Of a DNA stretch of 64,000 nt, positions 1-64,000 are shown piece by piece. The stretch comes from Sorangium aterium (GTDB lineage Bacteria > Myxococcota_A > Polyangia > Polyangiales > Polyangiaceae), in the NCBI RefSeq assembly GCF_028368935.1, contig NZ_JAQNDK010000002.1:310001-374000 (forward strand), written 5' to 3'. Made by a program: the position numbers and the translations under genes. Numbering within the stretch: position 1 is the stretch's first letter; the number at the start of each line of letters is the position of its first letter. The notes beneath the pieces were generated by a model, which was given only the letters and a program-made list of their open reading frames with translations, ran no database searches and was not told the origin of the DNA.

Positions 1-60
1 TTTACGTTTACGTTTACGTTTACGTTTACGTTTACGTTTACGTTCACGTTCAAGTTTACG
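1..60. repeat. TTTACG hexamer array
   Basis: Ten head-to-tail six-base units begin at the window edge. Units 1-7 and unit 10 are exactly TTTACG; units 8 and 9 are TTCACG and TTCAAG. The array may continue upstream of the window. It lies past the 3' end of the FAD oxidoreductase gene and encodes nothing obvious. Confidence 0.85.
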
Positions 61-116
61 TTGGTGACCGGTGGAGGGGGGACCCGGCACTCTAGCGAGT
101 GCCCGCCCCCCGCGCG

Positions 117-1742
117 CTACCCGATCTCCACCTTGCTCCACATGTCGCGCCGCATCCGCTCCTTCCGCCGGTCGGTCCGGGTCACGAGCCTCGCTGCGCC
201 CCAGGCGGCGAGCAGTTGGCCCTCCTGGCCGAGGCCGGGCAGCACGCTCCGGCCGACGAGCAGCGTGCGCTCGATCGGCCCGCGGATCGGCTCGCCCGCG
301 AGCCCGAGGTAGCCGGGCGGGTCGACCTCGAGCTGCCGCACCATCGGCTCGGCGCCCGGCGCGGCGCCCTTCAGCGCGGCGCGCTCGATGAGGCGGCGGC
401 GCTGGCCGTCGTAGAGCCACACGGGCAGCCCGTCGTGCACCGAGTCGACGAGCACGAGGTGGCGCTCGAGGAAGGGCAGCTCGGCCGTGAGCGCGTCGAG
501 CACCGCCTGGCGCGCCTCGAGAAGCGACAGCGGGCCCCGGTCGGGGAGCAGGATCTCCGCCACGAGCAGCGTGTCGGTCGAGGGAGCCGGCAGATCGCAG
601 CGCTGGAGGTGGACCACGGGGCGCCCGGGCCCGGCCGGCCGCGTGTGCCGCGGCGAGCTCGGCCGGCCCCCGGGCGCGCCGTCGCTCGACACGCGCGGCG
701 GCGCGGGCGAGCGGCCCGTCGACGCGGACGGGAAGGGGAACAGCAGCGCCTCCGGGCCGAGCGGCTCGGGCAAGCCCTCGCGGCGAACGATGAGCGACAC
801 GACGAAGCGGCCGACCGACGAGGTGATCCGCGGCCACTCGCGCAGCGCGCGCTTGTGGATGCCCTCGCCGCCCGACAGGCTCGCGAGCGTCTCGCCGTCC
901 ATGTCGGTGATGACGAAGCTGCTGCCGTTCGGGTGATCGTCGCCGTCGAGGACGACCCCCGCGGCGGTGCCGCGGCGGACGTGGACCGACGCGGCGCGCT
1001 CGTCGAGCAGGCAGCGGCCCCCGTGGGCGAGGATGCGCTCGACGAGGAACTCCTCGAGCTCCTCCTCGCCGCGCGGGAGCATCATCAGCCCGCGCGTCCA
1101 CGCCCCGTGCAGGCGCGCGACCGCGAAGGGGGGCGGGAGCGCCGAGAGATCCGTGGCGAAGAGGACGGACTGCGTGACGATCGAGCGGAACAGGTGGCCG
1201 CGCGGGAACTCGACGAGCAGGTCGGCGTCGGGCTCGGCGCGCGCGTACGGGAGCAGGCCGGCGTAGCGCGCGGTCTCGCGCCGCTCCCAGAACGTGCCCG
1301 GCGGCCAGAGGGCGTCGTGCGAGAACGCGTCGTCCGCGGCGCCGTTGACGTGGGCGAGCTCGGCGTAGAGCTCGTCGACGACCCGCCGGAGCTCGGGGAA
1401 CTCGCGGTCGATCTCGCGGCCGAAGAGGACCATGTCGGGCGGCACGTCGAGGCGCCGGCGCGGCGCGACGGCCTGCAGCATGGGCATGGCCGGGACGATG
1501 CGGCGCTTCCAGGTCTGCGACTGGGCGAGCTCGACGAGGAAGCGGCGCCACGCGGGCGAGGGCTCGGCGAGCATGGTGAACGCGCGCCGGCGGAGGACGT
1601 GCTGGTCGAGGCGGTAGGTGGCCGGGCGCTCGCCGTGCCCGACGACCATCACGGTGAAGTCGCGGCGCGCGAGGAGCGCCGCGGCCGTGAGCGCGCCGAT
1701 GGACCGGCCAAGGACGATGACGTCGTAGTGCTTGTGGATCAC
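117..1742 (-). CDS. FAD-dependent oxidoreductase, phytoene-dehydrogenase-like
   Basis: A 541-residue protein with an N-terminal Rossmann FAD-binding motif, VIVLGRSIGALTAAALLAR, followed by a basic-residue strand typical of the NAD(P)/FAD superfamily. The second glycine of the usual GxGxxG is Ser here, as is common in carotenoid-desaturase relatives (GxSxGG). The C-terminal segment around LLVGRSVLPGLGQEGQLLAAWGAA resembles the FAD-closing motif of that family. An Arg/Pro/Ser-rich insert at roughly residues 330-370 is probably a disordered loop. The start codon overlaps the purN stop by four bases, so the two are probably co-transcribed and translationally coupled. There is no carotenoid gene nearby, so the substrate is unknown. 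Confidence 0.75.
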   Translation of the reverse strand: MIHKHYDVIVLGRSIGALTAAALLARRDFTVMVVGHGERPATYRLDQHVLRRRAFTMLAEPSPAWRRFLVELAQSQTWKRRIVPAMPMLQAVAPRRRLDVPPDMVLFGREIDREFPELRRVVDELYAELAHVNGAADDAFSHDALWPPGTFWERRETARYAGLLPYARAEPDADLLVEFPRGHLFRSIVTQSVLFATDLSALPPPFAVARLHGAWTRGLMMLPRGEEELEEFLVERILAHGGRCLLDERAASVHVRRGTAAGVVLDGDDHPNGSSFVITDMDGETLASLSGGEGIHKRALREWPRITSSVGRFVVSLIVRREGLPEPLGPEALLFPFPSASTGRSPAPPRVSSDGAPGGRPSSPRHTRPAGPGRPVVHLQRCDLPAPSTDTLLVAEILLPDRGPLSLLEARQAVLDALTAELPFLERHLVLVDSVHDGLPVWLYDGQRRRLIERAALKGAAPGAEPMVRQLEVDPPGYLGLAGEPIRGPIERTLLVGRSVLPGLGQEGQLLAAWGAARLVTRTDRRKERMRRDMWSKVEIG

Positions 1743-2452
1743 GCCCCTTCCCCGACTTCTCCGACGCCTCCGACGTCCCCGCGCGCAGGGCCGCTCTGGG
1801 CGAGCCCGAGCGCGGTCTCGACGCCGGCGAGCGTCGCGCGCGCTCGCCCGCCCGGCACGTCAGGCGGCGCGATCTGGAGGCGCCCCTCGGCGATCCACGA
1901 GAGCGCGCGGATGAGCAGGGCGTGCTCCTGGACGAGGATGCGCGCGGCGAGCGCGTCGCGGTCGTCCCCGTCGAGCACGGGGACGGCGGCCTGCGCGAGG
2001 ATGGGCCCGGTGTCGGTGCCGGCGTCCACGAGATGGACGGTGCAGCCGGTGACGCGCACGCCGTGATCGAGCGCCTGCTGCTGGGCGTCGACGCCGGGGA
2101 AGGAGGGCAGGAGCGACGGGTGGATGTTCACGACCCGGTGCGGGAAGGCGTCGAGGAAGGTCGTCGTCAGCAGGCGCATGAAGCCCGCGAGGACGACCCA
2201 GGTCGCGCCCGCCTCGCGCAGGGCGGCGACGACGGCGGCGTCGAAGCTGTCGCGATCGGTGAAGTCCCGGTGCGCGATGACGCGCGTGGGGACCCCGGCG
2301 CGCTCGGCGCGCGCGAGGCCCTCCACGTCCGCCCGGTTGGACAGGACGAGCCGCACGCGGGCGTCGAGGCGGCCGGCGGCGATCGCGTCGAGGATCGCCT
2401 GGAGGTTCGAGCCGCGGCCGGAGATGAGGACGCCGAGATCGAGGGGGGGCAT
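1739..2452 (-). CDS. purN: Phosphoribosylglycinamide formyltransferase
   Basis: A 237-residue GAR transformylase, which transfers the formyl group of 10-formyltetrahydrofolate to glycinamide ribonucleotide in de novo purine synthesis. Visible family motifs are SGRGSN near the N-terminus (phosphate binding), NIHPSLLPSFPG (Asn and His of the catalytic set) and DAGTDTGPILAQ (catalytic Asp). About 25 C-terminal Gly/Ala-rich residues exceed the usual length. It is followed with a four-base overlap by the FAD oxidoreductase. purM lies 4 kb away on the same strand but separated by a kinase gene, so the purine genes are scattered. The start has no Shine-Dalgarno sequence but a TAGTAT box nine bases upstream. 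Confidence 0.93.
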   Translation of the reverse strand: MPPLDLGVLISGRGSNLQAILDAIAAGRLDARVRLVLSNRADVEGLARAERAGVPTRVIAHRDFTDRDSFDAAVVAALREAGATWVVLAGFMRLLTTTFLDAFPHRVVNIHPSLLPSFPGVDAQQQALDHGVRVTGCTVHLVDAGTDTGPILAQAAVPVLDGDDRDALAARILVQEHALLIRALSWIAEGRLQIAPPDVPGGRARATLAGVETALGLAQSGPARGDVGGVGEVGEGA

Positions 2453-2461
2453 GGGGGGCAG

Positions 2462-2467
2462 ATACTA
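2462..2467 (-). promoter_or_regulatory. Possible -10 box of a leaderless purN transcript
   Basis: TAGTAT (TANNNT) sits nine bases before the purN ATG and no Shine-Dalgarno sequence intervenes. That spacing would put the transcript start at or next to the start codon. Confidence 0.4.
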
Positions 2468-2651
2468 CGGCGGAGGCGGGCGCGGGAGAGATCCGGGGCG
2501 GAAGCGGCCGCCCGGCCCCCGGGGGGACGCCTCGAGGGCTGCGAGGCGACCGCCGGGCCGCTCGCGCTGTCATTTGCGGCTGCGCGCGCTCCCGCCTCGT
2601 CGGGGCCGGGCCCCTCTGGCCGGCCACCTACCAATGCCGCGCCGCTCGGGG

Positions 2652-2657
2652 TAGGGT
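2652..2657 (+). promoter_or_regulatory. Possible -10 box of the kinase gene
   Basis: TAGGGT lies twelve bases before the kinase ATG with no recognisable Shine-Dalgarno sequence between them. It is the weakest of the TANNNT boxes listed here. Confidence 0.25.
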
Positions 2658-2669
2658 GGCGGCGCCACG

Positions 2670-5600
2670 ATGTCGGAACGCCCGCCTGAGCCGACCCTTA
2701 CCGCCGACGAGGCCGCGAAGCACCGGGCGAGGTCCTACCTCGGGCGGGTGATCTCGAAGCGCTACCGCATCGACGAGGTCATCGCGATGGGCGGCATGGG
2801 CGCGGTCTACCGCGGCGAGCACGTGCACATGCACAAGCGCGTCGCGATCAAGATCCTGCACCCCGACACCGAGCGGCTCCCCGAGCTCGTGCAGCGCTTC
2901 GAGCGCGAGGCCATCGCCGGCGCGCACATCGAGCACCGGAACGTCGCGACCGCGACCGATTTCGGCGAGGCGGAGGACGGGTCGTTCTTCCTGGTGCTCG
3001 AGTACGTGCGCGGCACGACGCTCCACGAGATCATCCGGCGGGGGCCGTTGCCCGCCGCGCGCGCCGCCCTGATCGCCAGGCAGCTCGCGGCCGCGCTCGA
3101 CGCGACCCACGCGATGGGCATCGTCCACCGCGACGTGAAGCCGCGCAACGTGATGGTCGTCGAGCCGCAGGGCGACCTCGTGAAGCTCATCGATTTCGGC
3201 CTCGCGAAGGTGAGCGTCGATCAGCTGCGCCGGTCCGTCGCGTCGCCGGAGTCCGCGCGGGCGGGGGCCGACTCGCTCCCGGTCCGGCTCACCACGGCGG
3301 GCGTGATCTTCGGGACCATCGCCTACCTCGCGCCGGAGTCGGCGCTCGGGATGGACTTCGTCGACGAGCGCGCGGATCTCTACGCCGTGGGCCTGATCTT
3401 CTACGAGATGCTGGCCGGCAAGCACCCGTTCCTGGCCAAGGATCCGGTCGAGCTCTTCAACCAGCAGCGGAGCGCGCCCGTGCCGGCGATCGCCGCGCAC
3501 TCGCCCGGCGTCGAGGTCCCGCCTGCCCTCGAGGCGGTCGTGCGGCTCCTCCTCGAGAAGAATCCGCGCGCCCGCTTCGGGACCGCGGCGGAGCTGATCG
3601 CGGCGCTCGACGACGCGTGCTCCGTGTCGGGGATCGCCGTGCACGAGCCGCGGGCGGAGATGGCATCGAGGGGGGAGATGTCATCGAGGGCGGAGATGAC
3701 GTCGGTGCCCGCGATCGCGGACGCGGCGCGCGTGCCGAGCAACCGGCCGCCCGTGCCCAGCGCGCCGTCGCGCGCGACCGACGCGAGCGCCGGCGGCTCG
3801 TCGGCGATCGTCCTCGGGGATTCGTGCCTTGTCTCGCTGAACGACGTCGCGGACGCGCTGGCGCCGGCCGGGAGCGGCGCGGACGCGCCGGAGGCAGAGC
3901 GAGCGCGCGCGTCGAGCGAGCCGGGAGAGGGCCGCGCGGACAGCGTGGAGCTGGCGGGGATGACGGCGCCCGTGGAGCCGGCGGGGGCGGCGGCGGCCTC
4001 GGAGCTGCCGGAGGGCGACGAAGAAGACGACGAGGACGCCCTCAGCCACTCGCGGCCGACGCCGGTGCGCAACACGCCGACCCTCGTCGCCGAGCTGACG
4101 CGCGACTCGCGCCCGACGGCCGTCGGCGGCGCGGCGTTCATGGCGCAGGTCGCCTTCGCGCAGGAGGTCGCCAGGGCCGACGCTGCCGCCGCGGCCGACG
4201 ACTCGAGCGTGCCGGAGGACGCGCGCCCGACGACGGTAGGCGGCGCCGCGCTCATCGCCCAGGCCGCTTTCGCTCGGGAAGCAGCAGGCGGCGGCGCTCC
4301 TTCCGGGGCCGATGACCCGGGGCCGCCGCGCGAGTCGTCGCAGCTGCTCGATGCGGCGGCGCCGTCGCAGGAGCCGGCGCGGCCGGCCTCGACGCCTCCG
4401 TCGCCGGAAGCGGCTCCGTTGCCTGGGGAGGCAGCGCGGTCGGTCGAAGCGCCTGTGGCGACGGCGGCAACGGGACTGAGCTCCCTACGACTGTCGCTGG
4501 ACGATCTATTGTCGTCGCCGGGTCAGGCCGAGCGTCGTCCGGTAGAGCCCTCGGCGAAGAAGCCATCGCCGTCGGGCGTGGACGAGCCGTCGTCGCCTGG
4601 AGCGGAGCAGGCGCCATCGAAGCCGCCGTCGTCGCCTTCGGCGGAGAGCTCGCCATCGAAGCCACCGTCTGCGGAGCGCGCGTCATCGAAGCCGCCGTCT
4701 GCGTCGGCTGTGGAGCGTGCGTCATCGAAGCCGCCGTCGTCGTCTGCGGCGGAACCTGCGCCATCGAAGCCGCCGTCGTCGTCTGCGGCGGAACCTGCGC
4801 CATCGAAGCCGCCGTCAGCGGAGCGTGCGTCATCGAAGCCGCCGTCCGCGTCCGCTGTGGAGCCGGCGTCCGTCGCGAAGCCGGCGTCGTCGAAGCCGCC
4901 GTCGTCGTCTGCGGCGGAACCTGCGTCATCGAAGCCGCCATCAGCGGAGCGTGCGCCATCGAAGCCGCCGTCGTTGCCTGTAGCGGAGCGCGCGTCATCG
5001 AAGCCGCCGTCGTCGCCTGTAGCGGAGCGCGCGTCATCGAAGCCGCCGTCCGCGTCCGCTGTGGAGCCGGCGTCCGTCGCGAAGCCGGCGTCGTCGAAGC
5101 CGCCGTCGCCTGCAGCGGAGCGTGCGTCATCGGAGCCGCTGTCCGCGTCCGCTGCGGAGCCGACATCCGTGGCGAAGCCGGCGTCGTCGAAGCCGCCGTC
5201 AGGGGCGAGCGCGGAGCCGGCGACATCGCCATCGCCCGCGCCGTCCGTGGAGGCGCAGCCGCCGCAGAACGAGCCGGCGCCCGTGGCGTCCGCGTCCCCT
5301 CCGCTGGACGAGCCGCCCGCAGAGGAGGCGGCGCCCGTCTCGGAGCCGACGTCCGAGCGGATGAGCGGCTCGCGGCCAGCCTTCGCCCCGACGCTGCTGC
5401 GGGAGCTGGAGGCCGCCGAGGCAGAGCGCGTCGCCCGGGAGCGCGAGGAAGAGGCCAAGCGGAAGCTCGCCGAGGAGGCAGAGCGCGCCGCGCGCGAGCG
5501 CGAGGAGAAGGCCAGGCGAAAGCGGGAAGCCCGGGAAGCTCGCGCGTCGCGGCTGAGCCACGAAGGACTCGGCGGCCGCGTCGGCCGGCTGGCCCCGTAC

Positions 5601-6350
5601 CTGGGCGGCGGCATCCTTGCGGCGGCCGTGATCGCGGCGCTCGCCGGCGGTGGGCGCGCCCCGCCCGAGCCGGAGCCCCAGCTCGGCCCCGCGAGGCCTC
5701 CCGCGAGCGCGCTCGCCACGAGCGAGCCGGCCCCGGCAGACGCCGCCGTCCCCGAGGCACCCGCGCCCACGGCGCCGGCGCCCGAGGCCGCTGCGTCGGC
5801 GGCGCCCGATGCGCCGGCCGAGCCTCCGCCGGATGAAGCGGCCCGGAAGGCGCTCACCGACGCTGTCAGGGCGCGCCGGTGGGTGAAGGCCGCCGACGCG
5901 ATCCAGAAGCTCGCGGAGCACGATCCGACGGCGCTCCGCGAGCGCCCGCTCGCGATCGCGGCGCGCAACGTCGCCATCGCCATCGCGAAGACGGGCGAGG
6001 AGCACGCCGACAAGGTCTTCGACGCGCTCTCGAGCCGCTTCGGGACGGCGGGCATCGACGTGCTCTACGAGATCGTCGAGACCCGCGGCCGCTCCACGCC
6101 GGCCACCCGGGCCGCGAAGCTGCTGCGCGATCCGGAGATCGCGGCCCGCGGGACCCCTGCGGTCCGGATCTCCTTCGAGCTGCGCGACGCCACGTGCGGC
6201 GAGAAGCTCCCGTTCCTCGAGCGCGCCGTCTCCGAGGGCGACGAGCGCACCCTGGTCGTGCTCGAGACGACGGTGAGGCCCTGTTACAAGACGAACCGGG
6301 CGATCGACGAGGCGATCAAGAAGCTGCGATCGCGGCTCGAAGGCGGCTGA
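2670..6350 (+). CDS. Transmembrane Ser/Thr protein kinase with long SSKPPS-repeat linker
   Basis: A 1226-residue eukaryote-like (Hanks-type) kinase. The kinase domain covers about residues 30-320: glycine loop MGGMGAVYRGE, VAIKILHP with the ATP lysine, catalytic loop HRDVKPRN near 154, and DFG near 174, so it should be active. Next comes a duplicated motif of the form D-(S/A)-RPT-(A/T)-VGGAA, then a disordered linker at about 640-850 built of SSKPPS units separated by Ala/Glu/Val-rich spacers. A charged, probably coiled-coil stretch (about 910-965) precedes one membrane span (about 975-995). The C-terminal 170 residues form a helical, repeat-like region that would lie on the far side of the membrane and could be a sensor. 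It is transcribed divergently from purN. The signal sensed and the targets are unknown. Confidence 0.9.
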   Translation: MSERPPEPTLTADEAAKHRARSYLGRVISKRYRIDEVIAMGGMGAVYRGEHVHMHKRVAIKILHPDTERLPELVQRFEREAIAGAHIEHRNVATATDFGEAEDGSFFLVLEYVRGTTLHEIIRRGPLPAARAALIARQLAAALDATHAMGIVHRDVKPRNVMVVEPQGDLVKLIDFGLAKVSVDQLRRSVASPESARAGADSLPVRLTTAGVIFGTIAYLAPESALGMDFVDERADLYAVGLIFYEMLAGKHPFLAKDPVELFNQQRSAPVPAIAAHSPGVEVPPALEAVVRLLLEKNPRARFGTAAELIAALDDACSVSGIAVHEPRAEMASRGEMSSRAEMTSVPAIADAARVPSNRPPVPSAPSRATDASAGGSSAIVLGDSCLVSLNDVADALAPAGSGADAPEAERARASSEPGEGRADSVELAGMTAPVEPAGAAAASELPEGDEEDDEDALSHSRPTPVRNTPTLVAELTRDSRPTAVGGAAFMAQVAFAQEVARADAAAAADDSSVPEDARPTTVGGAALIAQAAFAREAAGGGAPSGADDPGPPRESSQLLDAAAPSQEPARPASTPPSPEAAPLPGEAARSVEAPVATAATGLSSLRLSLDDLLSSPGQAERRPVEPSAKKPSPSGVDEPSSPGAEQAPSKPPSSPSAESSPSKPPSAERASSKPPSASAVERASSKPPSSSAAEPAPSKPPSSSAAEPAPSKPPSAERASSKPPSASAVEPASVAKPASSKPPSSSAAEPASSKPPSAERAPSKPPSLPVAERASSKPPSSPVAERASSKPPSASAVEPASVAKPASSKPPSPAAERASSEPLSASAAEPTSVAKPASSKPPSGASAEPATSPSPAPSVEAQPPQNEPAPVASASPPLDEPPAEEAAPVSEPTSERMSGSRPAFAPTLLRELEAAEAERVAREREEEAKRKLAEEAERAAREREEKARRKREAREARASRLSHEGLGGRVGRLAPYLGGGILAAAVIAALAGGGRAPPEPEPQLGPARPPASALATSEPAPADAAVPEAPAPTAPAPEAAASAAPDAPAEPPPDEAARKALTDAVRARRWVKAADAIQKLAEHDPTALRERPLAIAARNVAIAIAKTGEEHADKVFDALSSRFGTAGIDVLYEIVETRGRSTPATRAAKLLRDPEIAARGTPAVRISFELRDATCGEKLPFLERAVSEGDERTLVVLETTVRPCYKTNRAIDEAIKKLRSRLEGG
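4606..5215 (+). repeat. In-frame DNA repeats encoding SSKPPS units
   Basis: Imperfect repeats built on catcgaagccgccgtc and spacer variants, all in frame with the kinase. Longer blocks are duplicated (for example the block coding for ASVAKPASSKPPS). The array looks like slippage or recombination expansion inside a coding linker. Confidence 0.8.
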
Positions 6351-6381
6351 GCTCGCGCCGCGCGTCCCGCGCGGTCGCTCA
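6348..6381. terminator. GC hairpin between convergent kinase and purM genes
   Basis: Seven-base perfect stem CCGCGCG/CGCGCGG with loop TCC (6358-6374), flanked by a second short complementary pair TGAGC/GCTCA that includes the kinase stop codon. No T tract follows, so any terminator activity is inferred from position. Confidence 0.45.
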
Positions 6382-6452
6382 GCGCATCCGGGCCCGCCCG
6401 GTTGTCTCGCGCCGCGCGGCCCGCGCGCCGCGCATCGCCCTCGCCGGCCCTC

Positions 6453-7517
6453 TCATCCGAACAGCACGCGCTCCTCGAACGGCACGTCGCCGACCGACAG
6501 CACCTCGCCGAGCACCCAGGCCTGCTCGCCGCTCTTCGCGAGCGCCTCGATGGCCCGGTCCGCGGCGCCCTTCTCGACGACCGCGACAAGCCCGACGCCG
6601 AGGTTGAACGTGCGCCGCATCTCGGCCTCCTCCACGGGGCCGCCGCGCTGGAGCACCTGGAACACCGCCGGCCGCTGGTAGGAGCCGAGGTCGAGCCGCG
6701 CGCCCAGCCCGTCCGGCAGCACGCGCGGCAGGTTCCCCGGCAGGCCGCCGCCCGTGATGTGCGACAGCCCCCGGACCGCATCGCCGCAGGCCGCGAGGAG
6801 CGCCGTGATCGCGCGGGCGTAGATCCGGGTCGGCGTCAGCAGCGCCTCGCCCACGGTGCCGCCGAGATCGGCCACGCGGTCGCTCATCGTGAGGCCCATC
6901 TCCTTCTCGAGCACGCGCCGCGCGAGCGAGAAGCCGTTCGAGTGCAGCCCGCTCGACGCCACGCCGATGACCGCATCGCCGACCGCGATCCGCTTGCCGT
7001 CGAGGATGCGCGAGCGCTCGACGACGCCCACGGCGAACCCGGCGAGGTCGTACTCGCCGTCCGCGTACATGCCCGGCAGCTCGGCCGTCTCGCCGCCGAT
7101 CAGCGCGCAGCCGGCCTGTTTGCAGCCCTCGGCGATGCCGCGGACCACGGCCTCACCCACGTCGACGTCGAGCTTGCCTGTCGCGAAGTAGTCGAGGAAG
7201 AACAGCGGCCGCGCGCCGACGGTCAGCACGTCGTTCACGCACATCGCGACGAGATCGATGCCGACCGTGTCGTGGACGCCCGTCGCGAACGCCACCTTCA
7301 GCTTGGTGCCGACCCCGTCCGTGCCGCTGACCAGCACCGGCTCGGACAGCCCGCCCGGCAGCGCGCACAGCCCGGCGAAGCCGCCCACGTCGGCGAGCAC
7401 CTCGGGGATGCGCGTCGGCTTCGCGAGCCGCTTGATGCGCTCGACGAGCGCGTCCCCTGCATCGATATCGACCCCGGCTTCCCGGTACGTGACGCTCATG
7501 GCAGGCGCATCCCACAC
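6453..7517 (-). CDS. purM: Phosphoribosylformylglycinamidine cyclo-ligase (AIR synthetase)
   Basis: A 354-residue enzyme of de novo purine synthesis that closes formylglycinamidine ribonucleotide to aminoimidazole ribonucleotide using ATP. Diagnostic motifs are SGTDGVGTKLKVA near the N-terminus (nucleotide/substrate loop), DLVAMCVNDVL, IGGETAELPGMY, the mid-protein ASSGLHSNGFSLAR and the C-terminal HITGGGLPGNLPR. Length matches the family. It stands alone, convergent with the upstream kinase gene. The preceding 237 bases hold nothing I can name. Confidence 0.95.
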   Translation of the reverse strand: MWDAPAMSVTYREAGVDIDAGDALVERIKRLAKPTRIPEVLADVGGFAGLCALPGGLSEPVLVSGTDGVGTKLKVAFATGVHDTVGIDLVAMCVNDVLTVGARPLFFLDYFATGKLDVDVGEAVVRGIAEGCKQAGCALIGGETAELPGMYADGEYDLAGFAVGVVERSRILDGKRIAVGDAVIGVASSGLHSNGFSLARRVLEKEMGLTMSDRVADLGGTVGEALLTPTRIYARAITALLAACGDAVRGLSHITGGGLPGNLPRVLPDGLGARLDLGSYQRPAVFQVLQRGGPVEEAEMRRTFNLGVGLVAVVEKGAADRAIEALAKSGEQAWVLGEVLSVGDVPFEERVLFG

Positions 7518-7754
7518 CTCGGCGGCAAAGGGAAGCGGGCTCGCTCTCCGGCCCCGGCCTCCGGGCGGCTCCGGGGTCGGCGGGCGGCCGGGCTCCCCGT
7601 GCCGCGGGGAGCGCCTCGGGTCGGGCCGGCGACCGGCCGGCCTGCCGCTCGTTCCTCCGGTGAAGGTTGTATGGCATCCGCAAGCGTCTTGACGTCGCGT
7701 GGATGGGCTTCTTGGATGACCCGATCGGCAACAAGCGATGCGAGCGCATGAGCT

Positions 7755-8540
7755 TCAGAGTTCCACCTCGCCTTCCATGTAGAAGACGCAGGCACCCTCC
7801 ATCTCGACGCGATCGCCGAGCAGCCGGCACGTCATTTCTCCACCTCGCTGCGATGCCTGAAAGGCGCGACACTCGCTCTTGTGCAGTCGTTTGGCCCAGT
7901 AGGGGGTGAGCATGCAGTGAGCGCTCCCGGTGACCGGATCTTCCGGGACGCCTTTCGCGGGAGCGAAGTAGCGGCTCACGAAATCATACTCGCCGCTGCT
8001 CGCAGCGGTCACGATGAGCCCGCTGCGATCGAGGCGGCGCACACGTGCCATGTCGGGCGCGACGGTCCGGACCGCGCTCTCGCTTTCCAGGACCGCCATG
8101 TAGTTGAAGGCATTGACATGCACTTCGAGAGGAGCGAGCCCCAGCGCCTCTGCCAGGCCAGGCGGAGGCGGCACGGCCTCCGAAAAACGCGCCGGGAAGT
8201 TCATGAGGTAACCGGCGCTCGCCCTGGTAACGGTGAGCGGCCCGCTCGCCGAATGGAAGATCACCCGGCTGCGCGCGGGCTCCAGGCGCTCCATGACCAC
8301 GGCCGCGCTCGCCAGCGTGGCGTGGCCGCAGAGCGGCACCTCCGTCATCGGTGTGAACCAGCGCAGGCGGTACTCGGCGTCCTCGCGCACGAGGAAGGCT
8401 GTCTCCGCCAGATTGTTCTCTGCGGCGACGGCCTGCATGACCGATTCCTGGGGGAAATTCTGCAGAACCACGACGGCCGCCGGGTTCCCTGTGAATCGCC
8501 GCGTGGTGAATGCATCGAGCTGAAAGATGGGTGCGCGCAC
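7755..8540 (-). CDS. PhzF-family isomerase/epimerase-like protein
   Basis: Belongs to the PhzF/diaminopimelate-epimerase-fold family, whose best known member isomerises a phenazine precursor; most members have unknown substrates. Family features are FQLDAFTTRRFTGNPAAVV at the start, the conserved catalytic Glu in NNLAETAFLV, PLCGHATLASA, and the C-terminal EDPVTGSAHCMLTPYW. I chose the GTG at 8540 (261 residues) because family members begin at about this point with the sequence APIFQLDAFT; an in-frame ATG at 8663 would add 41 Arg/Ala-rich residues unlike the family and has no Shine-Dalgarno sequence either. No phenazine genes are nearby, so a phenazine role should not be assumed. Confidence 0.85.
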   Translation of the reverse strand: MRAPIFQLDAFTTRRFTGNPAAVVVLQNFPQESVMQAVAAENNLAETAFLVREDAEYRLRWFTPMTEVPLCGHATLASAAVVMERLEPARSRVIFHSASGPLTVTRASAGYLMNFPARFSEAVPPPPGLAEALGLAPLEVHVNAFNYMAVLESESAVRTVAPDMARVRRLDRSGLIVTAASSGEYDFVSRYFAPAKGVPEDPVTGSAHCMLTPYWAKRLHKSECRAFQASQRGGEMTCRLLGDRVEMEGACVFYMEGEVEL

Positions 8541-8815
8541 GGTGTCCGCCAGGTCCTTGACGTGCTCAGCGAGGGTTCGATCGTCCGGTGCGGAGGCCGC
8601 CTCCGGCGAGTGGAGCCGGCGTCTCTGGCCTGCACGAGAATGTAGCGTGAAAAGCGACGCCATATCAACAGCACCACACCCGATCAGGCTGTGCCGCGAC
8701 CGGGGTCGCCGTGCGGCGGGACAGCCGGCAAGTTTGCAAACCGTCGCGTACGCCTGACGTCGCCTCGGGGTATGCTGCCGCGGCCACGCGTCGTGGCTCG
8801 CGCCAAGGAAACCCC

Positions 8816-10168
8816 ATGAGAGTCGGCGTCGCTGTCACCGTCCTTGTCTCCTCTTCCTTCCTCGCCGCCTGCTCCGACGGCGGCACCTCGGCCGGAGACG
8901 GCGGGACCGGAGGAATGCCCGGATCCGGTGGCGCTGCGGGGACGGGCGCCGCCGGCGCGACGGGGATGGGCGGCTCTTCGAGCGTGGGCGGCGCGGGCGG
9001 CGCGGGCCCGGGCGAGCCGATCGATCTTTGCGCGGGCCTCGTGCAGGACAAGGACGCGCGCCCGATGACCGAGCTCGCCAAGCCGGCGCTCGGCGAGGCC
9101 GTCACCGACGCCGAGTTCGGCACCACGATCCGCCGGATCACGGCGGTCGCGCCGGGCGGCGGGAACGACCCGGTCATCAAGCCGATGTACTCGACCATCT
9201 CGGCGTGGAACGCGGACGAGTCGAGGCTCATCCTCTTCTCGGTCGCGGCCGGCGAGCACCAGCTCTACGACGGCAAAACCTACGAGTTCATCGAGGCGCT
9301 CGACATCTCGCCTGCGGACATCGAGCAGGTGTACTGGCACACCTCCGAGCCCGACGTCCTGTTCTACGTGGACGACAAGGACTTCATCCGTTACCACGTC
9401 GGCTCCGGGACGAAGGAGGTCGTGACGACGTTCGACTTCTGCTCGGGCGGCGCGAGCGCGGGCAGCGACCCGCTGTTCATGTCGTGGGATTCGAACCGCA
9501 TCGGCCTCGCGTGCGACGATCAGGTGTTCCTCTATGATATCGGCCAGAATACGGTACTCGCCAGGAAGGCCCTCGACGAGAACCCCGCCCAGGTCGCGCC
9601 GAGCGGGACGCTCGCGTTCCTGAGCGACAGCGGCGGCGTGATCGATCCGCAGCTGAACGTGGTGCGCACGCTGGACCTGCTGGAGCCGTACGGCCACGCG
9701 TCGCTGAGCATGGTGAACGGCCACGACACCTGGAACGGGGCTGTCTATGATCCCGGCCCCGGCGGGAACGACGACCTCGGGCTCCTCGTGACATGGGATC
9801 TCGCGGAGGGCACCTCGAAGGTGGTCATTGGCCCGGAGACGGGGTGGCCCTATCCCCCGACAGGGCACATCTCGGGGATGGCGTACAAGCAGCCGGGGTG
9901 GGTCTTCGTGTCGTCGATCGGCGATGCGTCGGGCGGAGGGGTGCTCGACATGGAAAACCTGATCGCCGACACGAGCACGGGCAAGGTCTGCCGCATTGGC
10001 CGCCACCGGAGCTGGGGCAAGGAGAACACCCACCTCGCCGAGCCGTACTGGGCCGAGCCGCACACCGTGCCCAGCCCCAGCGGCACGCGCGCCGTGTTCG
10101 GGAGCGACTGGGGCAACGGGGATACCGTCGACGCCTACGTGATCGAGCTGCCCAGCTACGAACCGTGA
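8816..10168 (+). CDS. Secreted lipoprotein with beta-propeller-like repeats
   Basis: A 450-residue predicted lipoprotein: signal peptide VTVLVSSSFLAAC with a lipobox (LAAC), a Gly/Ser/Ala-rich spacer of about 50 residues, then repeated beta-rich blades with Asp/Trp/Ser/Pro turns, for example the motifs SAWNADESRLI, MSWDSNRIGLAC and PSPSGTRAVFGSDW. The pattern recalls TolB-like or oligogalacturonate-lyase-like propellers, but I cannot assign an activity. The start at 8816 is chosen because AAGGAA lies 6 bases upstream and the signal peptide begins there. It is transcribed divergently from the PhzF-like gene. Confidence 0.7.
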   Translation: MRVGVAVTVLVSSSFLAACSDGGTSAGDGGTGGMPGSGGAAGTGAAGATGMGGSSSVGGAGGAGPGEPIDLCAGLVQDKDARPMTELAKPALGEAVTDAEFGTTIRRITAVAPGGGNDPVIKPMYSTISAWNADESRLILFSVAAGEHQLYDGKTYEFIEALDISPADIEQVYWHTSEPDVLFYVDDKDFIRYHVGSGTKEVVTTFDFCSGGASAGSDPLFMSWDSNRIGLACDDQVFLYDIGQNTVLARKALDENPAQVAPSGTLAFLSDSGGVIDPQLNVVRTLDLLEPYGHASLSMVNGHDTWNGAVYDPGPGGNDDLGLLVTWDLAEGTSKVVIGPETGWPYPPTGHISGMAYKQPGWVFVSSIGDASGGGVLDMENLIADTSTGKVCRIGRHRSWGKENTHLAEPYWAEPHTVPSPSGTRAVFGSDWGNGDTVDAYVIELPSYEP

Positions 10169-10382
10169 TGACGGGACGCGACTGGCCGCGCTGGCGTGCC
10201 GGAGGTGCTCCCTGTCGTGCCGGTGCCGCCGATCGCGCCCCCGCTCCCGCCGCCGCCGGAGCTCGAGTCCGAGGGTGAGAAATCCCAGCCCAGAAAGGCA
10301 ATGAAGACTCCGGGGGGAAGCGCAGCGTCGAGCGTGCCGTTCGCCCTTGTCTTGCGCGCCGCGGCCGACATTCTACGCGCCC

Positions 10383-10811
10383 ATGTCCGCCACGCCCGAG
10401 CCCTCTCCTCCCCTCGTCCTCGTCGCAGCCGCCGTCATCATCGAGCGCGGCCGCGTCCTGCTCACGCAGCGCAAGGCGGGCGCGCACCTCGAGGGCGCGT
10501 GGGAGTTCCCCGGCGGCAAGGTCGAGGCCGATGAGGATCCGCGAGACGCCCTGATCCGCGAGCTGCGCGAGGAGATCGGCGTCGAGGCCCAGGTCGGCGA
10601 CATCGTCGAGGTGACTTACCACCGCTATCCGAAGAAGCCGGTGCTCCTCCTCTTCTACGCCGCCGCCCTCGCCGAGGGCTCGCCCGCGCCCGCCGCGCTC
10701 GACGTCGCCGCCGTGCGCTGGGCTGAGGCGGCCGATCTCCGGGACGAGCTCTTTCCCCCCGCCGACGTCGCGGTGCTCGCCAAGGTGCGCGCGCGCCTCG
10801 CGGGAGCCTAG
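10383..10811 (+). CDS. mutT: NUDIX hydrolase, MutT-like (8-oxo-dGTPase family)
   Basis: A 142-residue NUDIX protein. The complete NUDIX box GGKVEADEDPRDALIRELRE followed by EIG is present at about residues 41-64, with the GAWEFPGGK lead-in typical of MutT proteins that cleanse oxidised guanine nucleotides. Length fits a single-domain MutT. I prefer the ATG at 10383, which directly precedes SATPEPSPPLVLVAAAVI; an in-frame upstream ATG at 10347 would add 12 residues without family support. Nucleotide specificity cannot be read from sequence, so the symbol is provisional. Confidence 0.85.
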   Translation: MSATPEPSPPLVLVAAAVIIERGRVLLTQRKAGAHLEGAWEFPGGKVEADEDPRDALIRELREEIGVEAQVGDIVEVTYHRYPKKPVLLLFYAAALAEGSPAPAALDVAAVRWAEAADLRDELFPPADVAVLAKVRARLAGA

Positions 10812-10827
10812 CCCCGTCGTCGGGGCT
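10810..10827. terminator. Perfect hairpin between convergent mutT and ccdA-like genes
   Basis: AGCCCCG, loop TCGT, CGGGGCT: seven perfect pairs closed by a four-base loop. It touches both stop codons (mutT TAG at 10809-10811; the other gene's stop begins at 10827). Probably a bidirectional terminator; no T tract. Confidence 0.55.
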
Positions 10828-11933
10828 CACAGGGCAGGGGGGCACGCCTCGCCGCGGACGTCGCCGATGAGGCTCGCGAGCCGCTGGGCAGGCAGCTCGC
10901 CGACGGCGCGCTCCACCTCCTGCCCTGCGGCGTCGACGCTGAGGAACGTCGGCACGAAGCGCACGCCGTAGCGGGCGGCGAGGGCACGCCCGCGCGGGTC
11001 GTCGACCTGGATGCGCAGGACGGTGCCGTCCTCCCTGGCGCAGCGCGCCTCGAGCTCCTTCATGAGCGGCGCCATGCGCTCGCACACCGCGCAGTGCGCG
11101 CTCTCGAACTCGAGCAGCCGAGGCATCCCCTCGGGCAGCGCGACGTCGCCGTGCGCCACGGCGCCCTCCGGGGCCGCGCACGCGCCGGCGGGGCCGACCT
11201 CGCAGGGCGCACCCGCGTCCAGGGCCGCCGCGGGCGCCGGCGAGAGGGCGTCCAGACGGCCGGCGGCGACCGCGATCCCGGCGGCCACGAGCAGCGCCCC
11301 CGTCAGGCGCTGGAGGGCCGGCGTGGCCGGCATCACGCGGCGCGCGAGCTCTACGGCAGCCGGCCCGACGAAGGCCGCGGCGACGAGCGGCGCGGCGAGG
11401 CCCGCGGCGTAAGCGCCGAGCTGGATCGCGCCGGTGAGCGGGCTCGCGCCCGCGCTGGCCGAATAGGTCAGCGCGGCGCCGAGCACCGGGCCGACGCACG
11501 GCGTCCACCCTGCCGCGAAGGCGATCCCGAAGAGCGTGCCCCCCCAGAAGCCGCCCGCGCTCGGGAGGCGGGAGAGGAGCGGGCGCGCCTCGCGCTCCAG
11601 CCACGGGAGGCGCAGCACGCCCAGGAGCTTCGCGCCGAAGAGCGCCAGGATCACGCCGGAGGCGACGGTGAACGCGCGCCGGTGGGGCGCGAGGACCGCC
11701 GCGATCGCCGAGGCGCCGGCGCCGAGCGCGACGAGCACGATCGCGAGGCCGATCGCGAAGCCGACACCGGCGAGGCGCACGCCGCGCTTCGCCGCCGCGG
11801 GGTCCGGACCGCCGAGCGCCCCGGCGCCGCCGAGGGCCGACAGGTAGACGGGGAGCATCGGGAGCACGCAGGGCGACGCGAACGTCAGCAGCCCCGCGCC
11901 GAAGAGCGTCAGCAATGAACCGATCGTCATCAT
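10827..11933 (-). CDS. CcdA/DsbD-like membrane protein fused to a thioredoxin-like domain
   Basis: A 368-residue fusion. Residues 1 to about 235 form a CcdA-type six-helix membrane domain with the two redox cysteines in FASPCVLPMLPVYLSALG and AAGWTPCVGPVLGAAL. The C-terminal third is a thioredoxin-like domain with a CxxC site, AHCAVCERM, and the cis-proline strand GVRFVPTFLSVD. The protein would carry electrons from the cytoplasm to an outward-facing thioredoxin domain, supporting cytochrome c maturation or disulfide reduction. GAGGA precedes the twin ATG start. The gene begins 21 bases after the anti-sigma gene on the same strand, so it is the third gene of the sigma operon, which suggests thiol or envelope stress. 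Confidence 0.88.
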   Translation of the reverse strand: MMTIGSLLTLFGAGLLTFASPCVLPMLPVYLSALGGAGALGGPDPAAAKRGVRLAGVGFAIGLAIVLVALGAGASAIAAVLAPHRRAFTVASGVILALFGAKLLGVLRLPWLEREARPLLSRLPSAGGFWGGTLFGIAFAAGWTPCVGPVLGAALTYSASAGASPLTGAIQLGAYAAGLAAPLVAAAFVGPAAVELARRVMPATPALQRLTGALLVAAGIAVAAGRLDALSPAPAAALDAGAPCEVGPAGACAAPEGAVAHGDVALPEGMPRLLEFESAHCAVCERMAPLMKELEARCAREDGTVLRIQVDDPRGRALAARYGVRFVPTFLSVDAAGQEVERAVGELPAQRLASLIGDVRGEACPPAL

Positions 11934-11954
11934 GGGTCCTCGAGATCGACGGGA

Positions 11955-12698
11955 TCAGCGCCCGAAAAGCGCCGGCGCGAGCGCCGCTGCGTCCACTTCA
12001 GCCACCGCGAGCACCGGCTGCTCCACGCTCCTTGCGCAGATCGCGTTGCCGAGCGGCCCCTGGGTGCACCCCACGCTGCGCCCCGCGAGCGCACGCGCCG
12101 CGGTCGCGGCGCCGGAGCCGGGCGGCGGCACGAACACCGTGAGCGGCTTGTCCCCGCTCTCATACATGAGCGCCGCCGTGCGCGTGCCGCCGATCTGGCA
12201 GAGGCGCGCCCCGAGCAGCCGGGCGCCGGACACCGGCGGGACGGTCACCGCGTAGCCGAGCTTCCCCTCGAGCCACCCGGCGACGGCGCCCGGATCGGAG
12301 GACTCGAAGTCGCACGGGCGCTCGCGCGCGAAGCCCCGCACGTGGTGGCTCACGAGCTCGTCGGCCATCGCCGCGCTCACGCCCCGGCTCGGGCTGCCGA
12401 CGAGCAGCGCGGCGGCCGCCGCGACCGCGGCGAGGGCGGCCGTGATCGCCCAGGGGCCGCGGCGCCGCGCGCGCGCGTTCCGCGCGGCGGCCTCCGCCCG
12501 ATCGCGCAGGCGCTCCGGGACCTCCCCGTCCGCCTTGGCGACGAGCGCGCGCCGCACGCCGCCGAGGACCTCCGCGGCGCGCCGGCAGGGCCCGCAGCCG
12601 GCGACGTGCGCCTCGATCCGCGCCGCGTCTTCGGGCGTCACCTCGTCGTCGTGCCACGCCGAAATGTTCTCGAACCACTCGCGGTTGCACCCTGCCAT
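11955..12698 (-). CDS. Zinc-type membrane anti-sigma factor
   Basis: A 247-residue protein with an N-terminal ZAS-type domain: HVAGCGPC gives the HxxxCxxC zinc motif at about residues 31-38. A single membrane segment (WAITAALAAVAAAAALLV) near residues 89-106 is followed by a periplasmic domain of about 140 residues with three cysteines. It presumably binds and silences the ECF sigma factor encoded immediately upstream. I chose the ATG at 12698 because AGGAG lies 6 bases upstream; this makes it overlap the end of the sigma gene by 61 bases. The periplasmic part could sense thiol or redox state given the CcdA-thioredoxin neighbour, but that is inference. Confidence 0.85.
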   Translation of the reverse strand: MAGCNREWFENISAWHDDEVTPEDAARIEAHVAGCGPCRRAAEVLGGVRRALVAKADGEVPERLRDRAEAAARNARARRRGPWAITAALAAVAAAAALLVGSPSRGVSAAMADELVSHHVRGFARERPCDFESSDPGAVAGWLEGKLGYAVTVPPVSGARLLGARLCQIGGTRTAALMYESGDKPLTVFVPPPGSGAATAARALAGRSVGCTQGPLGNAICARSVEQPVLAVAEVDAAALAPALFGR

Positions 12699-13222
12699 GA
12701 CGTCTCCTCGCATCGTTCGGAGAGGCCCTCGACGAGCGCCAGCCGCGCCCTCGAGAGCCGTGATCGTACCGTGCCCACCGGGCACCCCTGGAGATCGGCG
12801 ATCTCCTCGTAGGAGAGCTCCTCGACCTCCCGCAGGAGCAGCGCCTCGCGCCACTCCGGGGGCAAGCGCGCGAGCGCGCGCTCGACCTCGTCCGCGAAGC
12901 CGCGCTCGAGCAGCTCCGCCTCCAGATCTCCCTGCGGCTCCGGCACCGACTCGGCGCCGCGGCCGCCCTCGATCACCTCGAGCCGCTGCCGCGCGCCGCG
13001 CGTCGCGTTGAGCAGCACCGTTCGCTCGATGCGGAGCAGCCACGAGCGCATGCGATCCTCGTCGCGCAGGTCGGTGTGCCGCTCGATCGCGCGCACGAGC
13101 GTCGCCTGCGCCAGATCCTCGGCGTCCTGCTCCGAGCGCGTCAGGCGGCGCGCCGCGCGCAGGAGGCACGGGAGCTCGGCGAGGAGCCGATCGACGAACG
13201 AGGTGTGGGGAGACGTGGGCAT
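12638..13222 (-). CDS. ECF-type RNA polymerase sigma factor
   Basis: A 194-residue sigma-70 family protein with only regions 2 and 4. Region 2 includes RSEQDAEDLAQATLVRAIE and the RSWLLRIERTVLLN helix; region 4 is LPPEWREALLLREVEELSYE followed by EIADLQGCPVGTVRSRLSRA, a helix-turn-helix. I start it at the ATG at 13222 rather than the one at 13315, because the earlier 31 residues are unlike sigma factors and would begin upstream of the likely promoter. The last 20 codons overlap the anti-sigma gene, so translation is probably coupled. An ECF-like promoter lies about 60 bases upstream, suggesting autoregulation. Confidence 0.92.
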   Translation of the reverse strand: MPTSPHTSFVDRLLAELPCLLRAARRLTRSEQDAEDLAQATLVRAIERHTDLRDEDRMRSWLLRIERTVLLNATRGARQRLEVIEGGRGAESVPEPQGDLEAELLERGFADEVERALARLPPEWREALLLREVEELSYEEIADLQGCPVGTVRSRLSRARLALVEGLSERCEETSWQGATASGSRTFRRGTTTR

Positions 13223-13280
13223 GGGCTGGACCGGGAGCCGGAGGGCTGTGCGCCGCCTCGTTCCCCAGACACTCTGAGGA

Positions 13281-13305
13281 CACGGCGAGCCCCGCGAAAA
13301 GTTCC
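13281..13305 (-). promoter_or_regulatory. Candidate autoregulated ECF promoter
   Basis: On the minus strand GGAAC (13305-13301) is separated by 16 bases from CGTG (13284-13281), matching the general GGAAC-N16-CGT layout of ECF promoters; the -35 is extended as GGAACTTTT. It is correctly oriented and about 60 bases ahead of the sigma gene start. Confidence 0.5.
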
Positions 13306-13438
13306 TGACCGTCACGCCTCGCCGGGATCCCGGCGTGCCGACGGCTCGCGGCGGTTCGCGCCGCGGTTTCGTCCTCGGGCGACGAGGTGCGAGCGGCTAG
13401 CCCGTCGCCGGGTCAGGCCCGAGCTGCGCGGGCGGCGC

Positions 13439-14548
13439 TCAGCCGGCGATGCCGGCCCGCCTGGCCGAGAAGGGCGACAGATCGAGCGGCGGCTCCTCTC
13501 CGGCGATCAACGCCGCCACGATCTTCGCGGTCACCGGGGCGAGCAGCACGCCGTTGCGGAAGTGCCCTGTCGCGAAGATCAGATTGGCGATCTCCCCCTC
13601 GCCGAGGATCGGCAGCGCGTCCTTCGGGTGGGGCCGGAGGCCGGCCCACGTCCTGCCGATCGGCGCGTCGCCGAGCGCGGGCACGAGCCGGAGCGCCGCG
13701 GTCAGGAGGTCGCGCACGGCGCGCGACGTCACCGCGGTGACGTAGCCGGCGAACTCCGTGGTCGCGCCGACGAGCACGCGCCCGTCGTCGCGCGGCGACA
13801 GGTAGCAGCCGGGGCCGTAGACGACCTGCGAGAGCACCGGCGTCGCCGGCGTGAGCTCGACGATCTGCCCGCGCGCCGGGCGCACCGCCGAGGGCGCGAG
13901 GCCCGACGCCTCCAGCAGCGACGACCAGCTCCCGGCGGCGAGCACCGTCCAGCGCGCCTCGACCTTCGTTCCGTCCTCGAGCTGCGCGCCGCGCGCGTGC
14001 TCCCGCTCGACCACGATGCGCCGCACGGTCGCCCCGGTGCTGAACTGCACGCCCGCGCGCTCCGCCGCGATGCGCAGCGCGCGCATGAGCGACGGCGGAT
14101 CGATGCGCGCCTCGTCGGCGAGCCACGCGCCGCCGGCGACCTCGTCGCAGAGGGCCGGCGCGTGCGCGCGCGCCCCGTCGCCGTCGCAGATCTCGACGGC
14201 GAGGCCGGCTTCCCGCTGCCACGCGAGCTCGCGCGCGATCTCTTCACGTCCTTCAGCGGTGAACGCCACGCGGAGGGCGCCGCTCTGCCGGTACCCGACG
14301 TCGATCCCCGTCGCCTCGACGAGCGACCCGGCGAGCTCCGCGTACAGGGCGCGGCTCGCGAGGCAGAGCCGCGCGAGGGGGCCGTCGCCCGCGGCCTCGA
14401 GCTGGGGGCCGATGATCCCCGCCGCCGCCCAGGAAGCGCCCTCGCCCTGGTTGCGCTCGAGGACGCGGACAGACAGCCCGCGCCGCGCCAGGGCCAGCGC
14501 CGAGGCGCACCCGGCCACGCCGCCGCCGATCACCACCACGTCGCTCAT
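13439..14548 (-). CDS. thiO: Glycine oxidase-like FAD enzyme (ThiO family)
   Basis: A 369-residue DAO-family flavoenzyme. The N-terminal FAD motif is VVVIGGGVAGCASALALARR; the AAAGIIGPQLEA segment and the late GRTWAGLRPHPKDALPILGE and FATGHFRNGVLLAP motifs are those of ThiO glycine oxidases, which make the imine used for the thiazole of thiamine. No other thi gene is in the window, so a role as a general amine or amino acid oxidase is possible. The ATG at 14548 is used, because a TATGCA box lies seven bases upstream; another in-frame ATG is at 14560. Confidence 0.83.
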   Translation of the reverse strand: MSDVVVIGGGVAGCASALALARRGLSVRVLERNQGEGASWAAAGIIGPQLEAAGDGPLARLCLASRALYAELAGSLVEATGIDVGYRQSGALRVAFTAEGREEIARELAWQREAGLAVEICDGDGARAHAPALCDEVAGGAWLADEARIDPPSLMRALRIAAERAGVQFSTGATVRRIVVEREHARGAQLEDGTKVEARWTVLAAGSWSSLLEASGLAPSAVRPARGQIVELTPATPVLSQVVYGPGCYLSPRDDGRVLVGATTEFAGYVTAVTSRAVRDLLTAALRLVPALGDAPIGRTWAGLRPHPKDALPILGEGEIANLIFATGHFRNGVLLAPVTAKIVAALIAGEEPPLDLSPFSARRAGIAG

Positions 14549-14555
14549 CGGCGCG

Positions 14556-14561
14556 TGCATA
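14556..14561 (-). promoter_or_regulatory. Possible -10 box of thiO
   Basis: TATGCA lies seven bases before the chosen start with no Shine-Dalgarno sequence, consistent with a leaderless transcript. Confidence 0.3.
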
Positions 14562-14870
14562 GCACGCCGGGCGCCGAGGGCAGCCACACAACCTGGAGCG
14601 CAGCGAGCGCGGCGCACTGCGACATGGGAGCGGGGGCTGGTGCGCGGGATGCGCCGGTGAGGGGGAGGTTCTATCGACGAGCGACCGCGGGGCGGCGTCG
14701 GGGCGTGCGCCTTTCGGAGCACTTGCGCTGGGGAAACCCGGCAGGGGTGGGAGGGAAGCGCTGCCGGGGCTGGCAGGGGAAGAGGGAAGCGCTGCCAGGT
14801 GCTGGAAGCGGCGTGGGCAGTGTGTTTGCGCCGAGGAAGCGCTAAGTTCTGCAGAAATGCGGAGGGTCGA
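14562..14870. other. Divergent intergenic region thiO/toxin pair
   Basis: About 310 bases without a supported gene. It holds the promoter side of both flanking genes; TAAGTT at 14843-14848 could be the -10 of the toxin pair. Nothing else is recognisable. Confidence 0.5.
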
Positions 14871-15167
14871 ATGAGGATCGTCGTGGAAATACGGGAAGAT
14901 GCGTTCCGTACGCCCAAGACCTCGCAGCAGATCGCTGAAGAGATGCGGCATGCGGCGACGGCTTTCTGGGTCGCGCGAGGGGACGTCGCGCCGGAAGCAG
15001 CAAATGACCTCGCCGCGCCGGCCCCGCCCGAGGACCTCGCCGCGCCGCCCCTGCCCGAGAAGGAGGGGACGTTGATGGACCTCTTGCTGAGCATGCCCGA
15101 CGTAGGAGAGGACGCCGACTTCGAGCGCCCCCTGGACTACGGGCGACCGGTCATCGAGTTCGATTGA
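14871..15167 (+). CDS. Putative antitoxin partner of PIN toxin
   Basis: A 98-residue acidic protein of no family I recognise. The first half (IREDAFRTPKTSQQIAEEM) could be a small helical DNA-binding region. A Pro/Ala-rich linker follows, and the last 30 residues are acidic with the motif MPDVGEDADFERPLDYGRP, as expected of an antitoxin tail that wraps the toxin active site. GGAGGG lies 4-9 bases before the ATG. It ends 26 bases before the PIN gene, on the same strand. The antitoxin role rests on this arrangement, not on homology. Confidence 0.6.
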   Translation: MRIVVEIREDAFRTPKTSQQIAEEMRHAATAFWVARGDVAPEAANDLAAPAPPEDLAAPPLPEKEGTLMDLLLSMPDVGEDADFERPLDYGRPVIEFD

Positions 15168-15193
15168 GGCGCTTTCCCAGTGGAGCTTCCGGA

Positions 15194-15619
15194 ATGGGGT
15201 TTCTGATCGACACCAATGTGCTCTCGGAGCTGCGCAAGCAGGCGCGGGCCAACAGCAACGTCCTCCGATGGGCTGCAACAAACCGCGAGAGCGACCTGTT
15301 TTTGTCGGCGCTGGTTATCGGCGAGGTTCGGCGTGGCATCGAGGGGGTGCGCATACGGGATCCCGTTCAGGCGGGATCGCTCGACACGTGGCTCAACGCG
15401 GTCATCGCGTCATTCGGCTCACGGGTCCTTCCCGTCACCGTGGAGATCGCAGACGTCTGGGGGCGGCTACCCGCCCCTGATCGGCTACCTGAGATAGACG
15501 GTCTGCTCGCCGCCACAGCCGTTGTGCACAACCTCATCCTCGTTACGCGCAATACGCGCGACGTTGCTCGGACCGGTGTCCGGTTGCTCAATCCTTTCGA
15601 ACCATGGTCCGAGGTGTAG
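15194..15619 (+). CDS. PIN-domain ribonuclease toxin, VapC/FitB-like
   Basis: A 141-residue PIN-domain protein, a metal-dependent ribonuclease fold typical of VapC-type toxins. Acidic active-site residues are visible in FLIDTNVLSELRK (Asp), VIGEVRRGIE (Glu) and EIDGLLAATA (Asp); the end motif LILVTRNTRDV is characteristic of the FitB/VapC subgroup. GGAG lies eight bases before the ATG at 15194; a TTG at 15164 overlapping the antitoxin stop is an alternative. Its last 32 bases overlap the convergent ferredoxin-like gene. Confidence 0.88.
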   Translation: MGFLIDTNVLSELRKQARANSNVLRWAATNRESDLFLSALVIGEVRRGIEGVRIRDPVQAGSLDTWLNAVIASFGSRVLPVTVEIADVWGRLPAPDRLPEIDGLLAATAVVHNLILVTRNTRDVARTGVRLLNPFEPWSEV

Positions 15620-16631
15620 TCGCATGGCCCTCAAGCCATCGTACGAGGATCATCGGCCCGCGCGACGATCCTCGCGACAGTAGGCCCTCGATGCCTCCGC
15701 GCTGACCCGCTCGTCCCGAGGAGGGCGTGGTGGTCGCTACTCCGAGGTCCCTCCACGGACCTCCTCGGCTGTCGCTGTCGAGCCGGGCGTTTTCGCTGGA
15801 GTTTCGGCCTCCGCTACGCCCGGGCGCCCTCACAGGTTCAGGTGCCGTCGCCTCCGATGTGTGCGCGGTTTCAGGTGTCGTGATCTCTGGTGCCTTTCCC
15901 GCGACATCCTCTGGCGCCTTCGTGGCATCGGCTGCCGTGACATCCTTCGCCACCGCGGCCGCGCCTTGCTTCACCTCCGCCGTCCCGGTCTCCGCCGCAC
16001 TCGTCGGCGAGGCCTCGTTCGCTTTCGCCGCCGCGGCATCCGCCGCCTTCGCCGCCGCCTTCGCCGCCTTCGCCGCCGCCTCCGGCGCCGCGCCCTCCGC
16101 CGCCTTCGCCGCCGCCTCCGGCGCCGCGGCCTCCGCCGCCTTCGCCGGGGCCGCCTTCGCCTTCTTCTCCTTCGCGGCCTTCGCCTCGAGCGCGCCCGCC
16201 GCGATCGGCTCGCGCTTGCCGTGGCCGACCGCGCGCGGATCGCCGTACGGGAACGCCGCGCTGCCGCTCGCGTCGATCGGCTTGCGCGGGGCCTCCGGAT
16301 CCGTCGCCGGGCTCGGCGGCGGCGCGATCGGCCGCGGCGCGCGCAGCCTGTTGCCAGGGCCGGCCTGGGTCCACACCTGCACGTCGCCGAGCACGCGCGT
16401 CCTGTTCGCCATCCGCCGCTGGCCGCGCGCGCCGAGCAGCTTCTCCAGGAACGTCGGGGGCGACGTCGCGCCGGGCTCCCCCTTCACCCAGCACGTGTAA
16501 TCGCCGATGCCGGTGCCCCGGAACGCCTCGCGGCAGACCGCTATCCCGAGCTCGGCCGCGATGTCGCTGAGGAGACGACCCGGCGAGGTCTCGACCGTCC
16601 TGTGCTCGTTGACGAAGGTGACCTTGGGCAT
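15588..16631 (-). CDS. Ferredoxin-like protein with two missing cluster ligands and an Ala/Lys-rich tail
   Basis: A 347-residue protein. Residues 1-95 follow the plant-type 2Fe-2S ferredoxin pattern: a first strand MPKVTFVNEHRTVE, a ligand loop VCREAFRGTGIGDYTCWVKG, and RRMANRTRVLGDVQVWTQ at the usual fourth-ligand site (normally R-L-A-C-Q-T-R-V). Cys33 and Cys47 remain, but the second ligand is Tyr and the fourth is Asn, so a normal cluster is unlikely. The remaining 250 residues are Ala/Lys/Glu/Pro-rich and low complexity. The gene lies 39 bases downstream of a membrane protein gene on the same strand, a likely operon. The structural reading is mine; function unknown. Confidence 0.75.
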   Translation of the reverse strand: MPKVTFVNEHRTVETSPGRLLSDIAAELGIAVCREAFRGTGIGDYTCWVKGEPGATSPPTFLEKLLGARGQRRMANRTRVLGDVQVWTQAGPGNRLRAPRPIAPPPSPATDPEAPRKPIDASGSAAFPYGDPRAVGHGKREPIAAGALEAKAAKEKKAKAAPAKAAEAAAPEAAAKAAEGAAPEAAAKAAKAAAKAADAAAAKANEASPTSAAETGTAEVKQGAAAVAKDVTAADATKAPEDVAGKAPEITTPETAHTSEATAPEPVRAPGRSGGRNSSENARLDSDSRGGPWRDLGVATTTPSSGRAGQRGGIEGLLSRGSSRGPMILVRWLEGHATTPRTMVRKD

Positions 16632-16670
16632 CGGTGGCCGGGAGCGTCCTGCTCCCCTGCCGCGAGCGCG

Positions 16671-17381
16671 TCAAGAAGCGCGGCGCGCGTCCCTCGCGTC
16701 CCGCACGCGGTGGAGCACCCGCGCGATGCCGACCAGGTTCCAGCCCGCGAAGCCCACGAACAGCGCGACGAGCGCGACCGCCCAGCGCGACGCGCGCGGC
16801 GAGCTGCCGTCGATGAGCATCCAGGCGTCGTCCGTCACGGCCGTCCCCGCCTGCTCCTCCACCTCGGCGGCCAGCCGCGCGTGCCGGATGCCCGCGCTCT
16901 TGAACGGCACGAGCCGCCCCGCGAACGTGCTCGGCGGGACGAAGCGCGGGCCCTCGAACCCCTCCGGCACCCGGATCTCCACCCACAGCCCCGGGTTGCC
17001 CGCCACCGGCGCCAGCCGGAACGAGTCGCCCTCCGCGGCGCGCCCGTACCGGATCGCGCCGCGCGTCCCGAGCAGGCCGACGGCCCGCACGTAGCGGTTG
17101 GCGAGGTCCGCCTGCGGCCGCAGCGACGCGAGCTCTCCCACGTCGGTCGGCTGGCCCGGCGACAGCGCGTAACGCGCCTCCCCGAGGAGCGCGACGGCCA
17201 TCCACAGCGCGGCGATCGCGGTCGCCGCCATCAGCGCCACCGTGACCGTGCGCTCCTGCTTCGGCGGCGACGGCAGCGCGAGCAGCTCCGGATCGGGCCC
17301 CGCCACGTCGAGGCCATCGCCGCCCGCGCCGCGCGGGCCGGACGTCATGGATTCCAGGGTCGAGGTCGGGTCGGTGGGCAC
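16671..17381 (-). CDS. Two-span membrane protein of unknown function
   Basis: A 236-residue protein not recognised as a named family. It has a Gly/Pro-rich cytoplasmic start, a membrane segment VTVALMAATAIAALWMAVALL near residues 47-67, about 120 soluble residues with conserved-looking LANRYVRAVGLLGTRGAIRYGR, and a second span WAVALVALFVGFAGWNLVGI near 200-219, ending in an Arg-rich tail. It precedes the ferredoxin-like gene, suggesting the two act together at the membrane. The large central domain would face the periplasm if both ends are cytoplasmic. Confidence 0.7.
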   Translation of the reverse strand: MPTDPTSTLESMTSGPRGAGGDGLDVAGPDPELLALPSPPKQERTVTVALMAATAIAALWMAVALLGEARYALSPGQPTDVGELASLRPQADLANRYVRAVGLLGTRGAIRYGRAAEGDSFRLAPVAGNPGLWVEIRVPEGFEGPRFVPPSTFAGRLVPFKSAGIRHARLAAEVEEQAGTAVTDDAWMLIDGSSPRASRWAVALVALFVGFAGWNLVGIARVLHRVRDARDARRAS

Positions 17382-17550
17382 GCTTCGTCGAGTATATAGC
17401 CGGAGCGCCGGCCGCGGTGCACCGCCGTCTCGCCCGTCCTCGGACGAGGGGAGGAGCGGGCTCGGGCGTGGCGGCCCTGGGCGCGCAGGACGTCGGGCGC
17501 GGCACGCGAGACACGGGCGAACGACACGCTCCCGGCGTGCGTACGCGGGC

Positions 17551-18411
17551 TCAGCACCAGCACACCGGGTTGCCCGTGGCCACCGAGGCCTCGAAGACCC
17601 GCCGCAGGGAGCCGAGGATCTGCTCGAAATCGGCGATGCCCAGCGCGCGCTGCTTCACGTGGAAGGAGCGCGGATACGCCGAGCGGACGCGCCCTCTACC
17701 GTCCTGCATTCGACCGTCGGGCCAAGGAATGCACGCGCCGGGAACGGCGATCCTGGACTCGAATTCGCGTCCCGTGTCGAGGTTCCGGAGCAGCACGCGG
17801 CCGTCCTCGTGGGCCTCGGTGCGCTCGGGCTCCAGCAGGATCTGCGCGACGCGCAGGGCGCGGAACAGCTCGCAGGGCGGCGCTTCGCGGCTCTGAACGA
17901 AGAAGCCATTCACGTCGAAGCCGAGGTCGATCTGCTCCGAGCCACTCATGATGAAGATGCCGTCGTACTGCGGAATGAAGTCATAGAGCTCATCGCCGGT
18001 CTCGGAATCGACAAGGAAGGCCGAGCGGACGGAGGCGACGAGCTCGGCGAACCGCGCGAGCTCTCCCAGCGCCTGCGCGCTGGCTTCGGCCAGCATCATG
18101 CCGCCGTTCGCCGCCGGCAGCTCGGCCTGCAGCGTCGGGAAATGCTGCCAGCCGATCCGATCGAGCGCCGCCTGGAACGCCCTGAGACCTGCCCAGTTCG
18201 AGATCCACTCGGAGGCGAGGCACATGCGTGGGTGCGGGCAGCAGTCCTCAAGCCACGCATAGAACGCGTCGTGCGCGTCCCGGCGCTCCTCGGGGAGCGT
18301 CAGGCAAAGCTGCCCATCGTCATCGAACCCCACGTGCTCCGCGTGCGGGGGCGGCGTCCGCGTCGTCCCGTCGAGCCAACATCTGCACATCACGGTCGCG
18401 TCCAGGCCCAT
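17551..18411 (-). CDS. Uncharacterised protein beginning MGLDATVMCRCW
   Basis: A 286-residue soluble protein with no signal peptide or membrane segment. The opening MGLDATVMCRCW...G pattern resembles a scattered family of uncharacterised bacterial proteins known to me only by sequence. Cysteines cluster near residues 9-11 and 57-64 (EDCCPHPRMC) and again at the very end (PVCWC), which could bind metal. The middle is helical (ELARFAELVASVRSAF). It is divergent from the zinc-ribbon membrane gene. I see no catalytic motif and do not assign a function. Confidence 0.7.
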   Translation of the reverse strand: MGLDATVMCRCWLDGTTRTPPPHAEHVGFDDDGQLCLTLPEERRDAHDAFYAWLEDCCPHPRMCLASEWISNWAGLRAFQAALDRIGWQHFPTLQAELPAANGGMMLAEASAQALGELARFAELVASVRSAFLVDSETGDELYDFIPQYDGIFIMSGSEQIDLGFDVNGFFVQSREAPPCELFRALRVAQILLEPERTEAHEDGRVLLRNLDTGREFESRIAVPGACIPWPDGRMQDGRGRVRSAYPRSFHVKQRALGIADFEQILGSLRRVFEASVATGNPVCWC

Positions 18412-18738
18412 TCGTGCGCCTCTCGTGTGGCTCGCACCAGCCGGCGGGAGCCCCGCCGCGCGAGCGTCCGTCGGCGGGGCTCCGAGTCTAGCCCGTGCCT
18501 TCGCCCATCAGGAACCGCGCGGCGCGATCGCCGCGCCGGCGCCCGGACACGCGCCGGGGGGCGTCGGGGGCGGCACCCTCCCATGGGCCGGCGTGGTCGC
18601 GAGGCGCCGCACGCACCGTCGAGCGGCCCACCGCCCTCTCGGGCTGCCCTCGAGCTCGCCGCACGCTCGCCCGGCCGCGGCGCAGGGGGCCGCGCCGCGC
18701 GCTTGCCCGCAAGCGGCGCCTTGCCTAGCCTAGCCGCG
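18412..18738. other. Divergent intergenic region
   Basis: About 330 bases between two divergent genes. The only signal I see is the TAGCCT box at 18726-18731, seven bases before the next start. Confidence 0.5.
18726..18731 (+). promoter_or_regulatory. Possible -10 box of zinc-ribbon membrane protein
   Basis: TAGCCT (TANNNT) lies seven bases before the ATG; no Shine-Dalgarno sequence, so possibly leaderless. Confidence 0.35.
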
Positions 18739-19281
18739 ATGCCCTCGAAGAACGACAGCTCCATCGTGTGCCCGTCATGCGGCGCGAACAACGCCTCCGT
18801 GACGGCGAGCGGGCGCTGCATCGCGTGCGGCGCCAGGATGGGCTCGCTCGCGCCTTTCCGCGACTCCGAGCTCGATCGCCACCGCCGCTACCAGCAGGAG
18901 GGCTTCTCGATCCTCTGGTGCCTCATCGCCCTCGTCCTGCAGAGCGTGCTCACCGCGGCCCTCGTCGGCGGCCTCCCCATGATCGTGCAGCAGCTCGACT
19001 TCGAGGGGTCGAACGGGATGATCGTCGCCATCCCCGTCTGGTTCATCGGCGGCGTCCTCCTCGGCATGATCTCGCCCGGCAAGACGTTCCTCGAGCCGGT
19101 CGTCGCGTCGTTCCTCGTCGCGATCCCGACCGTGTTCTACCTCCTGCACAGCCAGACCGTCCGGACGATGCCGCTGTTCATGTACGTGATCATGGCGCTC
19201 ATCGGCGTGCTCTTCACGCTGATCGGCTCCTACCTCGGCGAGCGCATCCAGATGGGCCCGCCCGCGAAGCCGGCCGACTGA
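18739..19281 (+). CDS. Zinc-ribbon, four-span membrane protein
   Basis: A 180-residue protein. An N-terminal zinc ribbon has two CxxC pairs (CPSCG and CIACG) 13 residues apart. Four hydrophobic segments follow, at about residues 58-80, 88-110, 115-138 and 142-165, the last ending GVLFTLIGSYLGERI. I do not recognise a named family. The start at 18739 is the first ATG before the ribbon; the long frame upstream is unlike protein. It may be co-transcribed with the small lipoprotein gene 134 bases downstream. Confidence 0.75.
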   Translation: MPSKNDSSIVCPSCGANNASVTASGRCIACGARMGSLAPFRDSELDRHRRYQQEGFSILWCLIALVLQSVLTAALVGGLPMIVQQLDFEGSNGMIVAIPVWFIGGVLLGMISPGKTFLEPVVASFLVAIPTVFYLLHSQTVRTMPLFMYVIMALIGVLFTLIGSYLGERIQMGPPAKPAD

Positions 19282-19415
19282 GGGCGCCCAGCGTGACGAC
19301 GAGGCCCGGCGCGACGGGCAGCGCAGAGGCGGCAGGCGCAGCAGGGGCAGCGAAGGCGGCAGGGGCGGCAGGCGCAGCAGGGACGGCGGGCGCAGCTGGG
19401 ACGGCCGTCCGGCGG

Positions 19416-19853
19416 ATGGCTTTAGCGAAGCGGATCGCCGCGGTGCTCGCCGCCGTCGCCATGGCCCAGGCGGCGCCCGGATGCGGCCGGTCGGCCGAGC
19501 AGCAGGAGGCGGACGCGCTCCTGCATGCGATCGACGTCCTCCGCGATGCGCCGAGCGAGCCTCGCGAAGCGCGCGAGGCGCTGCTGGCGGAGCTCGAGCG
19601 CCAGCCCGCATCGACGCCGCCTGCCGCGAGCGCCAAGGACACGTGCGCGCGGGCCTACCGCCTGCTGCTCGACGCGACGGCCGCCGAGGCGCGCGTCCGC
19701 GCCCTGCTCGAGGCGCCCGACGGGGCCGCCGGGCCCGGCGCGCTGGCGGATCTCGCCGCGGCGGACGCCAAGGTCAAGGAGAGCGCCGAGGTCATGCCGA
19801 GGTGCGCCGAGGCGCTCGCGATCCTCCGCCGCTCGGGCCGGCGCGGGATGTGA
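19416..19853 (+). CDS. Small alanine-rich lipoprotein or secreted protein
   Basis: A 145-residue protein with a signal peptide AKRIAAVLAAVAMAQAAPGC; the Cys after APG could be a weak lipobox. The mature part is helical, Ala/Glu/Arg-rich, with two further cysteines (DTCARAYR and MPRCAEAL) spaced to bond two helices. No family recognised. It lies between the zinc-ribbon membrane gene and ffh, in a stretch with GC-rich direct repeats on both sides. Confidence 0.6.
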   Translation: MALAKRIAAVLAAVAMAQAAPGCGRSAEQQEADALLHAIDVLRDAPSEPREAREALLAELERQPASTPPAASAKDTCARAYRLLLDATAAEARVRALLEAPDGAAGPGALADLAAADAKVKESAEVMPRCAEALAILRRSGRRGM

Positions 19854-19866
19854 CGGGCCGCGTCGA

Positions 19867-19924
19867 GGCGCCCGCGTCGGCCGAGGCCGCGTCGACGGCG
19901 CCCGCGTCGGCCGAGGCCGCGTCG
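19867..19924. repeat. 28-base direct repeat, 30-base period
   Basis: Two identical 28-base copies (19867-19894 and 19897-19924) separated by two bases, just after the small lipoprotein gene and ahead of ffh. Related GCGTCGGCC blocks continue for about 20 bases. Confidence 0.7.
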
Positions 19925-20068
19925 GCCGCGTCCGCGTCGCCCGAGGCGCCCGCGCCGCGCGCCCCCGGGGAGGGGCGCCGGCCGCGCCCGCGCCGCGCCG
20001 CGTGCGGCGTTTTGAAGAGGGCAAGGGCATCCGCGCTCGCGGTCCCCTGTGCTAAGACCCGCCCTGCC

Positions 20069-21709
20069 ATGTTCGACACGCTGACACGGGGCTTTCGTCA
20101 GGCCAGAAACCGCCTCGCCGGGCTCACGGAGCTCACCGCGGGCAACATCGACGTCGCGCTCCGCGAGGTAAGGCTCAGCCTGCTCGAGGCGGACGTCGAG
20201 ATCGGGGTGGTCAAGGCGTTCCTTGCCCGGGTCAAGGAGGCCGCGGTCGGCCGCACCCTGGAGACGCGCGTGAAGCACGCCGGCGAGGTCCACCAGGTCT
20301 CGGCGAGCGACCACTTCATCAAGATCTGCCACGACGAGCTCGAGGCGATGATGACCCACGAGGGCGACGAGATCGCCTGGGCCGACGGCGGGCCCACGGG
20401 CATCATGATGGTCGGCCTCCAGGGCTCCGGGAAGACGACGAGCTGCGCGAAGCTCTCGCGCTACCTCGAGAAGCAGGGGAAGAAGCCGCTGCTCGTCGCG
20501 GCCGACATGCAGCGCCCCGCGGCCGTCGAGCAGCTCAAGGTCCTCGGCGAGTCGCTCAAGATCCCCGTGTTCAACATCCCGGGCGAGTCGCCGGTCGCCA
20601 TCTGCGCCGCCGCCCGCGGCGAGGCGAAGCGGCTCGGCCGTGACGTCATCATCTACGACACCGCCGGCCGCCTCGCGATCGACGAGCCGCTCATGCAGGA
20701 GCTCGCGCAGATCAAGGACGCGACCAAGCCGGAGAACATCTTCCTCGTGGTCGACGCGATGATCGGCCAGGACGCCGTGAAGACGGCGCGCGGCTTCAAC
20801 GAGCGGCTGTCGATCGGCGGCGTCGTGCTGACGAAGCTCGACGGCGACGCCCGCGGCGGCGCGGCGCTCAGCATCAAGGAGGTGACGGGCGCGCCCGTGC
20901 TCTTCACCGGCATCGGCGAGACGACGGACAAGTTCGAGCCGTTCCGCGCCGACGGCATGGCGAGCCGCATCCTCGGCATGGGCGACGTCGTCGGCCTCAT
21001 GCAGGACTTCGAGGAGGTCGTCGACCAGAAGAAGGCCGAGAAGGACGCCGCGCGGATGCTCCAGGGCGACTTCACGCTCGAGGACTTCCTCGATCAGGTG
21101 CGGATGATCCAGAAGATGGGATCGCTGAAGGATCTCGTCGACAAGCTGCCCCTCGGCGGCATGTTCCCGGGCGGCCTGCCCCAGGACGTGAACCTCGACG
21201 ACCGGGAGCTCGTCCGCATCGAGGCGATCATCCAGTCGATGACCCGCTTCGAGAAGAGCGACCCGTACGCGCTGGTCCGCGAGCCGAAGCGGGTGGAGCG
21301 CATCGCGAAGGGCTCGGGCTCGAAGCCCGAGGCCGTGAGCGAGCTCGTCCAGAAGTTCCTGTTCATGCGCCAGATGATGAGCGGCCTCGGCCAGAACATG
21401 GGCCTCATGGGCAAGATCCCCGGCATGAAGCAGATGGCCATGGCCAAGAACATGCGGGAGATGCAGAAGCAGATGATGGCCGGCGGCGGCCTGCCCGGGA
21501 TGGGGATGCCGGGCATGGGCTTTCCGGGGATGGGCTTCCCGGGCATGGGGATGCCCGGGCTGGGGATGCCGGGCATGGGCGGCTTCCCGGGCGCCGGCGC
21601 CGGGGGCCCGAACATGACGAAGATGAAGACGCTCAGCGCCTCCGAGCGCAACGCGAAGAAGGCGCAGCGCAAGCGCGAGCGCGACGCCCGCAAGAAGGGG
21701 CGGAAGTAG
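20069..21709 (+). CDS. ffh: Signal recognition particle protein Ffh
   Basis: A 546-residue SRP54 GTPase that targets ribosomes making membrane proteins to FtsY/SecYEG. The N domain starts MFDTLTRGFRQARNRLAGLT with the conserved ALLEADV-like RLSLLEADVEIGVVKAFL. The G domain shows GLQGSGKTTSCAKLSRYL (P-loop), the DMQRPAAVEQL insertion element, DTAGRL and TKLDGDARGG. The methionine-rich M domain contains SMTRFEKSDP and ends in an unusually long tail of repeated M/L/F-PGMG units followed by a basic KRERDARKKGRK end. It is about 90 residues longer than typical Ffh. No 4.5S RNA gene is visible nearby. Confidence 0.96.
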   Translation: MFDTLTRGFRQARNRLAGLTELTAGNIDVALREVRLSLLEADVEIGVVKAFLARVKEAAVGRTLETRVKHAGEVHQVSASDHFIKICHDELEAMMTHEGDEIAWADGGPTGIMMVGLQGSGKTTSCAKLSRYLEKQGKKPLLVAADMQRPAAVEQLKVLGESLKIPVFNIPGESPVAICAAARGEAKRLGRDVIIYDTAGRLAIDEPLMQELAQIKDATKPENIFLVVDAMIGQDAVKTARGFNERLSIGGVVLTKLDGDARGGAALSIKEVTGAPVLFTGIGETTDKFEPFRADGMASRILGMGDVVGLMQDFEEVVDQKKAEKDAARMLQGDFTLEDFLDQVRMIQKMGSLKDLVDKLPLGGMFPGGLPQDVNLDDRELVRIEAIIQSMTRFEKSDPYALVREPKRVERIAKGSGSKPEAVSELVQKFLFMRQMMSGLGQNMGLMGKIPGMKQMAMAKNMREMQKQMMAGGGLPGMGMPGMGFPGMGFPGMGMPGLGMPGMGGFPGAGAGGPNMTKMKTLSASERNAKKAQRKRERDARKKGRK

Positions 21710-21719
21710 CGGCGGCCGC

Positions 21720-22778
21720 GTGCGCGGGCCCTGCGGCCGGCGGCGCGTTGCTGACGGTGCGCACGGCCCGCACGGCGCGCACGCTCGCGCGCGGGCGCTC
21801 GCGCTTGTCGCCGTGGCCTTCGCCGCCGCGTGCTCCCGGGGCGGCGGGGGCGAGCAGGAGGCGGCGCCGTCCGGGGCGACGGGTCGCTCGCCAGCGCCGG
21901 CGAGCAGCGGCGCGGGCGCCGGGCAGAGTCAGAGACGACCGCCCGCTCTCGTGAAAGAGCTCTCGGTGCGCAAGCTCGCGCCCGGCGCGGCGATCGTCAT
22001 CGACGGCCGCCTCGACGAGCCGGCGTGGCAGGCCGCGGCGACGACAGGCCCGTTCGTCAACGTGGGCACGGGCCGCGAGGATCGGTCGCTGCCGACGCAG
22101 GGCGAGGCGCGGCTGCTCTGGGACGACGGGTTCCTCTACGTCGGATTCGACGTCAGCGACAGGACGCTCACCGGCGGGTTCCCCGAGGGCGCGCGGGATC
22201 CGCACCTGTGGGAGCGGGATACCGTCGAGGTGATGATCGATCCGGACGGAGACGGAGATAATAAAGACTATTACGAAATCCAGATAAACCCTCAGAACCT
22301 CGTCTTCGACTCGCAGTTCGACGACTACAACGCTCCAAGGGGCGGCCCGAGCGGGCCTTTCGGTCATGAGGAGTGGAGCGCGGGGCTCGCGAGCGCGGTC
22401 GCGCTGGGAGGGACGCTCGACGACGACTCGGACGAGGACCGGGGGTATGTCGTCGAGGCGAAGATCCCGTGGAGCTCGTTCGCGAAGGCGAAGGCCGCGC
22501 CGCCGGCGCCGGGGGACGCGTGGCGGATGAACTTCTACGCCATGCAGAACAACGGCGGGGCGGCGTGGTCGCCCATCCTGGGGCAGGGGAACTTCCACAG
22601 GGCGCGGCGGTTCGGTCGGGTCCGGTTCGTCGCGGCCGAAGGTGAGACGGGCGGCGCGGGGGCGTCCGCGCGCGACGCCGGCGCGGCGCCCTCGGCGGCG
22701 CCGCTGGGCGCGGCAGGCGCCAGGCCGGGCGCCGCGGCGCCCTCCGCATCGGCAGGCCCTCAGCACCTCGTGCGATAG
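21720..22778 (+). CDS. Lipoprotein with CBM9-like carbohydrate-binding domain
   Basis: A 352-residue predicted lipoprotein. A signal peptide (ALALVAVAFAAACSRG) leads to a Gly/Ser/Ala-rich spacer, then about 200 residues matching the family 9 carbohydrate-binding-like fold: IDGRLDEPAWQAAATTGPFV, ARLLWDDGFLYVGFDVSD, the calcium/ligand motif LWERDTVEVMIDPDGDGDNK and YYEIQINPQNLVFDSQFDD, plus GYVVEAKIPWSSF. Such domains bind glycans or act as sensors at the cell surface. The GTG start is 10 bases after ffh, so it may be co-transcribed. The 3' end overlaps the convergent BON gene by 19 bases. Confidence 0.8.
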   Translation: MRGPCGRRRVADGAHGPHGAHARARALALVAVAFAAACSRGGGGEQEAAPSGATGRSPAPASSGAGAGQSQRRPPALVKELSVRKLAPGAAIVIDGRLDEPAWQAAATTGPFVNVGTGREDRSLPTQGEARLLWDDGFLYVGFDVSDRTLTGGFPEGARDPHLWERDTVEVMIDPDGDGDNKDYYEIQINPQNLVFDSQFDDYNAPRGGPSGPFGHEEWSAGLASAVALGGTLDDDSDEDRGYVVEAKIPWSSFAKAKAAPPAPGDAWRMNFYAMQNNGGAAWSPILGQGNFHRARRFGRVRFVAAEGETGGAGASARDAGAAPSAAPLGAAGARPGAAAPSASAGPQHLVR

Positions 22779-23722
22779 GCGCCAGCGCGCGGGCTCAGAT
22801 CCGGGCCGTGTGGCTCGCCGTCGGGCGTGGCGCCCCCTGCCGTGCCCGCCAGCGCGGCATCACCCATCGTGCCCGTTGTGGCGGTCGAGCGGGTCGTCGA
22901 CTCCATCCCTCGTTGGACCCGGATCCTGTTGTGCACGTCCTCGACGCCCCGCGTGCCCTCGGCGACGAGCTCGATGATGCGCTTGTGGTGGCGCTGGGGC
23001 ACTGTGCCCTCGAGGATGACCTCGTTGTTCTCCACCTGGACCGTGACGTCGCTCACGTCGATGTCGTGGCGCTCCGAGAGCGTCTCGCAGATGTCCTCCT
23101 GGATGCGCGCGTCGGAGCGCTTGTAGCCCTTCGGTCCGCGGCCGAACGCTCTGCGCACGCGGTCTCCGATCTCGCCGAGCGCGTGGCCGACGCTCTCCAG
23201 CGCCGAGTGGCCGGATTCGCCGAGATCGTGGCTCTCGTCGCGGTACGCGCCGCCGCGCCAGGCCGCATCGGGACCGTAGTCGGGGTTCACGACGCGGGTC
23301 ATGCCAAGGTAATAGGCGCCGCCGAGGTTGAAGTTGTAGGCGCTGCCCACAGCGGGAAGGGGATTGCCGCCGAAGCTGTGGCCGTCATCGCGGCCGCCGA
23401 CGTGATCGCCGCCGCGGTCGTCGTGGGGCCAGCCGCGCTCCTGGTCACCGGGACGACTGTCGCTGTTGGCGAAGCGACCGTCGCCGGACGCGCGGCGCAT
23501 GGGGTCGCGGTGCGTCGCGGGCTCACCCGTGCGAGCGTGCTCGCGGCCCCCATCGCGGCCGTCGCGCGGCGCGGCCCCGTGATCGTAGATCGGGCCCGCG
23601 CTGCGGCGCTCGTCGCGAGGATAGCCGCGCTCGGTGAAATGGCCCCGGTCGTCTCTGTAGCGCTGATCCCAACCGGGCTCATTTCGTCCATAGCCTGTGT
23701 CCCTGTCGAATCGATCTCGCAT
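22760..23722 (-). CDS. BON-domain protein with Arg/Asp-rich N-terminus
   Basis: A 320-residue protein. Residues 1-120 are very polar (Arg, Asp, Gly, Tyr, His) with repeats of RD/DR pairs and no signal peptide. A BON domain (OsmY/transport-associated fold, thought to bind phospholipid or envelope surfaces) lies at about 200-275: SDARIQEDICETLSERHDID, VQVENNEVILEGTVPQRHHK and GVEDVHNRIRV. A perfect AGGAGG lies seven bases before the ATG, one of the strongest ribosome sites in the window. Possibly an osmotic or general stress protein, by family analogy only. Confidence 0.82.
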   Translation of the reverse strand: MRDRFDRDTGYGRNEPGWDQRYRDDRGHFTERGYPRDERRSAGPIYDHGAAPRDGRDGGREHARTGEPATHRDPMRRASGDGRFANSDSRPGDQERGWPHDDRGGDHVGGRDDGHSFGGNPLPAVGSAYNFNLGGAYYLGMTRVVNPDYGPDAAWRGGAYRDESHDLGESGHSALESVGHALGEIGDRVRRAFGRGPKGYKRSDARIQEDICETLSERHDIDVSDVTVQVENNEVILEGTVPQRHHKRIIELVAEGTRGVEDVHNRIRVQRGMESTTRSTATTGTMGDAALAGTAGGATPDGEPHGPDLSPRAGAYRTRC

Positions 23723-24085
23723 CCTGCGCCTCCTTTCTTCCTTGCGAGCACTGCTCCTTCAACACGTCTCCGCCGCGCGACAGCGCTGCGCGACAGAACG
23801 CGCCAGCCTGGTAGCGTGGATCGCGAAGATGGGTCGCGTCGGCGCCCTCTGCCACCGGGGAGAACCCTTCGTCTCGCGCCCGGGCGATCCCGAAAATGAC
23901 GATTCATCGGATCAGCACAGAAGAGCTTGCCTTGAGCGCCTTTCCGCCTCTCGTGGCAGGACACGGCACACCCGCCCTCCCCATAAGGGCTGGGGCGGCG
24001 CCGCGCCCCCTGGGGCCGGAACCCTCCGTCACGGGCCCAGCAAAGCCGGCCCATGCACCCCCGGCTGCGCTAAGCTCCGCGCCCT
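23723..24085. other. Divergent intergenic region BON/ABC-F
   Basis: About 360 bases without a supported gene, containing the strong BON ribosome-binding site at its left edge and a TAAGCT box at its right edge. Confidence 0.5.
24071..24076 (+). promoter_or_regulatory. Possible -10 box of the Uup-like gene
   Basis: TAAGCT (TANNNT) lies nine bases before the GTG start with no Shine-Dalgarno sequence, as in other probable leaderless genes here. Confidence 0.4.
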
Positions 24086-26062
24086 GTGCCCGTCCTCACC
24101 GCTCACGATCTCCACAAATCCTTCGGTCCCCAGACGATCCTCGACGGCGTCTCGGTCAACATCCGCACCGGCGAGCGCGTGGGCCTGGTCGGCGTCAACG
24201 GCTCCGGCAAGAGCACGCTCGCCCGCATCCTCGCCGGGGTCGAGCAGGCCGACAGCGGCACCATCGCGCGCCGCCGCGGCGCCGAGATCGGCGTCCTCTC
24301 GCAGGATCCGGTCTTCGAGCCGACCGACACCGCGCGCGACGTGGTGCTCGCCGGGCTCTCCGCCTGGCACGCCGCCAAGGCCCGCCACGACGAGGTGAGC
24401 CGGGCGCTCGCGGCCGGCTCGGGGGACGCCGAGGCGCTCCTCGCCGAGCAGGCCGAGGCCGGGGCCGACGTCGAGCGGCTGGGCGGGTGGGACATGATGC
24501 ACCAGGTCGACGCCATCATCGGCCACGTCGGCGTCACCCGGCCCGACGCGCCCATGAGCGTGCTCAGCGGCGGCGACCGCAGGCGCGTCGCGCTCGCCCG
24601 CCTCCTCGTGTCGCGGCCCGCCCTCGCCGTGCTCGACGAGCCCAGCAACCACCTCGACGTCGAGACCGTCGAGTGGCTCGAGCGCTACCTCGTCGAGGAG
24701 CACCCCGGCGCGCTCCTCCTCATCACCCACGACCGCTACCTGCTCGACCGCGTCGCGGAGCGCACCCTCGAGATCGACAAGGGCAAGGTCTACAGCTACG
24801 ACGGCGGCTACGAGGAGTACCTCGAGCAGAAGGCCGAGCGCCTCGCGCTCGAGGCGCGCACCGAGTCGAACCGGCAGAACTTCCTGCGCACCGAGCTCGA
24901 GTGGCTCAGGCGGCAGCCGAAGGCGCGCACCGGCAAGCAGAAGGCCCGCATCCAGCGCGCCGAGACGACCAAGAGCGCGCCGCCGCCCAAGGCCGAGCGA
25001 ACCGCGCAGCTCTCGGTGGAGTCGGTGCGCACCGGCAAGACCATCCTCGAGCTGAAGAAGCTCGGCCTCTCGCTCGACGGCAAATGGCTCGTGCGCGGCC
25101 TCGACTTCACCCTGACCAAGGGCGAGCGCGTCGGCATCGTCGGCCGCAACGGCACGGGCAAGACCACGATGCTCCGCGCGATCCTCGGCCAGCTCGGCGC
25201 CGAAGGCGACGGCGCCGCCGCCGAGGGGCCCCGCATGGAAGGCGAGGTCGTGCTCGGAAAGAACTCGAGCGTCGCCTACTTCGACCAGCACAGGAGCGGG
25301 CTCGACCTCGACAAATCGATCTTCGAGAACATCGCGGGCTCGCACACGCGCGTCGAGGTGGGCGGCCGATCCATGGACGTGCGCAGCTACCTGGAGCGGT
25401 TCCTGTTCGATCCGAACAAGGCGCGGCAGCCGGTGGGCTCGCTCTCCGGCGGTGAGCGGGCGCGGGTCGCCCTGGCGAAGATGCTCACCCAGAGCGTCAA
25501 CGTGATCATCCTCGACGAGCCCACGAACGATCTCGACGTGATGACCCTCGCCGCGCTCGAGGAGATGCTCATCGAGCTCGACGGCTCGGCGCTCGTCGTG
25601 ACCCACGACCGCTGGTTCCTGAACCGGGTGGCGACCTCGATCCTCGCGTTCGAGGGCGACGGCCGGGTCGTGCGGTACGCGGGCAACTACGACGCCTACC
25701 GCGAGCAGCGCGCGAACGCGGCGCTCGAGAGCGAGGCCGAGGCCCGGGCTGCGAAGGCCCAGGCGGCGGAGGCCCGGCCGGCGGCGGCGCCGGCGAAGCC
25801 CGCCGCGCGGGCCGGCGACAAACCGAAGCTCACGTTCGCGGAGCGGACGGAGCTCGACGGCATCGTGGGGCGCATCGACGCGGCCGAGCAGAAGGTCGCC
25901 GAGCTCGAGGCGAAGCTCGCCGACCCGACGCTCTACGCGAGCCGCGGCGCGGACGTGGCGGCGCTGCTCTCGGAGCTCGAGCGCGCCAAGCAGGAGGCGG
26001 CGCGCCTGGTCAGCCGCTGGGAGGAGCTCGAGACGAAGCGCGAGGCCGCCGGCAAGGCGTGA
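24086..26062 (+). CDS. ABC-F ATPase, Uup-like
   Basis: A 658-residue soluble protein with two ABC ATPase domains and no membrane segments. Domain 1 has [16 protein letters not shown], signature [15 protein letters not shown] and DEPSNHLD; domain 2 has [30 protein letters not shown] and DEPTNDLD. The signature serines, Walker B acids and the inter-domain linker (P-site tRNA interaction motif region, about 250-330) mark it as ABC-F, acting on ribosomes rather than in transport. The C-terminal coiled coil ([25 protein letters not shown]) is the hallmark of Uup, linked in other bacteria to DNA-excision and ribosome quality phenotypes. GTG start. It is housekeeping-like, unlike the second ABC-F protein. 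Confidence 0.88.
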
Positions 26063-26123
26063 CAGGGCGCGACCGAGCGCGAGGAGCGCGGCAAGGCGTG
26101 ACAGGGCGCGACCGAGCGCGAGG
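26051..26123. repeat. 34-base direct duplication over a stop codon
   Basis: The 34 bases 26051-26084, including the stop codon of the Uup-like gene, are repeated exactly at 26090-26123. A recent local duplication with no evident function. Confidence 0.8.
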
Positions 26124-26204
26124 CCGCTGGCCAGCGGTGCAGGGGGCGACCCGCCTCGCACGACGACCCTTGTCGGCGCGGCGCCGCCCGGCGACCATGG
26201 CCGC

Positions 26205-26465
26205 ATGATGACCGTGTTCGAGGTGCACCTCGCCGAGGGATCCGACGGCGCCGGCCTGCTCAGCGACGAGGTCCTGAGCGAGACAGGCGCGCAGGTGATG
26301 ACGCTCCAGGAAGCAGCGCTTGTCGGCTTCCAGGGCCTCCAGGCGCTCGAGGGCTCCGGCAACGTCCGGCTCATCGCCGTGCGCGCGCGCGACGCCGCCT
26401 GGATCCACCGCTGCCTGGAGACCCACGGGGCCGTCACCGCGTTCCGGGCTCACCAGGTCGACTGA
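26205..26465 (+). CDS. Small uncharacterised protein
   Basis: An 86-residue protein with codon composition typical of real genes here. It reads as an alpha/beta fold (MTVFEVHLAEGSDG, VRLIAVRARDAAWIHRCLE, AVTAFRAHQVD) with one cysteine and no membrane segment. No family recognised. A double ATG starts it; no clear ribosome site. It is followed by 460 bases without a gene. Confidence 0.5.
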   Translation: MMTVFEVHLAEGSDGAGLLSDEVLSETGAQVMTLQEAALVGFQGLQALEGSGNVRLIAVRARDAAWIHRCLETHGAVTAFRAHQVD

Positions 26466-26928
26466 GCCACATCGCCCCCGCTGCTCGATAGACCCCCGCG
26501 CCGCCCTGGCGCGGCATCCCCCTGCGCGCTGTGGCGGGGACTTCCACCGAAGGTGGAGGGCTTTGGAGCCGCCAAGGCGCCATAAGACGCCAAGATTTTT
26601 TGTATTTTTCTTGGCGTCTTTTGGCGCCTTGGCGGTTCCATCATCTCTTCCATCCTTCCGTCAGGGTGGGGGTATTCCCCCACCACCCCGCGCGCGCCTT
26701 GTCCGGAATGCCGTGGATGCCAGTCCGGCCGCCCGGCGCACAGAACATGAAGTCCCGACAAGCCCGCTGAAGCAGGCGAAGCTCGCCTCCACGAACATCG
26801 ATGAGATCCGGTGTCCATCATCACGCATGGAACGCATCGGCCCGCAGGAGGCTCATTCTACTGTGTCTCGTATCACTAGAAAGTTGGTGTGTGGTTGCAC
26901 TGTCTACCGACGATGGTAACAACACCGC
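26466..26928. other. Intergenic region with palindromic element
   Basis: A 463-base gap holding the 75-base inverted repeat described at 26565-26639. The rest shows no gene, although its final 130 bases are less GC-rich and should contain the S46 peptidase promoter. Confidence 0.5.
26565..26639. repeat. Dispersed palindromic element, copy 1
   Basis: Two 31-base arms (26565-26595 and 26609-26639), complementary except at two positions, around a 13-base T-rich loop. The arms carry GCCAAGGCGCC and GACGCCAAG. A second, related copy is at 61588-61692. Looks like a REP/MITE-like repeat; as RNA it would form a strong hairpin. Confidence 0.85.
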
Positions 26929-29190
26929 ATGTCTCACTCCTCTCTACGTAGTCATACGCTCCTGGCGTTGTTCGCGGTCTCCGCGTTCGCGCCGGGCTGC
27001 GGCTCGGAGCGGCCGCAAGCGGGCGATACCAGGCCACCGGGCTCCGAGCCCGGTCAGGGGGCGCCCTTCGAGAACCCCGGCGGGATGTGGATGCCGGAGC
27101 AGATGGCGCAGCACAAGGACCAGCTCAAGGCGCTCGGGCTCGAGATCGATCCCGAGTCGCTCGCCGATCCCACGGCGTCCCCGCTCGGCGCGGTGGTGAG
27201 CCTGGGCGGCTGCTCGGCCTCGTTCGTCTCGCCCGATGGGCTCATCGCCACGAACCACCACTGTTCGACCCGGGCGCTCCAGTACAACTCCACCCCGGAG
27301 CAGGACCTCCTGACGAACGGCTACCTCGCGAAATCCCGCGCCGAGGAGCGATGGGCCGGCCCCACCGCGCGCGTGCTCGTGACCCGCGCGTTCCGCGATG
27401 TCACCGCCGAGGTGCGGCGCGGCATCGAGGCGATCCAGGGTGATCTCGAGCGCTACGACGAGATCGAGAAGCGCAAGAAGCAGCTCGTGACGGCGTGCGA
27501 GGAGGGGCGCCCCGAGATCCGCTGCTCCGTCGCCGAGTACTTCGGCGGTGGCCAGGTTTCCTTGATCGAGCAGCTGGAGATCAAGGATGTTCGCATCGTC
27601 TATGTCCCACAGGAGGCGATCGGCAACTTCGGCGGGGACATCGACAACTGGCGCTGGCCGCGCCACACCGGCGATTTCGCCTTCTTCAGGGCCTATGTCG
27701 GCAAGGACAACCGGCCTGCGGCCCACGCCGAGGACAACGTGCCTTACCGTCCGGCGCACCACCTGAAGCTCGCGTCGTCGCCGCTCCACCAGGGCGACCT
27801 CGTGATGGTCGCCGGCTACCCGGGTACGACGAACCGGCTCCGGACCGCGGCAGAGGTCGAGTCCGCGGTCTCATGGCTGTACCCGAAGCGGGTGTCGTTC
27901 TACGAGGAGTCGATCGCCCTCCTGGAGGAGCTCGGCAAGAACGACCCGGCCCTGCGGATCAAGGCGGAGCCGACCATCCAGGGCTACGCCAATTACCTGC
28001 TCAAGACGCGCGGCCTGCTCGACGGGCTGGTCCAGGGCGGCCTCGCCAAGGAGAAGGCCAAGCAGGAGGCCGACCTCAAGGCCTGGATCGACGCCGACCC
28101 GGAGCGCAAGGCGGCCTACGGCGGCGCGATCGAGCGGATCGCCGCGCTGCACGCCGAGCAGCGGGCGACGCGCGACCATGACGCGGCCGTGTCGGAGATC
28201 GCCTCGTCGGCGAGGCTCCTCGACGCCGCGGTCACCATCGTGCGCATGGCGGAGGAGCGGCCGAAGGCCGACGCCGAGCGCGAGGCCGAGTACCAGCAGC
28301 GCAACTGGGAGCGCCTCGAGCAGGCGCAGGCGTCGCTGCAGAAGTCGTACGACCGCGCGCTCGATCGGAGCACCTTCAAGCTGGCCACGAAGCGCGCGCT
28401 GCAGCTCGATCCGAAGGACAGGCCCGCGCTGCTCGGGAGCCTCGCGGGCACGCAGTCGCCGACGGAGGCCGGCGTCGCCGCGGCGATCGACGCGCTCTAC
28501 GAGAAGACGGCGCTCGAGGACGCGGCGACCCGGATCAAGCTCCTCAAGACGGCGACGCTCGAGGAGCTCCAGGCGAGCCGGGATCCGATGATCCGCCTGG
28601 CGCTCGAGCTCGCGCCTGTCGACAAGGCCATCGAGGCGCGGGACAAGGCCTACGCCGGGGCGATGAGCCTCGTGAAGCCGCGCTTCGTCGAGGCGCTCCG
28701 CGTGTACCGGGGCGGCCTCCTGGCGCCCGACGCGAACGGCACGCTCCGCATCACGTACGGCACCGTGCGGGGGTACCGCCCGGAGGCCAACAAGCCGGCG
28801 TATCGCCCGTTCACCACCCTCAGCGAGGTCGTGAAGAAGAGCACCGACAAGGCGCCGTTCAACACCCCGGCGACCCTGCTCGAGGCGGCGCGCGAGAAGC
28901 GGTTCGGCCCGTACGTGGACAAGGACCTCGGCGAGGTGCCCGTCTGCTTCCTGAGCGATCTCGACATCACGAACGGCAACTCCGGCTCTGCCACGCTGAA
29001 CGCGCGCGGCGAGCTCGTGGGCCTCGCCTTCGACGGCAACTACGAGGCGATGGCGTCCGACTGGCTGTTCATGCCGTCGATCACCCGGACCATCCACGTC
29101 GATTACCGCTACATGGAGTGGGTGATGGACGCGGTGTCGGGCGCGGACGCCGTGCTGAAGGAGATGGGCGGCAAGCCGGCCATCGAGTGA
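26929..29190 (+). CDS. S46 family dipeptidyl peptidase
   Basis: A 753-residue exported peptidase of family S46 (DPP7/DPP11/DAP BII type), which removes dipeptides from peptide N-termini. The N-terminus has a signal peptide and a Cys (FAPGCGSE) that may be lipidated. The chymotrypsin-like triad is visible: His in IATNHHCSTRALQ (about 110), Asp in DNWRWPRHTGDFAFFRAY (about 250), Ser in ITNGNSGSATLNARGE (about 685). The Asn-Trp pair before the Asp binds the peptide amino group in known structures. Between them sits the helical regulatory domain characteristic of the family. Probably part of this predatory or saprophytic organism's protein digestion. Confidence 0.93.
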   Translation: MSHSSLRSHTLLALFAVSAFAPGCGSERPQAGDTRPPGSEPGQGAPFENPGGMWMPEQMAQHKDQLKALGLEIDPESLADPTASPLGAVVSLGGCSASFVSPDGLIATNHHCSTRALQYNSTPEQDLLTNGYLAKSRAEERWAGPTARVLVTRAFRDVTAEVRRGIEAIQGDLERYDEIEKRKKQLVTACEEGRPEIRCSVAEYFGGGQVSLIEQLEIKDVRIVYVPQEAIGNFGGDIDNWRWPRHTGDFAFFRAYVGKDNRPAAHAEDNVPYRPAHHLKLASSPLHQGDLVMVAGYPGTTNRLRTAAEVESAVSWLYPKRVSFYEESIALLEELGKNDPALRIKAEPTIQGYANYLLKTRGLLDGLVQGGLAKEKAKQEADLKAWIDADPERKAAYGGAIERIAALHAEQRATRDHDAAVSEIASSARLLDAAVTIVRMAEERPKADAEREAEYQQRNWERLEQAQASLQKSYDRALDRSTFKLATKRALQLDPKDRPALLGSLAGTQSPTEAGVAAAIDALYEKTALEDAATRIKLLKTATLEELQASRDPMIRLALELAPVDKAIEARDKAYAGAMSLVKPRFVEALRVYRGGLLAPDANGTLRITYGTVRGYRPEANKPAYRPFTTLSEVVKKSTDKAPFNTPATLLEAAREKRFGPYVDKDLGEVPVCFLSDLDITNGNSGSATLNARGELVGLAFDGNYEAMASDWLFMPSITRTIHVDYRYMEWVMDAVSGADAVLKEMGGKPAIE

Positions 29191-29236
29191 GCGCGGCGCT
29201 GCGCTGACAGCACGATCGCGATGACGCCGGCGCGGG

Positions 29237-30763
<1,527 letters not shown>

Positions 30764-30768
30764 ACGAG

Positions 30769-30888
30769 CTCCTGAATCCAGAGGGCCACATGGCCCGGTC
30801 ACGGGACGGGCAGGCTGCCTCGCGCGACCAGGGAGGCAGGGATGCCACCTGTCGCGCTCGCTACCTGCGACGGAGACCGATTCAGGAG
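30769..30888 (-). promoter_or_regulatory. Leader RNA with Shine-Dalgarno-sequestering stem (candidate attenuator)
   Basis: The ABC-F ribosome site lies within GATTCAGGAG (30778-30769 on the minus strand). Its exact complement CTCCTGAATC lies about 100 bases upstream (30888-30879). Pairing would hide the ribosome site. The upstream arm overlaps the last codons and stop of a five-codon reading frame, so a ribosome stalled there would free the site. The loop also contains the perfect palindrome GGGCCATGTGGCCC (30796-30783) and a seven-base stem CTGCCTC/GAGGCAG. Confidence 0.6.
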
Positions 30889-30899
30889 TTGATCTTCAC
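30882..30899 (-). CDS. Putative leader peptide MKINS
   Basis: GTG AAG ATC AAC TCC TGA: five codons with AGAGGAG (30915-30909) nine bases upstream. The TCC and TGA codons are part of the arm that pairs with the ABC-F ribosome site. Short leader frames of this kind control several antibiotic-resistance ABC-F and methylase genes by ribosome stalling. Identified from layout only. Confidence 0.5.
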   Translation of the reverse strand: MKINS

Positions 30900-30967
30900 C
30901 GGAGCACTCTCCTCTTGCGTCAGCCGTGCTCTCTAACAGACGGCCGAGGCCTGCGCAATCGGCGCGG

Positions 30968-31732
<765 letters not shown>

Positions 31733-31754
31733 GAAGCTCCCTTTCCTGGTGGAA

Positions 31755-32423
31755 TCACGCAGTGTTCGCGCCTAGGCCGCGCTGGATGAACTGGACCGCC
31801 TGCTGGGCGAGGCGACGGCGGCGCTTCGGGCCGAGCTGCTTTCGCAGCGCGTCGGAGGCCAGCACGTCGTGGAGCTCGGCCCCGAGCTCCTGGAGCACCG
31901 CCTCGGTCAGCCCGGGGCCGATGACGGCGGCGACCAGCCGGGTCGCCACCTCGAGGCTCGTGTCGTTGGACCGGACGGCGCCGCTCGCGATCCCCTCCTC
32001 GAGGAGGGCCCGGAGCTCCGCGGCGCCGGCCTCGCAGATGGCCTTGTGGAGGCCGCGGACCTCGACCGTCGCTGTCGGGTCGGCCGCCGCGGCGGACAGG
32101 CGGGCGAGGCGCGGGTGCTCCACGAGGAACGCCATGCCGCGCTCGATGTGGACCTCCAGGCGAGCCCAGAAGTCCCCCTCCAGGCACGCGGCGCCGAGGA
32201 ACGCGCGCTTCTGCCGCGGCACCTCCTCCGTGAGGAGCCACCGGTAGAGATCGAGCTTGTCCTCGAAGTACTGATAGAAGCTCCCCTTGGGGATGCGGGC
32301 GCGGCGCGCGATCTGCGAGAGCGAGGCCTCGGCGTAGGGGCGATCCGCGAACTCGGCGATCGCCTCGCGCACGAGGCGGTCCCGCCGCTCCTCGGGCAAC
32401 CCAAAGAACGTGCTCTTCGGCAT
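31755..32423 (-). CDS. TetR family transcriptional regulator
   Basis: A 222-residue regulator. The N-terminal helix-turn-helix is RRDRLVREAIAEFADRPYAE then ASLSQIARRARIPKGSFYQY, followed by FEDKLDLYRWL. The C-terminal two thirds is the variable ligand-binding domain. The gene starts inside a near-perfect 36-base palindrome containing ACCGGTCAGT/ACCGATCGGT elements typical of TetR operators, so it should repress itself and the downstream SDR gene. There is no Shine-Dalgarno sequence; the predicted transcript begins about five bases before the ATG. Confidence 0.93.
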   Translation of the reverse strand: MPKSTFFGLPEERRDRLVREAIAEFADRPYAEASLSQIARRARIPKGSFYQYFEDKLDLYRWLLTEEVPRQKRAFLGAACLEGDFWARLEVHIERGMAFLVEHPRLARLSAAAADPTATVEVRGLHKAICEAGAAELRALLEEGIASGAVRSNDTSLEVATRLVAAVIGPGLTEAVLQELGAELHDVLASDALRKQLGPKRRRRLAQQAVQFIQRGLGANTA

Positions 32424-32463
32424 GCGACCGGTCAGTCATATGACCGATCGGTCGCATCGTCAA
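32422..32463 (-). promoter_or_regulatory. TetR operator overlapping a promoter
   Basis: Palindrome 32422-32457 (two 18-base arms with two mismatched positions in each) spans the TetR start codon. On the minus strand TTGACG (32463-32458), a 17-base spacer and TATGAC (32440-32435) form a good promoter whose spacer and -10 are covered by the palindrome. The -10 is only 11 bases from the ATG, so the mRNA should be nearly leaderless. Confidence 0.75.
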
Positions 32464-33776
32464 GGCGGGGGCGGTTCGCGTCGCTGGCCGCTGTTCAGCG
32501 GTTCAGGGCAGGGCGCACCCTGAGCACGACTGCGGCTCTCCCTGAGCACGATCCGGACGTGTCCAGAGCGCGACACCCGATCCTGAACGCGCCTCCGGCG
32601 TGGGTCGGCGCGCCTCCGGAGGAGGTGTGGTTCCAGGGAGAAGCGCCCTCTTTCGAGGTCACGAGATCGAGCCGAGCGTGACATCGAGCGACCCGCATCC
32701 TCGTCGAGGATGCCGGCACGCGTGACCGTGGTCCGCCCGAGCGAGGCGTTCATTTTGCATAGCGCGCAGGAGCACCCTCGTGCGGCCGTGCATTACTGCA
32801 ATGCACGTCACATCGATGGTGCATTACTTCGCCATCAGCATCCCAGGCCGACGCCGCGGGCGTCCGGGCCGACGCATGCCTGCAGTGTTCTCGTCTCCAC
32901 GGCTCGCTCCATCCGGAGCGTAGCGGGGGCGGCTCAGGGTCATGCGCTATGCGTTCACGAATGAAACCCGAGTCGACTGCATCTTGCATTGCTGCACAGT
33001 CGCTCACGAAAGATGACGTAGATCATCCAGAGATCATTGCGCTCATCGATCGCAACGCATCTCTATCGGATGGCCATCGAGGTGTCGCCCGGGGGCAGTA
33101 GATGTTCTCGGCGCGTGCTGGAGGCGCGCAGGTCGCGGACGCTCAAATGTATTTTTATTCACGCGGCATGTTGTGGCGGCTCGGCCATCGTATTGAAGCG
33201 TTGGAAGATTCGTTGTCCGTGAAGTTTCGAACACGACGAGGTCGTCGTGTGAAGTCCGCAAATAAGAATACAGTTGCGCATTCGTCCGCATGGTATAGGA
33301 TGCTGTCATCAGATGGAGGAGCACCCACGAACCATCGGACCCCTGCAGCCATGAAGAGAGCCTAGCGGCTCTCTCGCTTGCTCTGGTCTCATGATGCACC
33401 GGGAGATGCCCTGGAAGCAGTCTAGGCGCTCGTGAGTCGCATGCTCGCATCCTGGCGAGCGCAGCGACGACCGAGGAGTGCAGCCGTGTCGTGCGGACGC
33501 CGAGCGTTGGCTCGGACCGCGTGGCGGCTGTTCAGCGCCCTGCTCGCGGGAGATGCGCCCAGGTGACCACGCGCTGGAGCATCGCGGAAACGCGGCTTGC
33601 GGGTTCCGTTTCGTGCTCCTTATCAGCGCTAGGGGCCAGCTGCCTCAAGGCAGCACCGAATCGACGCCATCGCGTCGCCCAGCGCGTCATCCGAGGCAAC
33701 ACCACACTCCAGGCTGATCGACGCGTGCCGCCATGGCGTTGCGGCTGCGTCCTGCCTTCGCCACAGGAAGAGCGCG
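32464..33776. other. Gene-poor 1.3-kb region before the P450 gene
   Basis: No frame in this stretch looks like protein by composition or motif. It is less GC-rich than its surroundings, particularly 33000-33350. The only clear signal is AGGAAG at 33765-33770, the ribosome site of the P450 gene. It may hold the promoter of the P450/terpene cyclase pair and decayed sequence. Confidence 0.5.
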
Positions 33777-34970
33777 ATGAGTCGACTGAATCTGTTTGCC
33801 CCCGAGGTCCGAGAGAACCCGTACCCCTTCTACGCGGCGCTGCGCCGCGAGTCGCCCGTGTGCCAGGTGGACCCCAACGGGATGTGGGTGGTCACCCGGT
33901 ATGATGACATCGTGGCGGCGTTCAAGAACACGCAGGTGTTCTCGTCCGCGGGGCTGCGCATGGCCACCGAGCCCCCGTTCCTCGGGCGATACAACCCCTT
34001 GTCCGACTCGATGATCGTCGCGGATCCGCCGCGACATACTCAACTGCGGAACCTGATCAACCGCGGCTTCACTGCGAACACCGTGGGCTCGATGGTGCCG
34101 CGGATGCGCTCTGCGGCCGCGCAGATCGCCGACGATCTGATGCGGCGGCGCGTGGTTGATTTCCTCCCTGAAGTTGCGTGTCGTGCGCAGATCCGATTGC
34201 TTGCCCAATTGATCGGCCTCGACCCTTCACTGGAGAAGCATTTTAATCGATGGACGGCGGATCTGGTCAGCGTCGGCAGCCTATCCCCGGAGGATCACAC
34301 GCGTCTCGATGAGGTGCGCCAGACCATCGACCAGATGGAGCGTTACATGCAGGATTTGCTGGCAGGCCGCCGTCACCAGATGGAGAACGATCTGGTCAGC
34401 GATCTGCTCCGGTCCCAGGTAAACGACAATTCGCTCACAGATAGAGATCTTGTCGCCCTCCTTTTCCTGCTCGTCGTCGCGGGGATGGAAACGACGGTTT
34501 CGCTGATGACCAACATGGCGTTGATCCTGTCCCAGCGGGCCGCGTGGATGGATCGTCTGCGGGCCGAGCCAGCGCTCATTCCGCGCTTCATCGAGGAAGT
34601 GCTCCGCTTCGAGCCGCCCGTGCATGCCACGATGCGGCTGACTCTAGCAGAGACAGAGATAGGCGGCGTGCGCGTCCCCGCGCATTCGGTCGTGGCGCTG
34701 CTTCTGGGTTCGGGCCTGCGCGACGAGACGAGATTCCAGGATCCGGACCGCTTCGAGCCCGAGCGTCGCGAGCCGACAAGCCTGGCATTCGGTCACGGTG
34801 CTCACTTTTGCCTTGGGGCTTCGCTGGCGCGCACGCAAGCCCGCGTGGTGCTGGAAGAGCTTCTGACCCGATATCATCGTTTTGAGCTCCGAGCTGAGCG
34901 TGTCGAGTGGAACTCGGTCCTCAACACCCGCTGCCCGGTCACGCTACCCATCGAATTGATCCCCTTCTAG
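33777..34970 (+). CDS. Cytochrome P450
   Basis: A 397-residue soluble bacterial P450. The heme-binding loop is FGHGAHFCLGASLAR with Cys345 as thiolate ligand; the I-helix oxygen-activation motif is VAGMETTV (about 234-241) with Glu-Thr-Thr in place of the common Asp/Glu-Thr; the ExxR of helix K is in EEVLRFEPPVHATMR; the C-helix heme contact ADPPRHTQLRNLINRGFT is present. No redox partner is adjacent. The neighbouring terpene cyclase suggests that it oxidises the cyclase product; P450s of the CYP264/CYP109 type sit beside terpene cyclases in Sorangium. AGGAAG six bases upstream supports the start. Codon use is less GC-biased than the flanking genes, hinting at transfer. Confidence 0.93.
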   Translation: MSRLNLFAPEVRENPYPFYAALRRESPVCQVDPNGMWVVTRYDDIVAAFKNTQVFSSAGLRMATEPPFLGRYNPLSDSMIVADPPRHTQLRNLINRGFTANTVGSMVPRMRSAAAQIADDLMRRRVVDFLPEVACRAQIRLLAQLIGLDPSLEKHFNRWTADLVSVGSLSPEDHTRLDEVRQTIDQMERYMQDLLAGRRHQMENDLVSDLLRSQVNDNSLTDRDLVALLFLLVVAGMETTVSLMTNMALILSQRAAWMDRLRAEPALIPRFIEEVLRFEPPVHATMRLTLAETEIGGVRVPAHSVVALLLGSGLRDETRFQDPDRFEPERREPTSLAFGHGAHFCLGASLARTQARVVLEELLTRYHRFELRAERVEWNSVLNTRCPVTLPIELIPF

Positions 34971-35222
34971 TGCATACGCCGCCAGCGAGCGCCTTCTCTC
35001 TCTCGGGTATGATGGCACCGTACCGCCACATTCGGCCGGATGTCTCCTTTTGACAATACCGTTGATCTTCACATAAGCGGTACGACAGCGCACCCGGACG
35101 TGGTAGGCGCGACCTGTCGGTGCGTAGAATCCACCGCCAACATCCCTTTTGGCAGACTGTGAGGTGCCGCCCTGCGCTCGGCGTCACGAGCAGGAAGACC
35201 ACGGTCTGCGATGGAGTCCATG

Positions 35223-35305
35223 ATGTCGTCTGATCGCAAAAGCATCGTCGTCAGTAAGAGTGAAGCTGAGTACTTCGAGTACCCATTTCCGCGTCATGCC
35301 ACCCC
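35223..35305 (+). pseudogene. Out-of-frame N-terminus of the terpene cyclase
   Basis: From the ATG at 35223 (GGAG six bases upstream) the frame reads to EAEYFEYPFPRHAT, which matches the Phe-rich N-terminal PFP motif of bacterial terpene cyclases, but then leaves the frame of the main enzyme. The main frame resumes with PEVDVIELRTLQWARR. Joining them needs one extra base in the C run 35302-35305. Confidence 0.65.
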
Positions 35306-35308
35306 GAG

Positions 35309-36211
35309 GTGGATGTCATCGAGCTCCGCACGTTGCAATGGGCTCGTCGACTACGGGTGGCGACCGACGACCGTGCGTTATCGCGCATCGAGGCGGCGCA
35401 CGTCGCATATCTGGCCGCCTGGGTGTTCCCTTCAGCAAACGTGCAGACATTGCAGTTGGCGTCTGACTTCACCGCCGTACTGTTCCTCCTGGACGATGCG
35501 TATGACGAGGGCAAGCTCAGCGCGGACCCTCAATCCGTCGCTAAGCTGAACGAGAAATACCTCGGCGAGCTCTTCGGTTATATCGAACCGGACCTCGATG
35601 ATCCCCTGACGCGTGGGCTACTCGACGTCCGCGATCGTATAAAGGAATGTCATCCACATTTCTTCCTGAACCGCTGGCTCTCGCATTTTCAGTACTACTA
35701 CGAGGCCAACCTCTGGGAAGCGAAAAATCGCAAGCAACGGAGGGTTCCCGGGATCGACGAATACATCATGATGCGGCGCTACAGTGGAGCCGTATATCCT
35801 TATTGCGATTTGATGGAACTGCTGCTCGATCAGCCGCTGCCTCTCGAGATAGTACAACACCCGCTGCTGCAGAGCGTCCGCGAGATATGTAACGATATTC
35901 TCTGCTGGACCAATGATTACTTCTCGCTCGAAAAGGAGCTGAGGTCGGGCGAGGTGCACAACCTGATCGTCGTCCTTCGGGACAACGCGGGGCTGACGCT
36001 GGCGCAAGCTGTCGAACAGCTCAGGCGCATGCACGACGCCCGGGTCGCAGAGTACCAGGACGTCAAAGAGAAGGTGCTCTCGTCATGGTCGGCCAGCGGG
36101 ATCCGCCAGTACCTGGCCGCGACAGACGCCATGATCGCAGGCCATCAGCGCTGGGCGCTGGCAGCGCTCCGCTACGCCGAGCTTGGGGGCATCGTCGCGA
36201 ACGCCGGGTGA
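35309..36211 (+). CDS. Class I terpene cyclase (N-terminally frameshifted)
   Basis: A bacterial class I terpene synthase (geosmin/2-MIB/sesquiterpene cyclase superfamily) that ionises a prenyl diphosphate. In the 300-residue frame from GTG 35309: first metal site LLDDAYDE (Asp62, Asp63, Asp66), pyrophosphate sensor region MRRYSGAVYPYCDLMEL, NSE triad NDYFSLEKE (Asn202, Ser206, Glu210), and the C-terminal Arg-Tyr pair ALRYAELGG. Catalytic parts are complete. The expected N-terminal 30 residues are in another frame (35223-35305); adding one C in a C4 run would give a normal enzyme of about 329 residues. It lies 338 bases after the P450 gene. Product cannot be read from sequence. Confidence 0.85.
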   Translation: MDVIELRTLQWARRLRVATDDRALSRIEAAHVAYLAAWVFPSANVQTLQLASDFTAVLFLLDDAYDEGKLSADPQSVAKLNEKYLGELFGYIEPDLDDPLTRGLLDVRDRIKECHPHFFLNRWLSHFQYYYEANLWEAKNRKQRRVPGIDEYIMMRRYSGAVYPYCDLMELLLDQPLPLEIVQHPLLQSVREICNDILCWTNDYFSLEKELRSGEVHNLIVVLRDNAGLTLAQAVEQLRRMHDARVAEYQDVKEKVLSSWSASGIRQYLAATDAMIAGHQRWALAALRYAELGGIVANAG

Positions 36212-36234
36212 ACGCAGCGCCGATCGCGCTCACC
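36207..36234. terminator. Weak hairpin after the terpene cyclase
   Basis: GGTGAACGC pairs with GCGCTCACC (one mismatch) across a ten-base loop, overlapping the cyclase stop codon, ahead of the convergent kinase gene. Confidence 0.3.
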
Positions 36235-36317
36235 GGCGGCAAGCGGAACGGCGACGACGACGGGGCGTGGTGGCTGGTTGCTCCGGGTCTTCAGTTGCCG
36301 CGAGAGGCTCGCGAGCT

Positions 36318-39300
36318 TCACGCGTACAGTCGGGCAGAGGTGCGCTTCATGGCATATGCGATGCCTGCCTTCAGGTTGGCTCTCGTCTCCAGCAAGCCGA
36401 GGTCCAAGCCGAGCGCGACCAAGCTCTGCGCCACCGCCGGACGGAGTCCGGTCAGGATCGTTTTGCTTCCGAGCAACCCCACAGCCTTCGCCAAGCTCAT
36501 CAGCCTGTTCGCAGCGCTAGTGTCCACGCTCCTGACCCCCGTGATGTCGACGATCACAACCTTCGCGGAGCTGGCCGCGACGCCCGCCATTGCGGTCTCG
36601 AGCATCTGCGCAGCCCTCTTGTCGTCGATCGTCCCGATGATGGGCATGACCATAATATCATCTGTGATCGGTATGACTGGCGTCGACAGCTCAAAGAGCC
36701 GATCATTCTGCGCCTGGATGATCTCCTCTTGCATCTGAACACGCTCTTCCTGCAGGCGGACGCGCTCGGCCAGCTCCACCTGTAGCCTGTCGTTGACGGT
36801 GCGGAGCTGGTCATTGGAGACGCGGAGCTCATCGGTGCGCGCGGCGACCTTCTGCTCGAGCCCCTCGTACAATTTCGCATTCTCGATGGAGATCGCGATC
36901 TGCGTAGAGAGGAGCCCCAGGAGCTCGAAGCGGTCTTTCGTGAAGACACCGGTCGAAAGATTGTTCTCCAGGTAGAGCACGCCGATCAGCCGACCTTGGC
37001 GCATGATCGGCGAACACATCAGCGACTTCGGTCGCCGTTCTTGGATGTAGGGATCGACAGCGAACCTGGCCTCATCCGTCGCGTCGTCCAGGAGTACGCT
37101 CTTCAGCGTGCGCTGCACGTAGCTTATCACGGACAATGGAACTTTGCTGAACGAGGTCACGGGAGTGCCCTTGAGCACGTTGATCTGCTTCGGTTCGATG
37201 GCCCCCTCGGCCTCGACGAAGAGCGCGTCGCCGCGCGCGAGCGCGAGCACGCAGGACTGCGCGCCGACATTCTCGAGCACGATCGTCATCAGGTTCTCCA
37301 GCAGCCTCTCCAGGACGATCTCGCTCGCCACCGCCTGCGACGCCTTGATGGCGCTGAGCAGATCCAGGGGCGTGCCCTCGTGGGTCGACGTTGCGACTCC
37401 CGACGTCCGCTGATCGAACGTCCCCTCGAGGATGAGCTGAGGGAAGACGGTGACGAGGCTCTGGCACTTCGCGTCGGCTCCCCACAGCGCGTAACCGCGA
37501 TAGGCGAGGGTCAAATAGTGACGAGAGATCTCGCGCCGCCCCATCCTTCGGTAGAACGACGACGCCAGCTCGCACGCCAGCGCCTCTTCCTGGATGTATC
37601 CGTGCTTCCGAGCGCCTTCGATCGCTCGGTCATAGAGATCCATCGCCTCAAACCCTGCTTGCTTCACGCGCGCCAGCTCCGCGCTCACGAGGTCGCGCTT
37701 GTGCTGGACGTTTTCCGGTGCAGAGCGAGCCCACAGCTCGAGCTTTCGCAGGTGCGCGTCAGCCTTGGCGAGCGCGGCGCTCCGCTCCCCGTCCGGGAGC
37801 CGATCGAGCACGGCGAGGATCGAGAGCGAGTCGTAGAACGTGTATTCAAGGTCGGCGGCCATGCCAAGAACCGCGTCCTGGTACTCCTCGCCGGCGCGAA
37901 GACAGGCGTACGCCTCTTGGGTATTGCCAAAATAGTACAGCAGCATGCCTTTCGCGAGGTGCAGTGACAGGACCGAGGTCCTGCTTGACCCCAGGCACGC
38001 GAGCATCGTCGTCTCGTCGAAGTTGTCACCGACGAGGAGCAGCTTGTTCGCGGACGGAACTCGGAGGCTTTGGACGAGCTGCTTCCATATGCTACATTGA
38101 TAGAGCGAATATTTGTTGTCGAGCTTCGACGCTAGCTCGACAGAATGCTTCATCCGTAGCTCGGTCGTCGCCAGATCCTCTCCGACGAAGAACGAGTGCA
38201 CCGAATGGAATATCGAGCCGTATACGGCGTACTCTATGTCCCCCGTCTCCAGGCCGATCTGAGCGGCGTGGAGCAGGGAGTCGAGCGTCTCCCTCAAATG
38301 ACGCTTCCAGTGGTGGATGAGGACGTACACGGTGGCATGGATCCTGGACTCCAGCTCGACCGCACCGTAGGTGTGAGCGAGCTCTATCGCCAGGCGACCG
38401 AGCTCGAAGGCTTGGTCGGTGTTGTTCATGAGGCACTGAATGACGCCGTAGATTGAATAAGCGAACGCGGCGAGAGGCGAGTTGCCGTGCTTGACGCAGA
38501 TGTTGACCATCGTGAACGCGTTGGTCGGCAGCAACGCCGGCCTCGCGAGGTACACGGCCGGATTGACGGTGGTCATGATCCGGAGCGCCGCCTGCATCCG
38601 CTTGTCTGAGATCGGGGGCAGGTGCGCCAGGCGGGAGACGTCGATGTCCTCCGGCGGCGCCTCGGACAGCCGAACTTCCAGCATCGCGAGCACGCTCAGG
38701 GCCACGTCGATGGCCTCGTGCATGCGATTTTGTGATATGTAAAATTGGATGCGCGTCTCGTAGACCCGGATCTTCTCCAGCACATCCCTGGCTTGCTCTT
38801 CAACGATCTTCGCGCAGGCCTCTGCGCGGTCGAAGTTGATCGTCAGGTACTCCAGCTCGATGAGATCGGTGTAGATCGTGAGCGACAGCTCGTGGTTCGT
38901 CTCCCACGAGTCCTCGGGCAGGAACGCCGCGGCGGCGCGGAGGCACTGCACCCCGGGGCCGTAGGCCGTGGAGCGCCTCGCCTTCTGCCCGGCCCTCAGG
39001 TTGAGCGTCGCGGCCTCCTCGCGCTCGCGCCTGTCCACGATCATCTCTGCCCCCATGTTGAGGTGCATCACGATGTCGTAGATCCGCTCCTCGACGGACG
39101 CGGGAGGGCTCTCTCCGAGCATGAGCCGCCCCAGCTCCAGGTGGATCCGCTTCTGCTCGCCCTCCGGGAGCAGCTTGTAAGCCGCCTGCTGCACGCGGTC
39201 GTGGAGGAACTTGAACGTGACAGCGTCCTCGTCCGCGTCGTCGAGGAAGCGCGCGATCCCGTACTCGCCGTCGACGGGCACGACGAGCCCTGCGTCCAGC

Positions 39301-41282
39301 GCGCCCCACAGGTCCTCGTCGGTCGCGCGCCGGTTCTTCTGGTGGATGAGGGCCAGCATCCTCAGATCGAATTGATTGCCGATGCACGCGGCGAGCTTCA
39401 AGACCCGCTGCGTCGCCTCACCCAGGCCCTGTATCCGGCGGACCATCAGGTCGACGACGTTGTCCGCGACCTCCATCCGCTGGATGTCGGCGATGTTCCA
39501 GCGCCAGGCACCCGTCTCGGAGCTGAAGCGCAGGTGGCCTTCGCGGCAGACGCTCTCGAGGTACTGGATGGTGAAAAACGGGTTCCCGTGCGCCTTGGCG
39601 AAGATGGCACCCGAGAGCTCGCGACACTCCTCCCGAGGCGCGTCGAGCGTGTCCGACACGAGCTGGTTGACGTGATCGGGCCCGAGCGGCGTGAGCGTGA
39701 TCGTGCGGACGCGCGCCTCGCTCTTCCGGAGCGCGCTCAGCATCATCGTCAGCGGGTGCGCGTCGTCGACCTCGTTGTCCCGGTACGACCCGATCAGCAA
39801 GAGATGGCGGATGTCCGGGTCCTCCAGGAGCACGCTGAGCAGGTTCAGGGACCCCGTGTCGGCCCACTGGAGATCGTCGAGGAACAAGACGAGCGCCCGC
39901 GTCTTCAGCGCGATCGCGCCGATGAAGTTCCGGAACGTCAGGTTGAAGCGGTTCCGCGTCTCCATCGAGCCCAGCGCCGGGACGGGCGGCTGCTCGCCGA
40001 TGATGAGCTCGATCTCCGGGATCACCTCGGCGATGACCCGCCCGTTCGGAGAGACCGCCGCGAGGATCCGGGCCCTCCAGTCGGCAAGCTCATTCCTGGT
40101 CTCGGTCAGGATCTGCCGGACGATCTCCCGCAGCGCCGCGAGCACGGCCGCATACGGGACGTTGCGCGTGAACTGGTCGAACTTGCCGGCGGCGAAGTAG
40201 CCCGCCTCCTTCGCGATCGGCTTGTGGATCTCGTTGACGACCGCCGACTTGCCCACGCCGGAGTAGCCGGCCACGAGGACGAGCTCCGACCGGCCACCCT
40301 CCGCGGCCTCCGGCCCAGATCCGCTGATGTCCCTGAAGGCCGCCATCAACACGCCGACCTCGCTCTGCCGGCCGTACAGCTTCTGCGAGATCTGGAGCCG
40401 CGTGGGCTTGTCCCTCCTCCCTGGCACGAAGTCCGCCACCGGCGCGCCGTGCTCCAGCATGTCGAGGCAGGCCTTCAGATCGGCCTTCAGGCCGAAGGTG
40501 CTCTGATACCGCTCCTCCGCCGTCTTCGAGAGCAGCTTCATGATCACCCGGGAGAGCGCCTCCGGGATCGCCGGCCGGATCAGGTGCGGCGCGATAGGCG
40601 TCTTCGCGATGTGATGGTGCACGAGCTCCAGCGGATCCGTCGTCTCGAAGGGGAGGCGCCTCGTCGTGAGCTCGTAGAGCGTGACCCCGAGGGAGTAATA
40701 GTCCGAGCGGAAGTCGATCGACCGGTTCATCCGGCCCGTCTGCTCGGGCGAGATGTACTGCAGCGTGCCCTCGCCGACCGACCAGGGGTCGACCACCGCC
40801 GCGCGCTCCCCGGGCAGGAGCGAGGCGATGGAGAAGTCCGTGAGCTTCGATGTGCGCACGTCGCTGTCGACGATGATGTTGCTCGGCTTGATGTCCTTGT
40901 GGACGATGTTCCGCTCATGGATCGCCCCGAGCGTGTCCGCGAGCTGGAGCGCTATCCTCACCGCCTGCGCGAGGCCGACGCCCTGCCCATTGCCGTCGAT
41001 GATCGCCCGCAGCGAACGACCGGCGAAGTACTCCATGACGAGCGCGGCGTAATCGAGCCGGACCTCGAGCTCGTGGACCCGGACGACCCCGTCGAGGTCG
41101 AGGTGCTTCGTGATCTCGTACTGGCGCTTCAGGATCGCCACGTTGCGGGTGCCATTGACGCCCTTGCGCGCGACCTTGATGACGCACATCTTGCCGGTGC
41201 TCTTCTTCCGGCCGAGGTAGACGCTGCTGCGAGCACCGTCGTGCAACGTCTCGAGCAACTCGTGATTCAACAGCTCCACCAT
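36318..41282 (-). CDS. Ser/Thr kinase - AAA ATPase - GAF - STAS multidomain signalling protein
   Basis: A 1654-residue protein. Residues 1-275 are a Hanks-type kinase with VIKVARK and catalytic loop NIVHKDIKPSNIIV (HKD instead of HRD, near 127); DFG is DFS (LTDFSIASLL), a variant typical of this large family. From about 310 to 650 is an AAA/STAND-like ATPase: YGRQSEVGVL, Walker A VAGYSGVGKSAVV near 344 and Walker B RALVLFLDDLQWAD. A long helical TPR-like region fills about 650-1290. A GAF domain covers about 1310-1475, then a coiled coil (1475-1535) and a C-terminal STAS domain (about 1540-1640) with VVIVDITGVRSVDTSAANRL. Related proteins usually end in a histidine kinase or PP2C domain; here a STAS domain with a DxTGV and SVDTS phospho-site core replaces it, as in RsbR-type stressosome proteins. 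Confidence 0.9.
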   Translation of the reverse strand: MVELLNHELLETLHDGARSSVYLGRKKSTGKMCVIKVARKGVNGTRNVAILKRQYEITKHLDLDGVVRVHELEVRLDYAALVMEYFAGRSLRAIIDGNGQGVGLAQAVRIALQLADTLGAIHERNIVHKDIKPSNIIVDSDVRTSKLTDFSIASLLPGERAAVVDPWSVGEGTLQYISPEQTGRMNRSIDFRSDYYSLGVTLYELTTRRLPFETTDPLELVHHHIAKTPIAPHLIRPAIPEALSRVIMKLLSKTAEERYQSTFGLKADLKACLDMLEHGAPVADFVPGRRDKPTRLQISQKLYGRQSEVGVLMAAFRDISGSGPEAAEGGRSELVLVAGYSGVGKSAVVNEIHKPIAKEAGYFAAGKFDQFTRNVPYAAVLAALREIVRQILTETRNELADWRARILAAVSPNGRVIAEVIPEIELIIGEQPPVPALGSMETRNRFNLTFRNFIGAIALKTRALVLFLDDLQWADTGSLNLLSVLLEDPDIRHLLLIGSYRDNEVDDAHPLTMMLSALRKSEARVRTITLTPLGPDHVNQLVSDTLDAPREECRELSGAIFAKAHGNPFFTIQYLESVCREGHLRFSSETGAWRWNIADIQRMEVADNVVDLMVRRIQGLGEATQRVLKLAACIGNQFDLRMLALIHQKNRRATDEDLWGALDAGLVVPVDGEYGIARFLDDADEDAVTFKFLHDRVQQAAYKLLPEGEQKRIHLELGRLMLGESPPASVEERIYDIVMHLNMGAEMIVDRREREEAATLNLRAGQKARRSTAYGPGVQCLRAAAAFLPEDSWETNHELSLTIYTDLIELEYLTINFDRAEACAKIVEEQARDVLEKIRVYETRIQFYISQNRMHEAIDVALSVLAMLEVRLSEAPPEDIDVSRLAHLPPISDKRMQAALRIMTTVNPAVYLARPALLPTNAFTMVNICVKHGNSPLAAFAYSIYGVIQCLMNNTDQAFELGRLAIELAHTYGAVELESRIHATVYVLIHHWKRHLRETLDSLLHAAQIGLETGDIEYAVYGSIFHSVHSFFVGEDLATTELRMKHSVELASKLDNKYSLYQCSIWKQLVQSLRVPSANKLLLVGDNFDETTMLACLGSSRTSVLSLHLAKGMLLYYFGNTQEAYACLRAGEEYQDAVLGMAADLEYTFYDSLSILAVLDRLPDGERSAALAKADAHLRKLELWARSAPENVQHKRDLVSAELARVKQAGFEAMDLYDRAIEGARKHGYIQEEALACELASSFYRRMGRREISRHYLTLAYRGYALWGADAKCQSLVTVFPQLILEGTFDQRTSGVATSTHEGTPLDLLSAIKASQAVASEIVLERLLENLMTIVLENVGAQSCVLALARGDALFVEAEGAIEPKQINVLKGTPVTSFSKVPLSVISYVQRTLKSVLLDDATDEARFAVDPYIQERRPKSLMCSPIMRQGRLIGVLYLENNLSTGVFTKDRFELLGLLSTQIAISIENAKLYEGLEQKVAARTDELRVSNDQLRTVNDRLQVELAERVRLQEERVQMQEEIIQAQNDRLFELSTPVIPITDDIMVMPIIGTIDDKRAAQMLETAMAGVAASSAKVVIVDITGVRSVDTSAANRLMSLAKAVGLLGSKTILTGLRPAVAQSLVALGLDLGLLETRANLKAGIAYAMKRTSARLYA

Positions 41283-42124
41283 GACGGCGACCCCCCCCTG
41301 CGTGACAGGGCTATCTACCCACAGCGCGGCGTTCAGCCGGTATCTCGGTCCGTGTCAAGCTGAAGTCCCCCGTTTCACGGCAGCTCCTCGGGGCGCTAGA
41401 TTCAAGGATGGCGACAGGCGGGCGCGCGATCCGCCGAGGGAGCGAACGTGCTCGGCGAAGCGCATCGCCATAAGCAATCGAAACGGGCGGGTTGTGTCAA
41501 GGTCGAACCGCCGCGGCTCCGCGCGCGGATCGAGCGCTCCTGCGTGGATCCGCCGCCGCGCCGAGACGCCGCGCGTCAGGCCAGCGACGCACGACTCGGT
41601 TCGAGGGCCCGGAGCGAATGCGACACAGCGTCGCCTCGCCGCCCGGACTCACGGCGCTCCGTAGCGCAGAGGGCCGTCGGATGTGCATCACGCGATGACG
41701 CCTTCACGAGGAGGGGCGCCATAGTCCATTGGGCACACGCGCGTGCCGGGAACGGCCAACGTGCGCCAGACAGAGAGGGGCTTCCTTAGGGGAGTGCCTG
41801 ATGCGCGCGGCGCGTCTCGGGGCGGTAAGCCGTCGAAATGAGCGGCGATTGGGCTCTGAGAGAGAGGTAAGGAGACGCCTGACCGATTGATCGTCGCAAT
41901 GTCGTCCCGACAACATGCGTCGCCCGGCGGGCGACAACGTGGGTCGGGTGGGTCCGTCGACGGGCGTGGCTCGTTGTTGAGGCTCTCGCCCGGCGGCGCC
42001 ACCCGGCACGCGGCGGCGCCGGTCTGCCGGTCCGCAGCAGACCATGGATCCCGCCCGTTGTGGGATACGCGGGCGTCGCGTGGGCCGATGTGGGGAGCGG
42101 CGCCCGCTGTCGACGTTGTCGACG
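41283..42124. other. Intergenic region without supported gene
   Basis: About 840 bases between the giant kinase start and the 3' end of the gamma-glutamyltransferase gene. Several Arg-rich open frames exist on both strands but none has protein-like composition or a motif. No repeat or hairpin stands out. Confidence 0.5.
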
Positions 42125-43954
42125 CTACTTTCCGGCAGCCGCTTCGGAGCCGGGCCGTCGCGGTTCCCGCGCGCCGGCGAACGCGGCGCCCTCGCGGCCG
42201 ATCGACGGCGCGTCGGCGATGTGCTCGCGGTCGTCGAGGGTATGGCCCATTGCGCCGAGCGCGCTCCTGAGCTCGTCGGGGAAGCCGCCCTGCTCGACCA
42301 TCAGCTTGTCGGGGTAATCCTGCTGGTGGAAGCGCGGCGCGTTGACCCCCGTGGTCACGTCGAAGCCGAAGTCGACCACGTTGGAGAGGATCTGGAACAC
42401 CGCAGTGAGGATCGTCGGGCCGCCCGCGGCGCCGAGCACGAGCTCCACGCGCCCGTCCTTGCCCGTCACGATCGTCGGCGACATCGAGGAGAGCATGCGC
42501 TTGCCGGGCGCGATGGAGTTGGCCTCCCCCTGCACCAGACCGAACTGGTTCGGCGTGCCGGGCACGGCGGCGAAGTCGTCCATCTCGTTGTTCAGCACAA
42601 AGCCGGCGCCCGACACCGTCACCCCCGAGCCGTACCAGCCGTTCAGCGTCGTGGTCAGCGCGACGGCGTTGCCCTGCGCGTCGACCACCGAGAAATGCGT
42701 CGTGTGCGGGCCGCGCCCGCCCGAGTCCTTGACCGCCGCGCCGCGGGCGAGCTCGTCGGTCGGCGTCGCGCGGTCCGCCGCAATCGTGGCGCGCTGCTTC
42801 TCGGCCCACGCGACCGAGAGCAGGTCGTCCACCGGGTTCTTCACGAAATCGGGATCCCCGAGGACCTCGTTGCGCGCGAGGAACACCCGCCGCATCGCCT
42901 CGGCGACCACGTGCACGTGCGACGGCGAGTGCCAGCCGAGCTTGGCGACGTCGAGCCCCTCCAGCTGATGCGCGATCATCGCGAGGGCGAGGCCGCCCGA
43001 CGACGGGAGCGGCATGGAGGCGACGCGGCGCCCGCGGTACTCGAACACGACGGGCTCGCGCCACTTCGCCTTGTAGCCCTTGAGGTCCGCGGCCGTGATG
43101 ATGCCCTTGCCCCGCCGCATCTCCGCCACGAAGAGCTCGGCGGTCTTGCCCTCGTAAAAGCCCGCGGGCCCCTTCTCGGCGATGCGCTCGAGCGTCGCCG
43201 CGAGCTCGGGCGATCTCCACGTGGCGCCGATCTCGATGGGCGCGCCGCCCGGCAGGAACAGCGCGACCGACGCCGGGAAGCGCTTGAGCTTGGCCGACGC
43301 GGCCTTGACGGTCGTCGCGAAGTTCTCGTCGACCGGGAAGCCCTCCTTCGCGAGCCGGATCGCGGGCGCGACGAGCTCGGCCCAGGTCTTCTTCTTGGAG
43401 CCGAGCTTGTCGTACGCTTCCCAGAGCCCCGCCACGCTGCCGGGCACGCCGACCGCGAGGTGGCCGACGCGCGCGCTCTCCGTGGCCTTGCCGTCCTTGC
43501 CCCGGTACATGTCGTGGGTCGCCTTGCCCGGCGCGGTCTCGCGGAAATCGAGCGCGTGCTCCTTGTCGCCGACGCGCGCGACCATGAACCCGCCGCCGCC
43601 GAGGTTGCCGGCCGTCGGGTGCACCACCGCCAGCGCGAACGCCGTCGCGACCGCCGCGTCGACGGCGTTGCCGCCCGAGGCGAGGACCTCCGCGCCCACC
43701 TTCGTGGCCAGGGCGGCGTCGCTCGTGACCATCGAGGGGCCCCGCACCGGCGGCGCGCCCTCGGGGAAAGGCCAGCCGGCGGGGAACCGCGACGCCGGCG
43801 CGGGCGGCGCGGCCGGCGCGGGCGCGGGCGCCGAGGCGGAGGCGGCGTTCGGCGACGGGGGCGGGGGCGGCGCGGGCGGAGGAGGCGGGACGGCGGCCTC
43901 GCAGCCCGCGAGGAGGACGACGGCGAGCAATCGATGCCAGGCACGGAGCTTCAT
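42125..43954 (-). CDS. ggt: Gamma-glutamyltransferase
   Basis: A 609-residue Ntn-hydrolase precursor that hydrolyses or transfers the gamma-glutamyl group of glutathione and related peptides outside the cytoplasm. A signal peptide with lipobox (LLAVVLLAGCEAA) and a Pro-rich tether (about 20-55) precede the large subunit, with MVTSDAALATKVGAEVLASG, GGNAVDAAVATAFALAVVHP and LGGGGFMV. Autocleavage should occur before Thr of TTHFSVVDAQGNAV (about residue 420), and the small subunit contains the Gly-Gly oxyanion motif GAAGGPTI. All hallmark residues are present. TATAAG lies eight bases before the ATG with no ribosome site. Confidence 0.94.
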   Translation of the reverse strand: MKLRAWHRLLAVVLLAGCEAAVPPPPPAPPPPPSPNAASASAPAPAPAAPPAPASRFPAGWPFPEGAPPVRGPSMVTSDAALATKVGAEVLASGGNAVDAAVATAFALAVVHPTAGNLGGGGFMVARVGDKEHALDFRETAPGKATHDMYRGKDGKATESARVGHLAVGVPGSVAGLWEAYDKLGSKKKTWAELVAPAIRLAKEGFPVDENFATTVKAASAKLKRFPASVALFLPGGAPIEIGATWRSPELAATLERIAEKGPAGFYEGKTAELFVAEMRRGKGIITAADLKGYKAKWREPVVFEYRGRRVASMPLPSSGGLALAMIAHQLEGLDVAKLGWHSPSHVHVVAEAMRRVFLARNEVLGDPDFVKNPVDDLLSVAWAEKQRATIAADRATPTDELARGAAVKDSGGRGPHTTHFSVVDAQGNAVALTTTLNGWYGSGVTVSGAGFVLNNEMDDFAAVPGTPNQFGLVQGEANSIAPGKRMLSSMSPTIVTGKDGRVELVLGAAGGPTILTAVFQILSNVVDFGFDVTTGVNAPRFHQQDYPDKLMVEQGGFPDELRSALGAMGHTLDDREHIADAPSIGREGAAFAGAREPRRPGSEAAAGK

Positions 43955-43962
43955 CGCGGCGG

Positions 43963-43968
43963 CTTATA
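43963..43968 (-). promoter_or_regulatory. Possible -10 box of ggt
   Basis: TATAAG matches the -10 consensus at five of six positions and ends eight bases before the ggt ATG. With no Shine-Dalgarno sequence, a leaderless mRNA is likely. Confidence 0.45.
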
Positions 43969-44219
43969 GCCCAGGCCCCGCGCCGCTCGAAAGCCGGAGG
44001 CGCGGCCGCGCGAGCGCGGCCGGAGGTTTCTCCACGGTGATCCGTCACAGCTGTTCGGGCTTCTGCTGATCAGCCGTACCGCTCTCTGGCGAACGGGAGA
44101 GCGACGCGCCGTACAGGGCGCGTGGAGCATGGGCTCGTACCGAGGCGCCCGGGGACGCCTCCTGGCGCCGCGAAGTGATCGGTCTTGGTCGTTGGCTTGG
44201 GGGCTTCGCCCCGCTTGGG

Positions 44220-44225
44220 TATGAT
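44220..44225 (+). promoter_or_regulatory. -10 box of the pseudokinase gene
   Basis: TATGAT (five of six matches), with TTGGGG 17 bases upstream (44197-44202). It ends nine bases before the ATG at 44235, so the transcript should be nearly leaderless. Confidence 0.5.
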
Positions 44226-44234
44226 CGGCCCCGG

Positions 44235-46772
44235 ATGTTTCCGACGGAGCCCGCTCCCGAGACGATTGGGGCCTACAAGATTCTCCGGCACCTGTCCGGT
44301 TCTGGGCCCACCAGCGTCTATCTCGGGCGACTGGATGGCCCGCTCGGGTTTCGCCGCGTCTGCGTGCTGAAGCTCGTCCCGAATACCGCCGAGGGCGATC
44401 CGCGCTTCGCCGACGAGCTCGCCCGCGAGGCGTCGATCTGCGCGACGATGAACCACCCGGCGATCGTGCGGATGTTCGACTTCTTCGAGCACGCCGGCCG
44501 GCTCGTGCTCGTGCTCGAGCACGTCGAGGGCGTGAACCTCAATCGGCTGCACCAGCACCTCGCGGCGCGGCAGCAGAAGCTCGCCGACGCGGCGGTCTAC
44601 TACCTGGTCCACTGCATCGCCGGGGCGCTCGCGCACGCGCACGGGTCCGTCGATGAGCACGGCAGCCCCACGCCGATCATCCATCGCAACCTCCACCCGG
44701 AGAACATCGTGATCGGGTGGGACGGGCAGGTGCGCCTGACGGGGTTCGGCATCGGCAAGATCCTCGGGCGCACGCCGGATACGATCGCGGGCGTTGTGAA
44801 AGGCGCGCCGGGCTACATGGCGCCCGAGCAGGCGCGCGCCGAGCGCGTCACGGTGAAGGCCGATATCTATGGCGTGGGGCTGCTGCTCTGGTCGTTGCTC
44901 ACGGGGCGGCGGCCGCCCGCGGACGGCACGCGCCCGCAGGCGATCGCCACGATCCGGCCGGAGATCCCGCGCCCGATCGTGGCGCTGCTCGACACGGCCC
45001 TCGCGCCCGCGCCGGACGATCGGAAGATCACCGTTCACGAGATCGAGCAGGCGCTCGCGAAGGTCGCTCGCCCTGAGAAGGGGAAGGCCGAGCTCGTGAC
45101 GCGCGTGCAATCCGCGCACGCGACGATCGAGATCGAGGACGCGGATCGCGAGGAGGACAGGCGGCCGACGATCCCGGTCAAGGGCAAGGGCGGCCAGACC
45201 GCGCGGCCCGCGGCGGACGCGGCGAAGCGGCTCGCGAAGGATCTCTTTGCCAGGGATCAGGCGGCCAGGGACGGCGGCGCCGCGAGGCTGCGGACTCCCG
45301 GCGCGCAGGCGAAGACCGCGCCTCCCTCGGCGGCGGCGTCCGAGGCGCTGAGCGGGTCGGCTCGGCAGGAAGGCAAGCCGACGCTCGGCGCGCCGGCGCC
45401 CGAGCCGATCACGATCCCGGTGCCGGCGGGCCATGCGTCGTCGGCGCTCGAGGTGCGGGGCGAGGGCGCGAAGGGCGTCGAGGGACGAAGGCCCGCGCTG
45501 CCGGATCGCGAGACATTCGGCCGCCTGTTCGAGGCGTCGAAGCGCGCGGCGGAGCGCGACGCGGCGGCGGCCGACGAGGGGCCGCCGGGGGGCGGGCCGC
45601 CGACGTTGACCGAGGTCGATCCGGTGTTCTTCGAGGAGGACGGCACGACGATGCCCGGCACGGGCGCGGAGGCAGCCCGCTTCGTGCCGACCACCTCGGT
45701 GATCCCGGAGGCGATCCGCTTCGGTCCGCCGCCGGCCCTCCCGGCGGATCTCGCGCCCGCGTTCCTGGGAGCGCCGCCGAAGCCGCCTTCCGGCTCGCCG
45801 GTGACCCCCTCCGGCGTGACCGTGCCGATGGGCGTGTCGGGCCTGACGCCGCCCGGGGTGACGGTGCCAGTGGACGGCTCATCGGGGCTGACGCCGCCCG
45901 GGGGCGTGCCGTACCCGAGGCCGAGCGCGGAGGGCCGCAGCGGCTCTCCGATGGAGTCGTCGCCCCCGGCGGGCGCGTCGTCGCGGCGCCCGCGGCTGCC
46001 TGCGCTGGCGTGGCAAGCGCCGCGTTCGCTGTCGCCTGCCGGGACGATCGCGGTGTCGGCGATCACGGCGACGGTGGTGGCGGGGCTCTGGATCTACGTG
46101 GCGCGACGGGATCGCCCCGAGCCGGATGCCGCTGCCGCGGTGGAGCTGGCGCCCGCGCTCGTCGAGCCCACAGCCGCGGCGGCGTCCGCTGCGAGCGAGT
46201 CGCCCCCCGCGAAGAAGGCTCCGGCAGGGAAGGCGCAGGCGGCGAAGACGCTTTCAGCAAAGGAGGCCGCCGCGGCGAAGGAGGCTGCGGCGAAGGAGGC
46301 CGCTGCGAAGGAAGCCGCCGCTGCGAAGGAGGCCGCTGCGAAGGAAGCCGCTGCGGTGAAGGAGGCCGCTGCGAAGGAAGCCGCCGCTGCGAAGGAGGCC
46401 GCTGCGAAGGAGGCCGCTGCGAAGGAGGCCGCTGCGAAGGAAGCCGCTGCGGCGAAGGACGCGGCGGCCAAGGAGGCTGCGAGCCAGGCGAAGCAGGGGG
46501 GCAATCCCGCGTCGCTGCCCAAGGATCAGGGCCTGCTCACGGTGGGGTTTCCGCAGCCGGGGGGCGTCTACATGACGGGCAAGTACGCGGGGGATGTGAA
46601 CCAGGCGCTGGCCGTGCGCTGCGGCCGCTTCTTCGTGCGCGTCGGCCGGCCCGGGAAGACGAAGTTCCCCGAGTGGCTCAGCGCGGGTGTGACGGCGCAG
46701 GTGCCCTGCCAGGGGGCCACGAGCATCGATATCAAGCCGAGCGCACCGCCGAAGGCGAAGAAGAAGCGGTAG
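44235..46772 (+). CDS. Transmembrane kinase-like protein, probable pseudokinase
   Basis: An 845-residue protein with an N-terminal kinase fold (about 10-275): VCVLKLV keeps the ATP lysine and APGYMAPEQARAE is a normal activation-segment end. However the catalytic loop reads IIHRNLHPENIVI (HRN, with the catalytic Asp replaced by Asn and the following Lys by His), and the DFG site is GFG (RLTGFGIGK, about 169). Loss of both acidic residues predicts no phosphotransfer. A disordered Pro/Ala-rich linker follows, one membrane span (about 605-622), an Ala-Lys-Glu helix repeat (about 675-750) and a 90-residue C-terminal domain with two Cys. It may act as a scaffold or ATP-sensing receptor. Confidence 0.85.
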   Translation: MFPTEPAPETIGAYKILRHLSGSGPTSVYLGRLDGPLGFRRVCVLKLVPNTAEGDPRFADELAREASICATMNHPAIVRMFDFFEHAGRLVLVLEHVEGVNLNRLHQHLAARQQKLADAAVYYLVHCIAGALAHAHGSVDEHGSPTPIIHRNLHPENIVIGWDGQVRLTGFGIGKILGRTPDTIAGVVKGAPGYMAPEQARAERVTVKADIYGVGLLLWSLLTGRRPPADGTRPQAIATIRPEIPRPIVALLDTALAPAPDDRKITVHEIEQALAKVARPEKGKAELVTRVQSAHATIEIEDADREEDRRPTIPVKGKGGQTARPAADAAKRLAKDLFARDQAARDGGAARLRTPGAQAKTAPPSAAASEALSGSARQEGKPTLGAPAPEPITIPVPAGHASSALEVRGEGAKGVEGRRPALPDRETFGRLFEASKRAAERDAAAADEGPPGGGPPTLTEVDPVFFEEDGTTMPGTGAEAARFVPTTSVIPEAIRFGPPPALPADLAPAFLGAPPKPPSGSPVTPSGVTVPMGVSGLTPPGVTVPVDGSSGLTPPGGVPYPRPSAEGRSGSPMESSPPAGASSRRPRLPALAWQAPRSLSPAGTIAVSAITATVVAGLWIYVARRDRPEPDAAAAVELAPALVEPTAAAASAASESPPAKKAPAGKAQAAKTLSAKEAAAAKEAAAKEAAAKEAAAAKEAAAKEAAAVKEAAAKEAAAAKEAAAKEAAAKEAAAKEAAAAKDAAAKEAASQAKQGGNPASLPKDQGLLTVGFPQPGGVYMTGKYAGDVNQALAVRCGRFFVRVGRPGKTKFPEWLSAGVTAQVPCQGATSIDIKPSAPPKAKKKR
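46256..46483 (+). repeat. In-frame repeats encoding AAKEA helix units
   Basis: Repeats of gcgaaggaggccgct and variants, about 15-bp period, coding for (A)AAKEA units that should form a long single helix outside the membrane in the pseudokinase. Confidence 0.85.
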
Positions 46773-46790
46773 CCCGGCGCCCGGCGCCCA

Positions 46791-46811
46791 GGCCGCCTCG
46801 GTGCGGCGGCC
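46791..46811. terminator. GC hairpin between pseudokinase and VOC genes
   Basis: GGCCGCC, loop TCGGTGC, GGCGGCC: seven perfect pairs between convergent genes. No T tract. Confidence 0.4.
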
Positions 46812-46849
46812 GGAGCCCTCTGCGGCAATGGCGCAATGGCCGCGCGCCC

Positions 46850-47212
46850 CTACTTCATACAGACCGCCTCCAGGTTGTTGCCGTCGGGGTCGTGCAGGAA
46901 AGCCGCATAATACGTCGGGGCGTAATCCGCGCGCACGCCGGGCTTGCCGTTGTCGCGGCCGCCGGCCGCCAGCCCCTCCCGGTAGAACCGATCGACCGCG
47001 GCATGATCCGCGGCGCGCAGGGCGATGTGCGCGCCGGGGCCCCGGGGGCCGTGGTCCACCTGCAGATAAAGGGCCGGGGCCCCCTCGGGACCGAAGCTCG
47101 CATAAGCCTCGTCGCGGGCGCACAGCACGTGACCGAGCGGCGCCAGCGCAGCGGCGTAGAAGCGAACGCTCGCCTCGATGTCCTTCACCTTCAGTCCGAT
47201 GTGATCGTACAT
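46850..47212 (-). CDS. VOC/glyoxalase-fold protein
   Basis: A 120-residue member of the vicinal-oxygen-chelate superfamily: MYDHIGLKVKDIEASVRFY at the start, HIALRAADHAAVDRFYREGL in the second module, and the closing FLHDPDGNNLEAVCMK. Metal ligands are probably His4 and the late Glu. Such single-domain proteins include lactoylglutathione lyase relatives and antibiotic-binding proteins; the substrate here is unknown. It is monocistronic and convergent with the pseudokinase gene. Confidence 0.88.
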   Translation of the reverse strand: MYDHIGLKVKDIEASVRFYAAALAPLGHVLCARDEAYASFGPEGAPALYLQVDHGPRGPGAHIALRAADHAAVDRFYREGLAAGGRDNGKPGVRADYAPTYYAAFLHDPDGNNLEAVCMK

Positions 47213-47420
47213 GTTGCCTCCTCATGAGGAGGACCCACGAGAGGGCGCCTCCACGCCGGAGACGCTAGCGAGGGGTGCCCCCGGCGCTCTTGGAGAATCT
47301 TGCGGTCGATGCGCGGCGCGCCTCCACTCCACGCGCGCGCTCCTTCACCGCGGCATCGCGCCGTCGCGGAGCCCAGGGGCGGCCGTCGCTCTCGGCCGTC
47401 CGGCCGTCATCGAGCGCCGC

Positions 47421-47774
47421 TCAGGCGGTGTCGATCGTCCTGAGCAGGGCCTCGAGCTCGAACGGCTTGCTGAGCACCTTGCGCGCGTGCGTCGGCATCG
47501 GCTGCTTGATGTTCGACGCCGCGGTCATGATGACGACGGGGATCTCCTCCAGCGCGGGGACCGCGCAGAGCTCGTCGCACACCTTCCAGCCGTTCATCTT
47601 CGGCATCATCAGGTCGAGCAGGATCACTCCGGGCCTTTCGCCGTCGAGGAGCCGCTCGAGCGCTTCTCGCCCGCTGAAGAAGGGCGTCGCTTCATAACCG
47701 AGGTCGCGCAGCGTCTCGGCCAGGGTCGTCGCCAGATCCACGTCGTCATCGATGATCAGAACAGACTTGGTCAT
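47421..47774 (-). CDS. Single-domain response regulator
   Basis: A 117-residue receiver domain with no output domain. Acidic pocket IIDDDVDL (two Asp), phospho-acceptor Asp in VILLDLMMPKMNGW (about 51), Thr in VVIMTAASN and Lys in VLSKPFELEALL. The start at 47774 is chosen because receiver domains begin with such a KSVLIIDDD strand; upstream residues in the same frame are not protein-like. It probably relays phosphate from an unlinked histidine kinase or works as a phospho-sink. It is divergent from the FBPase gene. Confidence 0.92.
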   Translation of the reverse strand: MTKSVLIIDDDVDLATTLAETLRDLGYEATPFFSGREALERLLDGERPGVILLDLMMPKMNGWKVCDELCAVPALEEIPVVIMTAASNIKQPMPTHARKVLSKPFELEALLRTIDTA

Positions 47775-48023
47775 GTAGTGAAGAGGGCGTTCGCTGGTGA
47801 ATGTGAGGCCGGCGTCGAGTCCGTCCGGCGCAGAGGGGCGGCCTCGCAGCCCCGAAATTGCATGGGCTCCCATTGCATTTGCTAGTAGGACGCCGCGCGG
47901 CCGCAAGGAGAAACGCGGCAGAGCCAGGCACATGTGCTCGCCTTGCGCGCTTGCCCGGCTGCTTCAGCGCGGCACGCGGCACACGTCGCGCGCGCGTGCG
48001 TGCGTCGAGCCGCGGCCTTGCTC

Positions 48024-48029
48024 TATGCT
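48024..48029 (+). promoter_or_regulatory. Possible -10 box of the FBPase gene
   Basis: TATGCT (TANNNT) ends eight bases before the ATG at 48038; no Shine-Dalgarno sequence, so probably leaderless. Confidence 0.4.
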
Positions 48030-48037
48030 GTGGCGCC

Positions 48038-49963
48038 ATGCTCGACACGCGGGAGCTGCCGCTCCTCCGGGCCCTCGCGGGCCGGTACCCGACGACCGAG
48101 GCCGCGCTCTCGGAGATCGGCCATCTGCGGGCGATCCTGTCGCTCCCGAAGGGGACGGTGCACGTGGTCAGCGACGTCCACGGCGAGCACAGGAAGCTGA
48201 AGCACATCATCAACAACGCCTCGGGGAGCCTGCGGCCGCTCGTCGAGCGGGTCTTCGGCGACCGGCTCACGGCGGCCGAGAAGCGCGCGCTGCTCTCGGT
48301 CGTCTACTACCCTCGCGAGAGCTATGCCCGCGTCGCGTCCCGCAGCGAGGGGGAGCGGCGGGGCTTCCTGCTCTGGACGCTCGCGCGCGAGATCGAGGTC
48401 ATCCGCCAGCTGTCGCTGCGCTACACGCTCCGCCAGGTGGAGGCGGCGTTCCCGGAGGACATGCGGGGCCTGCTCCGCGAGCTCGTGTCGGCGCGCGCCG
48501 CCCTCGGCGAGGGCGGCTACCTCGACGCGCTCATCGAGCCGTTCGTGCAGCACGGTCGTGAGATAGAGATCCTGCGCGCCACGGCGCGCGCCATCCGGAA
48601 CCTGACGGTCTTCGAGCTCGTGGTGGCCGGCGATCTCGGCGATCGCGGTCCCCGGCTGGACAAGGTGATCGAGTACCTGATGCGCCAGCCGCGCGTGCGG
48701 GTCGTGTGGGGCAACCACGACGTGAGCTGGATGGGCGCGAGCCTCGGCCAGGAGGCGCTCATCGCCACGGTGGTCCGGCTCTCGCTGCGGTACGGGCGCC
48801 TGTCGCAGCTGGAAGAGGGCTTTGGCATCCCGGTGGCGCCGCTCGATCGGCTCGCGCGCACGGCCTACGCCGACGATCCGGCGGAGCGCTTCGCGGTCCG
48901 GGGCGAGGGGCTGCGCGACGCCCTCCTGCTGGCGCGGATGCAGAAGGCCGCGGCCGTCCTCCAGTTCAAGCTGGAGGGGCAGCTCTGCCGACGCCGCCCC
49001 GAGTACGCGCTCGAGCACCGCTGCCTGCTCCATCGCATCGACCCGCGCGCGGGCACGGTCGCGATCGACGGCGACGTGTTTCCGCTGCTCGACGCGCGCT
49101 TCCCGACGCTCGACCCCGGCGATCCGTACGCGCTGACGCCGGACGAGGCGGCGTGCATCGCCCTTCTGAAGGAGTCTTTCCTGAGGAGCCCGGCGCTGTC
49201 GCGCCAGATGCGCTGGATGGTGCAGCAGGGGACGACGTGGCTCAGGCGCGACCGGGCGCTCATCTTCCACGGCTGTGTCCCGGTGGACGGCGAGGGCGAG
49301 CTCCTTCCTTTCGTGGTGGACGGCGAGGTTCGCCGCGGCAGGGCGCTGTTCGACGCGCTGGAGCGAACGGTGCGCCGGGCTTTCCGGGCGGGCGCGCAGG
49401 AGGACGTCGACATGCTCTGGTACCTCTGGACTGGGCCGCTCTCGCCCATGTTCGGCAAGGACCGGATGACGACGTTCGAGTCGTATTTCGTCGCCGACGA
49501 GAGGACGCACAAGGAGACGAAGAACCCGTATTTCCACCTGATCCACGACGCCGCGTTCTGCGGCCGGGTGTGCCGTGAGTTCGGTGTGGACGAGGAGCGC
49601 GGGCTCATCGTGAACGGGCACGTGCCGGTCAGGGTCGAGCGGGGGGAGTCGCCGATCAAGGCGTCGCGCCGCGCGGTGACGATCGACGGGGCGTTCTCGG
49701 AGGCGTACGGCGACAAGGGGTACACGCTCGTGCTCGAGGCGAGCGGGGCGCGGCTCGCGCAGCACCACCATTTCACGTCGGTCGAGCAGGCCGTCGAGGC
49801 GGGGGAGGACATCATCCCCGTGATCTCGGACGTGGAGGTCTACGAGGCCGAGCGCCGGGTCGGAGACACCGAGAAGGGGGAGGAGATCGAGCGGGAGATC
49901 GAGATCCTGGAGCGGCTCATCGAGGCGTATCGAGACGGCGCGCTCCTGGAGCAGCCGAGGTGA
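48038..49963 (+). CDS. fbp: Class III fructose-1,6-bisphosphatase
   Basis: A 641-residue enzyme of the calcineurin-like phosphatase fold, the class III FBPase best known from Firmicutes, which dephosphorylates fructose-1,6-bisphosphate in gluconeogenesis. Metal-binding motifs are in order: [48 protein letters not shown], then [12 protein letters not shown] and [11 protein letters not shown] (His ligands). The order and length match the family. The start at 48038 begins the conserved [16 protein letters not shown] region. It is a monocistronic gene and ends at a perfect hairpin. Confidence 0.94.
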
Positions 49964-49967
49964 GGTG

Positions 49968-49989
49968 AGGCGCGGCGGGGGCCGCGCCT
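49968..49989. terminator. Perfect 9-bp hairpin after fbp
   Basis: AGGCGCGGC, loop GGGG, GCCGCGCCT, between fbp and the convergent lipoprotein gene that ends at 49997. No T tract. Confidence 0.55.
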
Positions 49990-49996
49990 GGCCTCG

Positions 49997-51310
49997 TCAC
50001 TCCAGCTGACCGTCCGCGATCCAGTCGACGAGCGTCTGCTGCTCTGCGGCCGTCAGGCAGTTAGCGTTCGCGGCGTCGAGCGCCGGGTCGCCGGTGCATC
50101 CGCGGTTGCGCGGCATGCGGGTGGCGTTGTCGACGTCGTGGATGCGGATGACGGTGCACGCCCCCTGCGTCCGCGCGGGTTCACCCGGGCCCACGGCGCA
50201 CTGGGCCGAGTTCGAGGGAAGCTTCGCGGACTCGTAGGTGATTGAGAAGCCGCTGGCCGGCGGGGGATCCGTGCGGGTGTGGCAGGGCGAGCACTTCGCC
50301 AGCAGGATCGGCTCCACGTCGGCCCATCGCACGGGCTCGGCGTCATCGCCGCCCGCGCCGCCCGCGCCGCCAGTGCCGCCCGCACCGCCGGCGCCGACTG
50401 CGACGGCGGTGGAGGACTCGCCGCCTGCGCCGCCTGCGCCGACCGCGACGGTGGAGGACTCGCCGCCCGCGCCGCCGGCGCCGACTGCGACGGCGGTGGA
50501 GGACTCGCCGCCTGCGCCGCCTGCGCCGACCGCGACGGTGGAGGACTCACCGCCCGCGCCGCCTGCGCCGACTGCGACGGCGGTGGAGGACTCGCCGCCT
50601 GCGCCGACTGCGACGGTGGAGGACTCGCCGCCCGCACCGCCTGCGCCGACCGCGACGGTGGAGGAGTCGCCGCCCGAGCCGCCGGAGCCAACAGCGACGC
50701 TGGTGGTGGCGGCGGTGGAGGAGTCGCCGCCCGAGCCGCCGGAGCCAACAGCGACGCTGGTGGTGGCGGCGGTGGAGGAGTCGCCGCCCGAGCCGCCGGA
50801 GCCAACCGCGGCGCTGGTGGTGGCGGCGGTGGAGGACTCGCCGCCCGAGCCGCCCGCGCCAACCGCGGCGCCGGAGGTGGCAGCCGTGGAGGACTCGCCG
50901 CCCGAGCCGCTGGAGCTAGCCGCGACGCTGGTGCTGGCAGCGGTGGAAGGCTCACCGCTCGCGCCGGTGGAAGGCTCGCCGCCCTCACCACCCGCGCCGC
51001 CGGCGCCGCCCTCGCCACCCGCGCCGGCAGCGCCGCCGGCGCCGCCCTCGCCACCCGTGCCAGGAGCGCCGCCGGCGCCGCCCTCGCCACCCGTACCAGG
51101 AGCGCCGCCGGTGCCGCCCTCGCCGCCGCTGCCGCTGGTGCTGCCGCCGCCAGTTCCTACGCCGGTGCTGGTGGAGGTGCCGCCGCCGCCCTCACCGCCT
51201 GCGCCGCCTGTGCCAAAGCCGACCTCGTCGTCACCGCACGCGGTGAGCGCGAGGAGCAGCGTCCCGGTGGTCATGAAGAGACGAATGGAAGTACGCGGGA
51301 TAGAGACCAT
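49997..51310 (-). CDS. Gly/Ser-repeat lipoprotein with C-terminal cytochrome c-like domain
   Basis: A 437-residue predicted lipoprotein: signal peptide TTGTLLLALTACGDDE with lipobox, then about 300 residues of low-complexity repeats (GGAGG and ESST(A/T/V)AVG units). The C-terminal 110 residues hold one c-type heme motif CSPCH (about 340-344), and a later RMPRNRGC Met that could be the sixth ligand, in a compact domain ending LTAAEQQTLVDWIADGQ, typical of cytochrome-c-like modules at the ends of myxobacterial and planctomycete lipoproteins. Probably a surface electron carrier on a long flexible stalk. A second possible start is at 51274. Confidence 0.8.
   Translation of the reverse strand: MVSIPRTSIRLFMTTGTLLLALTACGDDEVGFGTGGAGGEGGGGTSTSTGVGTGGGSTSGSGGEGGTGGAPGTGGEGGAGGAPGTGGEGGAGGAAGAGGEGGAGGAGGEGGEPSTGASGEPSTAASTSVAASSSGSGGESSTAATSGAAVGAGGSGGESSTAATTSAAVGSGGSGGDSSTAATTSVAVGSGGSGGDSSTAATTSVAVGSGGSGGDSSTVAVGAGGAGGESSTVAVGAGGESSTAVAVGAGGAGGESSTVAVGAGGAGGESSTAVAVGAGGAGGESSTVAVGAGGAGGESSTAVAVGAGGAGGTGGAGGAGGDDAEPVRWADVEPILLAKCSPCHTRTDPPPASGFSITYESAKLPSNSAQCAVGPGEPARTQGACTVIRIHDVDNATRMPRNRGCTGDPALDAANANCLTAAEQQTLVDWIADGQLE
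50395..50905 (-). repeat. In-frame repeats encoding GESST-AVGAGGAG units
   Basis: About a dozen units of 33 to 45 bases inside the cytochrome-c-like lipoprotein gene, with several near-identical copies. Pattern suggests recent expansion. Confidence 0.85.
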
Positions 51311-51367
51311 GCGCGGAGAATAGGCGCGTGCAGTATCGCGGGTAAATGCTGCCGCACAGAAGACAAG

Positions 51368-51373
51368 ATTTTA
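51368..51373 (-). promoter_or_regulatory. Possible extended -10 of the repeat lipoprotein gene
   Basis: On the minus strand TGATAAAAT: TAAAAT preceded by TGA, an extended -10 pattern in a rare AT-rich patch about 60 bases before the gene start. The -35 is not clear. Confidence 0.4.
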
Positions 51374-52297
51374 TCATTGCTCCCTTGACGGAATATGCTT
51401 CCGCTGAATCGCGGCGGTCGACGCCCCGGCTCGCCCGTCGGCTCCCGCTCCAGTGAGGCCACGGCTCTGTCCGCCGGCCCTGTTGGACCGCGCCGATCAC
51501 GCCGCGCCCGGCTGGAGTCCTCATTGCAGGTGTACGACCGCGCGAGGACGGGCTCGACGATCCGGAGCGCGCGCGGCGTGGTGCCGCGGCTGCATCGTAT
51601 CCCCGAGGTGCCACGGCACATGATAGCTGTTCACCGCCATCTTCATGATGGAGCGTTGAGCGCCGACTCCTCGACCACCCGTGGAACGCTGGTGATGTCA
51701 ACTCCGTTGAGGATGGCTCGTCGTTGCGCCGCCATCCTCTCTCCTCCTTGTCTCCCTCGCGCCGTCTCTCGATCATCGGATCGGAGAGGATGTGCTCGAC
51801 CCCGGTGAGCCCGCATCCATCGATGAGCCCGTCGCGTCCTCGCTCGTGCACGGGTTGTCGCGTTATGCCACGGGTAAATTACCGCGCTGCGCCATCGGGT
51901 TTGCAACTTGCGGCCCGACTCGAACTATGGTTAACCGGTGGCGTCCCAGGACGCACCGTGTCATCCGGTGCGCCACGAGGCACGAGAGAGGGCTGGCTCG
52001 GCCTCATCGCCTCGTCGCGGCGGCGACGATCGCGCAAGCGCGACCACGCGACCACGTGACCGAACCCTCGTTCGCGGCATGAGGGGGGCTTGCGTGCCGG
52101 TGGAGTCATGGATTAGAACGTTCGCTCTCTGTCTTATATTTCTTACACCCATCGCTTGGAGATCATTTCTTCCCATGCTCACGCCCTCGATCGGCTTTCG
52201 GCCTCGCTCGGGCGAACGGCTCGACAGGGCTCTGCTGCCCGGCACGGTTCACCTCAGAGCCCATCCTTCATCTCATAGACAAGAGAGGGGAGCACCC
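51374..52297. other. Divergent region without supported gene
   Basis: About 920 bases between the repeat lipoprotein and the glycosidase. Open frames here are Arg/Ser-rich and look like shadows. It should contain the glycosidase promoter; TATATT at 52135-52140 is a weak candidate. Confidence 0.5.
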
Positions 52298-54511
52298 ATG
52301 CGCCTCACACGGTATGCAACATGGATCTTGGCGGCGGCTGTCGTTCTCGCGCCGGCCGCCTGCGGTGACGACACGTCCGACAACGCGACCGGCTCCGGAG
52401 CCAGCTCCGGCGCTGGCGCTGGCTCCGGCAGCGGCTCCGGCGCTGGCGCTGGCTCCGGAAGCGGCTCCGGCAGCGGCTCCGGCGCTGGCGCTGGCTCCTC
52501 CGCCAGCGGCTCCGGGACCGGAGGCGGCGGCACCGGCGGCAGCGACAGCACCGGCGGCGGCGGCAGCGGCGCCGGGGACAGCGGCGGCCTCTTGCCTTGC
52601 GACAATGGCTGGCCCGAGGTGCGGAGCGCGATCGCGCAGGATCCGGAGATCGAGGCGGCCATCACCGAGCTGCTCGGCAAGATGAAGGTGGAGGAGAAGG
52701 TCGGCCAGATGGTGCAGGCCGAGATCCAGAAGATCACGCCGGCCGAGGTGAAGCAGTACAACATCGGCTCCGTGCTGAACGGCGGCGGCTCGTGGCCGGG
52801 GAAGAACAAGAACGCGACGGCGGCGGACTGGGTGAAGCTCGCCGACGACTTCTACAACGCCTCGGTGGACACCAGCGGTGGCCGCGTGGCCATCCCGATC
52901 ATCTGGGGCATCGACGCGGTGCACGGGAACAACAATGTCCGCGGCGCCACGCTCTTCCCGCACAACATCGGCCTCGGCGCGGCCCACGACCCCGAGCTGC
53001 TCGAGCGCATCGGCGCCGCGACGGCCAAGGAGGTCCTCGCGACCGGGCTCGACTGGACCTTCGCGCCGACGCTCGCGACGGTGCGCGACGACCGCTGGGG
53101 CCGCACGTACGAGGGCTACTCCGAGGATCCCGAGATCGTGAACGCCTACGGGGGTCGGATCGTGCAAGGCATCCAGGGCGCCGCGAACAGCCCTGATCTC
53201 CTCGGCGCGATGCACGTCATCGCGACGGCCAAACACTTCATCGGTGACGGCGGCACGGACAAGGGCGATGACCAGGGGAACAACCTCGCCTCCGACACCG
53301 AGCTGTGCACGATCCACGCTCAGGGCTACCTGTCTGCCATCCCGGCGGGCGCGCAGACCGTCATGGCGTCGTACAACAGCGTCCGCGGCACGAAGATGCA
53401 CGGGAAGGGCGATCTGCTCACCGGGGTGCTGAAGGACAGGTTCCACTTCGACGGCTTCGTCATCGGCGACTGGAACGGTCATGGGCAGGTGTCGGGCTGC
53501 ACGAACGCTTCGTGCGCCGCCTCGATCAACGCCGGTGTGGACATGATCATGGTCCCGGACGACTGGAAGATGTTCTACGAGAACACCCTCAGTCAGGTGA
53601 AGGGGGGCCAGATCTCGATGGCGCGCGTCGACGACGCCGTGACGAGGATCTTGCGGGTCAAGATGCGGGCGGGGCTCCTCGGCCCGAAGAAGACCAAGCA
53701 GGCGCCGTCGAAGCGGATGTTCGCGGGCGATCAGTCGGTGCTCGGGCAAGCGGCGCACCGCGCCCTCGCGCGCGAGGCGGTCAGCAAGTCGCTCGTCCTC
53801 CTGAAGAACGCCGGCAAGGTGCTTCCCCTCGCCGCGTCGGCCAAGGTGCTCGTCGCGGGCAAGTCCGCGGACAGCATCCCGAACCAGTCCGGCGGCTGGT
53901 CGCGGACGTGGCAGGGCACCGACCTCACGAACGCCGACTTCCCCGGCGCGACGTCGATCCTCAAGGGGATCCAGGATCTGGTGTCGGCAGGCGGCGGCCA
54001 GGCGACGCTGAGCGCCAACGGCTCCGCCGCCAGCTCGGGGACCTTCGACGCGGCGATCGTGGTGATCGGCGAGACGCCTTATGCCGAGATGTACGGGGAC
54101 ATCCAGCTCGCGACGGACGACAACCCGCACGCGAAGACGCTGGAGCACGCGGTCTACCACCCCGAGGATCTGCAGGTCCTCCAGGCGATCCGCACGGCCA
54201 AGCCGGATCTGCCGATCGTGACGGTCTTTCTGTCGGGCCGTCCGCTCTACGTCAACAAGGAGCTGAACCGCTCGGACGCCTTCGTGGCCGCGTGGCTCCC
54301 GGGCTCCGAGGGCGGCGGCGTGGCCGACGTGCTGTTCGGCAAGCAGCCGTTCCAGGGCAAGCTGTCGTACTCCTGGCCTGCGACCGATTGCCAGCGCATC
54401 AACCGCGGGGAAGACGGCGCGCTGTTCCCGTACGGCTTCGGCCTGACGACGGCGGACCAGGATACGCTTGCGGCGCTCCCCGAGGCGTCCACCGCCGGCG
54501 GCTGCAACTGA
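52298..54511 (+). CDS. Family 3 glycoside hydrolase (exo-glucosidase-like lipoprotein)
   Basis: A 737-residue GH3 enzyme. Signal peptide with lipobox (AAAVVLAPAACGDD) and a Gly/Ser-rich tether of about 70 residues lead to the TIM-barrel domain: KVEEKVGQMVQAEI, IPIIWGIDAVHGNNNV, GLDWTFAPTLATVRDDRWGR, AKHFIGDGGTDKG and the nucleophile Asp in GFVIGDWNGHGQV (about 391). The second alpha/beta domain starts SKSLVLLKNAGKVLPL and includes TVFLSGRPLYV. The order resembles plant and bacterial exo-1,3/1,4-beta-glucanases. AGAGGGGAG lies about five bases before the ATG. Probably cell-surface degradation of beta-glucans. Confidence 0.92.
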   Translation: MRLTRYATWILAAAVVLAPAACGDDTSDNATGSGASSGAGAGSGSGSGAGAGSGSGSGSGSGAGAGSSASGSGTGGGGTGGSDSTGGGGSGAGDSGGLLPCDNGWPEVRSAIAQDPEIEAAITELLGKMKVEEKVGQMVQAEIQKITPAEVKQYNIGSVLNGGGSWPGKNKNATAADWVKLADDFYNASVDTSGGRVAIPIIWGIDAVHGNNNVRGATLFPHNIGLGAAHDPELLERIGAATAKEVLATGLDWTFAPTLATVRDDRWGRTYEGYSEDPEIVNAYGGRIVQGIQGAANSPDLLGAMHVIATAKHFIGDGGTDKGDDQGNNLASDTELCTIHAQGYLSAIPAGAQTVMASYNSVRGTKMHGKGDLLTGVLKDRFHFDGFVIGDWNGHGQVSGCTNASCAASINAGVDMIMVPDDWKMFYENTLSQVKGGQISMARVDDAVTRILRVKMRAGLLGPKKTKQAPSKRMFAGDQSVLGQAAHRALAREAVSKSLVLLKNAGKVLPLAASAKVLVAGKSADSIPNQSGGWSRTWQGTDLTNADFPGATSILKGIQDLVSAGGGQATLSANGSAASSGTFDAAIVVIGETPYAEMYGDIQLATDDNPHAKTLEHAVYHPEDLQVLQAIRTAKPDLPIVTVFLSGRPLYVNKELNRSDAFVAAWLPGSEGGGVADVLFGKQPFQGKLSYSWPATDCQRINRGEDGALFPYGFGLTTADQDTLAALPEASTAGGCN

Positions 54512-54580
54512 TCCCACCCTCCGCGCCGCTGCCGCTCTCCCCGCTCTCTGCAGCGGCGGCATTCGTGAGATAGGCCGAGG

Positions 54581-54610
54581 GACCCAGCCCGCTGCACAGC
54601 GGGCCGGGTC
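54581..54610. terminator. 14-bp hairpin between glycosidase and quinone reductase genes
   Basis: GACCCAGCCCGCTG and CAGCGGGCCGGGTC pair at 13 of 14 positions around CA. It lies between convergent genes; no T tract. Confidence 0.5.
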
Positions 54611-54625
54611 TCCGCGCTCAACGCG

Positions 54626-55624
54626 TCAGCGCGTCAGCGCGCCGCCGCCTCGCGCGGTCGTGAGCACCACCTTGCCCGTGGTCGCGCGGGACGCGACCGC
54701 CGTCATGGCCGCCTTCGCGTCCGCCATCGGCATCGCGGCGGAGACGAGCGGCTTGATCGCGCCCTGGCCGTAGAGCGCGTAGAGCTCGTCTTGCGCCCTC
54801 CGCGTGAGATCGGGCCGGGTGCGGCTGTAGGTGCCCCAGTAGAGGCCGACGACCGAATAGTTCTTCACGAGCAGGTGGTTCGCGCGCGCCGCGGGGATGC
54901 GGCCGCAGGCGAAGCCGATCACCACGATGCGGCCCTCGAACGCGACGCATTTCGTCGATTGATCGAAGACGTCGCCGCCGACGGGGTCGAAGACGATATC
55001 GGCCCCCCGGCCCGAGGTCCGCTCCTTCACGATGGCGACGAAGTCCTCGCGCCGGTAGTCGATCGCGACGTCCGCCCCGAGCGCGCGGCAGACCGCCGTC
55101 TTCTCCTCGCCGCCGGCGGTCGCGATGACCGTCGCGCCGGCCGCCTTGGCGAGCTGGATCGCTGCGCTGCCGACGCCGCCCGCGCCGGCGTGCACGAGGA
55201 CCGTGTCGCCGGGCTGGACGCCGGCGCGTCGGTGGAGCGCGAAATAGCCTGTCTGGTAGGTGATGGTCATCGCCGCGGCGTCCTCGAACGGCATCGCATC
55301 CGGGAGCGCGTAGGTGGTGCGCGGCCCGGCGATCGCGCGCGTCGCGTACCCCCCCGAGCCGGGGAGCGTCGCGGCCACGCGGGCGCCCGGCGGGAGGGAT
55401 GGCTCGCGGCTCTCGACGACGACGCCGGCGACCTCGAAGCCGGGGATGAACGGCGGAGTCGGCTTGACCTGGTGCGCGCCCGCCGTGAAGAGCACGTCGG
55501 GGAAGTTGATCGCCGCGGCGGCCACCTCGATCCGGACCTCCCCCTCGGCGAGCGGGGGGTCGTCCACCTCTTCCCAGACGAGGATCTCGGGGGGACCGAA
55601 GGCGTGTCCGCGCCAGGCGTGCAT
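54626..55624 (-). CDS. Zinc-less NADPH:quinone oxidoreductase (MDR family)
   Basis: A 332-residue medium-chain reductase: FPDVLFTAGAHQVKPTPPFI then PGFEVAGVVVE at the N-terminus, the cofactor motif VLVHAGAGGVGSAAIQLAKAAG, the RREDF basic-residue region for NADPH and the conserved DIVFDPVGGDVFDQS. Zinc-ligand cysteines are absent, as in quinone reductases. Substrate unknown. TAAGGT lies eight bases before the ATG. Monocistronic, with a hairpin after the stop. Confidence 0.92.
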   Translation of the reverse strand: MHAWRGHAFGPPEILVWEEVDDPPLAEGEVRIEVAAAAINFPDVLFTAGAHQVKPTPPFIPGFEVAGVVVESREPSLPPGARVAATLPGSGGYATRAIAGPRTTYALPDAMPFEDAAAMTITYQTGYFALHRRAGVQPGDTVLVHAGAGGVGSAAIQLAKAAGATVIATAGGEEKTAVCRALGADVAIDYRREDFVAIVKERTSGRGADIVFDPVGGDVFDQSTKCVAFEGRIVVIGFACGRIPAARANHLLVKNYSVVGLYWGTYSRTRPDLTRRAQDELYALYGQGAIKPLVSAAMPMADAKAAMTAVASRATTGKVVLTTARGGGALTR

Positions 55625-55632
55625 GCGCGCGG

Positions 55633-55638
55633 ACCTTA
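55633..55638 (-). promoter_or_regulatory. Possible -10 box of the quinone reductase gene
   Basis: TAAGGT (TANNNT) ends eight bases before the ATG; no Shine-Dalgarno sequence. Confidence 0.4.
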
Positions 55639-55724
55639 GCAGAAAGCCCGGGCGACCCGGCGGAAGCCGCGGCGGCGCGGCCTCGCGCGCCGCGGATCCC
55701 CTGCGGGATCGCCGGCGCGCGCGA

Positions 55725-56363
55725 TCAGCGGACGATCTCGATCGGCAGCTTCGCCGTCACGGAGCCCTGCTCCTGCCCGTCGAACGTCACCTCGACATCG
55801 TAGGTCCCCGGCGCGAAGAACTCGTCCTCCGGGTTGTCCGTGTCCGACGGCCCGCTCCACTGCCGCCCCGACCAGGAGATCGTGTGCGTCGCCGCCGTCG
55901 CGTCGACCTGCACGGTCGCCGCGTCGTCGGGAGCGCAACACCCGGTGTCGCAGAGGCAGTACTGCTGTGGATCTCCCGCCGTCGACAGCCCTGTGATCTG
56001 GTACGTGACGAACGAGCGCGGATCCGCGCTCGGCACGACGCAGTGCCCGCACCCGTCGGAGGCCGCGATCTCGATCGGAGGGACGCTCGCGTCGGTCGTG
56101 ATCGTGTAGATGAACTCCGCTGGCTCGCCCCTCCAGTAGACGCAGCGGCTGGACTCGATCGATATCGTCACGCCCGGGATCGTGCCCTGGACGTCGCGCA
56201 CCGCGCACGGCTCCGCCCCCGGCGGCAGCCCGCGGTCGCCGCCGCTGCTGCTGCTCTTGCCGTCGTCGCCGCTTCCGCCGCCCTCCTTGCTGCCGCCGCA
56301 TCCGGCCGCGCACGCAGCGGACAGCAAGGCTATCGCCAGAGCTCGAATCATGTCGTTCGCCAT
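55725..56363 (-). CDS. Cysteine-rich lipoprotein, duplicate A
   Basis: A 212-residue predicted lipoprotein (IRALAIALLSAACAAGCGGS), Gly/Ser tether, then a beta-rich domain of about 165 residues with eight conserved cysteines, including GCGHCVVPS and YCLCDTGCCAPDD. It ends with the strand-rich FAPGTYDVEVTFDGQEQG segment. No family recognised; the fold looks immunoglobulin-like. It is closely similar to the gene just upstream (56542-57303), with near-identical text through the C-terminal two thirds. The start at 56363 aligns with the start of the duplicate. Confidence 0.75.
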   Translation of the reverse strand: MANDMIRALAIALLSAACAAGCGGSKEGGGSGDDGKSSSSGGDRGLPPGAEPCAVRDVQGTIPGVTISIESSRCVYWRGEPAEFIYTITTDASVPPIEIAASDGCGHCVVPSADPRSFVTYQITGLSTAGDPQQYCLCDTGCCAPDDAATVQVDATAATHTISWSGRQWSGPSDTDNPEDEFFAPGTYDVEVTFDGQEQGSVTAKLPIEIVR

Positions 56364-56494
56364 TCCCTCACCTCTCCCTCCTTCGCGCCACGCCGCCTGT
56401 CTGCGGCGGCGCGCGATCGGCAGCAAGGGAGATGCTCCACGAAGCGCGTGCGGGCTCCGGCGGGACAGGCCGTGGCTCGGCCCACCCCGGGGCG

Positions 56495-56516
56495 TCGACT
56501 GTGCCAGCCTGGGCCG
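56495..56516 (-). promoter_or_regulatory. Conserved box upstream of duplicate A
   Basis: A 22-base segment about 130 bases before the start is repeated with four changes at 57432-57453, the same distance before duplicate B. The rest of the upstream region is less alike, so this may be a promoter or binding site. Confidence 0.45.
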
Positions 56517-56541
56517 CGGCCAGCTTCGCCTCAGCCGTGCT

Positions 56542-57303
56542 TCAGGGATAGATCTCGATCCCCAGCTTTGCCGTCACGACGCCCTGCTCCTTGCCATCGA
56601 ACGTCACCTCGACTTCGTAGCTCCCCGGCGCGAAAGGGTCGCCCTCCGGATTGCTCGTGTCGGACGGCCCGGTCCACTGCCGCCCCGACCAGCGGATCGT
56701 CTGCGTCGCCGTGGTCGCGTCGACCTGCACGGTCACCGCCTCGTCGGGAGCGCAGCAGCCCACGTCGCACAGGCAGTAGAGCTGCGGCTGCGGATCCGCA
56801 CCCCACGAGAGGCCGCTGATCTTGTAGGAGACGAGCGAGAGGGGATCGCTCGTCGGTTCGACGCAGCGCCCGCAGCCGGTGGAGGCCGCGACGTCGATCG
56901 GGGGGACGCTCGAGTCGGTCGTGACCGTGTAGATGAACTCGGCCGGCTCTCCCTGGCGGTAGTTGCAGCGGCTCGACTCGATCGAGATCTTCACGCCGGG
57001 GATCGTGCCCTCGACGTCACGCACCGCGCACGGCCCGTCCGACGGGTCGATGCAGCCGCCGCCGCTGCCCTCGCCGCAGCCGCCGGTGCCGTCCTCGCCG
57101 CTGTCGTCGTTGCCGCCGCCACCGCTGTTGTGGCCGCCGCTTCCGCCAGTGCCGTCCTCGCCGCCGCTGCTGCTGCTGCTGGCGCCGCTGCCGCCGTTGC
57201 CGCCGCTGGCACCAACGCCGTCATTCACGCTGTCCTTGCATCCCATCAGGCACGCACTGGACAGCAGGGCTGCCGCCAGCACGCGAAGCACGTCGCTCGT
57301 CAT
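56542..57303 (-). CDS. Cysteine-rich lipoprotein, duplicate B
   Basis: A 253-residue paralogue of the downstream lipoprotein. Signal peptide VLAAALLSSACLMGCKDS with lipobox, a longer Gly/Ser/Asp-rich tether (about 20-85), and the same cysteine-rich beta domain: GCGRCVEPT, YCLCDVGCCAPDE, WSGRQWTGPSDTSNPEGDPF. The duplicates are in tandem, both on the minus strand. AGGTGA lies five bases before the ATG. Differences are mainly in the tether length and in a few surface residues. Function unknown. Confidence 0.78.
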   Translation of the reverse strand: MTSDVLRVLAAALLSSACLMGCKDSVNDGVGASGGNGGSGASSSSSGGEDGTGGSGGHNSGGGGNDDSGEDGTGGCGEGSGGGCIDPSDGPCAVRDVEGTIPGVKISIESSRCNYRQGEPAEFIYTVTTDSSVPPIDVAASTGCGRCVEPTSDPLSLVSYKISGLSWGADPQPQLYCLCDVGCCAPDEAVTVQVDATTATQTIRWSGRQWTGPSDTSNPEGDPFAPGSYEVEVTFDGKEQGVVTAKLGIEIYP

Positions 57304-57431
57304 CGCATCACCTCGTGGCGCCGCCACCGAACCTCGCGCGCGGCGGCGCGGGGCGTGCAGCAAAAGGGATGCCTCGCGCGGCAAGCGCAGCTTCCCGCAG
57401 GAGCGCCTCTGGTTCGCGGCACCCGGGATCT

Positions 57432-57453
57432 TCGATTGTGCCAGTTTGGGCCG
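57432..57453 (-). promoter_or_regulatory. Conserved box upstream of duplicate B
   Basis: Counterpart of the 22-base segment at 56495-56516, about 129 bases before the start of duplicate B. The shared core on the minus strand includes CTGGCACA.TCGA. Confidence 0.45.
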
Positions 57454-57588
57454 TGGTGGGCTGTGAGCTGCTGCGCTCGCAGGGCGCCATTCCCGGCGAA
57501 CCAGCTATTCCGGGGCATCCCGGCGACATCTCAACGCACGAACCAGCGGCCGGCCCGGCACATCCCACGACGCGCCGGCGCGGTGCCC

Positions 57589-58683
57589 TCACTCGATCTC
57601 GGGGTACCAGCACGCCACGCGGTGGCCGCTGCCGGGGACGAGCTCCTCGAGCGGCGGGATCTCGACATCGCACTTGCCCTCTTCGGCCTTCCGGCAGCGA
57701 GGGTGGAACACGCAGCCGTCGGGCGGGTTGATCGCGCTCCCGGGCGCGCCCGGCAGCAGGCGGCGCGCCTTGCTCCCCCGCTCGATCGACGGCGTCGCAT
57801 CGAACAGCGCGCGCGTGTACGGGTGGTGCCGCCGGCCGGCGACGCCCTGCGTGGGGCCGATCTCCACGATGCGGCCGAGGTACATCACCGCGACGCGGTG
57901 GCTCACGTGCTCGACGACCCGGAGGTCGTGCGAGATGAACAGCAGGCCGAGCGACAGCTCGTCCTGGAGCTCCTCCAGCAGGTTGACGATCTGGGCCTGC
58001 ACCGAGAGGTCGAGCGCGCTCACGGGCTCGTCGCAGACGATGAAGTCCGGGCGCACGGCGAGGGCGCGGGCGATCGCGACGCGCTGCCGCTGGCCGCCGG
58101 AGAGCTCGTGGGGGAAGCGCTCCATCATGTCCGGCCGCAGGCCGACCTTCTGGAGCGCGCCCTCGACCATCGCGGTCTCCTCGTCGCGGCTCCTCGCGAG
58201 GCGGTGGATGACGATGCCCTCGCCGACGATCTCGCGCAGCGTCATGCGCGGGTTGAGCGAGCCGTAGGGGTCCTGGAAGACGATCTGCATCCGCCGGCGC
58301 ATGGCCCTCAGCGCGCGGCTCGACAGGGCGCTCAGGTCGTGGCCGTCGAAGAGGACGCGGCCGACCGTTGGCTCGGTGAGCCGGAGCACGAGGCGCCCGA
58401 GGGTGCTCTTGCCGGAGCCCGACTCGCCGACGAGGCCGAGCGTCTCGCCGCGGTGGACGTGGAAGGTCGCCTCGACGACGGCCTGCCCGAACGACGGCTT
58501 CGCGAAGGCGCCGCGCTGCACCGGGTAGAACTTCGAGAGCCCCTCCGCCTGGACGAGCGGCCGCTCGCCCGGCGCGCTCTCCGTGCCTTCCGGGTGCGCC
58601 GCGGCTGCAGGTTGCGGGTGCGCCGCGGCGGCGCCGGGCTCGTCGCGCTGGGTGGGGGGCGGGGAGCCGCTGTCGCGCGTCAC
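57589..58683 (-). CDS. Oligopeptide ABC transporter ATPase (OppF/DppF-like)
   Basis: A 364-residue ATPase with an about 35-residue Ala/Pro-rich N-terminal extension. Motifs: GESGSGKSTLGRLVLRL (Walker A), QIVFQDPYGSLNPRMT (Q-loop), LSGGQRQRVAIARAL (signature), IVCDEPVSALDLSVQAQ (Walker B/D-loop) and ISHDLRVV (H-loop). The C-terminal SAINPPDGCVFHPRCRKAEE with FHPRC is the signature of oligopeptide-family ATPases. GTG start overlaps the previous stop by four bases (GTGA). No permease or binding protein is adjacent. Confidence 0.92.
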   Translation of the reverse strand: MTRDSGSPPPTQRDEPGAAAAHPQPAAAAHPEGTESAPGERPLVQAEGLSKFYPVQRGAFAKPSFGQAVVEATFHVHRGETLGLVGESGSGKSTLGRLVLRLTEPTVGRVLFDGHDLSALSSRALRAMRRRMQIVFQDPYGSLNPRMTLREIVGEGIVIHRLARSRDEETAMVEGALQKVGLRPDMMERFPHELSGGQRQRVAIARALAVRPDFIVCDEPVSALDLSVQAQIVNLLEELQDELSLGLLFISHDLRVVEHVSHRVAVMYLGRIVEIGPTQGVAGRRHHPYTRALFDATPSIERGSKARRLLPGAPGSAINPPDGCVFHPRCRKAEEGKCDVEIPPLEELVPGSGHRVACWYPEIE

Positions 58684-60095
58684 GAGGCGCCCTCGTTCCC
58701 CGCGCGCCCCGGGCCCGTGAGGAGGAAGCAGCGCGCCGCGTGGTGCCCGGCGCCGGGCGGGACGGCGTACAGGTCCGGCGCCTCGGCGCGGCAGCGGTCG
58801 AACACGGCGTCGCAGCGGTCCTGGAAGCGGCAGCCGCGCGGCGGATCGCGCAGATCGGGCAGCGCGCCCGGGATGGTCGGCAGGCGGAGCGAGCGCTCGC
58901 CGCGCACGCGGTGCGGGCGGAGCCCGCGCGCCGGGATGCTCCTGAGGAGCGCGCGCGTGTACGGGTGCGAGGGCGCTGCGAGCACGTCGCGCGCCGGCCC
59001 TTGCTCGACGACGACGCCGGCGTAGAGGACGACGATCTCGTCCGCGAGCTCGCCGACGACGGCGAGGTCGTGCGCGATGAGCAGGAGGCTCATCGACGTC
59101 TCTGCCTTGAGCCGCTCGAGGAGGTCGAGGATCTGCGCCTGCGTCGTCGTGTCGAGCGCGGTGGTGGGCTCGTCGGCGATGAGCAGCGAGGGCTCCGGCG
59201 CGAGGGCCATGGCGATCATGACGCGCTGGCGCATCCCGCCGGACAGCTCGTGCGGGTAGCTGTTCGCGCGGACCTCGGGCTCCGGGAAGCCGACCTTGCG
59301 CAGGAGGTTCACGGCGTAGAGCCGGGCGTCGCCGCGGGACATGGGCCGGTGCAGCCGGATGGCCTCGGCGATCTGGGCGCTGACCGTGTACACGGGGTTC
59401 AGCGAGGTCATCGGCTCCTGGAAGATCATGCCGATCTTCCCGCCGCGCACGGCGCGCATCTCGCGCTCGCTCAGCGCGAGGAGGTCCTGGCCGTCGAGCT
59501 CGATCGAGCCGCCGTCGATGGTCGCGTAGGGCGCGGGCAGGAGCCGCAGGATGCTGAGCGCGGTCACGGTCTTGCCGCAGCCCGACTCGCCGACGAGCGC
59601 CACGGTGCGCCCGCGCGGCACCGTGAACGAGACGCGGTCGAGGGCGCGCGTGACGCGGCCGTCGGCGGCGAACGACACGCGCAGGTCGCTCACCCGGAGC
59701 AGCGTGGGCGGCGGGGCCTCCTCGGGCGAGACGGGCGGCGCGGTGCGGGGGAGCACGGACCGGCGCCCGCTCGCCGTTGAGCGCTGGGTGACTGCGGGCT
59801 CGTCGTCGTCGAGCAGGCCGCGCGCGAGGGCGCCGCGTGGGAGGGCGGAGGCGCTGGGCGCGGGGAGAGCGCCCGCGTTTGGCGTGGTGGGCGCGGGGAG
59901 AGTGCCTGCGGGCGGCGTGGTGGGCGCGGGAAGAGCTCCCCCGCTCGGGGCGTCGGGCGTGGTCGGAGCGCTGGGCAGAGAGGGCGCGCTCGGCACGGCC
60001 GGCCTCCTCTCGCCGAGGTCGTGGCGGATCAGGGGAAGCGGGAGCGAGTTCCGCGCGCCAAGGTCGTCGTCCTCGTCGTCCTGGCCGTTGCTCAC
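58680..60095 (-). CDS. Oligopeptide ABC transporter ATPase (OppD/DppD-like) with Pro-rich extension
   Basis: A 471-residue ATPase. Residues 1 to about 140 are a disordered extension containing repeats of PAPTTP with A/G-rich spacers and an acidic patch (QDDEDDD). The ATPase follows: [84 protein letters not shown], and the cysteine-containing [14 protein letters not shown] motif of the family. Starts with GTG in a GTGA overlap with the lipoprotein gene and ends in the same kind of overlap with the partner ATPase. The extension is unusual and could tether the pair. Confidence 0.9.
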
Positions 60096-60793
60096 CGTAC
60101 GTACACCTCGAGGCGGGGGCCGACGCCCTGGGAGATGCCCATCGAGTAGGCGGCCCCGACGGCGTCGCTCCCCGGCGCGAGGATGGCGATGCCGTGGTCG
60201 TCCTTGCGCCGCCTGGCCCAGTCGCGCACGAGCGAGGTGACGTCGATCCGCAGCGGCGTCGCCGGTCGGGGCCGCGCGATGGCGGCGGCTTCCGGGATCG
60301 ACAGGCGCGGCTGCCGGCCCCACGTCGCCGTCTCGGAGCGCCACGGCTCGAGGATGCGCGCGACCTCCAGGGTGAGCGCGCGCTCGGCGGGGGGCGCCAT
60401 CGGGGCCGGCTCCAGCACGACGAAGGCGCTCGCGATGTCGGCGCCGACGCCGAAGGTCGGCGAGAACCGGAGCAGCAGGACGACATCGCCGGCCCCGGCG
60501 CGCCCGAGCGCGACGGCGTCGGGGACGCCCGGCGTGGCCGCGGCGTCGTCCTCGACGAGGACGGCGAGGTCCGCGGGCGGGAGCAGCACGCGGCGCGCGT
60601 CGAGGGGCGCTGGGAGGGCGCTCGCCGGCCGGCAGCGCCCGGCGACGCAGTAGCCGGCGCCGCAGACGCCCGCGCCTGCGCACACGCCCGCGTCCTTCGC
60701 GGGGCCGCCGCCGCAGCCCAGGAGCGGCGGCGCCGCGACGAGCAGGGCCACGGGCGCGAGGGCGGCGAGCAGACGCACAGCGGGGGCGACCAT
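60092..60793 (-). CDS. Lipoprotein with DNRLRE-like domain
   Basis: A 233-residue predicted lipoprotein, first gene of a three-gene operon. Signal peptide LLAALAPVALLVAAPPLLGC, then a cysteine-rich knot (GVCAGAGVCGAGYCVAGRC), then a beta-sandwich resembling the DNRLRE/CBM96-type domains: ADLAVLVEDDAAATPG, VVLLLRFSPTFGVGADIASA, ILEPWRSETATWGRQP and RIDVTSLVRDWARR. These domains are found in bacterial surface proteins, where some bind polysaccharide. It is not a typical solute-binding protein, so its link with two peptide-type ATPases is unexplained. Confidence 0.72.
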   Translation of the reverse strand: MVAPAVRLLAALAPVALLVAAPPLLGCGGGPAKDAGVCAGAGVCGAGYCVAGRCRPASALPAPLDARRVLLPPADLAVLVEDDAAATPGVPDAVALGRAGAGDVVLLLRFSPTFGVGADIASAFVVLEPAPMAPPAERALTLEVARILEPWRSETATWGRQPRLSIPEAAAIARPRPATPLRIDVTSLVRDWARRRKDDHGIAILAPGSDAVGAAYSMGISQGVGPRLEVYVR

Positions 60794-61084
60794 AGCAGAG
60801 GGCGGCCCTGGTAGGGCGCCCCGGTGGCGGAGGCGGGTCGTGGTGGGCGTGGTGGCGGGCGCGGCGCGCAGGGGGCGGCGCATCGGAAGCGGGGGTGCTC
60901 GGGCGTGGAGGGCGGCGGCGCGCCCGGGAGGGGCGGTGGGCGGCGGCGGGCGCGCGCGGGCCGCCGTCCGAACGGCGTGGTTGGCGAGGGCGCTGGGAAC
61001 GCGCGCGAGTCGAGAAGCGTTGCCGGTGAAGCGCGTTGCGATCCCTGTTGTCGGGCCGCGGCCGCTCTGCTGGGATGCCGTGTC

Positions 61085-61522
61085 GTGCGCGTTCGAGCCA
61101 TTACCTTCCTGAGAGCGCTGTTGATCGTGGCCGCCGTGCCTGGGGCGCTCGCCGCCTGTGGAAAGAAGGCGCCGCTCGGGTCTCCGTGCCGCGCGGACGA
61201 CGACTGCGCCTCAGGCCTCGCCTGCCACCGCGAGCAATGCCTTCACGAGGGGAGCGCCCGGCGCCTGCGGGAAGAGGAGCAGCGCGCCTCGGGCGAGGGC
61301 GCCGCGCGGAAGGTCGGCGACCGCATCGAGGTCGAGTGGAAGGGCTCGTACAAGCCCGCCATCATCACCAGCGTCGTCGCCCTCGGCTCCTACCGCGTCC
61401 ACTTCGACGGTTACGATGCGCAGTGGGACGAGGTCGTGACGGAGGCGCGCATCAAGGGCGGCGCGCGCTCGGGCTCGGGCCAGCGGACGGCGGTGCCGGC
61501 GGCGAGCAGCACGCCGCGCTGA
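61085..61522 (+). CDS. Lipoprotein with Tudor/MBT-like domain
   Basis: A 145-residue predicted lipoprotein: signal peptide AITFLRALLIVAAVPGALAAC with lipobox LAAC, a four-Cys segment SPCRADDDCASGLACHREQC (Cys spacing as in small Cys-knot modules of myxobacterial surface proteins), an Arg/Glu linker, then about 50 residues KVGDRIEVEWKGSYKPAIIT with YRVHFDGYDAQWDEVV, a pattern matching Tudor-knot/MBT-type beta barrels: paired aromatic residues and a WDE(V/W)V end. I choose the GTG at 61085. It is divergent from the DNRLRE operon. Confidence 0.72.
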   Translation: MRVRAITFLRALLIVAAVPGALAACGKKAPLGSPCRADDDCASGLACHREQCLHEGSARRLREEEQRASGEGAARKVGDRIEVEWKGSYKPAIITSVVALGSYRVHFDGYDAQWDEVVTEARIKGGARSGSGQRTAVPAASSTPR

Positions 61523-61587
61523 GCGGCGGAAGGCGGCGCTCGGGGCGCCTAGCACTACTGCGGGAAGTTGCCCCGGATCGGCAGAAA

Positions 61588-61692
61588 AACCGCCATGGCG
61601 CCAAGGCCGCCAAGAGGACAAGGGAAGAGCCGCCCCGGCATTTTCCCCTCCTACTCCCCTGGTTTCTTGGCGCCCTTGGCGTCATGGCGGTT
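61588..61692. repeat. Dispersed palindromic element, copy 2
   Basis: Arms 61588-61615 and 61665-61692 (28 bases, two mismatches) around a 49-base centre. The arms carry AACCGCCATGGCGCCAAGG, closely related to copy 1 at 26565-26639, in the same inverted arrangement. Confidence 0.85.
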
Positions 61693-61768
61693 CGCTTCGC
61701 AGCCCGACTTCCCGCAGTAGAGCTAGAGCTCGGCCGCGAGGACCGAAATCGGTCGGGCGGGGAGACTC

Positions 61769-61918
61769 CGCTTTGGAGGCATGTCGCTGATGATCGTCGT
61801 GGGCGTGGCGCTCGACACGGTGAACCAGATCGAGGCTCACCTCATCCAGCGCAGCTATGAGCGCTTGACGGCGCAGCGGCCCGCCCGCATCCGGGCGCGG
61901 CGCGCTCCCGAGGGTTGA
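61769..61918 (+). pseudogene. secY: Orphan C-terminal fragment of SecY
   Basis: From 61769 the frame reads [20 protein letters not shown] then [13 protein letters not shown], the last transmembrane helix and cytosolic tail of the SecY translocon subunit (family text: [19 protein letters not shown]). In-frame TAG codons at 61718 and 61724 close the frame upstream, and no earlier SecY text is present. An ATG at 61781 could in principle start a 45-residue peptide. It lies 76 bases after the palindromic element. SecY is essential, so a full copy must be elsewhere; this is a displaced or decayed remnant. Confidence 0.8.
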
Positions 61919-61960
61919 AGGGACGATTGCCTTCTGCGTCGCCTTTCCCCTCGCTCGATG

Positions 61961-62890
61961 TCATCCTATCGCCTCGACGGAAACCTGGGGGAGCAGCGCC
62001 TCGACGTCCTCGGCCGCCCCGAGCGCGGTCCCCGCGGTCGCGGCCGTTGCAGCTCCCGCTGCAGCACCGCGGCGCAGCCCATCGACGAGGTCCTCGCCCC
62101 GTGCGAGCGCAACGGCGATCCCCGCGACCATGGAGTCGCCCGAGCCCACCGTGCTGCGCGCCTGGACCCGCGGCGAGCGCACGCGCCACGCCCGCTCACC
62201 GGACGCACAGACAGCCCCCTCCGCGCCCATCGAGATCACCACGGCGGCGATACCCCGGAGCGACAGCTCGCGCGCGGCTCCGATCACCGTCGCCAAGTCG
62301 GGGAGCCTGCGTCCGAGGAGCTGTTCCGCCTCCTGCACGTTCGGCTTGATGACGTCGGGATGCGCGGCCACGCCGAGACGCAGGGGCTCGCCGTCCGCAT
62401 CGAGGATCACCTTGACACCCTGCTCATGGCTTCTGGCGATGAAGCCGGCATAGGTGTCGGGTGACATCCCGGGCGGCAGGCTGCCGGCGAGGACGAGCAC
62501 GCGCACGCCGCGAAGCCAGAAGCGGACCATGCTGTCGAGCGTGGCGACGTCCGCCGCGCTCACCCGGGCTCCGGGCCCATGGAAGCTGGTGACCACACCG
62601 GCATCGTCGATGATGGTCATGTTCACGCGTGTGAGCCCCGGGACCTGCACGAAGTGGTATTGGACGCCTTCCGCGCGCAGCGCCCGCTCGATGATGGCGC
62701 CGGTCTCTCCGGCCAGGAAGCCGAAGGCGATGGTGGGCCACCCGAGCCGGTGCGCCATGCGCGAGGCGTTGATGCCCTTGCCTGCCGGGTCGAAATGCGT
62801 CTCGCGTGTTCGGTTGACGGCGCCGAGCTCTACGCGATCGAGCCAGTCCGTTTGATCGACGGCTGGATTCGGCGTCAGCGTGAGGATCAT
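61961..62890 (-). CDS. PfkB family sugar kinase, 1-phosphofructokinase-like
   Basis: A 309-residue ribokinase-superfamily enzyme, closest in layout to 1-phosphofructokinase/tagatose-6-phosphate kinase. Start ILTLTPNPAVDQTDWL is the hallmark of that group; other motifs are DPAGKGINASRMAHRLG (substrate lid), VLVLAGSLPPGM, IKPNVQEAEQLLG, and the C-terminal anion hole with catalytic Asp in RSTVGSGDSMVAGIA. A GGAG-type ribosome site precedes the ATG at 62890. No PTS genes are adjacent, so whether it uses fructose-1-phosphate or fructose-6-phosphate is open. Confidence 0.88.
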   Translation of the reverse strand: MILTLTPNPAVDQTDWLDRVELGAVNRTRETHFDPAGKGINASRMAHRLGWPTIAFGFLAGETGAIIERALRAEGVQYHFVQVPGLTRVNMTIIDDAGVVTSFHGPGARVSAADVATLDSMVRFWLRGVRVLVLAGSLPPGMSPDTYAGFIARSHEQGVKVILDADGEPLRLGVAAHPDVIKPNVQEAEQLLGRRLPDLATVIGAARELSLRGIAAVVISMGAEGAVCASGERAWRVRSPRVQARSTVGSGDSMVAGIAVALARGEDLVDGLRRGAAAGAATAATAGTALGAAEDVEALLPQVSVEAIG

Positions 62891-63202
62891 GCCACCCAGC
62901 TCCTTCCCCCGTGGTCTCCGGTGACGCTCGTCGTCGGACGAGTTCCGGTGCAAACCTCGTGCCGCGAAGTCGACGCGGGCGGGCGAGGATCGTCGAGCTG
63001 TGCTCCGGAGGCTCGGCGTCCCCGGCGAAGGCGCCCGCACCCGCTCCTACCCTCGGCCGTCAACCGGGTGCTCAACCAGCCCGACGACGGCGGCGTCCCC
63101 TTCTGACGCGGGAGCTCCTCGCTCGACGCTGCGCGTCCCTCCCTCTTCGTGCGCGGGGGTCCCTTCATTCTCGCGGTTATCCATCCGCCTCTCTCCACCT
63201 GC
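62891..63202. other. Intergenic region without supported gene
   Basis: About 310 bases between the PfkB start and the 3' end of the P-type ATPase gene. No repeat, hairpin or protein-like frame seen. Confidence 0.5.
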
Positions 63203-64000
63203 CTACGCCAGGACGTGGTGCCGGTAGAACCACCGTTTTACCAACTCGACCGTAGCGAGATAGGTCACCACGAGCGGGACCAAGATGGCAAAGAACGCCA
63301 TCGGCAGTGGCTCGAAGCCAATCTTCGCGCCGATGGTCGTGAAGGGCAGAAGCACGGCGAGCGCAACCACCGCCAGCGACGTGAGCAGAAGCGGGCGACT
63401 GGGGCGCGTTCGCAACGGATTGCCCTGTGTGCGAATGATGAAGATGACGAGCACCTGGGTCGCAAGCGACTCGACGAACCACCCCGTGTGAAAGAGCCGC
63501 TCGTTGCGGGGGAAGAGGCGGAGCAGCAGAAAAAAAGTTGCGAAGTCGAACACCGAGCTGACGGGCCCGATCACCATCATGAATTTGCGAATGAAGGCCA
63601 TGCCCCATCGGTGAGGACGAGCCACGAACGCATCATCCACCTTGTCCGTGGGGATTGGGACCTCGGACACGTCGTACAGGAAGTTGTTCACTAGGATCTG
63701 CATCGGGAGCATCGGTAGGAAAGGCAGAAAGACGGACGCGCCGGCCATGCTGAACATGTTTCCGAAGTTCGAGCTCGTTCCCATCAGGATGTACTTGATG
63801 ATGTTGCCGAGCGTCCGGCGTCCCTCAAGCACGCCTTCCTTGACGACGGCCAGATCGCGATCGAGCAGGATGAGATCAGCGGCATCCTTCGCTACGTCCA
63901 CCGCGCCGTCCACGGAGATCCCGACATCGGCCGAATGGAGCGAGGGGGCGTCGTTGATGCCGTCCCCGAGATAGCCGACCACGTGGCCTCGCTTCTTGAA
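63203..64000 (-). CDS. mgtA: Magnesium-translocating P-type ATPase, C-terminal part
   Basis: The last 266 codons of a gene whose start is beyond the window edge. It opens at the hinge motif GYLGDGINDAPSLHSADVGI (GDGxND) of P-type ATPases, followed by VDVAKDAADLILLDRDLAVV, then the C-terminal membrane helices: NFGNMFSMAGASVFLPFLPM, LPMQILVNNFLYDVSEVPIP, VIGPVSSVFDFATFFLLL and TQVLVIFIIRTQGNP. The NFLYDVS and FDFATF sequences are characteristic of MgtA/MgtB type P3B magnesium importers. Reading frame is intact to the edge. Confidence 0.93.
   Translation of the reverse strand, partial: FKKRGHVVGYLGDGINDAPSLHSADVGISVDGAVDVAKDAADLILLDRDLAVVKEGVLEGRRTLGNIIKYILMGTSSNFGNMFSMAGASVFLPFLPMLPMQILVNNFLYDVSEVPIPTDKVDDAFVARPHRWGMAFIRKFMMVIGPVSSVFDFATFFLLLRLFPRNERLFHTGWFVESLATQVLVIFIIRTQGNPLRTRPSRPLLLTSLAVVALAVLLPFTTIGAKIGFEPLPMAFFAILVPLVVTYLATVELVKRWFYRHHVLA

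Follow-up and report, generated by a model that had tools for sequence, protein, structure and literature searches.

A short upstream reading frame and a stem over the Shine-Dalgarno site of a Sorangium ABC-F gene: a probable translational attenuator responding to ribosomes held near a start codon

The second ABC-F gene of the window (the whole 64,000-nucleotide stretch of Sorangium aterium DNA analysed here) lies on the minus strand at 29237..30763 and encodes 508 aa plus stop. Its ATG at 30763 is preferred over a GTG at 30802, since in sister species an indel of 1 nt between the two codons disrupts the longer version. The upstream neighbour, an SDR oxidoreductase gene, ends at 30968, so the leader described below occupies intergenic space, and a peptidase S46 gene (26929-29190, plus strand) is convergent with the ABC-F gene. 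Read 5' to 3' on the minus strand, the intergenic region begins with promoter-like sequences predicted from sequence, a putative -35-like TTGCGC (30953..30958) read by eye and a putative -10-like TAGAGA (30930..30935) proposed from the window together with sister species. An arrangement of TTGCGY, exactly 17 nt and then TA(C/G)A is common to the window and three other Sorangium species, and a transcript start would be expected near 30923; the pair is treated as putative since a consensus scan of the locus gave no canonical sigma-70 promoter. There follow the leader Shine-Dalgarno (SD) site AGAGGAG (30909..30915), nine bases 5' of a GTG and with its GAGGAG core kept in all five Sorangium species compared, and the leader open reading frame (uORF) GTG AAG ATC AAC TCC TGA (30882..30899; MKINS, stop), a frame that is conserved in orthologues although its peptide is not. 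The 5' (anti-SD) arm (30879..30888) begins inside this frame and is separated by a loop of about 100 nt (30779..30878), structured in the predicted fold, from the 3' arm (30769..30778), which contains the ABC-F SD five bases before the ATG. A terminator scan found no intrinsic terminator at the locus, and no Rfam match came near the gathering score within 30700-31000. At 30901-30912 on the minus strand, a CTCC just 5' of the GTG offers a pairing partner to the GGAG within the leader SD, and leader initiation may itself be damped, since both sequences are kept across the five Sorangium species, with differing loops (AGTG or AGCA). Elsewhere in the window, the first ABC-F gene (24086-26062, plus strand) is Uup/EttA-like, and a cytochrome P450 recognized by eye from an FGHGAHFCLGA motif (33777-34970, plus strand) is followed by a protein that by eye appears terpene-synthase-like (35309-36211, plus strand), the two possibly forming a small terpene cluster.

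The product of the second gene has two ABC_tran stretches and no membrane-domain family, as in a two-domain ABC-F protein, and carries a long two-helix linker at 195-299 (helices 195-247 and 255-299; AlphaFold2 mean pLDDT 89). The best NCBIfam model is the ribosomal-protection ABC-F family NF000355 at 264 bits, below its 380-bit cut-off, so that a resistance function is not established by this match; the Msr model scores 187 bits against a cut-off of 680. The nearest solved structures are VmlR2 (Z 34.7), VgaL (34.6), VmlR (32.5), human ABCF1 (32.3) and EttA (31.3). This picture fits a resistance-type factor without proving one, since resistance ABC-Fs have no clear sequence signature (PMC6723617). 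Patchy presence among related species is an indicator for them (PMC6723617) that this protein displays, being found at E <= 1e-50 in 39 of 108 family genomes and 19 of 48 genera, to which incomplete assemblies add noise. It is likely that the protein is an antibiotic-resistance factor.

The first-pass annotation had proposed that a stem hides the SD site of this gene, and its coordinates for the leader, the SD, the arms and the ABC-F start all proved right to the base. The 5' arm CTCCTGAATC is, as it claimed, the exact complement of the 3' arm GATTCAGGAG, and the RNA folding that it recommended pairs the two: the region 30760-30920 folds at -72.7 kcal/mol, more stably than its shuffles (-62.9 +/- 4.2; z -2.3; 3 of 200 as good). 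The combination is also rare in this genome. Among 241 long, high-GC3 open reading frames in 464 kb (the window and a further 400 kb of its genome), this ABC-F gene was the only one with a perfect SD-containing arm of 8, 9 or 10 nt whose partner lay 60-180 nt upstream and was overlapped by a 2-7-codon reading frame. In four other Sorangium species the leader, both arms and the leader SD are nearly unchanged, and the loop varies in sequence and length. MKINS is an odd variant among them: the four have MKISS, with AGC for AAC at codon 4, and a perfect stem of 12 bp as against the 10 bp of the window species. An attenuator operating through a uORF at this gene is very likely real.

The arrangement extends well beyond Sorangium. 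Orthologues came from 39 of 108 genomes of the family, 6 of 10 of a second family of the order and 12 of 104 of the phylum; the matches listed in a scan of genome contigs comprised So ce26 and distant ABC-Fs. The annotation had proposed looking for conservation of the leader frame and compensatory changes in the arms, and named loss of either beside a retained gene as the outcome that would count against it. Leader frame and arms are instead kept and co-vary: in a curated reading that includes near-copies, 43 of the 45 orthologues from the same order (42-100% protein identity) have an upstream reading frame of 2-7 codons, and a recognisable leader is absent in two (L011 and L053). Nor is the annotation's other adverse outcome, transcript starts downstream of 30879, favoured by the promoter-like sequences, which lie upstream of the leader. 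Elsewhere in the phylum a leader was recognised in four of nine orthologues and not in the other five. Three of the four are weak; in the fourth, L150, at 36% protein identity, an MR frame lies under a 15-nt helix that includes four G-U pairs. ATG mini-ORFs of up to 7 codons occur between -175 and -60 in 30 of 54 loci, where shuffles predict 7.6, many of the remaining loci using GTG or TTG. The curated leaders were chosen by eye, those of L142, L143 and L148 being weak choices, and translation is assumed for those lacking an SD. L011 keeps a stem of GGGAACACG with CGTGTTCCT over the ABC-F start region without a leader reading frame. In the three orthologues L144-L146, which belong to another family, a site of almost the same sequence in each, AAAGGAGGTCG, is complementary to a CGACTTCCC segment upstream of it, and no short leader is clearly visible.

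What the leaders encode varies freely. Five-codon leaders include MKISS, MKFSS, MRHCS, MRLFS, MALRS, MRTPS, MAHSS, MTSSS, MTISS, MTTSS, MTTTA, MTTSR, MTDRR, MTTRR, MTLSH, MTAPR and MTAEA; other lengths are represented by MTHS, MTA, MRS, MTTSSLS and MRTSSST and by the two-codon frames MR, MS, MT and MA. The peptides share only their Met, no conserved arrest sequence being found, and ten leaders of two or three codons form one supported clade (100/98) that has R, S, A or T at position 2.

The arms, in contrast to the peptides, keep their relationship. When each leader region was scored with its own SD region against those of all other loci, own partners paired better than permuted ones (22.6 vs 17.6 +/- 0.6 over 38 loci, 0 of 20,000 permutations as high; 20.7 vs 14.9 +/- 0.6 over 32 loci in a thinned set with a tighter window, 0 of 50,000), a comparison that preserves composition and general CTCC/GGAG complementarity but ignores relatedness and uses leaders picked by eye. 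Arms that have changed and are still complementary include ACTCCTGAAGC/GCTTCAGGAGT in L054, GACCTCCTCG/CGAGGAGGTC in L051 and GAGCTCCTCT/GGAGGAGCTC in L047. Weak helices, scoring below 18, were seen at 8 of the 38 curated loci (L010, L017, L019, L046, L049, L052, L061 and L148), and the best match lies off its expected place in a few more (L045, L055). When the best helix was sought blindly across some 200 nt of upstream sequence, spurious GC-rich helices dominated, at the window's own locus included, and for this reason the analysis was anchored on curated leaders and permuted partners.

The position of the arm follows the leader start rather than its stop. Measured from the start, the arm centre lies at +14.2, +13.2 and +12.2 for leaders of 2-3, 4-5 and 6-7 codons, and measured from the stop at +6.0, -3.6 and -9.2. 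A ribosome on a start codon reaches to about +16, which is the position of the 30S toeprint on vmlR (PMC9226507). In simulations in which a footprint blocked 30 nt, the mean unpaired probability of the ABC-F SD rose from 0.16 in the free RNA to 0.43 with the footprint at the leader start and 0.44 with it on the last leader codon (p about 2e-8 and 2e-7, without correction for relatedness), and was 0.15 with control footprints elsewhere. Because the peptide varies freely and the arm stays at a constant distance from the start codon, we favour a start-codon signal over peptide-specific arrest, although the last-codon footprint frees the SD as well as the start-codon footprint does, which counts against start-specific sensing.

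We propose that by default the arm beginning inside the leader frame pairs with the ABC-F SD, as sequence, covariation and folding show, and that this pairing would hold ABC-F expression low. A ribosome on the leader would, judging from the simulation, cover the anti-SD arm, which spans roughly +8 to +21 counted from the leader start, and so free the SD, the signal most likely being a ribosome held at or just after the leader start codon. The inducers in nature would be compounds that act on the peptidyl transferase centre and halt ribosomes on or close to a start codon (lincosamides, pleuromutilins and streptogramins A, for example), and the induced ABC-F protein would dislodge such drugs, as its family and the known ABC-F uORF systems suggest. 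Inducers resembling a lincosamide, pleuromutilin or streptogramin A are likelier than peptide-specific macrolide stalling, since sensing at or near a start codon has been described for the uORFs of vmlR, cplR and are5sc. Taken as a whole, it is probable that the leader is a translational attenuator in which start-codon ribosomes held by drugs are the signal and ABC-F production is the response; the sensing step itself, of ribosomes held near the start codon by peptidyl transferase centre drugs, is rather likely.

The same simulation gives room to a more general switch, in which any slow or frequent translation of the leader, as might follow starvation, poor recycling or many drug classes, opens the stem to produce a housekeeping stall-relief factor rather than a resistance factor. 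A footprint anywhere on the leader opens the ABC-F SD, EttA is structurally close behind the resistance factors, and in E. coli toiL a similar RNA responds to at least five classes of drug (PMC12121999). Such a switch nonetheless fits poorly with a gene present in only 39 of 108 family genomes, with a ribosomal-protection family as best model and with the fixed distance from the start codon, and we consider it unlikely.

The first-pass annotation had itself read MKINS as a stalling leader, and this part of its proposal gives way before the variation of the peptide, a whole clade having MR*, MS*, MT*, MA* and MRS* frames. Peptide-specific stalling in the manner of ermCL, with MKINS or its relatives arresting the ribosome in concert with a macrolide- or phenicol-like drug, would account for the leader and the stem, both of which do exist, and for the Ser or Ala that ends most five-codon leaders. 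MRLRRA (L148) and MRLFS (L009/L033-L037), which resemble known macrolide-arrest motifs, are counted on its side as well. Nothing beyond Met is common to the leader peptides, however, and the clade with two- and three-codon frames has R, S, A or T in second place. The terminal Ser, for its part, is dictated by pairing, since the frequent Ser-stop ending TCCTGA is the complement of TCAGGA; phenicol-type sensing through a Ser or Ala leader end was set aside on the same ground. Stalling on a specific peptide is accordingly improbable, more so than the general switch. The L148 leader, TTGCGTCTGCGCCGCGCCTGA, encodes MRLRRA and so contains MRLR, which resembles a macrolide-arrest motif, and this lineage might sense a different drug class. 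That the stem is a constitutive translation damper or an RNA thermometer with an incidental reading frame is very improbable, for although the fold by itself hides the ABC-F SD, a mini-ORF recurs over the arm at the same place in divergent orthologues, and the spacing between its start codon and the arm is constant.

A second class of leaders lacks an SD. SD-less ATG leaders are listed for L010, L012-L019, L032, L038-L056 and L059-L061. ATG is the start codon in each of the 28 curated SD-less leaders, and in 27 (all but L150) a stable hairpin precedes it, ending no more than about 4 nt away. Across the 28 the mean z is -1.8, and 14 reach the 5% level individually; the 10 loci scored as SD-led have a mean of 0.0, and most SD-led leaders lack the hairpin, although L019, one of the ten, also has it. 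The hairpin seemingly lies near the mRNA 5' end, as a TGCTA element is found at a similar distance upstream. It may promote leader initiation, protect the 5' end or act as an operator; a DNA operator in place of an RNA hairpin is disfavoured by changes on both sides of the stem, with 18 double-change cells vs 7.8 in shuffles (1 of 500 as high). SD-less starts have been described in unstructured RNA (PMC3121790), and the literature searched held no account of a hairpin directly before an SD-less start. As a tentative reading, with the chances somewhat against it, myxobacteria might use a minimal, peptide-blind attenuator in which a uORF reduced to as little as Met-X-stop is a decoy start codon whose occupancy is the signal, most lineages launching the decoy without an SD from behind a 5'-end hairpin that finishes a few nucleotides from the AUG.

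Short uORFs controlled by antibiotics have already been described on other ABC-F genes (PMC9226507; PMC10201436; PMC12421871). Among the closest is Bacillus subtilis vmlR, where a very short uORF lies 5' of the ABC-F gene, sensed drugs stall initiating ribosomes and a hairpin partly hides the ABC-F SD; variants of its uORF sequence work, MIN functioning too as MDN, MDK and, less well, MRK (PMC9226507). The vmlR and Sorangium leaders are unrelated in sequence, and vmlR works by transcription termination with anti-antiterminator logic, whereas the scan here revealed no intrinsic terminator and it is the uORF region itself that pairs with the SD. In Clostridioides difficile cplR and in LsaA, a uORF of three or four codons and an SD-sequestering structure likewise serve translational attenuation, and the uORF peptide varies among ABC-Fs of similar drug spectra (cplR MR[I/M], VmlR2 MK[L/Q], LsaA MAGN; PMC10201436). 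A terminator overlaps the SD hairpin of cplR and its peptide is conserved within a clade, unlike in the present leaders, whose peptide varies freely and whose frames can be as short as two codons. Streptomyces are5sc (MLV) and tiaA are also ABC-F genes of a high-GC antibiotic producer, with start-codon stalling on their uORFs by lincomycin, tiamulin and pristinamycin IIA (PMC12421871), but they belong to another phylum, have other leader sequences and are proposed to use a terminator and antiterminator. The E. coli toiL uORF of topAI is, similarly, a Gram-negative translational attenuator in which upstream RNA masks the SD until ribosomes stall on the uORF, its start codon included (PMC12121999); it differs in its toxin-antitoxin operon target, its longer multi-drug uORF and its link to Rho termination. 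No report of uORF control of ABC-F genes in myxobacteria was found in the literature searched, many subscription papers being outside its reach. Set against the known ABC-F uORFs, the present system differs in lacking a detected intrinsic terminator, in a uORF region that itself pairs with the SD and in frames as short as two codons without peptide conservation.

These results would extend ribosome-sensing control of ABC-F genes to the myxobacteria, a major antibiotic-producing group, and their natural variation suggests that a sensor of this kind can dispense with a conserved peptide. About 40 natural variants of 2 to 7 codons make start-codon sensing directly testable, and the attenuator could be used to report unknown drugs that target the peptidyl transferase centre.
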